Source: Clostridia bacterium DTU025
Lineage (GTDB): Bacteria > Bacillota > DTU025
Direction: 5' to 3'
Length of the DNA stretch: 62,519 bases
Assembly: GCA_001513145.1 (NCBI GenBank)
Contig: LFSP01000041.1
Location: 16,405-78,923, forward strand
This document shows positions 1 through 62,519 of this stretch, in pieces. The stretch's first letter is position 1. The number at the start of each line of letters is the position of its first letter. The notes below the pieces were generated by a model. It was not told where the DNA came from and did not search any database. It was given only the letters and a program-made list of their open reading frames with translations. The translations under genes and the position numbers were made by a program.

Positions 1-51
1 TCCCTCGGTCCCCGCCGTTGCTTACGGCGGCATGGGGGAGTGGGGAACCGG

Positions 52-1179
52 ATGAAGTTCGGCGCGTTAGTATTCGAGGGAGGGCCCGTGAGTGGCCCCA
101 TCGAGGGTTGGGTCGCCCGCGCCCGGGAGGAGCTCTGCCTGGATCTGGCATGCAGGCTCAGCCGGATAGACGTTTTCGACGGGGTGTTCGTCGTCACTGA
201 CCGGGCGGCGCTGGCCGAGCGCGCGTTGGGCGTGCCAGGGGTGGAGGCGGTGCTGGGCGAGGGCCGCGGCTTCCATTTCGGGCGGCGCCTCAATGAAGCC
301 GTAGCCGAGCTTGGGCTGGACGCCTTCGTCTACATGAGCGGCGGTTCGGGGGCGCTGATGAGCCAGGCCGAGCTGGAAGCCTTCGCCCGGGCCGTGTTGG
401 TCGACCCCGGGGCGATAGTCGCCAATAACGTGTACTCAGCCGACATGTTCGGGTGCTGTCAGCCGAGGATGCTCGCAGATGGGGGCGTACCCCCTGTGGA
501 CAACCAGGTCCCGATGTGGGCGGCGACGGAGAAGGGCATGCGCGCGGTGGGGCTGGAGCCCACCGTGGGCGCAAGCTTCGACATCGACACTCCCACGGAT
601 TTGCTGGTGTTCGCGTGTGTGGCTAGGGCTCTGCGGCCGGATGCCGCTCGCATCGTGGACATGGTGATGGAGGCGCCTGTGGGCCGGGCCACGCCCCGCC
701 TGGAGGCCGCCGCTGGGAGGCTGGCGGTGGACCTTTCGGAGGTGGCGCTCTTCGGCCGCGTGTCGCCGGTGACGGTGTCCCACCTGAACCACGTCACCAG
801 GTGCAGGATACGGGCGTACTCTGAGGAGCGCGGGATGCGCGCGTTCGGGCGCGATCTCCCTGGGGCGGCCAGGAGCCTCGTGGCGAGGCTTGCGCAGCGG
901 GCGGGGTGGGAAGCGTTCTTCGCCGACCTGGCCTGGTGCGCGGATGCGGCCTTCTTCGATTCCAGGGTGTTCTTCTCCCACATGGGAGCGGACCTCAGCG
1001 CGGATCAGCGCTTCGCATCGGATCTGTTCCTGTGGGAGGACGTGGGCCACCGCCGGGTGGCGGAGTTCACCAGGGCGGCCCTGGAATGCGGGATCCCTGT
1101 GGTGTTGGGAGGACACTGCCTAGTGTCAGGGGGCATAAGGGCGCTGGCCGCACAGGCGCACCAGGGCGATGTGGTATAA
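52..1179 (+). CDS. Unknown protein with CofC/MobA-like nucleotidyltransferase features
   Basis: About 375 residues if started at the ATG at 52; a GTG at 40 is in frame but has its purine-rich stretch (34-39) directly abutting, so 52 is preferred. The N-terminal half has an alternating strand/helix pattern like small NTP-transferases: a hydrophobic strand followed by SGG near residue 97, and [11 protein letters not shown] near residue 184, which resembles the metal-binding DID(T/S)P-DL turn of CofC and MobA-like enzymes. The canonical N-terminal GG-x-S/RMG loop is not obvious (it has EGGPVSGP instead), so activity is uncertain. The C-terminal 190 residues have no motif I recognise. It lies immediately before secA and ends inside the secA promoter. 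Real gene likely; function unknown. Confidence 0.6.
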
Positions 1180-1180
1180 T
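1172..1180 (+). promoter_or_regulatory. Extended -10 promoter for secA
   Basis: TGGTATAAT is a perfect TATAAT hexamer (1175-1180) with the upstream TG of an extended -10. No good TTGACA lies 16-18 bases upstream, which is typical of extended -10 promoters. The hexamer overlaps the stop codon of the preceding gene, and the secA start follows 35 bases later. Confidence 0.55.
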
Positions 1181-1214
1181 AACAAAATGGCAAACGTCAA
1201 GCGAGGTGGCTCTG

Positions 1215-3779
<2,565 letters not shown>

Positions 3780-3814
3780 GCTCGGCCCCCATTGCGCGCA
3801 GGGAGGATGATCCG

Positions 3815-4934
3815 GTGAGAGCCGAGCTTGAAACGCCAATCGAGTCATTGGAAACCAGAATTGCCGAAATGAGGGTGTACCTTTGACATCGCCGGCAAGC
3901 TGGCAAAGCTGAAAGAGCTTGAGGAACAGGCGGCCCAGCCTGAACTCTGGCTCGATCGGAACGCTGCAGGCGCCACGATGCAGAAGATATCGGCGCTGCG
4001 CGCCTCAGTGGAGAGATACGAGAACGTGGCGAAGGCCTTGGAGGACATCAGAGCTCTGGCGGAACTGGCTGACGAAGAGGATGACAGGGAGGCCATAGAG
4101 GAGTGCCTGTCGGAGATGGCGCGGCTCGAGGAGACGGTGTCCCGGATAGAGCTGGCGAACCTCCTGTCAGGCCCGTACGACTCCGCCACGGCCATCATGA
4201 ACATCCATCCAGGTGCAGGGGGCACCGAGAGCCAGGACTGGGCGGAGATGCTGCTGCGCATGTACACCAGGTGGGCCGAGCGCAGCGGCTTCAAGGTGGA
4301 GCTCGCCGACCTGCAGCCAGGCGAGGAGGCCGGCATCAAGAGCGCCACCCTGATCATCTCGGGCCAGAACGCCTTCGGGTACCTCAGGGGCGAGAAGGGA
4401 GTGCACCGGTTGGTGAGGATCTCTCCCTTCGACGCTTCGGCGCGGAGGCACACTTCGTTCGCATCGGTGGATGTGGTGCCTGAGATCGAGGACGCCGAGG
4501 TGGAGATAAACCCGGCGGACCTCAAGATCGACACCTTCCGTTCGGGAGGTGCCGGCGGCCAGCACGTGAACAAGACCGAAAGCGCGGTGCGCATCACCCA
4601 CATTCCCTCTGGGATCATCGTGCAGTGCCAGAACGAGCGGTCCCAGCACAGCAACAGGGAGACCGCCATGCGCATTCTCAGGGCCAGGCTCGCCCAGAGG
4701 ATGCGGGAGGAGCAGGAACGGAAGCTGGCGGGCATCAGAGGAGAGCAGCAGGAGATCGCCTGGGGCAGCCAGATCCGGTCGTACGTGTTCCAGCCTTACA
4801 CCATGGTGAAGGACCACCGAACCGGCGTTGAGACGGGCAACGTGGACGCCGTCATGGATGGCGAGATCGATCCGTTCATAGAGGCCTATCTACGGGCGGA
4901 GGCCGCATCGGCCAGCCGCGAAGCGCAGGAGTGA
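3815..4934 (+). CDS. prfB: Peptide chain release factor RF2 (programmed +1 frameshift)
   Basis: RF2 releases peptides at UGA and UAA. The gene is in two frames: GTG 3815 (GGAGG at 3802-3806) gives 23 codons ending CTT, then in-frame TGA at 3884-3886; the second part continues in +1 from GAC 3885 to TGA 4934, about 372 residues in all, the usual size. The junction reads RVYL/D, matching RGYL/D of E. coli RF2. Recognition motif SPF lies near residue 203 and the catalytic GGQ near 247 in [15 protein letters not shown]. Annotation pipelines that take only the long frame start it at ATG 3978 and lose about 54 residues. The stop overlaps the next gene's ATG (TGATG). Confidence 0.95.
3871..3887 (+). 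promoter_or_regulatory. RF2 autoregulatory +1 frameshift site
   Basis: The stretch GAGGGTGTACCTTTGAC holds an internal Shine-Dalgarno-like GAGGGTG three bases before the slippery CTT, then TGA followed by C, the poor-termination context. This is the arrangement of the classical RF2 site (AGGGGG-TAT-CTT-TGA-C): low RF2 lets the ribosome slip +1 at CUU and make more RF2. The SD-like element here is GAGGGTG rather than AGGGGG. Confidence 0.93.
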
Positions 4935-5644
4935 TGAGATTGCGTAGGATGGCGCTGCTTATCGTCGTATTGCTGCTGGCCCTGGGCCTCTCGGAGGCCC
5001 TGTTGCCGTGGTTAGTGTCGTCAAGGGTGGAAGAATCCCTTGAGCAAGCCCTTGGGGGCGACGTGGACGTGACGGCCAGCGTAACAGGCAGGCCTGCCCT
5101 GGCCATGCTGCTTGGCAGGTATACCGACGTTCGGGTGACGTTGCAAGGAGTGCACGCCGCGGGGCTCAGGATAGACCAGCTGACGCTAAGGTCCGACCAG
5201 CTGACGCTGCCCGGGGGCAGGCTGCCCGAATCGGAGGCGGAATGGGCTAGGGCGCTGGGCGGTTCCACCGTGGAGGCCGTCATCACGCAAAACGACGTCA
5301 ACGCGTATCTGGTGGCCTCTCGGTCAAGTGCCGCAGACGCCAGGGTTCAGCTGAGGCCAGGACGGGCGATGGTGACCTCGCCGCTCAAGTTTGCCGGGTC
5401 GGAGATGCTGGTGACGGCTGAGGGCGAAATGGTGCTGTCCAACAACGGAAGGCTACTGGAGTACAGGGTGGACTCCGTCACCGTGGACGACAAGCAGATC
5501 CCCGCCTTCCTAGTTAGCCTTGCCACAGACATCGTGACGGTGGGTGTGGACCTGTCCCGTCTTCCCCTGGGGATAGTGGCACGCTCTGTTGAAGTGATGG
5601 AGGGGGCGGTGAAGCTTACCGGCCGCACCTCGCAGGGGGTATAG
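4934..5644 (+). CDS. DUF2993 (LmeA-like) membrane-anchored lipid-binding protein
   Basis: About 236 residues. The N-terminus [18 protein letters not shown] is a signal peptide or membrane anchor, so the rest is extracytoplasmic. The body is strand-rich with regularly spaced hydrophobic positions and DVRVTLQG/LRIDQLTL-type repeats typical of DUF2993. In mycobacteria a family member, LmeA, binds phospholipid during mannan elongation; the role in Bacillota is not established. The start at ATG 4934 overlaps the prfB stop, so the two are probably co-transcribed. Family assignment is by pattern recognition only. Confidence 0.6.
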   Translation: MRLRRMALLIVVLLLALGLSEALLPWLVSSRVEESLEQALGGDVDVTASVTGRPALAMLLGRYTDVRVTLQGVHAAGLRIDQLTLRSDQLTLPGGRLPESEAEWARALGGSTVEAVITQNDVNAYLVASRSSAADARVQLRPGRAMVTSPLKFAGSEMLVTAEGEMVLSNNGRLLEYRVDSVTVDDKQIPAFLVSLATDIVTVGVDLSRLPLGIVARSVEVMEGAVKLTGRTSQGV

Positions 5645-5649
5645 CCCAG

Positions 5650-7707
5650 ATGAAGAAGGGTCGCAGCATCACAAGAAGCGCCCTCACGCTGATAGTGTTG
5701 TTCTCCACGGTCCTTGCGGCCGCGATGGCCCTGCCCAGGCATCGGGCGGAGGCGAAGTACCGCGAGGTGGCGGTGTGCATCGATTTCAGGGAGGGGCTGG
5801 CCTTCGCGAGACGGATGGGAATCCCCCCGGACCGGTACTTTGCGGACCTCGCCAAACTGGGTGTAGGCTGGCTGGCGATTGAAGAGGACACCCTTCGGAC
5901 GTTGGCGGAGGCGGGCGACATCTGGCTGATGTCGGGCTCGGAGTTTGCGGCACTGGTGGCGGGCGACGCCGAGGTGGCGCCGCGAGCTGCTGTTGCCGCT
6001 GACGGTGCCGCTGTCGCCGGCGGTAACGGTGACGGCAACCCCCATGCCTGGAGCTTGGAAGCGTGGACCACGGTGGTCGTGCCCATGACGGAGGAGGGCG
6101 CGGCGTTGCTGGCATCCCGGCTGCATGTCCGCTTGCACCCGTCGGTGGACGTGCGGACGGTACCGTGGAACGACACCCAGGCCTATATCATCTCCCTTCC
6201 GATGGGCGAGGCCGGACCTGTCAACCTTGGGATAAGGCCATCCAGCATCGCCCTGGCCTCGCGCGTGGGGATGGACGTGGTGGTTCGGTTTTCGAACTGG
6301 CCAGGGATATCGGAAAAGTGGATCGACACCGCGGTTCGGGAGGCCGCGGCAGGGGGCGGCCGGCGCATCGCGGTGTTCTCAGGAACCGAGATAATGGGCT
6401 ACCCGGCGCTGGTGCGACATACCGCCAGGGCGTTGGCAAGCCACGACATTGCATACGGCGACATAGAGTTCTCGCCGCAGGCCGGCGCAGCCGAGATCAT
6501 CGCTGGGCTTGGCGGCGATTTCGTGCGCGTCCACAGCATCAGTCGGGCAGAGGTAGACAAGGGCCTGTCTGTGGACACCATGGTGGAAAGGTATGTCCGG
6601 GCAGCGCGGGAGCGCAACATCCGGCTCATGTACACGCGTCCCCTCAACAGGCAGCTGGACTCGAGGCAGCTGGAAGAGCTGAACCGCGAGTTCTTCTCGA
6701 AGCTTTCGGAATCGCTGGTGGATGCCGGCTTCGGCCTGGGCCATCCAGGTTCGCTTGACAGGATAGGCGCAGGGCTTCTCCCCGCCGCCGGTCTGGTGCT
6801 GGGGATCGCTGCGGCAGGGCTGCTCATAGTGGACCTCATGTGTGCGGTGCCTCTGGCCATTGCCGCCGGGCTGCTGGCGGTTGCGGCGGCGGGGTTCGCC
6901 GGGCTGTGGGCCATGGGGTACGAGGTGCTCTCCAGGCAAGCGGCTGCGCTGGCCGCCGCGGTGTTGTTCCCGTCGCTATCGGCGTTCGTTCTGCTGAAGC
7001 CGTTTGACGAGACGCCCCAGGGGTTTGCCGGCTGGGCCTGGGCCGCCCTGAAACGCCTTGTTGTTGCCTCTGCGTGTTCAGTATCGGGAGGGTTGGTACT
7101 GGCAGCATGCATCACCACGTCCGCCTTCATGCTCAAGGCGAATCAGTTCTTAGGCGTGAAGCTCATGCACGTGGCGCCCTTCGCCACGCTTCTCCTGGCC
7201 TACTGGCACTACTACGTGCGCAGACCCGGCGAGAGCTGGCTCAGGTCTATTGTGAGGATCGCCAACTCGCCGGTGCTCCTCTGGCATGCGGCGGCAGCCG
7301 CCGTCATCGCTGCGCTGGGCCTGGTCTACATAGTGCGTACAGGGAACACTTCATCCATCTCCCTGCTGCCGTCATCTGCGGAGCAGGCCATGAGAGCCAT
7401 CCTGGAGCGGGTGCTCCCGGCGCGGCCGAGAACCAAGGAGTTCCTGATAGGGCACCCCGCGTTCATTGCCAGCATCGGGCTGCTGGCGGCCGGGGGCACG
7501 GCGCTGCTTCTACCGGCCTCGGCGCTTGCCATGATAGGCCAAGTTTCCATAGTCAACACCTTCGCTCATCTGCACACGCCTATAGGCCTCACGCTGGTCA
7601 GGGTGGCCCTGGGCCTGGCGCTGGGAGCCGCCGTGGGGCTGGTGGCTGCGCCGATGGTGGTCTGGGCTTACAGGCTGGCGAACCGCTCGCTGAGGAGTGC
7701 GGGGTGA
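5650..7707 (+). CDS. DUF5693 family polytopic membrane protein
   Basis: 685 residues. One N-terminal membrane segment (about residues 9-25) is followed by an outside domain of some 340 residues and then eight or nine hydrophobic segments from about 370 to 680. The outside domain includes VCIDFREGLAFARRMGIPPDRYFADLAKLGVGWLAIEEDTL, shown here only as a landmark by its first motif VCIDFREGLAFARRMG near residue 40, which matches the repeated start of DUF5693 proteins. Such proteins sit directly upstream of csaB in many Bacillota, as here (csaB starts 8 bases after this stop), so a role in making or exporting the pyruvylated wall polymer is a reasonable inference. Biochemical function is unknown. 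An Ala/Gly/Asp-rich low-complexity stretch lies near residues 113-135. Confidence 0.75.
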   Translation: MKKGRSITRSALTLIVLFSTVLAAAMALPRHRAEAKYREVAVCIDFREGLAFARRMGIPPDRYFADLAKLGVGWLAIEEDTLRTLAEAGDIWLMSGSEFAALVAGDAEVAPRAAVAADGAAVAGGNGDGNPHAWSLEAWTTVVVPMTEEGAALLASRLHVRLHPSVDVRTVPWNDTQAYIISLPMGEAGPVNLGIRPSSIALASRVGMDVVVRFSNWPGISEKWIDTAVREAAAGGGRRIAVFSGTEIMGYPALVRHTARALASHDIAYGDIEFSPQAGAAEIIAGLGGDFVRVHSISRAEVDKGLSVDTMVERYVRAARERNIRLMYTRPLNRQLDSRQLEELNREFFSKLSESLVDAGFGLGHPGSLDRIGAGLLPAAGLVLGIAAAGLLIVDLMCAVPLAIAAGLLAVAAAGFAGLWAMGYEVLSRQAAALAAAVLFPSLSAFVLLKPFDETPQGFAGWAWAALKRLVVASACSVSGGLVLAACITTSAFMLKANQFLGVKLMHVAPFATLLLAYWHYYVRRPGESWLRSIVRIANSPVLLWHAAAAAVIAALGLVYIVRTGNTSSISLLPSSAEQAMRAILERVLPARPRTKEFLIGHPAFIASIGLLAAGGTALLLPASALAMIGQVSIVNTFAHLHTPIGLTLVRVALGLALGAAVGLVAAPMVVWAYRLANRSLRSAG

Positions 7708-7714
7708 TGGGCCT

Positions 7715-8845
7715 GTGCGGATCGTAGTCTCCGGGTACCACGGCATGGGCAATACCGGCGACGAGGCGGTACTCGAGGCGTTCCTGCAGGGCGTTCGGAA
7801 GGTTCTGCCCCAGGCGCGCCTTACCGTGCTGTCGGGGGATCCGGAAAGCACCGAGCGGGCGTACGGTGTGGACTCCGTGAGCAGAACGCATCTGCCCAGC
7901 ATCGTGCGGGCGCTCAGAGACGCGGACCTGTTGGTGAGCGGCGGGGGAAGCCTCCTTCAGGATGTGACCGGGCCGTTTACGGTGCCGTATTACACAGGGA
8001 TCATGCTGCTGGCGTACCTCATGCGCGTTCCTGTGGCGGTGTACGCCCAGGGCCTGGGGCCGCTTCGCGGGCGTCTCAGCCGGCACCTGGCCCGGATCGG
8101 GCTGAGCCGCGCCGCGGTGTTGAGCCTCCGGGACGCCGAGTCTGTGCAGCTGCTTCGCCAGATAGGCATTGGCCGGCGCGACGTGCACCTTGTGGCGGAT
8201 CCGGCCTTCGCGCTGTCTCCACAGGACTCCCCTGAGGCCAGGCGCATCGGGGATCGGGAGGGCGTGGTGATGTTCGCCCTCCGCCCGTGGGATGTGGGCA
8301 GGGACATCACTCCGGAGTACGCGGAGTGTGCGAGAAGGGTCAGGGTGGAGCTAGGCGCCGACGTGGTGTTCGTGGCTTTCCATCCCTGCGCCGACCTGGA
8401 GCTGGCGAAGCGTCTGGCGGAGCTCACCGGCGGCGCCACGGTGATAACCTTCGACATGACCCCCGGGCAGGCCCTGGGCGTTGTTGGCAGTGCCCAGCTG
8501 GTGGTGGGCATGAGGCTCCATTCCCTGATATTCGCGGCGTCCGCAGGGGTGCCTGCGGTGGCCATCGAGTACGACCCGAAGGTAAGGGCCCTGTGCGAGC
8601 GCGTGGGCACCACCCATGTGCTTCCCGCAGGCGTCTCCGGTGACGTGCTCTACGAGACCATAGCCCGAGCCTGGAGCGCGCGGGAGCGGCTCCGCGCGGA
8701 ACAGGTGCTGTCGGTTGACGAGTTGCGGGAGGGAGCCAGGGTTGCCACGGAGCTGGCGCTGAGGCCCCTTCTTGACGGGAAGGGGGAGGGCGGTGCACGT
8801 GGCTGCGGCGAAGGCGGGCGCAGAGTCCCGCGGCGAGCGCGATGA
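7715..8845 (+). CDS. csaB: Polysaccharide pyruvyl transferase CsaB
   Basis: CsaB adds ketal-linked pyruvate to secondary wall polymer, creating the ligand that S-layer SLH domains bind. The 376-residue product starts with RIVVSGYHGMGNTGDEAVL, the family's conserved glycine-rich N-terminus, and has VSGGGSLLQDVTG near residue 82 and VGMRLHSLIFAASAGVP near 265, all typical. I chose GTG 7715 because GGGGTGA lies 7 bases upstream; GTG 7697 is in frame but has no spacing for a ribosome-binding site. It overlaps the next gene by 53 bases. The run of glycine, arginine and lysine codons at its end is produced by the next gene's ribosome-binding site. Presence implies an S-layer or SLH-anchored surface proteins, not seen in this window. 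Confidence 0.9.
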   Translation: MRIVVSGYHGMGNTGDEAVLEAFLQGVRKVLPQARLTVLSGDPESTERAYGVDSVSRTHLPSIVRALRDADLLVSGGGSLLQDVTGPFTVPYYTGIMLLAYLMRVPVAVYAQGLGPLRGRLSRHLARIGLSRAAVLSLRDAESVQLLRQIGIGRRDVHLVADPAFALSPQDSPEARRIGDREGVVMFALRPWDVGRDITPEYAECARRVRVELGADVVFVAFHPCADLELAKRLAELTGGATVITFDMTPGQALGVVGSAQLVVGMRLHSLIFAASAGVPAVAIEYDPKVRALCERVGTTHVLPAGVSGDVLYETIARAWSARERLRAEQVLSVDELREGARVATELALRPLLDGKGEGGARGCGEGGRRVPRRAR

Positions 8846-9647
8846 GCAGGCCGGGCAGCGGGGTGACCTGCGGGGCCCGGGGCATGACAGGCCGAGGGCC
8901 ACGATACTAGGGGTGCCTGTGGACTGTGTGGGTCCTGAGGAGGCCGTGTCGCGTTGCGCAGAGCTGGTGAGTTCAGGGCGTGGCGGGCACGTGGTGACCC
9001 TCAACCCCGAGATGGTGTTGGCCTGTCAGCGCGATCCCGAGCTCATGCAGGCGGTGCGCGGGGCTGACCTTGTGGTGCCTGACGGCATCGGCGTCGTGCT
9101 GGGCCTGAGGCTCCTTGGCTGGAACGCGCCGGGCCGGGTGCCCGGCATAGAGCTGGCAACGGAACTGATGAAGACGTGCGCCGCCGCAGGCCGCGGCGTG
9201 TTCATGGTGGGGGCGAGGCCAGGCGTGGCCGACGAGGCCGCTCGGCGGATGGCCCAGAGCATCCCCGAGCTTCGCATCGCAGGGGTGCACCACGGCTACT
9301 TCGGTCACCACGAGGAGGGCCAGGTGTTGCAGGCGATAGGCGACTCCCGGCCCGGATGCGTGCTGGTTGGGCTGGGCGCAGGCAGGCAGGAGAAGTGGAT
9401 CGCAAGGGTGCGAGCGAACGCGACCCCGGGTGCCGTGTGGGTGGGGGTCGGAGGATCGTTCGACGTGATGGCGGGAGCTTTGAGGAGGGCGCCTGAGGCT
9501 TGGCGCAGGCTGGGCCTGGAGTGGCTATACAGGTTGCTGCAGGAGCCCAGGAGGCTGGGGAGGATGGCTTCGCTGCCAGTTTTCGCTATGCGCGTGGCGC
9601 TTGAAGCCATCAGGGGCGGAGGCAGAAGGCATACCAAGCTTACATAA
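8793..9647 (+). CDS. tagA: WecG/TagA/CpsF family glycosyltransferase
   Basis: About 284 residues. The family adds N-acetylmannosamine (or a related sugar) to the lipid-linked GlcNAc that primes wall teichoic acid or secondary polymers. Supporting motifs: the N-terminal ILGVPVDCVGPEEAV, GHVVTLNPEMVLACQRDPEL near residue 70, VVPDGIGVVLGLRL near 94, and VGLGAGRQEKWIA near 190, which is the (G/A)-P-x-QE-x-W signature region of the family. The start is set at GTG 8793, directly after AGGGGGAGGG; the first 40 residues are low-complexity and poorly conserved, so the true start could be later. It lies inside the csaB end, suggesting translational coupling and a shared pathway. Confidence 0.87.
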   Translation: MHVAAAKAGAESRGERDEQAGQRGDLRGPGHDRPRATILGVPVDCVGPEEAVSRCAELVSSGRGGHVVTLNPEMVLACQRDPELMQAVRGADLVVPDGIGVVLGLRLLGWNAPGRVPGIELATELMKTCAAAGRGVFMVGARPGVADEAARRMAQSIPELRIAGVHHGYFGHHEEGQVLQAIGDSRPGCVLVGLGAGRQEKWIARVRANATPGAVWVGVGGSFDVMAGALRRAPEAWRRLGLEWLYRLLQEPRRLGRMASLPVFAMRVALEAIRGGGRRHTKLT

Positions 9648-9661
9648 GGGAGTTGACACCA

Positions 9662-10519
9662 TTGCCGCGCGTGATACTGCGCAGCCACGAAGAGTTGGAG
9701 GAGGCTGCGAGAAGGATACGCAAGCACATCATCAGGATGACCGGGAGCGCGGGCTCAGGCCATCCCGGCGGTTCGCTATCAGCCGCCGACATAGTTACGG
9801 TGCTTTACATGAACGAGATGAACTACAGGCCCGAGGAGCCTGATTGGCCGGGCCGCGACAGGTTCGTGCTATCAAAGGGGCACGCGGCCCCGGTGCTGTA
9901 CGCCGCGCTGGCTGAAGCCGGGTTCTTTCCTGTGGATGACCTGCTCACCCTAAGGCAGTGGGGCTCGCACCTGCAGGGACATCCCGACATGCGCAGCACG
10001 CCCGGCGTGGAGATGTCCACGGGCTCGTTGGGGCAGGGCCTTTCCGCAGCGTGTGGCATGGCAATAGCGGCGAAGATCGACGGGCAGCCGTGGCGGGTCT
10101 ACGCGTTGGTGGGCGACGGCGAGATGCAGGAAGGCCAGATCTGGGAGGCTGCCATGACAGCGGCTCACCGGCGCCTCGACAACCTGGTGACCTTCATCGA
10201 CCACAACGGCCTTCAGATAGACGGGACCTGTGAGGAAGTGAAATCCATGCGTAACCCGGGCGCACGGTTCGCGGCGTTCGGATGGCACGTGATGGAGATC
10301 GACGGGCACAGCATCCCCCAGATCATGGACGCGCTGGCCAAGGCCAGGCAGGTGAAGGGCGCTCCCACCTGTATAGTGGCGCGTACCGTGAAGGGCAAAG
10401 GGGTCTCGTTCATGGAGAACCAGGTGGGCTGGCACGGCACCGCCCCCAAGGCTGACCAGGTGGAACAGGCCCTTAGGGAGCTGGATGAGGCAGGCGCCGG
10501 CGAGGGAGGTGGCAACTGA
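9662..10519 (+). CDS. Transketolase, N-terminal (ThDP-binding) subunit
   Basis: The 285-residue product is the first half of a split transketolase. It carries GSGHPGGSLSAADI near residue 31, SKGHAAPVLYAAL near 74, and the thiamine-diphosphate/Mg motif GDGEMQEGQIWEA near 150. Transketolase moves two-carbon units between sugar phosphates in the non-oxidative pentose phosphate pathway. I prefer TTG 9662, nine bases after AAGGGAG; TTG 9653 directly abuts that sequence. The stop overlaps the ATG of the C-terminal subunit, so the two halves should be made in equal amounts. Split transketolases are usual in Clostridia and archaea. Confidence 0.95.
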   Translation: MPRVILRSHEELEEAARRIRKHIIRMTGSAGSGHPGGSLSAADIVTVLYMNEMNYRPEEPDWPGRDRFVLSKGHAAPVLYAALAEAGFFPVDDLLTLRQWGSHLQGHPDMRSTPGVEMSTGSLGQGLSAACGMAIAAKIDGQPWRVYALVGDGEMQEGQIWEAAMTAAHRRLDNLVTFIDHNGLQIDGTCEEVKSMRNPGARFAAFGWHVMEIDGHSIPQIMDALAKARQVKGAPTCIVARTVKGKGVSFMENQVGWHGTAPKADQVEQALRELDEAGAGEGGGN

Positions 10520-11460
10520 TGGCCGAGATGATAGCTACTAGAGTTGCATATGGACGAGCCCTCGCCAGGTTAGGTGCCCAGCGCGGCGACGTGGTGGTGC
10601 TGGATGCGGACCTGTCTAAGTCCACCATGACGCACGAATTCGCGAAGGCCTATCCGGAGAGGTTCGTCCAGATGGGCATCGCCGAGCAGGACATGATGGG
10701 CACCGCAGCCGGCCTGGCCGCTGCCGGAAAGGTGGCATACGCCAGCACCTTCGCCATGTTCGCCGCGGGGCGCGCATACGACCAGGTGCGAAACAGCATC
10801 TGCTATTCCAACCTCAATGTGAAGATCTGCGCCACCCATGCGGGACTCACCGTGGGCGAGGACGGCGGATCCCACCAGTGCCTGGAGGACATCGCCCTGA
10901 TGAGGGTGATCCCCAACATGAAGGTGTTCGTGCCGTCTGACGCGGTGCTGACGGAATGGTTGGTAAGGCAGGTGGCCGACGTTTCGGGGCCGGTGTACGT
11001 GAGGCTCGGCCGGCCGGCAGTTCCCGTGATCTACCACCCGGAGCAGCGCTTCGAGCTGGGCAAGGCGGTAACGCTGAGGGAGGGCTCCGACGTTGCCATC
11101 GTGGCGTGCGGCGTGATGGTGGCGAGGGCCCTTGACGCCGCCGACATCCTGGCCCAGCAGGGAATCAGCGCCCGGGTGCTGGATATGTTCAGCATCAAGC
11201 CAATCGATGCCGAAGCCATCGATGGTGCCGCCGCCCATTGCGGAGCCATCGTCACGGCCGAGGAGCACTCAGTGATCGGGGGGCTCGGCGGCGCCGTGGC
11301 GGAGGCGGTGACATCGGGCATCTGTGTGCCGGTGGAGCGGGTAGGGGTGAACGACAGGTTCGGCAAGTCCGGCAAGCCTGACCAGCTCATGGAGGTTTAC
11401 GGCCTCACTGCGAAGGCCGTCGCCGAGGCCGCCATGAGGGCGATCGCCAGGAAGCGCTGA
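10519..11460 (+). CDS. Transketolase, C-terminal (Pyr and TK-C) subunit
   Basis: 313 residues carrying the pyrimidine-binding domain (MGIAEQDMMGTAAGLAAAGKV near residue 52, including the catalytic Glu of IAEQ) and the C-terminal domain (MFSIKPIDAEAI near 217). It pairs with the preceding subunit to form one active transketolase. A 1-deoxyxylulose-5-phosphate synthase arrangement was considered, but that enzyme is normally a single chain of over 600 residues. ATG 10519 overlaps the upstream stop (TGATGG). Confidence 0.95.
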   Translation: MAEMIATRVAYGRALARLGAQRGDVVVLDADLSKSTMTHEFAKAYPERFVQMGIAEQDMMGTAAGLAAAGKVAYASTFAMFAAGRAYDQVRNSICYSNLNVKICATHAGLTVGEDGGSHQCLEDIALMRVIPNMKVFVPSDAVLTEWLVRQVADVSGPVYVRLGRPAVPVIYHPEQRFELGKAVTLREGSDVAIVACGVMVARALDAADILAQQGISARVLDMFSIKPIDAEAIDGAAAHCGAIVTAEEHSVIGGLGGAVAEAVTSGICVPVERVGVNDRFGKSGKPDQLMEVYGLTAKAVAEAAMRAIARKR

Positions 11461-11582
11461 CAGACGCGGCAGATCGTTCGCTGGCAGCCTCGGGTTTACG
11501 CCCCTGACCGGCAGGAATTCGCCGTTTCGGAGAAGAACAGTTTTCCGATACGTGTGTCCTGCACGAGACGGGGTGTTTTCGT
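11461..11582 (+). other. Leader region before ftsE
   Basis: This 122-base gap precedes the division operon. I see GGCAGGAATTCGCCG (11510-11524), then a stretch with TTTTCC, and the ftsE ribosome-binding site GGGGTG at 11570-11575. No clear -35/-10 pair with good spacing is visible, nor a strong terminator for the transketolase genes. Confidence 0.3.
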
Positions 11583-12269
11583 TTGGTCCGCATGTACGGA
11601 GTGACCAAGGTATATCCAGGGGACGTGGTTGCCCTGGATGATGTGTACCTTACCGTTGAGAAAGGGGACTTCGTGTTCATAGTCGGCCAGTCGGGCGCGG
11701 GAAAGTCAACGCTCCTGTCACTGATCTACAGGGGCACCGTCCCCACCCGGGGGCAGGTGTTCGTTGACGGCAGGAACATCGTGAGGCTGAGGCGGCGGGA
11801 AGTCCCTCTCTTGCGCCGCAAGATCGGCGCGATATACCAGGACTTCAAGCTGCTGCCCGACCGTACGGTCTACGATAACGTCGCGTTCGCCCTGGAGGTA
11901 ATCGAGGCGCCGCCGAAGGACATATCCAGGAAGGTGTCGCAGGCCCTGGAGATGGTGGGGCTGTCCGGCAAGGCCACCTGTCTGCCTGATCAGCTCTCCG
12001 GCGGAGAGCAGCAGCGCGTGGCCATCGCGCGGGCCGTTGTGAACGACCCCTTGATCCTGGTGGCGGACGAGCCCACCGGGAACCTCGACCCTGAAACCTC
12101 CAACGGCATCATGGCCCTGCTCAGCGACGTGAACTGCAGGGGCACCACGGTGATAATGGCCACACACAACCAGGCCATCGTGGACCGAATGCGCAGGCGA
12201 GTGGTGGAGATCGAGGCCGGCAGGATCGTCCGCGACGAGAGGCAGGGGACTTACTGCCATGAGGCTTAG
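11583..12269 (+). CDS. ftsE: Cell-division ABC-type ATPase FtsE
   Basis: 228 residues with all ABC ATPase motifs: Walker A GQSGAGKST near residue 39, Q-loop YQDFKLLPDRTVYDNV near 85, signature LSGGEQQRVAIARA near 138 and Walker B LILVADEPTGNLD near 157, the last being the FtsE/LolD-type version. With FtsX it forms the membrane complex that activates a peptidoglycan hydrolase in response to the division ring or, in Bacillus, the elongation hydrolase CwlO. TTG 11583 lies 7 bases after GGGGTG; ATG 11592 is a possible alternative. The end overlaps ftsX by 11 bases. Confidence 0.95.
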   Translation: MVRMYGVTKVYPGDVVALDDVYLTVEKGDFVFIVGQSGAGKSTLLSLIYRGTVPTRGQVFVDGRNIVRLRRREVPLLRRKIGAIYQDFKLLPDRTVYDNVAFALEVIEAPPKDISRKVSQALEMVGLSGKATCLPDQLSGGEQQRVAIARAVVNDPLILVADEPTGNLDPETSNGIMALLSDVNCRGTTVIMATHNQAIVDRMRRRVVEIEAGRIVRDERQGTYCHEA

Positions 12270-13155
12270 GACCATTGCCACGCTGACTTCGCAGGCGGTG
12301 AGGAACCTCAAGAGGCCCACGTGCATGACCACTACGGTGGTGGTGATGGCTTGCATGCTGGCGCTGAGCCTGTTCACCCTGGTGGCCGTGAACCTCACAG
12401 TCATCGGGCGCCAGCTTCAGGCCGGTGTGGAGCTTCGGGTATTCCTGCTGCCTGACGCCGGTCCCGACGCGGTGGCGTCCCTGGAGCGGTCCATAAGGGC
12501 CATCCCAGGGGTGTCGCGGATCAGCTACGTGCCGAAGGACGAGGCCCTGCGGCGCCTTGAGGCGCAGCTGGGCGACGAGAACGGCCTATTCATCGAGGAC
12601 ATGCCCTATAACCCATTGCCTGACAGTTTCGACGTATCAGTGCGGCGTGCCGACGAGGCGGAGTCCATCGCCCGGCGCATTCAGGAGCTTGAGGGCGTGG
12701 AGGATATCGTCTACGGCCGAGAGATGGTGCGGAACCTCGTGGGCGCCCTGCGGGTGATGTGGGCGGCCACAGGCGCCATCGCCGTGGTGGTCCTCGTGGG
12801 AGCGTCGATGGTGGTGGCCAACACCATCAAGCTGAGCGTGCTGGCGCACAACCGAGAGATCGAGACAATGCGGCTGGTGGGCGCGTCCGATGCGTTCATA
12901 CTATTCCCGTTCGTGGTGGAGGGCCTGCTCATCGGCGTCATCGGCGCGGCCGTGGCATCGCTCATGGTCTTCGCCGCTTACTCGCTACTGATACGGTGGA
13001 TAGGTTCCGCCGCGCCCTTCCTGAAGCTTGTGGCGGACCCCGCCTGGCTTGCCTCGGCCGCCTTGAGCCTCGTTGGCTTCGGCGCAGTTGTGGGCCTTTC
13101 AGGCACCATCATCTCGGTAAGGCGGCACCTTCGGGTTGACGTTCAGGACGTGTAG
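12259..13155 (+). CDS. ftsX: Cell-division permease-like protein FtsX
   Basis: 298 residues: a first membrane segment (about 28-50), an outside loop of some 110 residues starting with VELRVFLLPDAGPDAV, then three more membrane segments (about 170-190, 215-240, 265-290). VANTIKLSVLAHNREIETMRLVGAS near residue 190, cited by its core REIETMRLVGA, is the conserved cytoplasmic coupling region of FtsX. The outside loop is expected to bind the coiled-coil M23 peptidase encoded immediately downstream. Confidence 0.95.
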   Translation: MRLRTIATLTSQAVRNLKRPTCMTTTVVVMACMLALSLFTLVAVNLTVIGRQLQAGVELRVFLLPDAGPDAVASLERSIRAIPGVSRISYVPKDEALRRLEAQLGDENGLFIEDMPYNPLPDSFDVSVRRADEAESIARRIQELEGVEDIVYGREMVRNLVGALRVMWAATGAIAVVVLVGASMVVANTIKLSVLAHNREIETMRLVGASDAFILFPFVVEGLLIGVIGAAVASLMVFAAYSLLIRWIGSAAPFLKLVADPAWLASAALSLVGFGAVVGLSGTIISVRRHLRVDVQDV

Positions 13156-13191
13156 ATAGATAGAGGGCAGTTCCGTGCTGGGAGGTTACCG

Positions 13192-14400
13192 ATGAGAGCT
13201 CGAATCGTGTTCATCGCAGCCCTGGTATGTCTGTGTCTGTCCTTCAGCCTTGGCGGGCCCGCAAGCCTTGCCCAGACCACGCCGTCACAGGGCGACCTCG
13301 ATGCCAAGATCGAACAGCTCAATTCGCTGCAGCAGCGGCTGAATGCCCTCCGCCAGCAGTTGCAGAGGTCCGGCAAGGAAGAACAGAACGCCCTTAAGGC
13401 GCTGCAGCAGGCTGAGGACAAGCTGGAGCAGATCCAGCAGCGCATATCCAACGCCGACAAGCAGCTGAAGGACGCCGAAGCGGCCATGGAAGCGGCTCAG
13501 CGCGACCTTGTCGCCGCCGAGGCCAAGCTGAAGGACGCCACGAGCAAGTACGAAGCGGCCCTCAGGGGCCTTGAGAAGCGTTTGGTCCAGATGTATAAGA
13601 TGGGCCCTGCCACATATCTTGAGCTGCTGCTCAGCGCGGAGAGCTTCTCCGACCTGGTGACCAGGTACGACATTGTGAAGCGCATCGTCGCGCAGAATGC
13701 CCGCGACCTTGAGGGCATAAAGCAAGCTAAACAGGCCCTTGAGGAGGAACTTGCCAGCATCGCGCAGCACAAGGCCCAGCTGGAGCTGAAGCGCAGGGAG
13801 ATCGCGGCGCTCTCCGAGAGCCTCCGAAAAGAGCGGGCTGAGAGCGAACGAGTGAAGGCGGAACGAGCATACTACCTCAACAGGGTCGCTCAGGAGAAGG
13901 AGCGCTGGCAGAAGGAGCTTGAGGAGGAAGAGCGGCAGTCAAGGGAGCTTGAGCGCACCATCAGGCAGCTGCAGGAGAGCCTCATGCGCAGCGGGCAAAC
14001 CCCGGTGTGGACAGGTGGATTCATATGGCCGACCACCGGGCGCATATCATCTCCGTACGGCTGGAGGGTGCACCCCATCTTCGGCGACAGGCGCTTCCAC
14101 TCCGGGATCGATATCGCCGCGCCCACCGGAACCCCGGTGAAGGCGGCAGCTGGCGGTCGCGTAATACTGGCCGGCTGGGTCAACGGCTACGGTAACACCG
14201 TGGTGATCGATCACGGCGGCGGACTTTCAACTCTGTACGGCCACGCGAGCAAGCTGGAAACCAGTGCTGGCAAGATGGTGATGCAGGGTGATATCATATG
14301 CAAAGTGGGTTCCACAGGCTTCGCCACCGGGCCGCACCTGCATTTTGAGGTAAGAGTCAACGGCGTCACTGAGGATCCCATGAAACGGCTTCCCAAGTAA
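13192..14400 (+). CDS. EnvC-like coiled-coil M23 peptidase
   Basis: 402 residues. Signal peptide (about residues 1-27), a long charged coiled coil (30-265, rich in Leu, Lys, Glu, Gln) and a C-terminal LytM/M23 zinc peptidase domain (about 280-402). The zinc-site residues are intact: H-x3-D as HSGID near residue 305 and H-x-H in HLHFE near 380. So unlike E. coli EnvC, whose LytM domain is degenerate and only activates amidases, this protein should cut peptidoglycan itself. Position after ftsEX supports regulation by FtsEX through the coiled coil. Coding GAG/CAG-rich coiled coil makes spurious long frames on the other strand; these are not genes. Confidence 0.93.
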   Translation: MRARIVFIAALVCLCLSFSLGGPASLAQTTPSQGDLDAKIEQLNSLQQRLNALRQQLQRSGKEEQNALKALQQAEDKLEQIQQRISNADKQLKDAEAAMEAAQRDLVAAEAKLKDATSKYEAALRGLEKRLVQMYKMGPATYLELLLSAESFSDLVTRYDIVKRIVAQNARDLEGIKQAKQALEEELASIAQHKAQLELKRREIAALSESLRKERAESERVKAERAYYLNRVAQEKERWQKELEEEERQSRELERTIRQLQESLMRSGQTPVWTGGFIWPTTGRISSPYGWRVHPIFGDRRFHSGIDIAAPTGTPVKAAAGGRVILAGWVNGYGNTVVIDHGGGLSTLYGHASKLETSAGKMVMQGDIICKVGSTGFATGPHLHFEVRVNGVTEDPMKRLPK

Positions 14401-14418
14401 GCAAGGCAGGTGTTCCCC

Positions 14419-15738
14419 TTGTACGATACCCGAGACGGCATGCGGCGCAGCTGGCTGCTTGCTGCTCTGTTAGTGTTGATAGCTCTCGTCGCGTTCATGG
14501 CCCCCACGGTGCTGGGCGTGCCCGGCGGCGAAGACGGCCAGGAGCAGCCCAAGTTCAGGGATGTCAGGACTGCCATAGAGGCTCTGTACCTCGTGAAGCG
14601 AGAGTTCTACAAGCCCGTGTCCGTGTCGAAGCTCCTCGGAGCGTATCTCGCCACCGGCACCGTCCAGGGCATGCTCGAAGCCCTCGAGGATCCCTACACG
14701 AGATACATGCCCCCTGAAGACTACGAGGCCATGAGGCAGGAGTCCTCCGGCGTATTCGGCGGCATCGGCATCCTCGTGGGCATCAGGGACGACAAGATCA
14801 CCGTGATATCCCCCTTGGAGAACACCCCTGCCATGCGGGCCGGCCTGCTGCCAGGCGATCACATCGCGGAGATCGACGGCGTATCCACCGAGGGCATGGT
14901 GCTTGACCGGGCAGTCTCCATGATGAAGGGCGAACCCGGCACCGAGGTGGTGCTGGTGATCGAGCGCAGTTACCCTCCAGGAAGGCACGAGGTGAAGATA
15001 ATCCGCGACATCATCGACGCTCCGGCCACCCGCTCCTACATGTGGGATCCTGAAGCCGGCATCGGCTACATCGAGCTGCGCTCCTTTTCCGAAAAGGCCG
15101 GCCCCGACATCGAGGCAGAGTTGAAGAAGCTGTCCGCTGAGGGCCTGCGCGGGCTCATCCTGGACCTGCGCTACAACGGCGGAGGCCTGGTGAACCAGGC
15201 CGTGCAGGTCGCCAGCAAGTTCATACCGTCTGGACCTGCCATGCACGTCCAGGGCCGCGACGGTCAGAGGAGAACTACCCATACGGTGGGCTCGAAGCTG
15301 GCTGACGTGCCCGTGGTGGTGCTGGTCAACGAGTACACCGCCTCAGCTTCCGAGATCGTCGCAGGGGCGATGCAGGATACCGGCGTCGCCACCATAGTGG
15401 GCATGCCCACCTTCGGCAAGGGCCTGGTCCAGACCCTGTTCACCCTGTCAGACGGCTCGGGCCTGGCGGTCACCACGCAGATATACCTAACCGCCGGAGG
15501 CAGGGCCATCACCCCCGAGAACCCGATCCAGCCCGATGTGCAGGTTGAACCCCTGACCATGGAGGAGCTAGAACAGCTGACTGCGGCCAAGAAGTCGGAG
15601 GCGGCACAAGCGGGCCCTGTCACGGCCGAGGACCTACTCCGCATCGATCCCGACCTCGACCCCCAGTTCCGCAAGGCCGTGGAGATACTCAGGGAGAAGA
15701 TCGACGATGAGGCCGAAGCAGTCAACGTCGCAGCTTAA
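14419..15738 (+). CDS. ctpA: C-terminal processing protease CtpA (S41)
   Basis: About 439 residues: membrane anchor (about residues 8-30), helical region, PDZ domain (about 100-185, with GGIGILVG at its start) and an S41 protease core. Catalytic residues are visible: the Ser of TASASEIVAGA near residue 309 and the Lys of TFGKGLVQT near 334. The family trims or destroys secreted proteins, often cell-wall hydrolases. I prefer TTG 14419, which follows AGGTG by 7 bases; GTG 14410 is in frame but less well spaced. Position after the FtsEX/M23 block is common in Bacillota and suggests it limits or processes the M23 peptidase. Confidence 0.94.
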   Translation: MYDTRDGMRRSWLLAALLVLIALVAFMAPTVLGVPGGEDGQEQPKFRDVRTAIEALYLVKREFYKPVSVSKLLGAYLATGTVQGMLEALEDPYTRYMPPEDYEAMRQESSGVFGGIGILVGIRDDKITVISPLENTPAMRAGLLPGDHIAEIDGVSTEGMVLDRAVSMMKGEPGTEVVLVIERSYPPGRHEVKIIRDIIDAPATRSYMWDPEAGIGYIELRSFSEKAGPDIEAELKKLSAEGLRGLILDLRYNGGGLVNQAVQVASKFIPSGPAMHVQGRDGQRRTTHTVGSKLADVPVVVLVNEYTASASEIVAGAMQDTGVATIVGMPTFGKGLVQTLFTLSDGSGLAVTTQIYLTAGGRAITPENPIQPDVQVEPLTMEELEQLTAAKKSEAAQAGPVTAEDLLRIDPDLDPQFRKAVEILREKIDDEAEAVNVAA

Positions 15739-16951
15739 GTGCATGCTTTCAGCTATCCCGCGAAGCAGGGTCGCCCTGGTGGCGCTCCTGCTTTTCGTCA
15801 CCGCGTTCTTGGCTGGCTGCGGACGGGACAAGCAAGTGCCCACGCAAGCGCGCGAGCCCTCTGCGCGGCCTGACTCCAGCTACACCATGGTGATTCGGGG
15901 CAGCGAGCGGCAGGACCTCATGCCGGATCCCGAGCTTTTCCCCATTGAGGACGCCCAGCCTGCCGAGGCTGGAGGGGCACCGACGTCAAGCTATGATGAA
16001 GTCGAGGTCACTCCGCTCCCCGTGGAGCAGGTTGGCGAGCCCCTGGAGCCAGGCAGCCTCGCCGGGGCGAAGCTCGCCATCATCATAGACGACCTGGGTG
16101 GAGCCGTTACCGCCACCCCGGAGCTCATGCAGTTGCGCGCGCCCCTCACCGTGGCGATAATGCCAGGCGTGGGCCATGCCGAGGAGGAGGCGAGGGCCGC
16201 GGCGGAGAGCGGGTTCGCGGTGCTCCTGCATCAGCCCATGGAACCCCTTGACGGCAGCGTGTCCCCGGGGCCAGGCGCTATCACCGTGGGCATGACCCCC
16301 GACGAGATTCGCAGCGTGCTGCAGTACAACCTCTCCAAGGTGCCGGGGGCCGTCGGCGTCAACAACCACATGGGCTCCAAGGTGACCGAAGATTCCGAAA
16401 TCATGGAAGTCGTGCTCCACGAGGTGTTCGCGAGGGGCCTGTTCTTCATCGATAGCCGGACAAGCTCCAACTCGGTGGTGGCAGACGTGGCCGAGGCCAT
16501 GGGCGCCAGCGTGCTGGAGAACAGCACGTTCCTTGACGGGGTGAACACTGAGGAGTACGTGATCGAACAGATCAGGTCCGCCGCGAAGAAGGCTCACTTG
16601 CTGGGGCAGGCCGTGGCCATCGGCCACGTGCGGCCTGCCACCATCAGGGCGCTGAAGCGCATGATCCCTGAGCTTGAGAAGGCGGGGGTCACCCTGGTCA
16701 CAGTGGACCAGATCGCGCCGCCGATCCCCGACGAGCTGCGGACGCCATCACTCCCTGCTCAGCCTTCCGCCGCTGCGGAGGAAGCGGAGCCTCCGGACGC
16801 CACGGAACCGGTGGAACCTGAGCCGCCGGAGTCCCTCGAGCCTGTTGAGACCGTGGAGCCCGAGCACACGGAGGAGCCGTCACAGAAGCCGCCAGAGCCA
16901 GCCCAGCCGTTCGAGCCCGATTGGCGCCTAAGGCGGGAACCGCAGGCGTGA
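15707..16951 (+). CDS. Divergent polysaccharide deacetylase lipoprotein
   Basis: 414 residues. The N-terminus carries a signal sequence ending in lipobox LAGC (Cys 38), predicting a lipoprotein. AIIIDDLGG (near residue 124), IMPGVGHAEEEARAAAESG (near 150), HQPMEP (near 180) and NNHMGSKVT (near 220) mark the divergent polysaccharide deacetylase family (PF04748, YibQ-like), often found after EnvC/CtpA. The final 70 residues are a Pro/Glu-rich tail, probably disordered and perhaps wall-spanning. ATG 15707 lies 9 bases after GGGAGA and overlaps the ctpA end by 32 bases. Enzyme activity for this family is not proven. Confidence 0.9.
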   Translation: MRPKQSTSQLKCMLSAIPRSRVALVALLLFVTAFLAGCGRDKQVPTQAREPSARPDSSYTMVIRGSERQDLMPDPELFPIEDAQPAEAGGAPTSSYDEVEVTPLPVEQVGEPLEPGSLAGAKLAIIIDDLGGAVTATPELMQLRAPLTVAIMPGVGHAEEEARAAAESGFAVLLHQPMEPLDGSVSPGPGAITVGMTPDEIRSVLQYNLSKVPGAVGVNNHMGSKVTEDSEIMEVVLHEVFARGLFFIDSRTSSNSVVADVAEAMGASVLENSTFLDGVNTEEYVIEQIRSAAKKAHLLGQAVAIGHVRPATIRALKRMIPELEKAGVTLVTVDQIAPPIPDELRTPSLPAQPSAAAEEAEPPDATEPVEPEPPESLEPVETVEPEHTEEPSQKPPEPAQPFEPDWRLRREPQA

Positions 16952-16977
16952 AGTGGGGCTGCGAGCGTCAAGTCAAC

Positions 16978-17018
16978 GCGAGAGAGCCTCCGCCAAGCCA
17001 AGGCGGGGGCTCTCTCGC
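16978..17018 (+). terminator. 17-bp stem hairpin after the division block
   Basis: Arms GCGAGAGAGCCTCCGCC and GGCGGGGGCTCTCTCGC enclose the loop AAGCCAA; all pairs form in RNA except one G-U. It lies 26 bases after the deacetylase stop, so it probably ends that transcript, although no strong U-tract follows (GCTCATTTGTT). The sequence, including the preceding CAAGTCAACGCG, recurs at the end of the two ~450-bp repeats. Confidence 0.65.
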
Positions 17019-17171
17019 GCTCATTTGTTCATCCCTTCATTCCCCGGGTGCAGGTTTGAGGGGCTACGGCGCGGCGAAGCTAGGGCGCGGCGCGGATGGG
17101 GGGGCGCCGGAACGTTGGTGGACACTTGAGTCGGCGAAAGGTTGGGCGGCATGGGCTTCGGGAAAGCGAAT

Positions 17172-17185
17172 CCACAGATCTGTGG
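17172..17185. repeat. Perfect 14-bp palindrome inside repeat A
   Basis: CCACAGATCTGTGG is fully self-complementary, and a degenerate half (AATCTGTGGATC) recurs at 17201-17212. In copy B the same place reads CCACAGATCTGGGG, breaking the symmetry. Confidence 0.8.
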
Positions 17186-17472
17186 AGTTCGCGGCTGCAA
17201 ATCTGTGGATCAGAGGATCTCGCCTGCCGGAATCCTCCAAGTAGAGGACTTGTCCCTGCTGCCGTCACCAGCGTCAATCATGAGGTTAGGCGCGCCCGCA
17301 TGAACACGCCTGCGCACAACCTGTAGCTGCGGGTTTGCTGAACCGCGATGGCCTGAAGTCGAGAGGCAGTTGCAGCCTCCACACCGCCGCCACTTGAACC
17401 CATGGATCAGAGGATTTCGCCAACCGAACTCCTACAACCAGAGAGATAGCCCCCCAGACCGTGGGCGCCAAG

Positions 17473-17523
17473 TCAACGCGGGAGGGCTCCCGCCAAGCCA
17501 CGGCGGAGGCCCTCTCGCGTTGA
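17473..17523. terminator. Hairpin closing repeat A
   Basis: Arms starting TCAACGCGGGAGGG and ending CCCTCTCGCGTTGA pair over about 22 positions with three mismatches, around the loop AAGCCAC. It is the same element as the hairpin at 16978-17018. It may work as a two-way terminator between the upstream plus-strand operon and the converging pdxR gene, whose stop is near 17571. Confidence 0.6.
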
Positions 17524-17570
17524 TCTGACCCTTACCTCGTCGTCACGAGCTCACAGCCTGTCGTTGGGTA

Positions 17571-18971
17571 TCAGGAAGCCCAGGCGGTCTTGAGGAGGCG
17601 CACGGCATCGTGGATCTCGTCGATCCGAAGGGTGGCGAACCCGAGGATGAGGGCGGCCTCGCTTTCCTCGGCCACCGGCCCTGAGCAGTAGTGGGACATA
17701 CCGTACACCTTCACCCCATGCGCCTTCGCTCTCTGAAGCAGCTCAGTCTCGCTCATGCCGTTGCCGACCCTCATGACCAGATGCAGCCCGGCGTCGGTGC
17801 CATCGATCTTGGCGCCAGGCAGTAGCTCTCGGATCGCCGTGACGATGGCCTCCCGCTTCTGCCTGTAGATGATCCTCATGCGGTTCAGGTGGCGCTCGAA
17901 ATGTCCCTCGTCCATGAACCGCTGCAGCGCTTTCTGTTGGATGGTGGGCACAGGGCAGATGCAGAAGCCCAGCTTCTCTTTGTAGCCTTCCAGCAGCTCG
18001 GTGGGGAGCACCATGTAGCTGACGCGCAGAGCAGGGGAAAGCGACTTGGAGAAAGCCCCGACGTAGATGACCCTTCCGTTCCGATCCAGCCCTTGAAGCG
18101 ACGGTATCGGTTTACCGGAGTACCTGAACTCGCTGTCATAGTCATCCTCGATGATGTACCGCCCGGGCCCCTCGCCCGCCCAACTCAACAGCTGAAGCCT
18201 CCTGCTCACAGGCATGATGATCCCCGTCGGGAACTGATGCGACGGCGTGATGCACAGCACGTTGGCCATGCTGCGCTTCAGCTCGTCAAGGCGCACGCCG
18301 TCTTCATCCAAAGATACCGGACGGCACTCCACGCGGTTGCTGCGGAAGATGGCCGGCAGTCGCTCGTAGCCCGGGTTCTCAATGGCGTAGACGGTCTCAC
18401 TGTCAAGTAGCTGAATGAGCAGCTGAAGCAGGAACTCGGTGCCCGAGCTGATCACGATCTGCTCAGGCAGGCAGTTCACGCCCCTGGAGCGGTGCAGGTA
18501 CCGAGCGATGCTGGCGCGCAGCTTCGGGTATCCCTGGGGGTTGCCCGTCCTCAAGAGGTCCTCATCATTCTCGTCGATGACTTCCTTCGTCAGCTTCCGC
18601 CATGTGGAGAACGGGAAGTGGTCTAGGTCCACCCCCTGATAGGAGAAATCAATGGCGTAAGCCGGCTCCGCTTCTATATCCCACCGCTCCGCCTGATGCG
18701 CGCGCCCGATGCTGAAGACGCCGTCCAGCTCAGCTGCGTAATAGCCGCTCTTCGGCTTTGCGATGAGGTAGCCCTCGTCCACAAGCTGGTTGTAGGCCGC
18801 CTCCACCGTGTTACGGCTGCAGCCAAGATGCGCCGCCAGCTTGCGCTTGGACGGCAGTCTCTCGTTACTGGAGATATGCCCGCTGACGATCTCCGCCTTC
18901 AGGAACTCGTACAGCTGCTGGAACATGGGCACGCCAGTCTCCCTGCTGAGCCTCAACGTCATCTCGTTCAT
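17571..18971 (-). CDS. pdxR: MocR/GabR-type regulator, PdxR-like
   Basis: 466 residues: a GntR-type winged helix-turn-helix (about 1-80; LPSKRKLAAHLGCSRNTVEAAY is its core, given here by LAAHLGCSRNTVE) fused to a class-I aminotransferase-like domain. The PLP-binding lysine sits in VGAFSKSLSP near residue 309 and the PLP-contacting Asp in EDDYDSEF near 277. PdxR proteins sense PLP and activate pdxST while repressing themselves. The gene diverges from pdxS across a 119-base gap, the standard layout, so the assignment to PdxR rests on both domain and context. It is the only minus-strand gene in the window. Confidence 0.92.
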   Translation of the reverse strand: MNEMTLRLSRETGVPMFQQLYEFLKAEIVSGHISSNERLPSKRKLAAHLGCSRNTVEAAYNQLVDEGYLIAKPKSGYYAAELDGVFSIGRAHQAERWDIEAEPAYAIDFSYQGVDLDHFPFSTWRKLTKEVIDENDEDLLRTGNPQGYPKLRASIARYLHRSRGVNCLPEQIVISSGTEFLLQLLIQLLDSETVYAIENPGYERLPAIFRSNRVECRPVSLDEDGVRLDELKRSMANVLCITPSHQFPTGIIMPVSRRLQLLSWAGEGPGRYIIEDDYDSEFRYSGKPIPSLQGLDRNGRVIYVGAFSKSLSPALRVSYMVLPTELLEGYKEKLGFCICPVPTIQQKALQRFMDEGHFERHLNRMRIIYRQKREAIVTAIRELLPGAKIDGTDAGLHLVMRVGNGMSETELLQRAKAHGVKVYGMSHYCSGPVAEESEAALILGFATLRIDEIHDAVRLLKTAWAS

Positions 18972-19003
18972 CGCGTACGCCCCAATCTGGCACCATCAAG
19001 TCG

Positions 19004-19046
19004 TATGGAACTGACACTATGGATGTGGTCAGTTTGGCTCTATGAT
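19004..19046 (+). promoter_or_regulatory. pdxR-pdxS divergent control region
   Basis: TATGGA occurs twice in the same orientation 14 bases apart (19004-19009, 19018-19023), with a further TATGAT at 19041-19046. An inverted pair AACTGAC (19009-19015) and GTCAGTT (19028-19034) lies between. TATGAT fits a -10 for pdxS, and the second TATGGA falls 17 bases upstream at the -35 position, where a poor -35 suits an activated promoter. MocR proteins bind direct repeats, so the TATGGA pair is the best operator candidate. Confidence 0.5.
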
Positions 19047-19090
19047 ATATGGGGGAGACGACAGTCACAAGAGGCAAAGGGGATGATGAC

Positions 19091-19963
19091 ATGAACAGCA
19101 GGTATGAGCTGAACAAGAACCTGGCGCAGATGCTGAAGGGCGGAGTCATCATGGACGTGACCACGCCCGAGCAAGCGAGGATCGCTGAGGAGGCCGGCGC
19201 TTGCGCGGTGATGGCGCTGGAGCGCGTGCCCGCGGACATCAGGGCCGCCGGCGGCGTGGCGCGGATGAGCGATCCGAAGATGATACGTGCCATACAGGAG
19301 GCTGTGAGCGTTCCGGTCATGGCAAAGGTGCGAATCGGCCACTTCGTCGAGGCGCAGATACTACAGGCCCTCGAGATAGACTTCATCGACGAGAGCGAAG
19401 TGCTGACGCCTGCAGACGACACGTACCACATCGACAAGACCAAGTTCGACGTTCCATTCGTCTGCGGCGCTCGGGATCTAGGAGAGGCCCTGCGCCGGAT
19501 CGCTGAGGGCGCGTCGATGATCCGCACCAAGGGAGAAGCGGGCACCGGCGACATCGTGCAGGCCGTCCGGCACCTTCGGCTCATCAACAAGCAGATTCGC
19601 CAGGTCCAGAGCATGCGCGATGACGAATTGTTCCAGGCCGCGAAGGAGCTAGAGGTGCCTTACGACCTGGTGCGCTACGTCCACGAGCATGGCAGGCTCC
19701 CGGTGGTCAACTTCGCGGCAGGCGGCGTGGCCACTCCGGCTGATGCAGCGCTAATGATGCAGCTGGGCGCGGAGGGAGTGTTCGTCGGCTCCGGCATCTT
19801 CAAGTCAGGTAACCCTAAGAAGCGCGCACGGGCCATCGTCAGGGCGGTTACTAACTACAACGATCCGCACATCCTGGCTGAGGTGTCGGAGGACCTCGGC
19901 GAGGCGATGGTGGGAACCAACGAACATGAGATCAAGCTGCTGATGGCGGAGCGAGGCGTATGA
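19091..19963 (+). CDS. pdxS: PLP synthase subunit PdxS
   Basis: 290 residues, a TIM-barrel synthase that makes pyridoxal 5'-phosphate from ribose 5-phosphate, glyceraldehyde 3-phosphate and ammonia. Near full conservation of family motifs: [21 protein letters not shown] (by its core [11 protein letters not shown]), [11 protein letters not shown], the catalytic Lys of MAKVRIGHF (residue 79), the second Lys of [10 protein letters not shown] near 146 and [17 protein letters not shown] 19091 follows AAAGGGGA and gives the usual N-terminus; the frame is open further upstream into the control region but lacks support. pdxT overlaps by 4 bases. Confidence 0.98.
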
Positions 19964-20523
19964 GGATCGGGGTACTGGCACTTCAAGGCGCGTTCGCCGA
20001 GCACCTGGCCGTGCTGGCGAGGCTGGGCGTCGACGGGTTCGAGATCAGAGAGAGGGCCGACCTTAACGGCGGCATCGATGGGCTGATCCTGCCGGGCGGG
20101 GAGAGCACCGTGATGGGCCGTCTGCTCAGGGAGACCGGGCTCTTCGGCCCGCTCAAAGAGTTCATACAGAGGGGGCTGCCTGTGTTCGGGACCTGCGCCG
20201 GCATGATACTGCTGGCGAGGAGGATCGAAAACGACCCGGTCGTCCATTTCGGCACCATGGACATCACCGTGAGGCGAAACGCCTACGGACGGCAACTCGG
20301 CAGCTTCCACACGGCGGAGGAGTTCCACGGTATCGGCAGGATCCCGATGACCTTCATCCGCGCGCCGTACATCACCGAGGTTGAGGACGGCGTTCGGGTG
20401 CTTGCGACGGTGGATGGGAACAAGGTGGCCGCCGAATGCGGAAAGACTCTGGTGACATCGTTCCATCCCGAGCTCACGGAGGATCTGCGAGTTCACCGGT
20501 ACTTCCTGGGAAAGATCCGATGA
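19960..20523 (+). CDS. pdxT: PLP synthase glutaminase subunit PdxT
   Basis: 187 residues, class-I glutamine amidotransferase that feeds ammonia to PdxS. The catalytic triad is visible: Cys79 in [10 protein letters not shown], His169 and Glu171 in SFHPELTED; the PGGEST motif near residue 46 is the family signature. The start overlaps the pdxS stop (ATGA), consistent with a tight PdxS:PdxT stoichiometry. Confidence 0.98.
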
Positions 20524-20609
20524 TCGGCGGATCCCTGTCTGAGACCTGGGGCACCGTCGGAGCCGCGTCTAGCTGGGAGGGCTTCGCTTGAGGGTTGCCG
20601 TCTACAGAC

Positions 20610-20623
20610 AGAATATATGTTCG
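20610..20623 (+). promoter_or_regulatory. LexA/DinR-type SOS box upstream of uvrB
   Basis: AGAATATATGTTCG matches 12 of 14 positions of the Gram-positive SOS box CGAACATATGTTCG. It lies about 33 bases upstream of a perfect -10 and ahead of the uvrBAC operon, exactly where LexA repression of nucleotide-excision repair would act. Confidence 0.75.
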
Positions 20624-20655
20624 GTTTATGCCCCCAACAGCCGGGCCACTCGTGC

Positions 20656-20661
20656 TATAAT
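20656..20661 (+). promoter_or_regulatory. -10 box of the uvrBAC promoter
   Basis: A perfect TATAAT 34 bases before the uvrB start. The -35 region is poor: no TTGACA-like hexamer sits 16-18 bases upstream; GGTTTA (20623-20628) adjoins the SOS box but the spacing is long. Confidence 0.55.
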
Positions 20662-20694
20662 TGGATACGAGTCGGGGCGGGGGAGGTGCAGCGG

Positions 20695-22791
20695 GTGCCT
20701 GAGTTCAAGCTCGTGGCTGACTACAAGCCCGCAGGCGATCAGCCCAAGGCCATCGATGAGCTGGTGGCAGGGGTGGAGGAGGGCCGGCGCGCCCAGGTGC
20801 TGTTGGGAGTGACGGGTAGCGGAAAGACGTTCACCATGGCCAACGTGGTGCAGCGTCTGCAGCGGCCCACCATAGTGATCGCCCACAACAAGACCCTGGC
20901 TGCGCAGCTGGCGGCGGAGTTTCGGGAGTTCTTCCCGCACAACGCGGTGCACTACTTCGTGAGCTACTACGACTACTACCAGCCTGAGGCGTACGTGCCG
21001 CAGTCTGACACGTACATCGAGAAGGACGCCGAGATCAACGACGAGATCGACCGGATGCGCCACGCGGCCACGGCGGCGCTGGTGGAGCGGCGCGACGTGT
21101 TGATAGTGGCCAGCGTGTCATGTATCTATGGGTTGGGCATGCCCGAGGAGTACCTGAGGCAGGCCGTGGTGGTCCGGCAGGGAGATGCCGTTGACCGCGA
21201 CCGTTTGCTTCGGAAGCTGGTGGGCATCCAGTACTCGCGGAACGATATCGGCATCGAGCGAGGCACTTTCCGCGTCAGGGGAGACGTGGTGGAGATTGTG
21301 CCGGTGTCGGGAGAGCAGGCGGTGCGTATCGAGTTTTTCGGTGACGATGTGGAGCGCATCGCAGACGTTGACCTGTTGACCGGCGAGATCCTGGGCCTCA
21401 GGGAGCAGGTGGCCATATACCCGGCGAGCCACTATGTCACCAGCAAGGAGCGGCTGGATGCGGCCATCAGGTCGATTCGCGAAGAGCTTGACGCGGTGCT
21501 CGCGGACCTTAAGGCCAGGGGAAAGCTGTTGGAGGCGCAGCGGCTGGAGCAGCGCACCAACTTTGACCTGGAGATGCTGCAGGAGGTAGGGTATTGCTCT
21601 GGCATCGAGAACTACTCGCGGCACCTGGCGGGCAGGGACGCGGGCAGCCCACCGGCAACGCTTCTTGACTACTTCCCAGACGACTACTTGATGTTCATAG
21701 ACGAGTCGCACGTGACGATCCCGCAGCTTCGGGCCATGTACCGGGGCGACAGGTCGCGCAAGGAGACGTTGGTGGAGTACGGGTTCAGGCTACCGTCGGC
21801 CTTCGACAACAGGCCTCTTACGTTTGAGGAGTTCGAACGCAGGATCAACCAGGTGATCTACGTCAGCGCGACGCCCGGGGATTACGAGGTGTCACAGGCC
21901 GGCAGGGTGGTGGAGCAGATAATCAGGCCCACCGGGCTGGTGGACCCCGAGGTGATCGTGCGGCCGGTGAAGGGCCAGATCGACGACTTGATAGGCGAGA
22001 TCAGGCGCACGATGGAGAAGGGCTTCAGGACGCTGGTGACTACGCTGACCAAGAAGATGGCCGAGGACCTCACGGACTACCTGCGGGAGCTTGGGATCAA
22101 CGTGCGCTACCTGCACTCGGAGATCGACACTCTGGAGCGGGTGGAGATCCTTCGCGATCTGAGGCTCGGCGAGTTCGACGTGCTGGTAGGCATCAACCTG
22201 CTCCGGGAGGGGCTGGACCTTCCGGAGGTTGGGCTGGTGGCCATATTGGATGCCGATAAGGAAGGTTTCCTACGGTCGTCCACGTCGATGATACAGACCA
22301 TCGGCCGGGCGGCGAGGAACGTCGAGGGCAGGGTGATCATGTACGCCGATACCGTCACGGACTCGATGCGGGTGGCCATCGATGAGACGGAGCGCCGGCG
22401 CCGGCTACAGATGGCCTACAACGAGGAGCATGGGATCGAGCCCAAGTCGGTGCAAAAGGGCGTGCGCGATCTTTCGGAGATCCAGCGGGCGGCTGGAGGC
22501 GGTCGTGTGGACGAGGCTGAGGCGGAGGCTGCGGCGCGCGCGGCTCGCGCGGCGGGCACGGCGGGCGCGGCGGGCGCGAGAGACCGGGCTGTGGCGTGGG
22601 CAGCCGGCGGCGGCATCGCGCCGGGCCTTGACATCGAAGAGGTGGAACTGATGGACGCGCGCCAGCTCGCTGCGAGGATCAGGGAGCTGGAGCAACAGAT
22701 GAAGAAGGCCGCGGCGCTGCTTGAGTTCGAGCAGGCCGCCGAGATAAGGGACCAGATCGCGTATCTACGACGGAGGTTCTCGGAGCTTTGA
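20695..22791 (+). CDS. uvrB: Excinuclease ABC subunit B
   Basis: About 698 residues; the damage-verifying helicase-like subunit of nucleotide-excision repair. Walker A GVTGSGKT near residue 39, beta-hairpin [12 protein letters not shown] near 92, helicase motif [10 protein letters not shown] near 390, [17 protein letters not shown] near 540 and the C-terminal UVR domain (last 40 residues) are present. GTG 20695 is eight bases after GGGGGAGG; GTG 20686 overlaps that sequence. An Ala/Gly/Arg-rich low-complexity insertion (nt about 22500-22610) lies in the linker before the UVR domain and is not part of the conserved core. The stop overlaps the uvrA start. Confidence 0.97.
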
Positions 22792-25637
22792 GTGCAGACA
22801 GGATCATAGTGCGCGGGGCACGGCAGCATAACCTGAAGAACATAGACGTGGAGATACCCCGTGACAGGCTGGTTGTGATCACCGGCCTGTCGGGTTCGGG
22901 CAAGTCATCGCTGGCCTTCGACACCATATACGCTGAGGGCCAGCGCCGATATGTGGAGTCCCTGTCTGCGTACGCCAGGCAGTTCCTGGGGCAGATGGAC
23001 AAGCCTGACGTGGACTACATCGAGGGCCTGTCGCCGGCGATATCCATCGATCAGAAGGGCACCAGCAGGAACCCTAGGTCCACGGTGGCCACCGTGACTG
23101 AAGTCTACGACTACATGAGGCTGCTTTGGGCGCGCATCGGCCAGCCGCACTGCCCGCAGTGCGGGCGTCCCATCAGCCAGCAGTCGGTGGACCAGATCGT
23201 GGACAGCCTCATGAACCTGCCTGAGGGCTCCCGAATCCAGGTGCTGGCCCCCGTCATCCGTGGCAAGAAGGGCGAGCACAGGAAGGTGTTCGACGAGCTC
23301 CGGCGCGACGGCTACGTGCGGGTGCGCGTGAACGGCGAGGTCAGAGAGCTTTCCGGGGAGATCACGCTGGAGCGATACAAGATCCACAACATTGAGGCAG
23401 TGGTGGACAGGCTGGTGATCAGGTCAGGCGTGGAGAGGCGTCTTGCCGACTCAGTGGAGACCGCGTTGAAGCTCGGAGACGGGCTGGTAGTCGTGGACGC
23501 TGGCGGCTGCGACAGGATCTTCTCCGAGAGGCTGGCCTGCCCCGAGTGCTCGCTGAGCTTCGGGGAGCTGGAGCCAAGGCTCTTCTCGTTCAACAACCCC
23601 TTCGGCGCCTGCCCCACCTGCTCAGGGCTGGGCGTGAGCATAGAGTTCGATCCGGAGCTCATCTTCGACATGTCGCTGCCATTGAGCGGCGGGGCCATCC
23701 GGCCGTACAACAAAACCGGTTCGGTGCCGGAGTTCTACATGAGCAGGATATTCGAGGTGGCCAGGGTGAAGGGCATCGACGCGGACGTGCCGCTGGGCCA
23801 GCTCAGCCCCGAACAGATGGAGATCATCAGGTACGGGTGCGGCCCGGAGAGGTTCACGTTCACCTACCGCGACTCCCACGGCAGGCTGCAGCAGTGGCAG
23901 TCAAGGTTCGAGGGGGTCATACCGAACCTCGAGAGGCGCTACCGGGAAACCACCTCTGACTACATCCGCGAGGAGCTGGAGAAGTTCATGAGCGCCAAAC
24001 CCTGCACCGCGTGCAAAGGTGCCAGGCTCAAGCCGGAGGCGCTGGCGGTGACGGTGGGGGGCAAGTCCATCGCCGAAGTAGTGGCGATGCAGACCGGTGC
24101 CGCCATGGAGTTCTTCTCCAACCTTGCCGCGGGCCTCTCCGAACGCGACAGGCTGGTGGCCAGGCAGATTCTGAAGGAGATAGTGAACCGCCTGGGCTTC
24201 CTCTGCAACGTAGGCCTGGATTACCTCACGCTCCAGCGGGAGGCGGGCACCCTCTCAGGCGGCGAGGCGCAGCGCATCAGGCTGGCCACACAGATCGGGT
24301 CGAGCCTGGTGGGGGTGCTGTACATCCTGGACGAGCCCTCCATCGGGCTGCATCAGCGGGATAACCAGCGGCTCATCGATACCCTCAAGCGCCTGAGGGA
24401 CATCGGTAACACCCTGATAGTGGTGGAGCACGACGAGGAGACCATTCGCTCCGCCGACTACATCATCGACATAGGCCCTGGGGCCGGGGCTAACGGAGGC
24501 CGAGTGGTGGCCGCAGGCACGCCTGTGGAAATCCAGGCGAACCCCGCTTCCATCACCGGGCGCTTCCTCGCACGGCGCGAGACCATCGAGGTGCCGGAGC
24601 GGAGGCGGCAGCCTAACGGGAAATGGCTCGCGGTGCGCGGCGCCAGGGAGCACAACTTGAAAAACATCGATGTCAGCATACCTTTGGGGCTGTTCGTATG
24701 TGTCACGGGCGTGTCGGGGTCGGGCAAGAGCACCCTGGTGAATAACATCATCCGCGCAAGACTTGCCCGTGACCTGAACAAGGCCTTCACCAGGCCAGGG
24801 GACCACGACAACATCACCGGGCTGGAGCACCTTGACAAGGTCATTGGCATCGACCAGTCTCCCATAGGGCGCACCCCCAGGTCGAACCCGGCCACGTATA
24901 CCGGCGTGTTCGACCTGATCCGCGAGGTGTTCGCCATGACACCCGAGGCAAGGGCCAGGGGCTACAAGCCAGGCCGCTTCAGCTTCAACGTGAAGGGCGG
25001 AAGGTGCGAGGCGTGTAAGGGCGACGGCATAATCAAGATAGAGATGCACTTCCTGCCCGACGTTTACGTGCCGTGCGAGGTGTGCAAGGGGGCGCGCTAC
25101 AACCGCGAAACGCTGGAGGTAAAGTACAAGGGCAAGAGCATCGCTGACGTGCTGGCGATGACGGTAGACGAGGCGCTTGAGTTCTTCGAAAACTTGCCGC
25201 GCATCGCCAGGAAGCTGCGCACTCTGAAGGACGTGGGCCTGGGCTACATCCAGCTGGGGCAGCCTGCCACAACCCTGTCAGGCGGCGAGGCCCAGCGAGT
25301 GAAGCTGGCGACGGAGCTTTCGCGCCGCACCAACGGCAGGACCTTCTACATCCTGGACGAGCCCACCACTGGGCTGCACTTCGCCGACGTGAAGATGCTG
25401 CTCAACGTGCTTCAGAAGCTGGTGGACGGGGGAGACACGGTTCTGGTGATCGAGCACAACCTTGACGTGATCAAGACGGCCGACTACATCATCGACCTCG
25501 GACCGGAGGGCGGCGACCGAGGAGGGCTGGTGGTCGCCTGCGGCACCCCCGAAGAGGTGGCCGCGGCGGATCAGTCGTACACGGGCCAGTTCCTGCGGCG
25601 CGCCGGCTGCTGCCATGACCATGGCAAACGACATTGA
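22788..25637 (+). CDS. uvrA: Excinuclease ABC subunit A
   Basis: 949 residues, the DNA-damage sensor with two ABC ATPase modules. First Walker [10 protein letters not shown] (residue 31), zinc-binding CPQCGRPI region near 120, first signature [19 protein letters not shown] near 488, second Walker [10 protein letters not shown] near 640, a CxxC zinc module ([11 protein letters not shown]...[11 protein letters not shown], near 735-775) and second signature [18 protein letters not shown] near 830. TTG 22788 overlaps the uvrB stop (TTGA). uvrC begins inside the last 23 bases. Confidence 0.98.
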
Positions 25638-27498
25638 GCGCCTCCTCGACGAGCTGCCGACGGAGCCAGGCGTCTACATCATGCGGGACGCCGACGGCCA
25701 GGTCATCTACGTCGGCAAGGCCGTGAACTTACGAAACCGCGTCAGGTCGTACTTCAGAAGCTCCGGCCAGCGCTCGCCCAAGGTGGCGCAGCTGGCGGCC
25801 AAAGTCCACGACATCGACTACATCGTCACCGGCTCGGAGCTGGAGGCCCTGGTGCTCGAGTGCAACCTCATAAAGGAACACAGGCCCCGTTACAACGTGA
25901 GGCTACGCGACGATAAGACCTACCCTTTCATCAGGGTCACGGTGAACGAGGCGTTTCCCAGGGCATTCCTCACTAGGCGCGTCGTGAAGGACGGTTCCCG
26001 TTACTTCGGCCCGTACACCGACGTGGCCGCCGCCCGCGAGACCCTGAGGCTGCTCGCCCGCGTTTTCCCGCTGCGGCAGTGCCGCATGGAGATAAACCCC
26101 GACGATCCGCTGCGCAGGCCGTGCCTGAACTACCACATCAAGAGGTGCCTGGGCCCGTGCGCCCACGCCGTGAGCGTGGAGGACTACGCCGAGATCGTGC
26201 AGGGAGTGGTGATGTTCCTTGAGGGCAAGCAGGACAGGCTTTTCAAGAGCATCGAGAGGCGCATGAACGCGGCGGCCGAGAACCTCAATTTCGAGCACGC
26301 GGCCGCCCTCCGCGACCAGCTCCGGGCCCTCTCCCGCGTCGCCCAGCAGCAGAACGTGGTGTCCGACTCCTTCGTTGACCGAGACGTCATCGGCCTCGCA
26401 CGCGACCAGTGGGGCGCGTGCGTCAGGGTGCTCATGGTGAGAGACGGCAAGCTCGTCGGCGCCGAGCACTTCATGCTTGGCGGAACCGACGACGCCGACG
26501 AGGGCGAGGTGCTCAGTGCCTTCGTCAAGGAGTTCTACTCCGGCGGGGCAGCAGTGCCGGTGGAAGTGCTACTTCAGGTTCCCATCGACGACGCCGACGT
26601 GGTGAGGCAGTGGCTTTCAGGCCTCAGGGGCAGCAAAGTCAGGGTCATCACGCCCCAGCGCGGAGAGAGGCGAAGGCTCGTGGACCTCGCCGCCGAGAAC
26701 GCCAGGGAGTACCTGGAGAGGGAGCGCGCGGTGGAGCAGCGGGAGCTCAGGGCCAGGCTGGACGCGCTGTCGCAGCTTGCGGACGCATTGGACCTTCCAG
26801 GGCCGCCCGCGCGGATCGAGTGCTACGACATGTCCAACCTCCAGGGCACCGACGCCGTGGGGTCCATGGTGGTGTTCGAGGAGGGCAAACCGGCCAAGAG
26901 CCAGTACAGGAGGTTTCGCATCCGAACCGTCCAGGGCCAGAACGACTTCGCCATGATGGGAGAGGTGCTCAAGCGAAGGTTCTCCAGGCACCGGGAGGGC
27001 GACTCGCGATTTGCGCGCATGCCAGACCTGGTGCTCGTTGACGGCGGCAAGGGCCAGCTCAACGTGGCGGTGGAGGTGCTGACGGAGCTCGGGTACGGCG
27101 ACGTGCCCATGGCGGGCCTCGCCGAACGGTATGAGCACATATACCTGCCTGGCCGGCCTCAGCCGCTGGAGCTGCCCTGCGACTCGCCTGCGCTGCTGCT
27201 CCTAGAGCACGTGCGCGACGAGGCGCACAGGTTCGCAGTGTCGCACCACAGGACGCTCCGGGGCAGGCGCGGCATCAGCTCCGAGCTTCAGAATGTGCCC
27301 GGCGTGGGAAAGAAACGCCTGGTGGCGTTGATGAAGGCCTTCGGCTCCCTTGAGGCGCTGTCGCAGGCCACAGTGGAGGAGATCGCGGCGGTGCCCGGCA
27401 TGAACAGGCCCGCCGCCCAAGCGGTTTTCGCGCACCTGCACCCGCCCGAGGCGGGAAACCCTCAGGATAGAGAGGATGGGAATGACTCGAAGCGTTGA
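25615..27498 (+). CDS. uvrC: Excinuclease ABC subunit C
   Basis: 627 residues, the nuclease that cuts both sides of the lesion. GIY-YIG domain at the N-terminus ([19 protein letters not shown], residues about 18-36), UVR motif near 205-240, an RNase H-like second nuclease domain ([21 protein letters not shown] region, cited by [16 protein letters not shown], and LVDGGKGQL) and tandem helix-hairpin-helix at the end ([18 protein letters not shown]). ATG 25615 and ATG 25621 are both possible starts within the uvrA end. The uvrB-uvrA-uvrC order forms one operon. Confidence 0.97.
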
Positions 27499-28147
27499 AG
27501 CAAGAGTGAACACCGTCATCGGGCCGGTCACCGTTGCGGCATCGGCGCAGGGGCTCTACCGCCTGGACCTGCCCCGCCCCGGCCAGCTGCGCCTTCGCGA
27601 CCTCTGGGCGCGCCTGGGCCTTCCCGACATCGAGCCATCGCCCGCTCGCACCCTCGCAGACTTCGGCATCCAACTGTCGCGGTGCGAGGCTGTGCCCTGT
27701 CAGGCCGCTGCACCCGTTTCTACGGTCTCTGCCCCTGGGGGCGCCCAGCTTTCCCCTGGCGACCTCGTGGCATCCATCTGCGAGGTGGTGGAGCGGTTCT
27801 TCCTGGGTGACTTGGACGGACCCGCGCTCAGCTTCAGCTGGATCCCTGTGGATATGGGCCAACGTTCCCCCTTCAGCAGGGCGGTGATGGAGGGGATGCG
27901 GGCGATACCCGGAGGATTCGTCGCCTCGTACTCCGCCCTGGCCACGGCCGCCGGTGCACCGCGGGCAGCACGGGGTGCCGGCTCAGTGGTGGGCGCCAAC
28001 CCCGTGGCCCTCGTGGTGCCGTGCCACCGGGTGGTGGGGACCGGAGGAAGGCTCACAGGGTACGGCGGAACGCTCCCCCTGAAAGTGGTGATGTTAGCCC
28101 TGGAGGCGCAGATGACGCGGCGACCCGGAGAGCCAATACCTCTGTGA
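27482..28147 (+). CDS. ogt: Methylated-DNA--protein-cysteine methyltransferase
   Basis: About 221 residues. The DNA-binding C-terminal domain has the suicide active site PCHRVV (Cys181) and the preceding winged-helix region with YSALATAAGAPRAARGAGSVVGANP. The N-terminal part (1-110) matches the Ogt N-domain poorly and contains a Pro/Ala-rich insertion. The protein removes O6-alkyl groups from guanine. ATG 27482 follows AGAGGATGG; ATG 27476 is also possible. It overlaps uvrC by 17 bases, so it probably belongs to the SOS-controlled uvr operon, which would be an unusual regulatory link between excision and direct reversal repair. Confidence 0.92.
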   Translation: MTRSVEARVNTVIGPVTVAASAQGLYRLDLPRPGQLRLRDLWARLGLPDIEPSPARTLADFGIQLSRCEAVPCQAAAPVSTVSAPGGAQLSPGDLVASICEVVERFFLGDLDGPALSFSWIPVDMGQRSPFSRAVMEGMRAIPGGFVASYSALATAAGAPRAARGAGSVVGANPVALVVPCHRVVGTGGRLTGYGGTLPLKVVMLALEAQMTRRPGEPIPL

Positions 28148-28444
28148 TCCGACTTGAGGCCTGACGCCGACAGGCTAACCCGCCGGGCGAGGGCGCCACA
28201 GTAGACAGGGGCGTTTGTGAGGAAATCGGACGTTAGGGTTCGTAGATGGCTGCGTCATCAACAAGAGGCCAACACCCGGCCGCTTTGGCGGAAGCCGGCT
28301 CTCTCTTCACATTGAAGACGCCCACCTCAGCGCGTTGCCACTGATCATCCAGAAAGCGGCAGGCCTGTTTTCTGCCCCCCAGACAAGGCTTTCGAGACCG
28401 TTGCATCGATTCCGTTACGAAAGCTGAAGGCGGTAGCCGGCGCC
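28148..28444. other. Non-coding stretch between ogt and repeat B
   Basis: No plus-strand gene. A minus-strand frame open from 28664 to 28233 (143 codons) crosses from repeat B into this stretch; its last 55 residues, such as RFLDDQWQRAEVGVFNVK, look protein-like but have no ribosome-binding site and no family I recognise. It may be a decayed gene fragment or chance in GC-rich DNA. Confidence 0.3.
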
Positions 28445-28892
28445 GCGGCGCGGATGGGGGGCGCCGGGACGCTCGTGGGCACTTGAGTCGGCGAATGGTT
28501 GGGCCACGTGGACTTCGGGAAAGCGAATCCACAGATCTGGGGAGTTCACGGCGGCAAGTCCACGGATCAGAGGATCTCGCCCTCCGAAACCCTACAAGCA
28601 GAGGATTTGCCGCTGCTGCCGTCACCAGCGTTAGCCATAGGGTTAGGCGCGCCAACATGAACATGCCTGCGTATGATCTCTAGCTGCGGATTCGCTGAAC
28701 CGCGATGGCCTGAAGTCCAGAGGCAGCTGCAACTTCCACACCACCATCACTGAAATCCACGGATCAGTGGATTTCGCCAGTTGAACTCCTACCACGAGAG
28801 AAACAGCCCCCACACCGTGAGCGACAAGTCAACACGAGACAGCCCCCGCCTTTGCTTGGCGGGGGCCTCTCGAGTCTTGATTTGACGCTTAC
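28445..28892. repeat. ~450-bp non-coding repeat, copy B
   Basis: Full-length partner of 17086-17535 in the same orientation, again in a gap after the end of a plus-strand operon (here ogt) and again closed by the CAAGTCAAC-flanked hairpin. The GGATCAG(A/T)GGAT(C/T)TCGCC motif recurs at 28563 and 28760. Substitutions are spread along the whole length and do not obviously respect any reading frame. Nothing like target-site duplications is clear at the ends by eye. Confidence 0.85.
28835..28872. terminator. Hairpin closing repeat B
   Basis: Arms CGAGACAGCCCCCGCC and GGCGGGGGCCTCTCG pair with one bulge around loop TTTGCTT. The loop is close to the reverse complement of the AAGCCAA loop found in the other two copies, as if the hairpin centre had been inverted. 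No long U-tract follows. Confidence 0.6.
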
Positions 28893-29010
28893 GCGGGAGG
28901 GGCCGCGGCTGGCGCTCATGAAGGACCTGGGGGGGGGCCATAGAAGGGTCAATAAGGCACCCATGAGGCTACGTAAGGGGCCATCAGGTCAAAAGATTAT
29001 GAACAGCAGG

Positions 29011-29047
29011 TTGACATAATCAATTGGTAGATTTATTATATTGATTA
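29011..29047 (+). promoter_or_regulatory. Consensus promoter with flanking inverted repeat (DUF2089 operon)
   Basis: TTGACA (29011-29016), a 17-base spacer and TATTAT (29034-29039) make a near-perfect housekeeping promoter. Perfect 8-base arms TAATCAAT (29017-29024) and ATTGATTA (29040-29047) lie just after the -35 and just after the -10, the geometry of a repressor operator. The local AT-richness stands out in this GC-rich window. Confidence 0.75.
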
Positions 29048-29081
29048 CAGGTTGGTCGAAGACGGCAACGGAGGTGATCCT

Positions 29082-29582
29082 TTGGCCAGATACAAGATGC
29101 ACGGTCCGTGTCCAGTATGCGGCGGCAAGCTGAACATCACCAGCTTCCAGTGCCGCAACTGCTCCACGGTGATCAGCGGACGCTTCGAGCCATGCAGGTT
29201 CTGCCAGCTGCCTTCGGAGTACCTGAGCTTTATCGAGGTGTTCCTGAGAAGCAGGGGCAACATCAAGGAAGTCGAGCGCGAGCTGGGGATCTCGTATCCT
29301 ACCGTACGCAACCGTTTGGACCAGGTGCTGGCGGCCATGGGCTACGCGGCGGGGGACGCGTCGTTTCAGCCATCAGGCGTGAGAGGCGCCGAAAGCCGAG
29401 ACGATGGCGCGGGCGCCTCCAATGAAGCAGGGGCGGTGCAGGCGGCGGAAGGCGACGATGCTTCGGACGATGAGGGCTCCGCGACGAGCCCAGATGAGAG
29501 GCGCCGGATAGTGGAGGCGCTTTCCAGGGGCGAGATCAGCGCGGAGGAAGCACTCCAGAGGCTGAAGCACAAAGCTCGATAG
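29082..29582 (+). CDS. DUF2089 zinc-ribbon / helix-turn-helix regulator
   Basis: 166 residues. A zinc ribbon with two Cys pairs, CPVC (residue 9) and CRNC (near 24), plus CRFC near 38, is followed by a helix-turn-helix-like segment (NIKEVERELGISYPTVRNRL, residues about 62-81) that matches DUF2089. An Ala/Asp/Glu-rich linker leads to a C-terminal helical motif, RRRIVEALSRGEISAEEALQ. TTG 29082 is preceded by GGAGGTGATC, a perfect anti-SD match. First gene of a likely operon with DUF4097, PspC and a holin-IV-like protein, and a good candidate for the factor binding the inverted repeat at its own promoter. Confidence 0.85.
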   Translation: MARYKMHGPCPVCGGKLNITSFQCRNCSTVISGRFEPCRFCQLPSEYLSFIEVFLRSRGNIKEVERELGISYPTVRNRLDQVLAAMGYAAGDASFQPSGVRGAESRDDGAGASNEAGAVQAAEGDDASDDEGSATSPDERRRIVEALSRGEISAEEALQRLKHKAR

Positions 29583-29595
29583 GGAGGGGTGTACC

Positions 29596-30738
29596 ATGCG
29601 GGAGGAAAGGAAAATGATCCTCGACATGCTGGCCAAGGGCAAGATCAGCGTGGAGCAGGCCGAGGCGCTGTTGGAGGCCTTGAACGGGCCACGGAACGAC
29701 GGCGCGGCTGGCGCCGGGTATGCCCACGGGGCTCGCGGCTCCGACCGGGCTTTCGAGGAGACGGCGGCAGCGGGAAGAGGCCACATGCACGGTTCCGAGG
29801 GCAGGCGAGGCGGACGCGCGTTCGACCAGCGCCTCATCGCCGACCGCATCGCCAAAGTGGCGGCGGAGATGGGCGAGGCCGGGCAGGAGCTTCCCATGCG
29901 TCTTTCGAACCTTCTGGATTCCCTGGTCAACCTGGCGAGCCGCTTCGGGTACAACGCCGAGGTCACCTTAGAGGGTCTGGTGGAGCAGGACAGGGAGATC
30001 CGAAGGATCGACCTTTCCACCACGAACGGCAGCATCAAGCTGCGGGGCGGCGACGGCCAAGGGTACAGAGTCAGAGCCAAAGCGCAGGTGAAGGGGGTGG
30101 AGAGCCGCGCTGAGGCCCAGTCGATCCTGGAGGAAGGCCTGAATCTCGTACTGGAGGACGGCACCCTCAGCCTGGACTGCGCCGACAAGTCCATCCTAAG
30201 CTCCCTGTCGGTGGACGTGGTGGTGCCCAAGAGCGGAAGGTACGACGTGATGCTGAGTTCCAGGAACGGGTCGATAGCCGTGGAGGGCCTTCAGTTGGGG
30301 AGCATGGAGGCTAGGTCCGCCAACGGGCGTATAACCATGGAGAGGGTGCAGGCGGACTCCATCAGGTCCGCAACCAAGAACGGTTCGCTGCAGGTTTCAG
30401 GCGATCTTGGCGACGCCTCGCTTGAGACCGCCAACGGGTCGATCATGGCCAGCCTCCACTACGAAAAGGATGGCTCAGTAAGGCTATCAACGGGAAACGG
30501 CAGCATAAGGCTGGAGATTCCCAAGAGCCCCTCGGTGGAGTACACTGTAAGTGCTGGGGTAGTCAACGGCACGCTTCGGATGGAGGTTGACGACGCCGGT
30601 GCCACCGAGGAGAGATCCGCTCGTCCTGGCCACGTCAGGCGCGCCGCGGTGACGGTACCGGGGCCGGTCGGCGGTGACACCAGGGTTGACGTGGACGCGC
30701 AGGCGATGAACGGGTCCATAACTGTCATTACAGTGTGA
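29596..30738 (+). CDS. DUF4097 (YvlB-like) beta-repeat protein
   Basis: 380 residues. The N-terminal 30 residues form the short helical YvlB N-motif (RKMILDMLAKGKISVEQAEA); a low-complexity linker follows, then from about 130 on a series of strands with repeating NGS/NGxI turns (TTNGSIKL, SRNGSIAVEG, SANGRITME, TKNGSLQVSG, TANGSIMAS, TGNGSIRLE, AMNGSITVI), typical of the DUF4097 beta-helix. No signal peptide. B. subtilis YvlB is in an envelope-stress operon with YvlC and YvlD; the same trio occurs here. Molecular role unknown. ATG 29596 has AGGGAGGGG upstream. Confidence 0.9.
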   Translation: MREERKMILDMLAKGKISVEQAEALLEALNGPRNDGAAGAGYAHGARGSDRAFEETAAAGRGHMHGSEGRRGGRAFDQRLIADRIAKVAAEMGEAGQELPMRLSNLLDSLVNLASRFGYNAEVTLEGLVEQDREIRRIDLSTTNGSIKLRGGDGQGYRVRAKAQVKGVESRAEAQSILEEGLNLVLEDGTLSLDCADKSILSSLSVDVVVPKSGRYDVMLSSRNGSIAVEGLQLGSMEARSANGRITMERVQADSIRSATKNGSLQVSGDLGDASLETANGSIMASLHYEKDGSVRLSTGNGSIRLEIPKSPSVEYTVSAGVVNGTLRMEVDDAGATEERSARPGHVRRAAVTVPGPVGGDTRVDVDAQAMNGSITVITV

Positions 30739-30828
30739 CAGGTTTGGCTGACGTTTGCGGGTTTGCGGAAGGACTAGCTGGAGAATTCCTAGAATACTCA
30801 AGATATGCCGGCCATGGAGGTGTGCGCT

Positions 30829-31026
30829 TTGGCGAAGCGGCTTACTAGGTCACGCCGGGAGCGGATACTCGGGGGCGTGTGCGGAGGCCTTGCGGAGTAC
30901 CTTGGAATAGATCCCACTATAGTGCGTCTGGTGTGGGCGGCCCTAACCGTATTCACGGCGGGCTTCCCTGGAGTGCTCCTTTACCTACTGGGATGGTTCA
31001 TCATCCCGGAGGAACGCATTGGCTAG
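30829..31026 (+). CDS. PspC-domain membrane protein (YvlC-like)
   Basis: 65 residues, the same length as B. subtilis YvlC. RRERILGGVCGGLAEYLGID (residues 6-25) is the PspC signature; one hydrophobic segment (about 30-58, VWAALTVFTAGFPGVLLYLL) follows. TTG 30829 lies 6 bases after GGAGGTG; an ATG at 30805 is in frame but has no ribosome-binding site. PspC proteins take part in phage-shock or cell-envelope stress responses. Confidence 0.92.
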   Translation: MAKRLTRSRRERILGGVCGGLAEYLGIDPTIVRLVWAALTVFTAGFPGVLLYLLGWFIIPEERIG

Positions 31027-31061
31027 GTGATACGACGCCAGGTGATACGATGATGAGGGGA

Positions 31062-31080
31062 GCCCGCGGCGCCCGCGGGC
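31062..31080. other. GC hairpin between PspC and holin-like genes
   Basis: GCCCGCGG and CCGCGGGC flank a 3-base loop. It sits 25 bases before the next start and could slow transcription or shield the mRNA end. The preceding bases carry a direct repeat of AGGTGATACGA (31023 and 31040). Confidence 0.4.
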
Positions 31081-31104
31081 CCCTGACCGGGGGTGTAGAA
31101 GGCG

Positions 31105-31506
31105 ATGCAGAACAGAGGCGCTGGCAACGGCATCATGATGCCATCGTGGATGGCGAGGTGGCTCATCAACGCCTTCGCGCTGCTTATCGTGGCCCACATT
31201 CCGTACGGCAGCGGGAACCTGATAAAGATCGAAGGGGTGGGGGCCGCCCTTATCTCCGCCGCGGTGCTGGGCCTCATCAACACCTTCATCAAGCCAATAT
31301 TCATACTTCTCAGCCTTCCGGCGCAGATTCTAACCTTTGGGCTGTTCACGCTGGTGATAAACGCCGTGATCCTGCTGATGGCGGACTGGCTGTTAGGTTC
31401 GGCGCTGGACTTGCCTGGCGGTTTGTTCGCGGCGATCGTGGCGTCGGTGGTTCTTAGCCTCACAGGGGCGGCGCTGAACGCGGTCATCAGAGGGGATAGG
31501 AAATAG
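31105..31506 (+). CDS. Phage holin family IV-like membrane protein (YvlD-like)
   Basis: 133 residues with four hydrophobic segments (about 17-34, 46-62, 68-96, 104-126). GLINTFIKPIFILLSLPAQILTFGLF, represented by its core NTFIKPIFILLSLP, is the hallmark of this family (PF04020, YvlD/YqzD). These are chromosomal proteins, not prophage lysis genes. The partners DUF4097 and PspC upstream complete the yvlBCD-type set. Start ATG 31105 is only weakly supported by a ribosome-binding site; ATG 31135 is an alternative. Confidence 0.9.
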   Translation: MQNRGAGNGIMMPSWMARWLINAFALLIVAHIPYGSGNLIKIEGVGAALISAAVLGLINTFIKPIFILLSLPAQILTFGLFTLVINAVILLMADWLLGSALDLPGGLFAAIVASVVLSLTGAALNAVIRGDRK

Positions 31507-32306
31507 TGGTAAGGCTCGTTGCTGTAGATCTCGACGGAACCCTTCTGGATTCCAATCGTTCTATCAGTGAGGAGAACGTTCGGGCGGTGATGGAGGCGCG
31601 CGAAAACGGCGTGATGGTGGTCATCGCCACGGGGCGGATGCACTGTACCGCCGTGTCGGCCACCGCGCCCATCGGGGACGACCTGCCCATAGCCAGCTAT
31701 AACGGGGCGCTGCTGAACATGACGGCGAGGGGGCCGGAGCTTTGGCGGATCCCGGTGCCTCCGTCTGAAGGAGGGCGCATCGCACGGCTGTTGTTCGAAA
31801 AGGGTATCGCGTTTCACGCGTACTTCGACGACCAGATGTACGCTCCGAGGATGAGCCAGTACACCGCCGAGTACGAGGCCAAGTACGGGGCGCGCTCCAT
31901 GATATTGGAGGACATCGACGAGTACGGGAGGAGGGAATCCCTGAAGTACCTGGTGCTGGCGGCGCCAGAGGAGCTCGACGCCGTTGAGCCGGTGGTGCGG
32001 AGCGTTGCTGGGGAGTCACTCACTGTGATGCGCTCCCAGCCAGGCCTTCTCGAGATCATCAGTTCGCGCGCGTCGAAAGGACAGGCCCTCCGTCATCTTG
32101 CAGATCATTTCGGAATAAGCATTTCAGAGACGATGGCAATCGGCGATTCCGAGAACGACATCGACATGTTCAGCACTGCAGGGATCGCCGTGGCCATGGG
32201 CAATGCGCCAGAATACGTCAAAGCCGCCTCTGGTTTCGTCACAGGGTCCAACGACGAGAGCGGGGTGGCGATGGCTTTCCGCCGATTCGGATTGTGTGGA
32301 GCGTGA
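31506..32306 (+). CDS. Cof-type HAD phosphatase
   Basis: 266 residues. HAD motifs: nucleophile VDLDGTLLDS (Asp near residue 8), motif II ATGRM near 42, motif III Lys in SSRASKGQALRHL near 197 and motif IV GDSENDIDMF near 222. The large cap domain and SYNGALL motif mark the Cof/YidA IIB subfamily, which acts on sugar phosphates or cofactors; substrate cannot be told. GTG 31506 overlaps the previous stop by one base. Confidence 0.93.
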   Translation: MVRLVAVDLDGTLLDSNRSISEENVRAVMEARENGVMVVIATGRMHCTAVSATAPIGDDLPIASYNGALLNMTARGPELWRIPVPPSEGGRIARLLFEKGIAFHAYFDDQMYAPRMSQYTAEYEAKYGARSMILEDIDEYGRRESLKYLVLAAPEELDAVEPVVRSVAGESLTVMRSQPGLLEIISSRASKGQALRHLADHFGISISETMAIGDSENDIDMFSTAGIAVAMGNAPEYVKAASGFVTGSNDESGVAMAFRRFGLCGA

Positions 32307-33151
32307 CATCGCGATTGGGCTGGCTTGACCTTTCCGCAGTGACCCCTGTAGACGTACTTACCACGGTCGCTGACATAGCGGTCGTGGCGCTTTTGGTGTA
32401 CGTGATCATCCGCTTCCTCCGGGGCACGCAGGCTGTGAGCCTGCTCAACGGCTTGATAATCCTGTTCGCTGCGAACATCGCATCCGACTTCCTGGGGCTC
32501 ACCGCCCTCAACTGGCTCCTGAGACAGGTCACAGCCATGGCCATCGTGGGCATCCCCGTGGTGTTCCAGCCGGAGATCCGGCGCGCCCTGGAGCAGCTGG
32601 GAAGGGGAAAGCTCTTCGCCACCACCCTGCGCGAGCTGGGCACCGAGGAGATGGAGAGGGTGCTGCGCGAGGTGGTGCGGGCGGCCGAGTCCATGAGCCG
32701 TGACTTCGTGGGGGCCCTCATAGTGCTGGAAAGGTCCACCGGCACCGGCGACATCACCGAGTCAGGCGTGATGCTGGACGCCGTCGTGTCGGCGCAGCTT
32801 CTGATAAACCTCTTCTCCCCGCACACGCCGCTACACGACGGCGCCGTGGTGATAAGGGGCAACAGGATTCTCGCAGCCGCGTGCGTGCTGCCGCTTTCGG
32901 AGGCCCATGCCAGCGGCATGAAGCTGGGAACCAGGCACCGGGCGGCGCTGGGAATGAGCGAGCGAACGGACGCGGTGATGGTGGTCGTATCGGAGGAGAC
33001 AGGTGGCCTCTCCATAGCGTGCGAGGGCAAGCTGGACCGCGATCTCAGCCCCAACGAGCTGAGGGAGCGTCTGCGGGTGCTGTTCGGCCTCGACACGCAC
33101 GAGAACAAGTTCTGGAGACCGAGGAGGCGCGTACGTGGCCGCAAGAAGTGA
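32294..33151 (+). CDS. cdaA: Diadenylate cyclase CdaA
   Basis: 285 residues; makes cyclic di-AMP from two ATP. Three N-terminal membrane helices (about 20-95) precede the DAC domain with DGA (Asp182-Gly-Ala in LHDGAVVI) and RHR (GTRHRAAL near 213), both needed for catalysis. GTG 32294 overlaps the HAD gene; GTG 32303 is equally possible, as neither has a clear ribosome-binding site. cdaR and glmM follow, the conserved c-di-AMP/wall precursor module in which CdaR and GlmM modulate CdaA. Confidence 0.96.
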   Translation: MWSVTSRLGWLDLSAVTPVDVLTTVADIAVVALLVYVIIRFLRGTQAVSLLNGLIILFAANIASDFLGLTALNWLLRQVTAMAIVGIPVVFQPEIRRALEQLGRGKLFATTLRELGTEEMERVLREVVRAAESMSRDFVGALIVLERSTGTGDITESGVMLDAVVSAQLLINLFSPHTPLHDGAVVIRGNRILAAACVLPLSEAHASGMKLGTRHRAALGMSERTDAVMVVVSEETGGLSIACEGKLDRDLSPNELRERLRVLFGLDTHENKFWRPRRRVRGRKK

Positions 33152-33932
33152 GCGCACGTCTACACGAATATCCATGTGGGTGCTGGCTGTGGCCGTCGCC
33201 CTGGTCGTGTGGATGCTGGCCGTGGGCGAACGCACCCGCACCTCGCCGGTGCTCACATTCGACCTGGTGGTGCAGGCGCCGCTGGAGGTGGTCAACGTCG
33301 GCCCCAACCTCTGGATGATCAGCGCCCCCGAATACGTGGCGGCCCGTCTGCGCGCGCCGAAGGAGCTGGAGACCGCTGCGCTACCCACGGTGACCGCGGT
33401 ATGCGACGTCGCGGGGCTGGGGCCGGGGCGGCACGTCCTGTCTCCAAGCATAATAGCGCCTATTCCCTATGAGCTGGTACAGGCTCCGGAGAGAATAGTG
33501 GTGGAGCTTGAGGAAGTCAGGCGCGTTGACGTGAACGTGGACCCGCCGCAGGGATACACTGTGGCCCCTACCAGCGTGGAGATGGAAGGGCCGGCGAGCC
33601 TCCTCGTCAGGGTGCACAGAGCCATAGCCGTGTTCACCAGCGACTCCACTGCCTCGGTGATCGCCGTCGACGAACACGGGCAGGCTGTGCCGGAGGTGGT
33701 GGCGTACCCGGCCGGGGTCAGCGTGCAAGCCCTTCCGCCGCCGCCGCCTGAGATAAGGTATGTGGAGCTCACCGTTGCGGCTGGCCCAGGAGAAGGCGCG
33801 TCGCAGGGTGCCGAGCCCGGGGCCGGGGCGAACGGCGACGCCAAGCCGGCATCAGGCAAGGGGCTCCAGCTGGATCCCGACGGTGCCAGGCTCATTCTCA
33901 CCATAGACGAGGATCTCAAGGAACTGCGTTGA
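33135..33932 (+). CDS. cdaR: CdaA regulatory protein CdaR (YbbR-domain)
   Basis: 265 residues: membrane anchor (about 12-30, ISMWVLAVAVALVVWMLAVG), then extracytoplasmic YbbR repeats (about two, 35-115 and 118-205), then a Gly/Ala/Pro-rich tail. B. subtilis CdaR is 483 residues with four YbbR repeats, so this is a short version. CdaR binds CdaA outside the membrane and modulates c-di-AMP synthesis. GTG 33135 overlaps cdaA by 17 bases and follows GAGGAGG. Confidence 0.85.
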   Translation: MAARSERTSTRISMWVLAVAVALVVWMLAVGERTRTSPVLTFDLVVQAPLEVVNVGPNLWMISAPEYVAARLRAPKELETAALPTVTAVCDVAGLGPGRHVLSPSIIAPIPYELVQAPERIVVELEEVRRVDVNVDPPQGYTVAPTSVEMEGPASLLVRVHRAIAVFTSDSTASVIAVDEHGQAVPEVVAYPAGVSVQALPPPPPEIRYVELTVAAGPGEGASQGAEPGAGANGDAKPASGKGLQLDPDGARLILTIDEDLKELR

Positions 33933-33964
33933 CGCAGTTGACGCAGGGTACGGAGGTTGGCAGC

Positions 33965-35380
33965 GTGGGCGTGCTTTTCGGAACAGATGGGGTAAGAGAG
34001 ATTGCCAACGGCGTACTCACACCGGAGCTGGCGTTCAGGCTGGGCAGGGCAGGCGCCGCCATGGCGGCCGCAAGCACCGGGAGCGGCGGGCGCGACGGGA
34101 GGGAGAGGACCGGCGTGAGCAGGCCGCTCATTGTGGTCGGGGGAGATACCCGAAGGTCCACCGGGATGCTGGAGGCTGCGGTGGTTGCCGGGATCACCTC
34201 GGCAGGCGCCGACGCCATCAGGGTGGGCGTGGTGCCCACGCCGGCCGTGGCGTACCTTACGGTGGCCTACTCCGCCGACGCCGGCATCGTGATATCGGCC
34301 TCTCACAACCCAGTGGAGTACAACGGCATAAAGTTCTTCGGGCCCGACGGGCTCAAGCTGCCTGACGAGGTGGAGGAATCGATAGAGGAGGCGGCCCTGG
34401 CGGGAGCATCGGGCGAGGGTGGAGCCCGCATATGGGGCGAGAACGACGGCCTTCCGAGGCCAGTGGGGCATGGAGTGGGCACGTGCAAGGAGCTGGCGGA
34501 TTCGGCAGAGCGCTACGTGGAGTTCGCGGTGAAGTCAGTGGACGGCGACCTCAAGGGGCTTCACATCGTGGTGGACTGCGCCAACGGCGCCTCCTCGTGG
34601 ACGACGCCCGAGGCGTTCCGGCGGCTGGGGGCGCAGGTCACCGTGATCAACGCCTCCCCTGACGGCGACAACATAAACGTTGGCTGCGGGTCGACGCATC
34701 CTGAGGCCGTGCAGAGGGCCGTGGTGGAGGCCGGCGCCGACCTGGGACTTGCCCACGACGGCGACGCTGACAGGCTCATTGCCGTGGACGAGAACGGGGC
34801 GCTGGTTGATGGCGACCAGATAATGGCCATCTGCGCCGCCAGGCGTCTGGACTGCGGGCGGCTTCCCGGGCCGGCCATCTGCGTTACCCAGTACAGCAAC
34901 CTGGGGCTTCACGAGGCCATGGCGAAGCTGGGCGTCAACGTGATTGTCGCCGACAATGGCGACCGCTACGTGCTCCAGGAGATGCTCAACCACGGCCTGC
35001 TTCTGGGCGGGGAGCAGTCGGGGCACATCATAATGCTCGATAGGACCACCACCGGCGACGGGTTGATAACCGCCATTGAGGTGGCGTCCATCGTGGCGGG
35101 CTCGGGCAAGCGGCTGTCGGAGTTGGTGTCGATCATGCGGAAGTTTCCGCAGGTGATGGTGAACGTGAGGGTGGCCAACAAGCACTTGTACCACGGTAAC
35201 GCCGCCATTCAGGATGCCGTCGCGTCGGCGGTGGAGCGCCTGGGGGCCAACTCCAGGCTGGTTGTGAGGCCGTCAGGGACGGAGCCCCTGGTCAGGGTGA
35301 TGGGCGAAGGCCCGTACGAGGCCATGGTGCGCTCGGCCGTCACTGGCGTCGCTGAGGTGATCAAGAGGGAGTTAGGATGA
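33965..35380 (+). CDS. glmM: Phosphoglucosamine mutase
   Basis: 471 residues; converts glucosamine 6-phosphate to the 1-phosphate for UDP-GlcNAc and peptidoglycan. Phosphoserine loop SASHNPVEYNGIK (Ser113), metal-binding DGDADR near 266, and the phosphate-binding RPSGTEPLVRVMGEG at the end. GTG 33965 is eight bases after GGAGG and yields MGVLFGTDGVREIAN, in line with the family (LFGTDGVRGxAN, Gly to Glu here). A 15-residue Gly/Arg-rich insertion follows residue 36. The GTTGACGCA tandem pair just upstream is part of the cdaR end. Confidence 0.96.
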   Translation: MGVLFGTDGVREIANGVLTPELAFRLGRAGAAMAAASTGSGGRDGRERTGVSRPLIVVGGDTRRSTGMLEAAVVAGITSAGADAIRVGVVPTPAVAYLTVAYSADAGIVISASHNPVEYNGIKFFGPDGLKLPDEVEESIEEAALAGASGEGGARIWGENDGLPRPVGHGVGTCKELADSAERYVEFAVKSVDGDLKGLHIVVDCANGASSWTTPEAFRRLGAQVTVINASPDGDNINVGCGSTHPEAVQRAVVEAGADLGLAHDGDADRLIAVDENGALVDGDQIMAICAARRLDCGRLPGPAICVTQYSNLGLHEAMAKLGVNVIVADNGDRYVLQEMLNHGLLLGGEQSGHIIMLDRTTTGDGLITAIEVASIVAGSGKRLSELVSIMRKFPQVMVNVRVANKHLYHGNAAIQDAVASAVERLGANSRLVVRPSGTEPLVRVMGEGPYEAMVRSAVTGVAEVIKRELG

Positions 35381-35826
35381 GGGTTGACCCTGATTGTCCC
35401 GGCCGAATACTTGGAGTCGGAACTGACATCATAGAGACACGCCGGTTCCTGCGTATGGCCGAGGAGGTGGCCGAGGGGGCCCCGAAGGGCGCGGCTGCGC
35501 GGATATTCACCGCCGCGGAGCTGGCAGCCGCCAGGGGTCGCCTCGGCGCCCAGCATCTGGCGTCGCGGTTCGCCGTGAAGGAGGCGGTGATGAAGTGCCT
35601 TGGCTGCGGCATGGACCGGATCGGCTTCACCGAGATAGAGGTGGTGAGCGGCGAGGACGGCAGGCCGGCGGTGCGGCTCTACGGCCGTGCCCGCGCCCGC
35701 GCCGATGCCCTGGGCGTCCACGATGTCATGCTCTCGCTTTCGCACACGGAGGAGTTCGCTTGCGCGTTCGCGATAGCGGTGGGAGGTGCCAGCGATGATT
35801 CTGATCAGCCCGGCTCAAGCCCGTGA
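35377..35826 (+). CDS. acpS: Holo-[acyl-carrier-protein] synthase
   Basis: 149 residues; transfers phosphopantetheine from CoA to acyl carrier protein. GTDIIETRRF near residue 14 (Mg-binding Asp), SRFAVKEAVMKCLG near 62 (catalytic Glu) and LSLSHTEEFACAFAI near 118 are family motifs. ATG 35377 overlaps the glmM stop. The C-terminal ten residues run into the next gene's leader. Confidence 0.96.
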   Translation: MRVDPDCPGRILGVGTDIIETRRFLRMAEEVAEGAPKGAAARIFTAAELAAARGRLGAQHLASRFAVKEAVMKCLGCGMDRIGFTEIEVVSGEDGRPAVRLYGRARARADALGVHDVMLSLSHTEEFACAFAIAVGGASDDSDQPGSSP

Positions 35827-37462
35827 ACAGGATGGTCAGGCGATGGAGGTCTACGGCGTCACCGGCGGACGGCTGATGGAGAACGCCGGGGCGGCGGTGG
35901 CGCGAGTTGCGCTCCGTCTGTGGCGGCAAGATGCGCCTGGCGGGCTCGACGAGTGCCGCGTGTGTATCGTGGTGGGGTCTGGCAACAACGGCGGCGACGG
36001 GTCGGTGGCCGCGAGGCACCTGCTGGCCTACGGCGCCCGGGTGCGCGTGCACTGCCTTTGCGATCCCGGGAGGCTCACTGGCGATGCCAGGGCGGCCTTC
36101 GAGAGCCTGCGACAGTGCGTGGAGCGTGCGGCAGGAGGCTTGTGGCCCGAAAGCTCAGGCAGCTCTCGTGGCTCCGGTGGCTCAGCCGGCGCGATCATCA
36201 TCCAGCCTTCCCACGACGAGCTGCGCCGGGACCTGAAGTGGGCGCACGTGACGGTAGACGCGTTGCTGGGAACGGGCTTCTCCAGAACCGTTCATGGGCC
36301 GGCGGCGGAGGCCATATCATTGATAAACGAGCACTCCCGTACCGTGGTGGCGGTGGACGTTCCCAGCGGACTGGACGCCGCCACCGGTAAAGCGCCGGGG
36401 GCCTGTGTGAACGCCGACGTCACGGTCACCTTCGGCCATGCCAAGCTGGGCCTGCTGGTGCATGACGGGCCGCGTCACGCAGGCAGAATAGTGGTGGACC
36501 ACATAGGGATGCCGGCGCCCCTATTGGCCTTTGGCGCCCTAAACGGAGCCGCCCTGGAGATGCTAGATCCTGAGCGCGTACAGGCGGCGCTTCCGCCGCG
36601 CACCCCCCAGATGCACAAGGGGGAGGCCGGCAGAGTGCTGGTGGTGGCTGGCTCTCCTCCTATGCCTGGCGCGGCCGCGCTCTGCGCCATGGCCAGCCTC
36701 CGTTCAGGCGCCGGGCTGGCGTATCTCGCGTCGTATCCGGAAGTTGCGCGCGCGGCGGCGGCAAGGTATTCTGAGATAGTCATGGTGCCGCCGGGAGAGA
36801 CTCTGGAGCGCGCGGCTTCGGCCGACTGCGTGGTGGCGGGGCCAGGCATGGGCAACAGCGCGCGTACCCGTGAGATGATCAGACTGCTCCTGGAGGAAGG
36901 CATCGGCGCCACGCTGGTGCTGGACGCCGACGCCCTGAACTGCCTGGAAGGGCGCGCGCACCTGCTCGCGGCGGCCGCGCGTCGCGGCGCCCGCCTGGTG
37001 CTCACGCCGCACCCGGGGGAGCTGGCCCGCCTCATGGGCTGCTCCGTGCGGGAGATCCAGTCTGACCGGGTGAGCTGGGCAGTAAGCGCCGCCGGCGCCA
37101 CAGGCGCCGTCGTGATCCTAAAGGGCGCGAGAACGCTGGTGGCCGCCCCTGACGGGCGCCTAGCGGTGAACCCCACCGGAAACAGCGGGATGGCCACCGC
37201 CGGCAGCGGCGACGTGTTGGCCGGCGTGGTGGCTGCCATGTGCGCCTCCAGATCGCCTGCGCCCTTCGATGCCGCGTGCGCCGCAGCCTTCTGCCACGGC
37301 CTTGCAGGCGACATCGCCGCCGAGCGCCGCGGCGAGCGGGGGATCACCGCCGGCGACGTGCTGGAATGCCTGCCAGACGCCTTCGCAGAGGTGGAAGGCC
37401 ATCCGGCCGCGCTCTGGAAGAGCATGCCGTGCGTGCCCATGAGCGAGTTCGAAAGATGGTGA
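35795..37462 (+). CDS. nnr: Bifunctional NAD(P)HX epimerase/dehydratase
   Basis: 555 residues in two repair domains. N-terminal YjeF-type epimerase (about 1-225) with VVGSGNNGGDGSVAARHL near residue 54 and VDVPSGLDA near 190; C-terminal ADP-dependent (S)-NAD(P)HX dehydratase of ribokinase fold (about 265-545) with GSPPMPGAAAL near 285, PHPGELARL near 408 and NSGMATAGSGDVLAG near 463. Together they restore hydrated NADH/NADPH. ATG 35795 follows GGGAGGTG. The acpS-nnr-alr order equals that in B. subtilis (acpS-ydcC-alr region) in outline. Confidence 0.95.
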   Translation: MILISPAQAREQDGQAMEVYGVTGGRLMENAGAAVARVALRLWRQDAPGGLDECRVCIVVGSGNNGGDGSVAARHLLAYGARVRVHCLCDPGRLTGDARAAFESLRQCVERAAGGLWPESSGSSRGSGGSAGAIIIQPSHDELRRDLKWAHVTVDALLGTGFSRTVHGPAAEAISLINEHSRTVVAVDVPSGLDAATGKAPGACVNADVTVTFGHAKLGLLVHDGPRHAGRIVVDHIGMPAPLLAFGALNGAALEMLDPERVQAALPPRTPQMHKGEAGRVLVVAGSPPMPGAAALCAMASLRSGAGLAYLASYPEVARAAAARYSEIVMVPPGETLERAASADCVVAGPGMGNSARTREMIRLLLEEGIGATLVLDADALNCLEGRAHLLAAAARRGARLVLTPHPGELARLMGCSVREIQSDRVSWAVSAAGATGAVVILKGARTLVAAPDGRLAVNPTGNSGMATAGSGDVLAGVVAAMCASRSPAPFDAACAAAFCHGLAGDIAAERRGERGITAGDVLECLPDAFAEVEGHPAALWKSMPCVPMSEFERW

Positions 37463-37469
37463 TCCTTGC

Positions 37470-38594
37470 ATGAGACCCACCTGGGTCGAAGTGGATACTG
37501 ACGCCATAGCCGACAATCTTCGGGTGGTCAGAAACGCCCTGCCCCAGGGGGCGAAGGTGATGGCGGTGGTGAAGGCCGACGGCTACGGCCATGGCGCCGT
37601 GCCGGTGGCACAGGCGGCGATAGAAGCGGGAGCGGAGTTCCTTGGAGTTGCCCTGGTGGAAGAGGGAATAGCCTTGCGCCGGGCGGGCATAACCCGCCCG
37701 ATACTATATATGGAAACGCTCTTTCCGTGGCAAGCGTCGGAGCTGGTGGAGGCTGGGCTCACCGCCACAGTCGCCAGCTTCGAGTGCGCCGACCTGCTGG
37801 AGGAGGCCGCGGCCAGGTTGCGGCGGAAGGTGCCTGTCCACATTAAGGTCGACACCGGCATGGGACGTCTGGGCCTTTCGCCCTCCGAGATCCCCGCGCT
37901 GGTCGCCCACGTCTCACGCCTTCCCCACCTTGAGCTGGAGGGAATCTTCACCCACTTGGCCTGCGCCGAGTGCGACGACGACATCACCCGCCAGCAGCTG
38001 GGCAAGTTCTCCGACCTTCTCGACCAGCTCAAGCGCGAAGGCTACGACATCCCCATAGCCCACGCCGCCAACAGCGCCGCCGCGATGCAGGTGGCCGATT
38101 CCGCCTTCGACATGGTCAGAGTCGGCGCCGCGATGTACGGCATATCGCCGAACGGAACAGGCCCGTTGTATCCAGGCCTAAGACCTGCGCTCTCCTTCAT
38201 CACCAAGGTATCTTACGTGAAGACTGTATGCGCCGGCACCACCGTGAGCTACGGCGCCACCTACAGGTGCCGCTGCACCGAAACCATAGCCACGCTCCCT
38301 GTGGGCTACGCAGACGGCTACTCCAGGGCGCTCTCGTCCAAAGGACAGGTGATCCTGGGCGGCCAGCGCCGGCCCATCGTTGGCCGAGTCTGCATGGACC
38401 AGACCATGATAGCCGTCCCCCCCGACGTGCCCGTGCGCGTTGGCGACGAGGTGGTGCTCATCGGCGCTCAGGGGTCGGAGCGCATAACGGTGGAGGAGGT
38501 CGCGGCCATTACGGGCACCATAAGCTACGAGGTGGTCTGCAGCATCTCGAAGCGGGTGCCCCGGGTGTACACCGGAAAGCAACAGGGCATCTAG
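37470..38594 (+). CDS. alr: Alanine racemase
   Basis: 374 residues; PLP enzyme making D-alanine for peptidoglycan. PLP lysine Lys35 in VVKADGYGHG and the second catalytic base Tyr261 in TVSYGATYR are present; GYADGYSRAL near 279 and GRVCMDQTM near 307 are conserved. ATG 37470 comes 7 bases after the nnr stop. Confidence 0.98.
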   Translation: MRPTWVEVDTDAIADNLRVVRNALPQGAKVMAVVKADGYGHGAVPVAQAAIEAGAEFLGVALVEEGIALRRAGITRPILYMETLFPWQASELVEAGLTATVASFECADLLEEAAARLRRKVPVHIKVDTGMGRLGLSPSEIPALVAHVSRLPHLELEGIFTHLACAECDDDITRQQLGKFSDLLDQLKREGYDIPIAHAANSAAAMQVADSAFDMVRVGAAMYGISPNGTGPLYPGLRPALSFITKVSYVKTVCAGTTVSYGATYRCRCTETIATLPVGYADGYSRALSSKGQVILGGQRRPIVGRVCMDQTMIAVPPDVPVRVGDEVVLIGAQGSERITVEEVAAITGTISYEVVCSISKRVPRVYTGKQQGI

Positions 38595-38621
38595 CTGCAC
38601 AATGCCATCTTGTCCACTGGT

Positions 38622-38650
38622 TGACATGCCTTTTGGCACGTAGATATAAT
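38622..38650 (+). promoter_or_regulatory. Consensus promoter for the EndoAI/EndoA pair
   Basis: TTGACA (38622-38627), exactly 17 bases, TATAAT (38645-38650): both hexamers perfect. It lies 28 bases before the antitoxin start and after alr, giving the toxin-antitoxin pair its own strong transcription. Confidence 0.85.
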
Positions 38651-38677
38651 GGCCTTGAGCGCGGGAGGTGCATTGGC

Positions 38678-38950
38678 GTGGCCCAAACCAAGCGGATCGC
38701 GGTTACCGTCCCCAGGGGGCTGCTGGAGGAAGTGGATTCCTTCGGCGCACGTAACGGCCTCAATCGCAGCGAAGTGGTCCGCAGGGCCATCCGCCTCCTC
38801 GTGGCTGAGGGTGCACGCTCCCAGATGATGCAGCTTATGGCCGCCGGGTACGCTCAGATGGGCGAGATCAACCTCGCCACTGCGCGGGAATGCGCAGCGG
38901 CTGACGAGGAAGCTTACAGCGTCTACCAGCGGTGGCTTGAGAATGGCTGA
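38678..38950 (+). CDS. ndoAI: EndoAI-like ribbon-helix-helix antitoxin
   Basis: 90 residues. The N-terminal half (KRIAVTVPRGLLEEVDSFGA, then NRSEVVRRAIRLLV) is a ribbon-helix-helix DNA-binding fold; the C-terminal half (QLMAAGYAQMGEINLATARE) resembles the toxin-binding part of B. subtilis EndoAI (YdcD). GTG 38678 lies 7 bases after GGGAGGTG. The gene overlaps the toxin start by 8 bases. The same frame is open through alr, which is a by-product of GC-rich DNA. Confidence 0.93.
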   Translation: MAQTKRIAVTVPRGLLEEVDSFGARNGLNRSEVVRRAIRLLVAEGARSQMMQLMAAGYAQMGEINLATARECAAADEEAYSVYQRWLENG

Positions 38951-39302
38951 TAGTCAGGTACGACGCGGCGACATCTTCTACGCCGACCTGAACCCGGTGG
39001 TCGGGTCTGAGCAGGGCGGGATCAGGCCTGTGCTGGTGCTGCAGAACGACGTCGGAAACGACTACAGCCCCACCACCATCGTCGCGGCTGTGACCAGCAG
39101 GATCCGCAAAGCCAAGCTCCCTACGCACGTGGAGCTTCCGGCCTCGTCAGGGATCCTCCCCGTCGACTCGGTGATACTCACCGAACAGATTCGCACCATC
39201 GACCGTTCCAGGCTCAGGCAGAAGGTGGCCAGCCTCGACCCGCAGGTCATGGAGAAGGTTAACCGGGCCATCGAGATAAGCCTCGGACTAGTAGATATCT
39301 GA
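38943..39302 (+). CDS. ndoA: EndoA/MazF endoribonuclease toxin
   Basis: 119 residues. VRRGDIFYADLNPVVGSEQGG (shown by its core RRGDIFYADLNPVVG) and RPVLVLQNDVGN near residue 30, TTIVAAVTSR near 46 and LTEQIRTIDRSRL near 80 match MazF/EndoA, which cuts mRNA at UACAU in Bacillus. Start ATG 38943 inside the antitoxin end implies coupled translation. Confidence 0.96.
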   Translation: MADSQVRRGDIFYADLNPVVGSEQGGIRPVLVLQNDVGNDYSPTTIVAAVTSRIRKAKLPTHVELPASSGILPVDSVILTEQIRTIDRSRLRQKVASLDPQVMEKVNRAIEISLGLVDI

Positions 39303-39348
39303 GAGGGCGTGGCCCTCGAGCCGGCAGCTCGGGCGGCGACCAGCCGCC
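39303..39348. terminator. Two short GC hairpins after ndoA
   Basis: GAGGGC-gtg-GCCCTC (39303-39317) and GGCGGC-gacca-GCCGCC (39332-39348) follow the toxin stop at once. No U-tract is seen; they are plausible but unproven terminators in the 112-base gap. Confidence 0.4.
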
Positions 39349-39414
39349 TGCAGAGGCCGCCGGGCTCGTGAGGACGCCCTGTTCAGTTCGAGCTTGACGG
39401 GAAGGGTGAGCGCC

Positions 39415-40155
39415 GTGAAGCCTGTGATCATCATCAGCGCCGACTGGCGTGAGGAAGCCGGCGGCGCCATCGAGCTTGGCAACTGGTATGTTTCGGCAGT
39501 AATCCAGGCAGGCGGAATCCCCCTGGCGGCACCCCCGTCAGAGGATTTCGACGACTTCGAAAGCGCCGCCAGCGACATATTGAGCGCTGGGTCGGCGTTG
39601 CTTCTTTCCGGGGGGCCCGACGTGGACCCCTGCTTCTTCGGCCAGGGGCCGCACCGCCGCCTCGGGAGGGTCAACCCCGTCCGCGACCAGCTGGAGATGG
39701 CTCTGGCGCGGCACGCGCTGAAGCGGGGCATCCCGGTGCTGGGCATCTGCAGGGGCATGCAGCTTCTCAACGTGGCTGCAGGAGGGGGCCTGGTGCAAGA
39801 CATCCAGTCGTCCATGCCCAAAGCCCTATGCCACTTCGTGCAGGCTCCCAGGGCATATCCCACCCACTGGGTCACCGTCGTTCCAGGCAGCATGCTCCAC
39901 CGCATCCTCGGCCATGATAGGATCCGCGTCAACAGCTTCCATCACCAGGCATGTTCTCCCTTGGCGCCGGGGTTCGTTCAGGCCGCCAGGGCCGACGACG
40001 GTGTGGTGGAGGCCATAGAGCTGCAGCCTGGGCAAGGCCCCTCCCATTTCGCCCTGGGCGTGCAGTGGCATCCTGAATGTATGTTTCGCAAGTTCCCACT
40101 CTTCCTTCGCCTCTTCGAGGCGCTGGTCAAGGCTGCTCAGGGAGGTATGCCGTGA
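39415..40155 (+). CDS. Gamma-glutamyl-gamma-aminobutyrate hydrolase family protein (C26)
   Basis: 246 residues, class-I glutamine amidotransferase-like fold. LLLSGGPDVDPCFFGQ near residue 60, nucleophile Cys in LGICRGMQLLNVAAGG near 112, and His-Pro-Glu in LGVQWHPECMF near 218 give a full triad. Close to PuuD and YvdE-type hydrolases that cut gamma-glutamyl amides; substrate not determinable. I chose GTG 39415 after AAGGGTG over TTG 39394. The stop overlaps the asparaginase start, suggesting a joint role in Gln/Asn or gamma-glutamyl compound breakdown. Confidence 0.88.
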   Translation: MKPVIIISADWREEAGGAIELGNWYVSAVIQAGGIPLAAPPSEDFDDFESAASDILSAGSALLLSGGPDVDPCFFGQGPHRRLGRVNPVRDQLEMALARHALKRGIPVLGICRGMQLLNVAAGGGLVQDIQSSMPKALCHFVQAPRAYPTHWVTVVPGSMLHRILGHDRIRVNSFHHQACSPLAPGFVQAARADDGVVEAIELQPGQGPSHFALGVQWHPECMFRKFPLFLRLFEALVKAAQGGMP

Positions 40156-41216
40156 TGGACTCGGGGAACAACTCGGTCCCGCTGGCAACGGTCACGCGGG
40201 GCGGTATCGTGGAAAGCCTCCACAGAGGCTACGTAGCCGTGGTGGACGCCGCCGGGCGCGTCCTGTGGGGAGCGGGCGATCCCTGCCACGTCACTTACTA
40301 TAGGTCGTCCGCCAAACCCATCCAGGCGCTCCCCATCGTGGCTTCGGGTGCCGTGGACCGGTTCGGCATCACCCAGTTGGAGCTGGCCGTCATATGCGCC
40401 TCCCATCGCGGGCAAGACTGTCACGTGGAGGCCGTCAGGAGCATCCTGGCCAAGATTGGGCTTGACGAGTCGTACCTCCTGTGCGGAGTGCACCGTCCCG
40501 TCGACGGAAAGCAAACCCGGCGCCTCATCAGGGAAGGGCGTGAGCCCACGCCGATATACAACAACTGTTCCGGAAAGCACGCCGGCATGCTGGCGTACGC
40601 ACTGCACGTGGGCTACCCCCTTGACAATTATGTAGACGCCCAGCATCCCGTCCAGGTGGACATGCACGCCGCCGTGGCGGAGGTGTGCGGCCTCGCGTCT
40701 GAACAGGTAATCATCGGCGTAGACGGCTGCGGCGTGGCCGTGTTCGGCGTGCCGGTGGCCAACATGGCCTACGCCTACGCCAGGCTGGCGGAGCCGGATG
40801 CCATGCCCCGCCATTTCCATGAGGCTGCGGTGCGGGTCCGGTCCGCCATGATGGAGAATCCCGTGATGGTAGGCGGCGACGGCGATCTTGGCACCAGGCT
40901 CATGCAGGCCTACCCCGGCCGGCTTCTCGCCAAGGGCGGCGCCGAGGGCCTCTTCTGCGTGGCGGCCCTGAAGTTCGGCGTCGGCATCTGCATCAAAGTG
41001 GAAGACGGAAGCCCCAGGGCGCTTCCGGTGATCGTGGCTGAAGTCCTCAGACAGCTGGGCATGGTGGAAGAGGGAGAGCCTCACCCTGAGGCCCTGTCCG
41101 CCATGGCGCCGGTGATTAACCACAGGAAAGAGATTGTCGGCCACTACCAGCCATGTTTTCGCCTGCAGCCCGGGCATGGCCAGCTTGTCCCGCCCGGAGC
41201 CGCGGCTGACTCGTAG
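40155..41216 (+). CDS. L-asparaginase, Rhizobium etli (ReAV) / PF06089 type
   Basis: 353 residues, unrelated to the AnsA/AnsB and Ntn-type asparaginases. Residues matching the characterised R. etli enzyme at a constant +3 offset: Ser51-x-x-Lys54 (RSSAKP), Ser83 (CASHRG), Cys138 and Lys141 (NNCSGKHAG), Asp190 and Cys192 (GVDGCGV). The Cys/Lys/Cys set binds zinc in that enzyme. Product would be aspartate and ammonia. ATG 40155 overlaps the preceding stop and follows GGGAGGT by nine bases. The residue comparison is from memory of the R. etli structure, but the regular offset makes it firm. Confidence 0.9.
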   Translation: MDSGNNSVPLATVTRGGIVESLHRGYVAVVDAAGRVLWGAGDPCHVTYYRSSAKPIQALPIVASGAVDRFGITQLELAVICASHRGQDCHVEAVRSILAKIGLDESYLLCGVHRPVDGKQTRRLIREGREPTPIYNNCSGKHAGMLAYALHVGYPLDNYVDAQHPVQVDMHAAVAEVCGLASEQVIIGVDGCGVAVFGVPVANMAYAYARLAEPDAMPRHFHEAAVRVRSAMMENPVMVGGDGDLGTRLMQAYPGRLLAKGGAEGLFCVAALKFGVGICIKVEDGSPRALPVIVAEVLRQLGMVEEGEPHPEALSAMAPVINHRKEIVGHYQPCFRLQPGHGQLVPPGAAADS

Positions 41217-41244
41217 GGCTGTCCGCATCCTGGCCCGGGGCCGG

Positions 41245-41274
41245 TTTACCGCCGGCGGACGGCTGCAGTATAAT
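41245..41274 (+). promoter_or_regulatory. Promoter of the tsaE-tsaB-rimI-tsaD operon
   Basis: TTTACC (41245-41250), 18 bases, TATAAT (41269-41274). Initiation would fall near 41281, which argues that the in-frame GTG at 41282 is not the tsaE start. Confidence 0.6.
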
Positions 41275-41311
41275 TAGCGATGTGATTCGCAAGCGGGGGA
41301 TAATAGGCGTA

Positions 41312-41785
41312 ATGCGACGTACAATGCGCGTGGCCTCACAGTCGCCTGCCGGCACGGCCGAGATCGGCCTCAAGCTTGGCAGGCTTCTTAGACCCGGCGA
41401 CGTTGTGTGCCTCGTGGGCCCCCTCGGCGCCGGCAAGACGGTCTTTGCCCGCGGGATAGCCAGTGGCCTCGGAGTGGAGCCTTCGGCCGTGAGCAGCCCC
41501 ACCTTCACGCTGGCCCGGGAGTACGCAGGCAGAGTGCCGGTCTACCACCTGGATCTGTATAGGCTCTCCGGACCCGAAGATGTGGAGGACGCCGGGCTCC
41601 ATGAGTACATCGGGGGTGACGGCGTCGCCCTCATCGAGTGGCCGGAGGTTTACGACCCGCTCTCGGGCATGGACAGGCTCGCCGTGACCATAGACGCCCC
41701 CGCTGGCGACGACCGGCGCCACCTGGAGTTTGCCGCGTACGGCGCCCGATACGAGAAGATCCTGGAGGAGATGGACCTTTGCTGA
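41312..41785 (+). CDS. tsaE: tRNA t6A biosynthesis ATPase TsaE
   Basis: About 157 residues. Walker A GPLGAGKT near residue 36, SPTFTLAREY near 60, HLDLYRL near 75 and IEWPE near 102 are the TsaE set. The protein works with TsaB and TsaD to put threonylcarbamoyl on A37 of ANN-reading tRNAs. ATG 41312 is nine bases after GGGGGAT; ATG 41324 is also possible. Confidence 0.95.
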   Translation: MRRTMRVASQSPAGTAEIGLKLGRLLRPGDVVCLVGPLGAGKTVFARGIASGLGVEPSAVSSPTFTLAREYAGRVPVYHLDLYRLSGPEDVEDAGLHEYIGGDGVALIEWPEVYDPLSGMDRLAVTIDAPAGDDRRHLEFAAYGARYEKILEEMDLC

Positions 41786-42510
41786 TGCTCGCTATCGACA
41801 CCTCAACCGCCACAGGCGGCGCGGCGCTCACCCGCGACGGCCACCTGGTGGGCGAGGTCATGCTCAGCGTCAGGGCGGTTCACTCCGAGCGGCTCATGCC
41901 TGCCGTGGAGTGGCTCCTCGGGGCGGCAGGCGTCAGCGTCAGGGAGCTTGACGCCATCTGCTGCGGTGTCGGTCCGGGCTCCTTCACCGGGGTGAGGATC
42001 GGGGTCTCGGCGGCCAAGGCCATGGCATACGCCCTCGATGTCCCGCTGGTGGGCGTGTCCACCCTCGACGCGCTGGCGGCCGGAAGGGCACACGGCAGCG
42101 ACGTCGAGGTTTGGTCACTGATCGATGCGAGGCACGGCCGTTGCTACTCCGCCCGCTACCTGGTGCGGGCCGGCGGGGACCGTCCCGAGCTTGTCAGCGA
42201 CTACGCCATCCGCACCATCGCCGACCTCTCAATCGAGAACCGTTGGGGCCGCTGCCTGTTTGTTGGCGACGGCGCGGTATCGTACCGTGACGACATCCTC
42301 CGTAGCCATGGCGACAGCGCCTGGGTAGCCCCGCAGGCCCTGGCGCTGCTCAGGCCGGTGCAGGTGGCCATGGTCGGCGCCGCGATGCTGGCCGGGGGGA
42401 TCGTCCACAGCCCCGCCACGCTGGTGCCTCATTACCTGAAGGCCTCGGCGCCCGAGGACAAGGCGGCCGGCGGCAATGCGGAAGGCCAAGGGGCGGAGGG
42501 GAAAGCGTGA
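41779..42510 (+). CDS. tsaB: t6A biosynthesis protein TsaB
   Basis: 243 residues. LAIDTSTATGGAAL at the start, HSERLMPAVEWLL near 36 and GVGPGSFTGVRIG near 66 are conserved in TsaB, which forms the dimer with TsaD. TTG 41779 follows GGAGGAG by 8 bases; ATG 41785 leaves a long spacing. It overlaps tsaE by 7 bases. The end is Gly/Ala/Lys-rich and probably disordered. Confidence 0.94.
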   Translation: MLMLAIDTSTATGGAALTRDGHLVGEVMLSVRAVHSERLMPAVEWLLGAAGVSVRELDAICCGVGPGSFTGVRIGVSAAKAMAYALDVPLVGVSTLDALAAGRAHGSDVEVWSLIDARHGRCYSARYLVRAGGDRPELVSDYAIRTIADLSIENRWGRCLFVGDGAVSYRDDILRSHGDSAWVAPQALALLRPVQVAMVGAAMLAGGIVHSPATLVPHYLKASAPEDKAAGGNAEGQGAEGKA

Positions 42511-43055
42511 ACCTGATAGCCACCAGCATGAGCATGGCCGATATCGATGACGTCGTCGAGATCGAGCGCCTGAGCTTTGCCACGCCCTGGAGCCGCGATG
42601 CCTTCGAAGACGAGCTCGCCAGGAACAACATGGCTTCGTATCTCGTGGTCAGAGACGAGCACGGCAGGGCGGTGGCGTATGGGGGCCAGTGGGTGATCCT
42701 GGATGAGGCGCACATCACCAACATCGCAGTGCACCCCGACTTCAGGCGCAGGGGCATCGGCCACAAGCTCATGGTGGCTCTGATGTGCCAGGCCCTTGCC
42801 AGAGGCGCGCGCCGGATGACCCTGGAGGTGCGCGTGTCGAACCTTGCGGCGCAGGCCCTCTATGCGCAGTTGGGCTTCAGGCCGTCAGGGGTGAGGCGCG
42901 GATACTACATGGATACCGGAGAGGATGCCCTGGTGATGTGGCTTGACGACATCGACGCCGCCGTGCGCCGGCGGATGCGTGACGGCGACGCTGAAGGCAG
43001 TGAGGAGATTAGCGCCGGAAAGACCCCGTTGGAGGACTGCTCAGATGAGGGCTAG
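42507..43055 (+). CDS. rimI: Ribosomal-protein-S18-alanine N-acetyltransferase RimI
   Basis: 182 residues with a GNAT fold: ITNIAVHPDFRRRGIGHKLM (residues about 70-90, cited by HPDFRRRGIG) is the acetyl-CoA loop, LEVRVSNLAAQALYAQLGF near 108 is motif B. RimI usually sits between tsaB and tsaD, as here. A 35-residue acidic tail extends past the normal end. GTG 42507 overlaps the tsaB stop (GTGA). Confidence 0.94.
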   Translation: MNLIATSMSMADIDDVVEIERLSFATPWSRDAFEDELARNNMASYLVVRDEHGRAVAYGGQWVILDEAHITNIAVHPDFRRRGIGHKLMVALMCQALARGARRMTLEVRVSNLAAQALYAQLGFRPSGVRRGYYMDTGEDALVMWLDDIDAAVRRRMRDGDAEGSEEISAGKTPLEDCSDEG

Positions 43056-44157
43056 CACAGCCGCGGCCGGCGATAGAGAGACATTGGAGGCCCGCGACGT
43101 ACTGGTGCTGGGCGTCGAGACCAGCTGCGACGAGACGGCAGCCGCCGTGGTCGCCTCCGGCCGTCGCCTGCTGTCCTCTGTGGTGGCATCGCAGATAGAG
43201 ACGCACAGGGTCTACGGCGGAGTGGTGCCTGAGATCGCCTCGCGCAAGCACGTGGAGGCCGTGATACCCGTGGTGGATAAGGCGCTGGCGGAGGCAGGCG
43301 TCAGCCTGGCCGACATCGACGCCGTGGCCGTGACATATGGGCCCGGCCTGGTAGGAGCCCTGCTGGTGGGACTGTCGGCTGCAAAGGGGCTGGCGTACGC
43401 GTGCGGCGTGCCCATGGTGTGCGTGAATCACGTGGAGGGGCACATATACGCCAACTTCCTGGCCCATCCGCACCTGGAACCCCCGCTCATCTGCCTGACG
43501 GTCTCAGGAGGCCACACCGACCTCGTCGTTGTGGAGGGGCACGGCCGTTACCGCATCCTCGGCCGTACCCGCGATGATGCCGCAGGTGAAGCCTTCGATA
43601 AAGTGGCGAGAACCATGGGCCTGCCGTACCCGGGCGGCCCCGCCCTGGAGCGCCTGGCGATTCAAGGCGATGCCAACGCCATCAGGTTCACCCGCTCCCG
43701 AGTGGAGGAGAACCCCTTCGATTTCAGCTTCAGCGGTCTCAAGACGGCGGTCATCAACTACCTTCGCAGGGCCGAGCAGCGTGGGGAAGAGGTGAACCTG
43801 CCCGACTTGGCGGCGAGCTTTCAGCGTGCCGTCGTCGACGAGCTGGCTGACAGGGTGGCTCTGGCGCTGCGCCAGTTCAAGCCCGATACCGTGGCGCTCT
43901 CCGGAGGGGTTGCGTCCAACCGGGCGGTTCGAGATGGGCTGAGTGCCGTGGCGGAGGCCCACGGCGCGACGCTGGTGTTCCCACCGCCGTCCCTGTGCAC
44001 CGACAACGCCGCGATGATCGCCAGCGCAGGCTACTACAGGCTGATGAGGTCGGGCGCGTGCGAGCTCTCCGCCAACGCCATGCCCGGCGCCGACCTTGCC
44101 GATGTGGCCGAGCCTTCTGGCGTAGGCGGCGAGAAGCCCTGGCGTGGTGAAGACTGA
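43045..44157 (+). CDS. tsaD: tRNA N6-threonylcarbamoyltransferase TsaD
   Basis: 370 residues; transfers threonylcarbamoyl from its AMP adduct to tRNA A37. ETSCDETAAAVV near residue 30, the metal-binding HVEGH (His129, His133), YGPGLVGALLVG near 94, TVSGGHTDLV near 150 and the Asp of CTDNAAMIA near 320 are present. ATG 43045 follows GGAGGA by 8 bases. N-terminal (about 20) and C-terminal (about 25) extensions are not conserved. Confidence 0.97.
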   Translation: MRASTAAAGDRETLEARDVLVLGVETSCDETAAAVVASGRRLLSSVVASQIETHRVYGGVVPEIASRKHVEAVIPVVDKALAEAGVSLADIDAVAVTYGPGLVGALLVGLSAAKGLAYACGVPMVCVNHVEGHIYANFLAHPHLEPPLICLTVSGGHTDLVVVEGHGRYRILGRTRDDAAGEAFDKVARTMGLPYPGGPALERLAIQGDANAIRFTRSRVEENPFDFSFSGLKTAVINYLRRAEQRGEEVNLPDLAASFQRAVVDELADRVALALRQFKPDTVALSGGVASNRAVRDGLSAVAEAHGATLVFPPPSLCTDNAAMIASAGYYRLMRSGACELSANAMPGADLADVAEPSGVGGEKPWRGED

Positions 44158-44160
44158 ATG

Positions 44161-44189
44161 CTGAAGGATACGGAAATATGCTGTAGAAT
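44161..44189 (+). promoter_or_regulatory. Possible promoter for the LCP gene
   Basis: TAGAAT (44184-44189) with CTGAAG (44161-44166) 17 bases upstream. Five of six and four of six matches to consensus. The LCP start follows 37 bases later. Confidence 0.4.
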
Positions 44190-44225
44190 ACTTGTAAGGG
44201 CGACTCTGCGCCCAGAGGTGCTGCT

Positions 44226-45098
44226 ATGACAACTAGGCGTCGTGTGTGGGTCAGGGTCGCGTTGGTGGTCCTCGCCGTTCTGGCTGTGGCGGCGATCGCA
44301 GGCTACCTGACCTTTCGGAACTTTACTGCGTTTCCAGGCGAAGCTGACTACTTCTCCGTCCTCCTCATAGGCGAGGACAGGAGCTACCTGCGCAATGGCG
44401 AGGCGGTGTCGGCGCCAGGCAGGATGGATGCCATCATGGTGCTGGCGATGCCGCGCAAGGGAGGCCCTTCGCTCCTGATGTCGATCCCCCGGGATACGCT
44501 GGTGCGCTACCCTGACGGCCAGGTCAGGCGGGTGAACGTTTCCATGGGCGCAGGCGGGATAAGCCTGGCCAGGCAGGTGGTCTCCGAGCTTACCGGCCTG
44601 GAGATGCACAGGTACATGTGCGTGAATTTCGACGGATTCATCCATTTGGTAGATGCCCTTGGGGGTGTAGACATCCAGGTTGACCAGAGGATGCAGTACA
44701 CCGACAGGGCCGGGGGCTACCACATCGACCTTCAGCCCGGCCTGCATCACATGGACGGCGAGACCGCCCTCAGCTACGTGCGCTACCGGAACGATGCGAT
44801 GGGTGACATATCCAGGACCGCGCGCCAGCGACGGTTCCTGATGGCCATCATGCGGGAGCTGGCTTCGCCCAAAGCGGCGCTGGCCCTCCGTGAGATCTGG
44901 GATATGGTAACCGAGTACACTGACACCGACATTACCATGAAGGAGCTGTCGGCCATGGGCTGGAGGCTCCGCAGGATGGACGAAGCCACCCTGAGAACGG
45001 CCACGCTGCCCGGCCACTTCAAGGGTGCGTACTGGGAACCTGACTATGTGGAGATATCCAACCTCATGGCGTCACTTGGCCTTCCAACTGGGCAGTGA
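44226..45098 (+). CDS. LytR-CpsA-Psr (LCP) family wall-polymer ligase
   Basis: 290 residues: N-terminal membrane helix (about 10-29) and an outside LCP domain. FSVLLIGEDRS near residue 43, RMDAIMVLAM near 66, MSIPRDTLV near 85 (the conserved Arg/Asp that contact the pyrophosphate lipid) and ALSYVRYRND near 183 match the family. LCP enzymes attach teichoic acids or other polymers from undecaprenyl carriers to peptidoglycan, which fits with csaB and tagA elsewhere in the window. Confidence 0.93.
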   Translation: MTTRRRVWVRVALVVLAVLAVAAIAGYLTFRNFTAFPGEADYFSVLLIGEDRSYLRNGEAVSAPGRMDAIMVLAMPRKGGPSLLMSIPRDTLVRYPDGQVRRVNVSMGAGGISLARQVVSELTGLEMHRYMCVNFDGFIHLVDALGGVDIQVDQRMQYTDRAGGYHIDLQPGLHHMDGETALSYVRYRNDAMGDISRTARQRRFLMAIMRELASPKAALALREIWDMVTEYTDTDITMKELSAMGWRLRRMDEATLRTATLPGHFKGAYWEPDYVEISNLMASLGLPTGQ

Positions 45099-45121
45099 AC
45101 GAAAGGGGAAGCAGCAGTCTC

Positions 45122-45865
45122 ATGCGAATCGACGTTTCCTTAGCTCCAGGCGAGATCGCAGCTAACGATGTGGCTCAGGCAGTGGTGGTGGTCATCGACG
45201 TGCTCAGGGCGACGTCCACCATCGCCGTTGCGCTGAACAACGGCTGTGAGGAGATCATAGCGGCCGAGAGCATAGAAGAGGCGATCAACATAGCCAGCGG
45301 CTACACCAGATCCGACTACGTGCTTGGGGGAGAGAGGAGAGGCCTTCCCATCGACGGGTTCGATCTGGGCAACTCCCCGTCGGAGTACGTGGAAGCCAGG
45401 GTCCGCGGCAAGAAACTGATACTGGTCACCACCAACGGAACGAGGGCCATAAAGGCGTACGACAACGCGTTCGCCATCTACGCGGCCAGCTTCCTCAATG
45501 CGGACGCGGTGTTCCGAACCCTGCACAGGGCCCACAGGGATCGGGACATCATCCTGGTCTGTTCCGGTCAAGACAGTCGATTCTGCATGGAGGATGCCCT
45601 CTGCGCGGGCCTTTTGGCCTCCAGATTCGGAAATGAACTCGGAGCAACCCTCACTGATTCCGCTAACGCAGCAGCCACTCTCTTCGAAGTCCACAGGGAT
45701 TCCATCCAGCAGGCGCTCGCCGCGTCGAGCCACGGCGCATACCTGATCGGAGTCGGTTACGGGCATGACGTCGAGTACTGCTCGCACCGTTCTGAGATAG
45801 ACGTGGTTCCCAAGGTGTTTGACAGGAGAGTAATAAGAAGGGCTCGGTTGGAGCCGGAGGAGTGA
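45122..45865 (+). CDS. ComB-like 2-phosphosulfolactate phosphatase family protein
   Basis: 247 residues. VVIDVLRATSTIAVALNNGCE near residue 23 (core VIDVLRATSTI), LGGERRGLPIDGFDLGNSP near 70, TTNGTRA near 105 and ILVCSGQ near 145 match ComB. In methanogens this removes phosphate from 2-phosphosulfolactate for coenzyme M; the bacterial family is wide and its role is often not coenzyme M. No comA or comC is in the window. ATG 45122 gives the conserved start MRIDV; GTG 45095 overlaps the LCP stop but has no ribosome-binding site. Confidence 0.85.
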   Translation: MRIDVSLAPGEIAANDVAQAVVVVIDVLRATSTIAVALNNGCEEIIAAESIEEAINIASGYTRSDYVLGGERRGLPIDGFDLGNSPSEYVEARVRGKKLILVTTNGTRAIKAYDNAFAIYAASFLNADAVFRTLHRAHRDRDIILVCSGQDSRFCMEDALCAGLLASRFGNELGATLTDSANAAATLFEVHRDSIQQALAASSHGAYLIGVGYGHDVEYCSHRSEIDVVPKVFDRRVIRRARLEPEE

Positions 45866-45871
45866 GACGGT

Positions 45872-46375
45872 TTGTTGGAAAGCATCGAGAAAGATGGGAT
45901 CGTGCGTTGGGAAGATGTGCAAGGTTGCCCGGGCTGTCCGACTAAGCCCAGAGCCGACAGGCCCGTGGCGGTGGTCGAGTGCCTGCAGGAGATCCCATGC
46001 AACCCCTGCGAGACCAGCTGTCCGTTTGGAGCCATCAAGGTGGGCGACCCCATCACAAACCTTCCCGTGCTGAACGAGGATCTGTGCACCGGCTGCGGCA
46101 CCTGTGTGGCGGCCTGTCCCGGCCTGGCCATCTTCCTGGAGGACGATTCCCACGGCCCTGACGTGGCCCAGGTGACGTTCCCGTATGAGTACCTGCCCCT
46201 GCCTGAGAAGGGCGAGCGCGTGCAGGCGACGAACCGCGCGGGCGAGGTCATCTGCGAGGCCACCGTCGTGCGGGTGAGGAAGCCCACGAAGGCCACGAAC
46301 AAGACTGCAGTCATAACGATATCCGTTCCCCGGGACTACCTCCATGAGGCCAGGGGAATAGCTCTTAAGCGCTGA
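45872..46375 (+). CDS. Ferredoxin-like protein with [4Fe-4S] motifs
   Basis: 167 residues. Two cysteine clusters: CNPCETSCP (near residue 43) with its upstream GCPGCP, and CTGCGTCVAACP (near 72), the latter a classical [4Fe-4S] motif. The region IPCNPCETSCPFGAIKVGDP matches small iron-sulfur proteins that accompany FAD-dependent amine or proline/hydroxyproline dehydrogenases in Clostridia. The C-terminal 80 residues form a strand-rich domain of unknown function. No such flavoprotein is adjacent here, so the partner is unknown. TTG 45872 lies eight bases after GGAGGAG. Confidence 0.85.
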   Translation: MLESIEKDGIVRWEDVQGCPGCPTKPRADRPVAVVECLQEIPCNPCETSCPFGAIKVGDPITNLPVLNEDLCTGCGTCVAACPGLAIFLEDDSHGPDVAQVTFPYEYLPLPEKGERVQATNRAGEVICEATVVRVRKPTKATNKTAVITISVPRDYLHEARGIALKR

Positions 46376-46401
46376 TAGCTGGTATTCTGCCATCACTGGC
46401 G

Positions 46402-46430
46402 GGCCGGCCCGGCGAAGCGCAGGGCCGGCC
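46402..46430 (+). terminator. GC hairpin ahead of hpt
   Basis: GGCCGGCCC and GGGCCGGCC pair perfectly around an 11-base loop, 27 bases after the ferredoxin stop. No U-tract; terminator or attenuator possible. Confidence 0.45.
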
Positions 46431-46459
46431 TCTGGAGTTGAATAGGAGGAAGTACACAA

Positions 46460-47041
46460 GTGTCTGGGCCGTCGCTGAACATTGCAGACGACATCAGAGA
46501 GATACTGATAACGTCCGAGGCCATCAGGGAAAGGACGGCGGAGCTGGGCGCCGAGATCTCCCGGGACTACGCAGGCAAGGACGTGCTCCTGGTGTGCGTG
46601 CTGAAGGGCGCCATGGTGTTCATGGCTGACCTGATGCGCCACATCACCATCCCGGTGTGCATCGACACCATCGCGGTCTCAAGCTACGGTGCGGCAACGG
46701 TATCGTCGGGCGTGGTCAGGATCGTCAAGGACCTGGATGCGCCAGTCGCCGACAAGCACGTCCTCGTGGTCGAGGACATAGTCGATTCCGGGCTCACCCT
46801 GAGCTATCTCCGCAACTACCTGTTCAATCGCAAGCCTGCGTCGGTGAGGATATGCACGCTCCTGGACAAGCCGGAGCGCAGGGAGGTATCGATAACCCCC
46901 GACTACTGCGGCTTCGTGATCCCTAACCACTTCGTGGTGGGCTATGGCCTGGATTACCAGGAGCGGTACCGCAACCTGCCGTTCATCGGGATTCCCCACG
47001 ACTACGTGTGGGCGAGCAACCACAACAACCATAAGCAGTAA
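46460..47041 (+). CDS. hpt: Hypoxanthine phosphoribosyltransferase
   Basis: 193 residues; salvages hypoxanthine and guanine with PRPP. PRPP loop [17 protein letters not shown] near residue 100, [12 protein letters not shown] near 48 and [20 protein letters not shown] near 160 (core [15 protein letters not shown]) match Hpt. GTG 46460 follows GGAGGA. The GMP synthase gene comes 11 bases later, a purine pair. Confidence 0.97.
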
Positions 47042-47052
47042 GGGGTGTTACA

Positions 47053-48027
47053 GTGAAGACAGTCGGTGCAGAGACGTTCGACGCCGCCGGGTTCATTCAA
47101 CGGGCAGTGGCAGAGATCGCAGAGCAGATCGGACATGGCAGGGCAGTTTGCGGGCTTTCGGGGGGCATCGACTCCGCAGTCTCGGCGGTGCTGGTGCACA
47201 GGGCCATTGGAGACAGGCTCACGTGCATCTTCGTGGACCATGGCATGATGCGGCAGGGCGAGCCCGCTGAGGTCGAGAGGGTCTTCAGGGAGCAGCACAA
47301 CATCAACCTGGTGATGGTGGATGCTGTCGATCGGTTCCTCGGCCGCCTCAAGGGCGTGGCCGATCCTGAGCGCAAGCGCAAGATCATCGGCGAGGAGTTC
47401 ATCAGGGTGTTCGAGGAGGAGGCTGCGAAGCTGGGACCCATCGAGTTCCTAGTTCAGGGCACCATCTACCCAGACATCCTCGAGAGCGCCCAGGGCCACC
47501 AGGGCGTGAAGGTGAAGAGCCACCACAACGTAGGCGGCCTGCCCGAGCATGTGGGGTTCAGCCTGGTGGAGCCGGTGAAGGGCCTTTACAAGTGGCAGGT
47601 GCGACTGGTAGGGGAAGCGCTGGGACTGCCCAAGTCCCTCACCCGCAGGCAGCCGTTTCCCGGACCAGGCCTGGGCGTGAGGTGCATCGGCGAGATCACC
47701 CGCGAGAAGCTTGACACGCTCAGGGCGGCTGACGCCATCGTGAGGCAGGAGATGGATCCCATCGCCGACGAGCTGGGACTGTTCCAGTACTTCGCCGTGC
47801 TGCCCGACCTTAAGAGCGTGGGAGTGGCTGACGGAGAGAGGACGTACTCGCACCTGGTGGCCGTGAGGGCGGTGCTGAGCCCTGACGCGGTGAGCGCGAA
47901 ATGGGCGCGGATCCCCTTCGACGTGCTGGAACGGATCTCCGCGCGCATCACTGCGGAGGTGCCCGGGGTCAACAGAGTGGTGTACGACATCACGTCAAAG
48001 CCGCCGGCGACGATAGAATGGGAGTGA
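47053..48027 (+). CDS. guaA: GMP synthase ATP-pyrophosphatase subunit, no glutaminase domain
   Basis: 324 residues. PP-loop [13 protein letters not shown] (near residue 34), GTIYPD near 137, [11 protein letters not shown] near 156, and the C-terminal dimerisation domain with [12 protein letters not shown] near 198 and [13 protein letters not shown] at the end. This equals residues from about 190 on of a normal bacterial GuaA; the class-I amidotransferase domain is absent, as in archaeal GuaAb. The start GTG 47053 sits 11 bases after hpt, and upstream sequence encodes Hpt, so the half is not hidden by a frameshift. It needs free ammonia or a separate GuaAa subunit outside the window. Confidence 0.95.
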
Positions 48028-48908
48028 AACTCTCACCGCAGCTCTGGGCTGACCTGGGGCTCGTCGGCATCTGCGTCATCTGGGGCACCAGTTTCGCCAT
48101 CGTGAAGACCGTGGTGGTGGGGATCAACCCGGCGACGTTCATCACGGTGAGGTTCGTCATGGCCGCGCTGGTCATCGGAGCCATGTGCGGAGGCAGGCTC
48201 CGCAGGCTCGACAGGAAGGTGTGGGCGGCAGGGCTCCTGGCATCGGTGCCGCTGATGGCGGGCTTTCTGACTCAAACTGCCGGGCTGCCGCTTACCACAG
48301 CCTCGAAAGCCGGCTTCATCACTGGCATGCACGTGGTCTTCACACCCTTGCTGGACTGGGCCTTCGCGAAGCGCCCCATAGCCCGCTACCAGATGGTCGG
48401 GGTCGGACTGGCCGTCCTGGGGCTGGGCCTCCTCAGCATCGAGGGGCTCGAGCCGCCGTCACCCGGGGACCTGTTGGTGCTGCTGTGCGCCCTGGCATTC
48501 GCTGTGCACATTGTGGTACTCTCGAAGTTCAGTGCGGTGCACGATGGCTTTCTGCTGTCCTTCACCCAGATGGTGGGCGCTGCGCTCCTGGCCGGGGCTG
48601 TGGCCAATGGCGATCTTGTGCAGGCGGCCCGTTTCGGCCGGGAGGTGTGGATGTCGGTGACGTACCTTGCGGTGATGGGAACCGGCGTGGCGTACCTCGT
48701 GCAGACCCTGGCGCAGCGATATACCCCGCCCACCAGGGCGGCGCTTCTGATGCAGCTTGAGCCGGTGTTCGCTGCGGCCTTCGCCTGGCTGCTAATCGGT
48801 GAGACGATGACTGCCCGACAGTACGCCGGCGCGGCGCTTATCCTGGCCGGGATACTTGCCTGCCAGGCGGGGGACGCCAGGCAGGCCAAGATGGGAGCGG
48901 AAGGGTAA
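48018..48908 (+). CDS. EamA/DMT-family transporter
   Basis: 296 residues with ten hydrophobic segments and two EamA repeats; [15 protein letters not shown] near residue 15 and the second-repeat [25 protein letters not shown] region (core [16 protein letters not shown]) are typical. Substrate unknown; family members export amino acids or other metabolites. ATG 48018 overlaps the guaA end; upstream ribosome-binding signal is weak. Confidence 0.9.
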
Positions 48909-50359
48909 TGGTCTTGAAGCGCTTGGAGATGGCCCTCGATCGGGCGCGACGGGCTGGCGCGTCATACGCCGACGCGCGCGCCGTCTTCACCGAATCCGAC
49001 AGTCTCACAATGAAGAATGGACAGGTAGAGTCAGCCGCCGCATCGGAGTCCCAGGGCATGGGAGTGAGGGCCCTGGTGAACGGATGCTGGGGGTACGCCG
49101 CCACGAGCAGCCTCAGCGACGAGGACGTGACCCGCGCGGCGGAACGGGCGGTGGCGGTGGCCGCGGCCAGCGCGAAGGTGGCCAAGCGCCGGGCGGTGCT
49201 GGCGCCGCTGGAGGCTGTGGTGGCCCGCTGGGAGTCGCAGTGCGAAATCGATCCGTGGTCGGTGCCGAGGGCCCACAAGGTGGACCTGCTGCGGGAGGCG
49301 TGCGCCAGGGTGAGGTCTGGAGGAAACGACGTCAGGGTGGCCCTGGCCTACATGAAGGCGCTGCGCGAGCGCAAGCTGTTTGCCAGCACCGAGGGAGCCA
49401 GGATCGAGCAGATCATCACTATGACATCGGCTGGAGTGCGCGCGGTGGCGGTGGGCGACGGAGAGGTGCAGCAGCGGTCGTACCCAGGAACCTTCGACGG
49501 CAACGTGCGCCAGGCCGGCTACGAGTGGGTGGAGGAACTGGATATCGCCGGAAACGCCAGGCGCGCAGGCCAGGAGGCGCAGGCGCTGCTGGCGGCGGAA
49601 CAGTGCCCGGAGGCCGTCACCACGCTGGTGCTAGGAACCAACCAGCTGGCGCTGCAGATCCACGAGTCGTGCGGCCACCCTGTGGAGCTCGACAGGGTGC
49701 TTGGCACCGAGGCGTCGTTTGCGGGCACCAGCTTCCTGACGCCTGAGAAGATTGGCAGTTTTCAGTACGGTTCGCCCCTGGTGAACCTGTACGCCGATTC
49801 CACGCTGCCCGGGGGCCTCGGCACCTTCGGCTACGATGACGAGGGCGTGCCGGCGTGCCAGAGCGACTTGGTGCGGGGCGGCGTGTTCGTCGGATACCTG
49901 ATGTCGCGGGAGACCGCCTCGGAGCTGGGCACAGAGAGCAACGCGGCCATGCGCGCCAGCGGATGGAACCGCATGCCCATCATACGCATGACCAACATCT
50001 GCCTGGCCCCGGGTTGTGGGAAGCTGGATGACCTGATCCGCGACGTCGACGACGGCGTGTTCATGGACGGCATCAGGAGCTGGAGCATCGACGACCGCAG
50101 GCTGAACTTCCAGTTCGGCTGCGAGATAGGCTACAGGATCAGAGGAGGCCGGCTTGGCGAGATCATAAAGAACCCCACATACACCGGCATCACCCCCGAG
50201 TTCTGGCGCAGCTGCGACGGCATAGCCGGCCCTGAGGAGTGGGTGCTGTGGGGCGTGCCCAACTGTGGCAAGGGCGAGCCGCTTCAGGTTATGCACGTGG
50301 GTCACGGCTGCTCCCCGGCGAGGTTCAGGAACGTCAGGGTGGGGGTGGGACGATGGTAG
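48908..50359 (+). CDS. tldD: TldD-family metalloprotease subunit
   Basis: 483 residues. The zinc motif H-E-x3-H is seen as HESCGH (His252, Glu253, His257), where most TldD proteins have HEAxGH. GTFGYDDEGVPA near 307 and SRETASELG near 337 are conserved. TldD pairs with TldE to form a barrel that takes unfolded peptides such as microcin B17 precursor and CcdA. ATG 48908 overlaps the transporter stop by one base. Confidence 0.93.
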   Translation: MVLKRLEMALDRARRAGASYADARAVFTESDSLTMKNGQVESAAASESQGMGVRALVNGCWGYAATSSLSDEDVTRAAERAVAVAAASAKVAKRRAVLAPLEAVVARWESQCEIDPWSVPRAHKVDLLREACARVRSGGNDVRVALAYMKALRERKLFASTEGARIEQIITMTSAGVRAVAVGDGEVQQRSYPGTFDGNVRQAGYEWVEELDIAGNARRAGQEAQALLAAEQCPEAVTTLVLGTNQLALQIHESCGHPVELDRVLGTEASFAGTSFLTPEKIGSFQYGSPLVNLYADSTLPGGLGTFGYDDEGVPACQSDLVRGGVFVGYLMSRETASELGTESNAAMRASGWNRMPIIRMTNICLAPGCGKLDDLIRDVDDGVFMDGIRSWSIDDRRLNFQFGCEIGYRIRGGRLGEIIKNPTYTGITPEFWRSCDGIAGPEEWVLWGVPNCGKGEPLQVMHVGHGCSPARFRNVRVGVGRW

Positions 50360-51714
50360 GCAGGGAAGGCGCCCTCGAGATACTGGGACAGGCGCTGTCG
50401 TGCCTAGCGCAGGCGGGGGCGGATGCCGGCGAGGTGGTGCTTCTGTCCGAAAGGGACGGCCTCACTCGGTTCGCCAACTCCCAGATCCACCAGAGCAGCG
50501 ATGTGGAGGACGTCAGGCTGCAGCTCAAGGCCGTGGTAGACGCGAAGGAAGGCTGGGCAACGGCGAACGGAGTGAACGGGGAGGCCATGGCCCGCGCGGC
50601 GCGGGCAGCGTGCGACATCGCGAGGGTGCAGCCTGAGGGCGACTCAGGCGTGGAGCCTGCCGAGCCGCAGGCATACGAGGATGCCGAGACCTTCGACGAG
50701 CCCACTGCGGCGGCAGGCCCGGAAGCCAGGGCCGACGCGGTGGCCAGGGCCGTGGTGCGCGCCGACAGGCACCGGCTCATCGCGTCGGGTGCGCTACGCA
50801 CCAGGGCTATGGAGGTGTCTTACGCCAACAGCAACGGCGCCATGGCGTACGCGCGGTGGACGGGCGCGTCGTTCAAGGCCGTGGTGTTGACTGATCTTGG
50901 CCCCGACGCCGGCTCAGGATATGCCGAGGCTGGGGCGTGCAGGATAGGCGACATCGACGTGGAAAGTCTGGGTGAGGAGGCCGTGGCGCTGTGCCTGGGC
51001 ACGAGAGGTCCGGACGACCTTGAACCCGGCGAGTACGTCGTCGTGCTGAAGCACGCGGCGGTGGCGACGGCGGTGGAACTGTTGGCTATGATGGGAGCCA
51101 GCGGCCAGGAGTACGTGGAGGGCCGGAGCTACGCTTCGGGTCGGCTGGGGCAGAGGATCACCAGCGAGTTGGTTACAATAGCGGATGACTGGCACGCGCC
51201 AGGCATGTTCGCCTTACCCTTCGATTTTCAGGGGATGCCGCGGCAGGCGGTGCGCCTCATCGACCGGGGCGTTGCCGCAGGCGTGCTCCACGATAGGGCC
51301 AGCGCGGCTCTGGCAGGCGCCCGGTCTACGGGACATGGGCTTTCCGGCGGGATGGCCCGCGGGGGGCACCCGTTCCACCTGACCATGGCACCGGGCGACT
51401 CGTCTGTGGAGGAGATGGTCTCCAGTGTGAAAAGGGGAGTGCTGGTCACCAGGTTCAACTACGCCAATCCCGTGCATCCGGTGAAGACGGTCTTCACCGG
51501 CATGACGAAAGACGGCACGTTCCTGATTGAAAACGGAGAGCTGGTTCGGCCCCTTCGGAACCTCAGGTTCACAGACTCGCTGCTGGATGGGGTCTTTGCG
51601 AAGGTCAGCCGGCTGTCACGGGACGTTCAGATGTTCCCAGACGAACTGGGGCCGGGGATGTGCAGCGCGCCGGCCATTCTGACAAGGCTCAATTTCACGG
51701 GTTCATCCGTGTAG
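50353..51714 (+). CDS. tldE: TldE/PmbA-family metalloprotease subunit
   Basis: 453 residues. Lacks the HExxxH motif, as expected of the E subunit, and has RFANSQIHQSSDVED near residue 36, VLKHAAVATAVELL near 230 and a conserved end. ATG 50353 overlaps the tldD stop by 7 bases, so the heterodimer partners are coupled. An Ala/Glu-rich segment (about 95-130) is not conserved. Confidence 0.92.
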   Translation: MVGREGALEILGQALSCLAQAGADAGEVVLLSERDGLTRFANSQIHQSSDVEDVRLQLKAVVDAKEGWATANGVNGEAMARAARAACDIARVQPEGDSGVEPAEPQAYEDAETFDEPTAAAGPEARADAVARAVVRADRHRLIASGALRTRAMEVSYANSNGAMAYARWTGASFKAVVLTDLGPDAGSGYAEAGACRIGDIDVESLGEEAVALCLGTRGPDDLEPGEYVVVLKHAAVATAVELLAMMGASGQEYVEGRSYASGRLGQRITSELVTIADDWHAPGMFALPFDFQGMPRQAVRLIDRGVAAGVLHDRASAALAGARSTGHGLSGGMARGGHPFHLTMAPGDSSVEEMVSSVKRGVLVTRFNYANPVHPVKTVFTGMTKDGTFLIENGELVRPLRNLRFTDSLLDGVFAKVSRLSRDVQMFPDELGPGMCSAPAILTRLNFTGSSV

Positions 51715-51750
51715 CATACATCGTGTACGCAAAGAGGAGTTGTTGCTTCG

Positions 51751-53211
51751 ATGAACACGCCCGACAAAGTAAGGGTGAGGATCGCACCTTCGCCCACCGG
51801 CAACTGTCACGTAGGTACAGCCCGAACAGCTCTTTACAACATGCTGTTCGCCAGGAAGTACGGGGGCAAGTTCGTGCTCAGGATAGACGATACCGACCTT
51901 CAGCGCAGCACCAAGGAGTCGGAAGAGGGCGTGCTCGAAGGCTTGAGATGGCTCAACATCAAGTGGGATGAGGGCCCGGATGTGGGCGGTCCCTACGCCC
52001 CGTACAGGCAGATGGAGAGGCAGCATACATACAGGCAAGTGGCCGAGCAGCTCATGGCCCAGGGCGATGCCTATCACTGCTACTGCACCCCTGAGGAGCT
52101 TGAGGCGGAGCGCAAGGCAGCGCTGGCTGAGGGCAGGCCTCCGCGCTACTCGGGCAAGTGCGCCCGCCTCACGGATGAGGAGCGGGCCAGGCTTGATGCC
52201 AGCGGCGCCAAACGCGTGGTGCGCCTGAAGGTTCCTGAGACAACGCTGTCCTTTGTCGACCTGGTCAGGGGCGAACAGCACAAGAACATGGCCGAGCGCG
52301 GCGACTTCGTCATCATCAAGAGCGACGGAAGCCCGGTGTACAACTTCGCCACCGTCGTCGACGAGCACTTGATGGAGATAACCCACGTGTTCAGGGCGGT
52401 GGAGCACCTGACCAACACCTTCGACCAGCTGGCGGTGTACCACGCTATGGGCTGGGCTCCGCCGCAGTTCGGTCACCTGACGCTGATGCTGAATCCCGAC
52501 CGCACCAAGATCTCGAAGCGGGCAGGGGCGGTGTACATCGGCGAGTTCAGGGAGATGGGCTACTTGCCTGAGGCGCTGGTGAACTTCCTGGCGCTCTTGG
52601 GCTGGAACCCCGGCACCGACCAGGAGATCTTCAGCATGGACCAGCTGGTGGAGGCGTTCTCCGTGGAGACGCTGTCGAAGTCAGATGCCATATTCGACAT
52701 CAAGAAGCTGGACTGGTTCAACGGCGTGTACATCCGAAGCCTCACCGTGGCGGATCTTGCCAGCAGGGTTAAGCCCTTCATGGAGAAGGCCGGGTTCGAT
52801 GTGAGCGACCAGGCCAGGCTGGAGGCGGCGGTCAGCCTGATCACCGACAGGATCAACAAGCTCACCGAGGCGCCCGACATGATCGGGTTCCTCTTCACCA
52901 AGGAGATCGAGATATCCAGTGACGCTTTCCTGGGGAAGGGCAAGATCGGGCCCGACCAGGCGCGGGAGGCGCTGGCCCGCTCCCGGGAGGCGCTGGCGGC
53001 ACTCAAGGAGTGGGAGCACGAGACGGTGGAGTCGGCGCTGAGGGGCCTGGCGGACCAGATGCGCTGGAAGGCTGGCGATCTCCTTATGCAGGTGCGCATA
53101 GCCATCACCGGCCGGCGCGTTACCCCGCCTCTCTTCGAGAGCCTGGTGCTCCTGGGAAAGGACGAGTCGTTGCGGCGGATCGGGCAAGCCCTGGCGGTGC
53201 TTGGAGACTGA
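51751..53211 (+). CDS. gltX: Glutamyl-tRNA synthetase
   Basis: 486 residues, class-I synthetase. HIGH-type motif is HVGT (APSPTGNCHVGTARTALYN, residues about 12-30), KMSKS-type is KISKR near 254. The usual RGEDH segment reads RAVEHLTNT near 215, a divergent form. With gatCAB in the same cluster and no glnS seen, it may be non-discriminating and also charge tRNA-Gln. ATG 51751 lies ten bases after GAGGAG. Confidence 0.95.
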   Translation: MNTPDKVRVRIAPSPTGNCHVGTARTALYNMLFARKYGGKFVLRIDDTDLQRSTKESEEGVLEGLRWLNIKWDEGPDVGGPYAPYRQMERQHTYRQVAEQLMAQGDAYHCYCTPEELEAERKAALAEGRPPRYSGKCARLTDEERARLDASGAKRVVRLKVPETTLSFVDLVRGEQHKNMAERGDFVIIKSDGSPVYNFATVVDEHLMEITHVFRAVEHLTNTFDQLAVYHAMGWAPPQFGHLTLMLNPDRTKISKRAGAVYIGEFREMGYLPEALVNFLALLGWNPGTDQEIFSMDQLVEAFSVETLSKSDAIFDIKKLDWFNGVYIRSLTVADLASRVKPFMEKAGFDVSDQARLEAAVSLITDRINKLTEAPDMIGFLFTKEIEISSDAFLGKGKIGPDQAREALARSREALAALKEWEHETVESALRGLADQMRWKAGDLLMQVRIAITGRRVTPPLFESLVLLGKDESLRRIGQALAVLGD

Positions 53212-53214
53212 GGG

Positions 53215-57814
<4,600 letters not shown>

Positions 57815-57815
<1 letters not shown>

Positions 57816-59311
57816 TGTCGGAGAACGTGCTCGACCTGAGCGTTCATGAACTGCGGCGGAAGCTCCTTCAGGGCCAGGTGACCGCCGCCGACATGGTGGA
57901 TGCGGCCCTGAAGCGCATTGAGGCCCTTGACGGCGCCATCGGAGCGTTTATCACCGTGGATGCCGAGGGCGCGCGTGTCGCGGCCGAAAAGGTGGACAGG
58001 ATGGTCACCGAGGCCGTAAGGTCCGGCGACGAGAAGGCGCTCCCGCCTCTTGCGGGGATCCCGGTGGCCCTCAAGGACAACATCTGCACCCGCGGCCTGC
58101 GCACCACGGCGTCAAGCAGGATCCTGGAGAGCTTCGTGCCGCCGTACTCGGCGACTGTCGTGGAGAAGCTACAGTCTGCAGGGGCAATAGTGGTGGGCAA
58201 GACGAACCTGGACGAGTTCGCCATGGGCTCCACGACGGAGTCGTCGGCCTTCCACACCACGCGCAACCCGTGGGACCTGGAGCGGGTGCCGGGCGGCTCC
58301 AGCGGCGGCTCCGCCGCGGCGGTGGCCGCAGGCATGGCCAGCGCGGCGGTGGGGACGGATACCGGCGGCTCGGTGAGGCTGCCCTCGGCCTTCTGCGGCA
58401 CGGTGGGGCTGAAGCCCACCTACGCCCGGGTGAGCCGGTACGGGGTGATCTCGTACGGATCGTCTCTTGACTGCGTGGGCCCCATCGCCGGCAACGTGCT
58501 TGACTGCGCCATCATGCTGGGCGTCATGGCAGGGCTCGACCCGAGGGATGCCACCTCGTCGCCTGAGCCGGTGCCGGACTATGTGGAGTCCGCAAGGAGC
58601 GGCCTCGACGGGCTCCAGGGCGTGAGGATCGGCGTGCCGGCGGAGTTCTTCGCCCCCGGAATAGCCAGCGGAGTCAGGGAGACGGTGGAGCGCACACTGC
58701 ATCGGCTGGAGGAGGCCGGAGCGGAGCTGGTGGACGTGTCTCTGCCGCACGTTGAGTATTCTGTCGCGGTGTACTATCTTGTGGCAACGGCCGAAGCCAG
58801 CTCCAACCTGGCGCGCTATGACGGCGTGCGGTACGGGCTCCGCGCCGAAGGCAAAGACGATGTGGGCAGCACCATCGCCGCCAGCCGCACCGAAGGTTTC
58901 GGGCAGGAGGTGCAGCGCAGGATACTCCTGGGCTCGCACGCCCTGAGCGCAGGCAATTACGCCGCCTACTTCGACAAGGCCATGAGGGTGCGCACCCTGA
59001 TACGCAGGGACATCGAGGCGGCCCTGGAGAAGTGCGACTGCTTCGTGTCGCCCACATCTTCCACCACTGCGTTCAAGATAGGCGAGGTGAGGGACCCGCT
59101 GGCCATGTACCTGCAGGACATCTACACCATCGTGGCCAACCTGGCCGGGGTGCCAGCCATCTCGGTGCCCTGCGGGCTTCATCAGGGCTTGCCAGTGGGG
59201 TTCCAGGTGTTCGGCCCGATGTTCGGGGAGCCGACGCTGTTCAGGGTGGCCGCAGCAGTGGAGCAGGCATCAGCCGGCGAGATGCGCCGGCCCAAGCTGG
59301 AGGTGATGTGA
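57815..59311 (+). CDS. gatA: Amidotransferase subunit GatA
   Basis: 498 residues; amidase that releases ammonia from glutamine. The Ser-cisSer-Lys triad is present: Lys87 in ALKDNICT and the two serines of PGGSSGGSAAAVA and GTDTGGSVRLP (about 162 and 186). GTG 57815 follows GGAGGAAGG and overlaps the gatC stop by one base. Confidence 0.98.
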
Positions 59312-59313
59312 GA

Positions 59314-60774
59314 ATGCCGGCAGGGACCGAGTACGAAGTCGTTGTGGGGATGGAGGTCCATGCGGAGCTCGCCACCAGATCGAAGGTGTTCTGCTCATGC
59401 CCGGTGAGCTTCGGTGCGCCGCCGAACACCCAGACGTGTCCGGTGTGCCTGGGCATGCCTGGTGCTCTGCCCATGCTCAACCGGCGAGCCGTGGAGTTCA
59501 CCATCAGGGCGGCCCTGGCGCTGAACTGCCAGATCACGCCGTTTTCCAAGTTCTTCAGGAAGAACTACTTCTATCCCGATCTCGCCAAGGGCTTTCAGAT
59601 CACGCAGTTCGACGCCCCCATCGGCCACGACGGATGGTTGGATGTGGAAGTGGACGGCGAGGTTAAGCGGATCAGGATCAGGCGGGTGCATCTGGAGGAG
59701 GAGACCGCGAAACTCACCCATGCCGGCGACGACATAATCACGGCAGGCAACTCGCTCCTGGACTTCAACAGGTCAGGCATAGGCCTGATCGAGATCGTCA
59801 CTGAGCCTGACATCAGGTCTGCCGAGGAAGCCCGCGCGTACCTCAAGAAGCTCAGGGCCACCTTGGTGGCGGTGGGCGTGTCCGACTGCAAGCTGGAAGA
59901 GGGGTCTATGAGATGCGAGGCAAACATCTCGGTGAGGCCGAAAGGCTCCGACAAGTACGGCAACCTCGTGGAACTCAAGAACATCGCGTCTTTCAGGGCA
60001 GTCTACAGGGCAATACAGTATGAAGCCGCAAGGCAGAGCCAGGTGCTGGAAAGCGGCGGCGTGGTGCGCCGTGAGACGCGCCACTGGGACGACGCTAAGG
60101 GCGAGACCGCCTTCATGCGCAGCAAGGAGCAGGCGGCGGAGTACTGCTACTTCCCCGAGCCGGACCTGATGCCTCTGGAGATTTCAGAGGAGTGGGTCGA
60201 GGAGATCAGGAGGGGTATGCCGGAGCTGCCTGACGCGCGGGCGGCCAGGTACATGAGGGATTATGGCCTGAACAAGGAGGACGCCCAGCAGATCGCGGAA
60301 TCGAAGGAACTTTGGTGGTTCTTCGAGCAGACTGCGGCCAAGGCGGATGGCCCTGAGGTGGCCAAGTGGCTTGTGGGAGAGATATCCGCCGCGGCGAACG
60401 CGTCGGGAGTGGAGCTTTCCCAGTCCAGGCTCAGGCCGGAGCACATCGCTGAGCTCATATCGATGATGGAGTCTGGGAAGATCAGCGGAAAGATCGCCAA
60501 GTCGGTGTTCGAGGACGTGTGGGCCACCGGCAAGGCGCCGGCTGACATCGTACGCGAGCGTGGCCTGTCGCAGATCAGCGACGAGGGCGAACTGAGGGCC
60601 ATCGTGCGCAGGGTTATCGAGGCGAACCCCGGTCCGGTGCAGGACTTCGGCGCCGGCAAGGAGCGAGCCATATCCTTCCTGGTGGGACAGGTGATGAAGG
60701 AGTCGAGGGGACGCGCCAACCCGCAGGAAACCAACAGGATCCTTCGGGAGGAGCTGGCGCGTGCTATGGAGTAA
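59314..60774 (+). CDS. gatB: Amidotransferase subunit GatB
   Basis: 486 residues; phosphorylates and amidates Glu-tRNA-Gln or Asp-tRNA-Asn. GMEVHAELATRSKVFC at the start, zinc cysteines (CSCP and CPVCLGMPG, about 29-48), FRKNYFYPDLAKGFQITQ near 88 and a C-terminal YqeY-like tRNA-binding domain are present. ATG 59314 lies six bases after GGAGGTGAT. GTG 59308 is a less likely start. Confidence 0.97.
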   Translation: MPAGTEYEVVVGMEVHAELATRSKVFCSCPVSFGAPPNTQTCPVCLGMPGALPMLNRRAVEFTIRAALALNCQITPFSKFFRKNYFYPDLAKGFQITQFDAPIGHDGWLDVEVDGEVKRIRIRRVHLEEETAKLTHAGDDIITAGNSLLDFNRSGIGLIEIVTEPDIRSAEEARAYLKKLRATLVAVGVSDCKLEEGSMRCEANISVRPKGSDKYGNLVELKNIASFRAVYRAIQYEAARQSQVLESGGVVRRETRHWDDAKGETAFMRSKEQAAEYCYFPEPDLMPLEISEEWVEEIRRGMPELPDARAARYMRDYGLNKEDAQQIAESKELWWFFEQTAAKADGPEVAKWLVGEISAAANASGVELSQSRLRPEHIAELISMMESGKISGKIAKSVFEDVWATGKAPADIVRERGLSQISDEGELRAIVRRVIEANPGPVQDFGAGKERAISFLVGQVMKESRGRANPQETNRILREELARAME

Positions 60775-60893
60775 TACGCTACCGTAAGGCGAGACTAGCC
60801 AAGCGGAGTAGCGTGTCGCTAAGTGTCATCCAGCGGAGCGGCGCGGAGCTGAGAGGAGCCGCGCACGTTCAGGATAGACCGGTTGAGAGGAGG

Positions 60894-60915
60894 GGGCGGT
60901 GCTCGAGCACCGCCC
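60894..60915. terminator. Perfect 22-bp palindrome after gatB
   Basis: Arms GGGCGGTGCTC and GAGCACCGCCC are exactly complementary with no spacer. The 195-base gap also holds GCGCGG (60841-60846) paired with CCGCGC (60859-60864). No U-tract follows. Could be a terminator or a dimeric protein site; nothing else is visible in the gap. Confidence 0.5.
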
Positions 60916-60969
60916 TCGCGACGCAACATCGGGGCTACGCAGCATGAGGACATGAGGGGGTGTCGTTGC

Positions 60970-62352
60970 ATGGGCGAACTGGCGTTGACTGCGCTGGTGC
61001 CCCACCCTCCCATCATAGTGCCTGCGGTGGGCGGGGAGGACGCGGCACCAGCGCGTGCCACTGTGGAGTCGATGAAGGGTTTGGCCAGGGCTTTCCGCGA
61101 GGCGGGTGTGGAGTCGATAGTGATCATCTCGCCGCACAGCACTCTGTTCTCAGATGCGATAGTGTTGAGGCGCGGCGCCAGGCACGATGGAGACCTGGCT
61201 CAGTTCAGGGCGGCGCGGGTTCGGATGAGCTTCGCTGGCGACGACGAGCTGGCGGAGGCCATATGCGACGAGGCGAGGCGCCTGGGCGCCCCGGCATACG
61301 TCGGCGGTGCGCGGCGGCTGGACCACGGCATCACCGTGCCGATGTACTTCATCGGGCAGGAGCTGCCTGACGTCAGGCTGGTGCCGGTTTCAATGGGGCT
61401 GGGCCCGGCGGATCAGCTGTACGCTTTCGGCATGGGCGTTGCCGCGGCGGTGGAGCGCATAGGCGGCCGGCGGGTGGCGGTGGTGGCCAGCGGGGATCTG
61501 TCTCACAGGTTGAAGGCTGACGGGCCGTACGGATTGTCGCCCCGGGGCCGTGAGTTCGATGAGAAGCTTGTCGATGCGCTGAAGCGGATGGACGTGGAGG
61601 CCATCGCTGGGCTGGACGGCTCCCTGGCGGAGGAGGCGGGCGAGTGCGGGCTCAGGTCCATCCTGATGATGCTGGGCGCGCTTGACGGCAGGGGCGTCGA
61701 GGCGGAGGTGCTGTCGTACGAGGGCCCGTTCGGCGTGGGTTACGCGGTGGCCCTGTTCAGGCCGGGCCCGGCCGGTAGCGGGCCGGCAAGGTTGAGGCTG
61801 CTTCAGGACGCCCGGGAGACGGAGGTTGCCGGCAGGCGGTCGAAGGAATCGCCATTCGTACGCCTGGCGAGGGAGGCGGTGGAGGCATACGTGAGGCGGG
61901 GAGTGGTGATAGATCCGCCCTCGCCGCTGCCGGAGGAGATGAAGGCCAGGGCAGCCGTGTTCTGCTCAATACACCGCGGACGCATGCTCAGGGGCTGCAT
62001 AGGCACGATCGTGCCCACTCGCGCCAACGTCGCGGAGGAGGTCATTGCGAACGCCATATCCGCGGCGACAGATGATCCCAGGTTCGAACCGGTGGATGCG
62101 GACGAGCTGGACGAGCTGACGTACTCCGTTGATGTGCTCTCGCCGCCGGAGGCAGTGGACGATCCCTCGCAGCTGGATCCGGCGCGCTACGGCGTGATCG
62201 TGAGCAGCCGTGGGCGGCGCGGCCTGCTGCTGCCTGCGCTGGAGGGCATCGATACCGTGGAAGAGCAGCTCAGGATCGCCAGGCGAAAGGCGGGCATCGG
62301 CCCGAGCGAGCCGGTGAAGCTGCAGAGGTTCGAGGTGGTTCGCCACGAGTAG
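60970..62352 (+). CDS. Fused AmmeMemoRadiSam system protein B and A
   Basis: 460 residues in two domains. Residues about 1-270 are the MEMO1-like protein B ([13 protein letters not shown] near 10, ISPHS near 56, [10 protein letters not shown] near 180), a relative of LigB-type dioxygenases; residues about 290-460 are the AMMECR1-like protein A ([20 protein letters not shown] near 337, core [11 protein letters not shown]). The partner radical SAM gene starts 4 bases after the stop. Function of the trio in bacteria is not known. ATG 60970 follows GAGGGGGTG; ATG 60952 is possible. Confidence 0.93.
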
Positions 62353-62356
62353 ACCG

Positions 62357-62519
62357 ATGGCCGGTACGGCGAAGGAGGCGATGTTCGCCAGGAACCTGGA
62401 GGGCGGCCGGGTGGAATGCCAGCTGTGCCCGCACGGGTGCATGCTGCGCGAGGGGCTCGCCGGACGGTGCGGCGTGCGCGTGGTTGAGGGCGGGGAGCTC
62501 AGGACGGCGAACTACGCCA
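62357..62519 (+). CDS. AmmeMemoRadiSam system radical SAM enzyme (start only)
   Basis: 54 codons reach the window end. KEAMFARNLEGGRVECQLCP, then HGCMLREGLAGRCGVR, is the conserved Cys-rich N-terminus of the family; the radical SAM CxxxCxxC lies beyond the window. ATG 62357 is favoured because family members begin before the KEAxF motif, although ATG 62381 has a closer GGAGG. Confidence 0.85.
   Translation, partial: MAGTAKEAMFARNLEGGRVECQLCPHGCMLREGLAGRCGVRVVEGGELRTANYA

Follow-up and report, generated by a model that had tools for sequence, protein, structure and literature searches.

A gene-less intergenic repeat family of Clostridia bacterium DTU025 is probably an old IS66-type MITE

A non-coding repeat of about 450 bp is present twice in a stretch of DNA from Clostridia bacterium DTU025 (62,519 nucleotides of contig LFSP01000041.1, hereafter the window). 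What kind of sequence is this repeat? Three options were offered in the original prediction, namely a non-autonomous mobile element, a family of structured RNAs and a chromosome-organising repeat. The first is favoured by the analysis described here: the repeat is multi-copy with sharp shared ends, one set of termini is found on three interior types, 8-bp duplications are detected at the family level, and a sister genus carries a complete IS66 with the same 11 terminal bases. We therefore regard it as highly probable that the repeat is an IS66-type MITE which is lineage-restricted, old and apparently orphaned.

The stretches 17086-17535 and 28445-28892 match end to end in the same orientation, and the mean column identity of about 82% agrees with the roughly 80% estimated previously by eye. 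The two copies, A and B, share a single 300-nt ungapped block at 84%, and copy B was found with E = 5.6e-122 when the whole genome was searched, which is far above chance. The 5' end, however, had been placed too far downstream. Copy A truly starts at 16961 instead of 17086, and the extra ~125 nt, which include a terminal palindrome, are common to other copies in the genome. Copy A is a full-length long-type element of 575 bp with both termini (16961-17535, plus strand). Its core corresponds to 17027-17461 (plus strand), and the stretch reported first begins inside this core. Copy B (28443-28892, plus strand) is a 5'-truncated long-type element, from which the left terminal inverted repeat (TIR) and the initial stretch of the core are missing. 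At the 5' junction of copy B, 27 nt (28425-28451, plus strand) overlap the long-type core start and show a 96% match to L042:5226-5252. As these 27 nt are shared with a stretch beside a Q-type motif (described below) elsewhere in the genome, the 5' joint of copy B probably arose by recombination or replacement.

Copy A is located 9 nt past the stop of a polysaccharide-deacetylase gene (ending at 16951), and on its other side 35 nt separate it from the stop of a GntR/aminotransferase gene (17571-18971, minus strand). Copy B follows a gene of the O6-methylguanine-DNA methyltransferase type (27506-28147) and precedes a DUF2089 gene (29052-29582). A good sigma-70-like promoter match (TTGACA-17-TATTAT, 29011-29039) is located ahead of the DUF2089 gene, shortly after the end of copy B. 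Both copies had been described as filling gaps at the ends of plus-strand operons. This description is not general: the genes on either side of copy A are convergent, and across the genome all gene orientations are observed, including divergent ones.

Terminal inverted repeats had not been obvious. They exist, and in copy A the 64-nt arms 16964-17027 and 17469-17532 are 77% complementary. The arms escaped notice since the stretch first reported left out the 5' part of copy A, and since this part is genuinely lost from copy B. The element ends read GTRAGCGTCAA...TTGACGCTYAC, each within a palindrome of ~75 nt, and at both ends of the long copies this palindrome reads GTRAGCGTCAAGTCAACACGAGAGAGCCCCCGCC-loop-GGCGGGGGCTCTCTCGTGTTGATTTGACGCTYAC. 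The left terminal palindrome of copy A (16961-17026, plus strand) is GCGAGCGTCAAGTCAACGCGAGAGAGCCTCCGCC-loop-GGCGGGGGCTCTCTCGCG, with a single-stranded DNA fold of -24.4 kcal/mol and a z-score of -7.0. The right terminal palindrome ends with ...TTGATCTGACCCTTAC in copy A (17462-17535, plus strand) and with ...TTGATTTGACGCTTAC in copy B (28817-28892, plus strand). When the palindromes are folded as single-stranded DNA, the z-scores range from -4.6 to -7.9.

Two further features of the palindromes were observed. The 7-nt loop is present both ways round (AAGCCAA and TTGGCTT), independent of the core orientation (window 16961-17036, 17462-17535 and 28817-28892; L037, L040, L042 and L044), as if the tip of the palindrome had turned over, for instance through template switching from one arm to the other. 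In three palindromes (L040:5940-6005, L041:3040-3070 and L043:5975-6030), one arm is swapped for the whole or a part of another shared stretch, CGTTCGGTGTGGTTACTGGCGAGTAGCTGCTCTACAAGTGGCAGGCAG. These arm-replaced palindromes may be either a further subtype or a recombination joint.

Further copies were searched for in the window's own genome, a 97%-complete draft assembly of 2.0 Mb in 52 contigs. The core is present at eight places, and many further places carry the terminal part only. Two extra short core fragments were detected with a later query (C35:152752 and C14:29796). The eight core copies are spread over several contigs in both orientations, are all intergenic, and show pairwise core identities of 63%-90%. 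In the regions fetched around the copies, the repeats are found in intergenic DNA only. Genes and solo elements were read in stretches around the matches, and the number of solo elements elsewhere is probably an undercount. The neighbouring genes are mutually unrelated (carbamoyltransferase, class II tRNA synthetase, lactate racemase, P-type ATPase, solute-binding protein and others), and no transposase is present among those scanned. With few copies, unrelated neighbours and a neutral-looking decay, the repeat does not look like a chromosome-organising one. The orientation of the elements relative to the neighbouring genes is mixed, and several solo palindromes are located between divergent genes. 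The latter point, together with the terminator scan, in which the left palindrome of copy A alone passes as a full hairpin and the palindrome of copy B fails, led us to reject an intrinsic terminator as the main function. As for the history of the copies, a 31-nt deletion is common to the L004 and L006 copies, a 2-nt deletion is common to the L004 and L007 copies, and a 14-nt segment is present only in the L002, L003 and L007 copies. Because derived deletions and the 14-nt segment are shared by subsets of copies, the alignment suggests serial copying, in which existing copies gave rise to others over time.

The same 11-bp ends are present on three types of element, the long type (575 bp), the palindromic type (~75 nt) and the Q type. 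In the flanks of the palindromes a second motif, GCGAAAGCGACCCACCCATGGGTCGG, was recognized, with 19 matches in the genome and 0 for the reversed control. The places with this motif correspond to the Q-type elements of 129-373 bp, which start with GTRAGCGTCAA and end with TTGACGCTYAC when a few mismatches are allowed. Genome-wide, the end motif gives 124 matches (61 + 63) with at most one mismatch, compared with 33 (15 + 18) for the reversed control. Three interiors with one set of ends are as expected if a transposase recognises the ends. The second motif is itself palindromic and often borders a palindrome end immediately on the outside, in either direction (L031, L033, L035, L037 and L038; L148-L161), indicating that the elements form nested or recombined mosaics of a BIME-like kind.

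In 27 candidate elements with both ends (60-600 bp), the bases of the left and right flanks were compared for k = 3 to 12 with 2000 permutations. At k = 8 the flanks match at 0.417, compared with 0.260 in the permutations, and none of the 2000 permutations is as high. At the other values of k from 3 to 12, no significant flank match was detected in these 27 elements. An exact 8-bp duplication is present at L158 (AGCCCCGC/AGCCCCGC), and duplications matching at seven of eight positions are present at L148 (GATCAGAC/GATCAAAC) and L042 (ACAGGAAT/ACAGGAAG). All three belong to the palindrome and Q types. The long type keeps both ends in two copies only, both of them old; the flanks of copy A agree at 3 of 8 positions, and those of the C34 copy show no clear match by eye. 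As neither two-ended long copy has a clear duplication, transposition of the long type is inferred from the shared ends and the dispersal.

The family can be compared with IS66 elements. The terminal repeats of IS66 are 20-30 bp long and start with GTAAGCG, and the direct repeats are 8 bp (PMC11946415). The inverted repeat of the IS66-family element ISPsko1 reads GTAAGCGTCC... / GTAAGCGTCCGGCGAACTCACCTT / GTAAGCGTCCGGCG... (PMC12888890), and 8-bp repeats are listed for ISPpa5a and ISPpa7 of the same family (PMC3281130). In the sister genus (G001), we found a complete IS66 of 2,685 bp (L198:2077-4761), which encodes a TnpA-like HTH protein, TnpB_IS66 and the IS66 transposase (TnpC). Both of its ends read GTAAGCGTCAAATAGCGCCCAC (GTAAGCGTCAAAT...), and the first 11 bases are those of the MITE end. 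The family described here is thus similar to ISPsko1, ISPpa5a, ISPpa7 and the sister-genus element in the start of the termini (GTAAGCGTC) and in the 8-bp duplications, and agrees with the sister-genus IS66 at 11 of 11 bases. It differs in that tnpA, tnpB and tnpC are absent, in its length (75-575 bp, compared with ~2.7 kb for IS66), in an unrelated interior, and in ends that are palindromic beyond the first 11 bases. Past these 11 bp the MITE ends are unlike those of the sister-genus IS66, and no similarity of the core to these IS66 loci is detectable.

Of the 11 other genomes of the order, four have matches to the IS66 transposase (PF03050), but the window's genome has none. As this genome is a draft in 52 contigs and 97% complete, the transposase could be absent from the assembly rather than lost. 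A parental IS66 in the same genome is not strictly required, since old MITEs can outlive their parent. We propose that the repeat would be the interior of a non-autonomous, gene-less IS66-type element with GTRAGCGTCAA ends in palindromic TIRs. An IS66-family transposase (TnpA/TnpB/TnpC) acting in trans would recognise these ends and move or copy the element to a new site, leaving an 8-bp duplication. For the 575-bp type we infer this action in trans, and also a later loss of the transposase from the lineage, after which the copies would merely decay.

The core was analysed for coding, structure and decay. The substitutions number 989, 887 and 986 by three-base phase, showing no codon periodicity, and the core consensus has stops in all six frames. 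A coding or pseudogene origin of the core was rejected on these grounds. The substitutions are even along the core, where the variance of 20-column windows is not above permutations (p = 0.45), and no conserved blocks were detected. The consensus RNA fold of the core is not better than that of column-shuffled alignments; on the two strands, 13% and 35% of the shuffles are as extreme. As codon periodicity, conserved blocks and a fold beyond column-shuffled controls are all absent, the core copies look like neutrally decaying DNA, with the limited power that eight copies allow. A further reading, regarded as very unlikely, combines an IS66-driven MITE radiation, in which one end set captured several unrelated interiors (palindrome only, Q and the 500-bp core), with a 500-bp core that is host-derived or RNA-coding and still functional after the transposase loss.

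There is a slim chance that the repeats are structured non-coding RNAs of one family, in which every member is closed by a hairpin resembling an intrinsic terminator. Strong hairpins are indeed present at both ends, and in the whole-copy alignment 16 pairs are changed on both sides, compared with 7.4 in shuffles. Seven of these 16 pairs, however, fall in the terminal palindrome, and within the palindromes compensatory change is no commoner than in shuffles (7, compared with 7.3). On the minus strand of the core the compensatory pairs number 13, compared with 6.7, a modest excess from few copies. Against this, the fold of the core is no better than in the shuffled controls as described above, and the RNAalifold covariation term is unfavourable (+8.3). 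No Rfam match was found over the window, the substitution rate is uniform, and the orientation is unrelated to the neighbouring genes. The covariation expected of a structured RNA in the original prediction is not seen in the core beyond the column-shuffled controls.

The MITE could also have been mobilised by a different DDE transposase that leaves duplications of 8 to 9 bp, for example IS256, and we assign a similarly small probability to this explanation. IS256 makes duplications of 8-9 bp, and IS256-type (Transposase_mut) genes are present in the genome. At least one of them (C1:37860-38861) is open and ends at the contig end; the others are broken or partial, at C41:9115-9603 (three stops) and C43:62-382 (partial) (L145-L147 and L162-L164). 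The surroundings of the C1 and C41 loci, however, contain no GTRAGCGTC end with 0-1 mismatch, where the C1 element reaches the contig end and is not seen whole, and the C43 locus has one unrelated site with one mismatch; apart from this site no matching GTRAGCGTCAA end is located near the C41 and C43 loci. In addition, GTAAGCG is the signature of IS66 (PMC11946415). An IS4-type transposase (DDE_Tnp_1) was also looked for, and none is present in the genome.

It is very unlikely that the family is a palindromic repeat of the REP/BIME kind, mobilised by a Y1 transposase (TnpA-REP/RAYT). The family resembles REP/BIME in its intergenic palindromes and modular mosaics, and in its clustering with a second palindrome. 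It differs from REP/BIME in its target duplications and DDE-type ends, and no Y1 transposase (PF01797) is present in the genome. An 8-bp target duplication with inverted-repeat ends marks a DDE transposase and not the HUH/Y1 mechanism, and such a duplication is seen here at the family level. A simple local duplication decaying by drift, suggested by two copies within 11.4 kb at ~82% identity and named in the original prediction for the case of only two copies, has a negligible probability, as eight core copies with shared ends on several contigs rule it out.

The probable IS66-type MITE described here is restricted in its distribution. The 11 other genomes of the order yielded no relative of the element, and therefore no empty site can be compared. 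In class and phylum searches (a sample of ~400 genomes of the phylum) no homologue was found, and one 33-nt match in a distant genome is regarded as chance. The core also gave nothing in phage and plasmid records, IMG/VR and a GTDB r220 pattern scan. The original statement that the repeat belongs to no described family holds for the sequence itself, but not for the kind of element, which is well known. Among bacterial MITEs, MITECca01 (from IS982) and MITEPsy1 (probably IS5-related) are likewise short, gene-less, dispersed and lineage-restricted, with inverted-repeat ends matching an autonomous IS (PMC9769881, PMC3189936). In the present case the parent family is IS66 with no parent found in the same genome, and the long type is larger than the usual MITE and ends in full palindromes. 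The family is also lineage-specific and intergenic.

Elements of the BOX/RUP/Correia type are modular, MITE-like, intergenic and lineage-specific. Our family shares these properties, whereas its sequence is unrelated and its termini differ. The family itself is apparently undescribed, as far as the searched literature and databases show. No IS66-derived MITE was found under direct phrases in the open-access literature, with ISfinder and subscription journals outside the scope of this search, and the family may be a useful example of such an element. The analysis ties an anonymous repeat to a specific parent family, and the GTRAGCGTCAA ends are a handle for finding such elements in related genomes. 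Caution is needed in the annotation of this lineage, as many palindromic, terminator-like hairpins in its intergenic regions are transposon ends. As for the host, the UvrA of the window shows at most about 70% identity to the listed matches from named genomes, and the best of these are Bacillota-type bacteria. Sporulation and germination genes were also observed, encoding a SipL/LysM protein (L043:4170-5768) and a germination protease (L044:6306-7388), and thus the organism resembles a spore-forming member of a Bacillota-like lineage.
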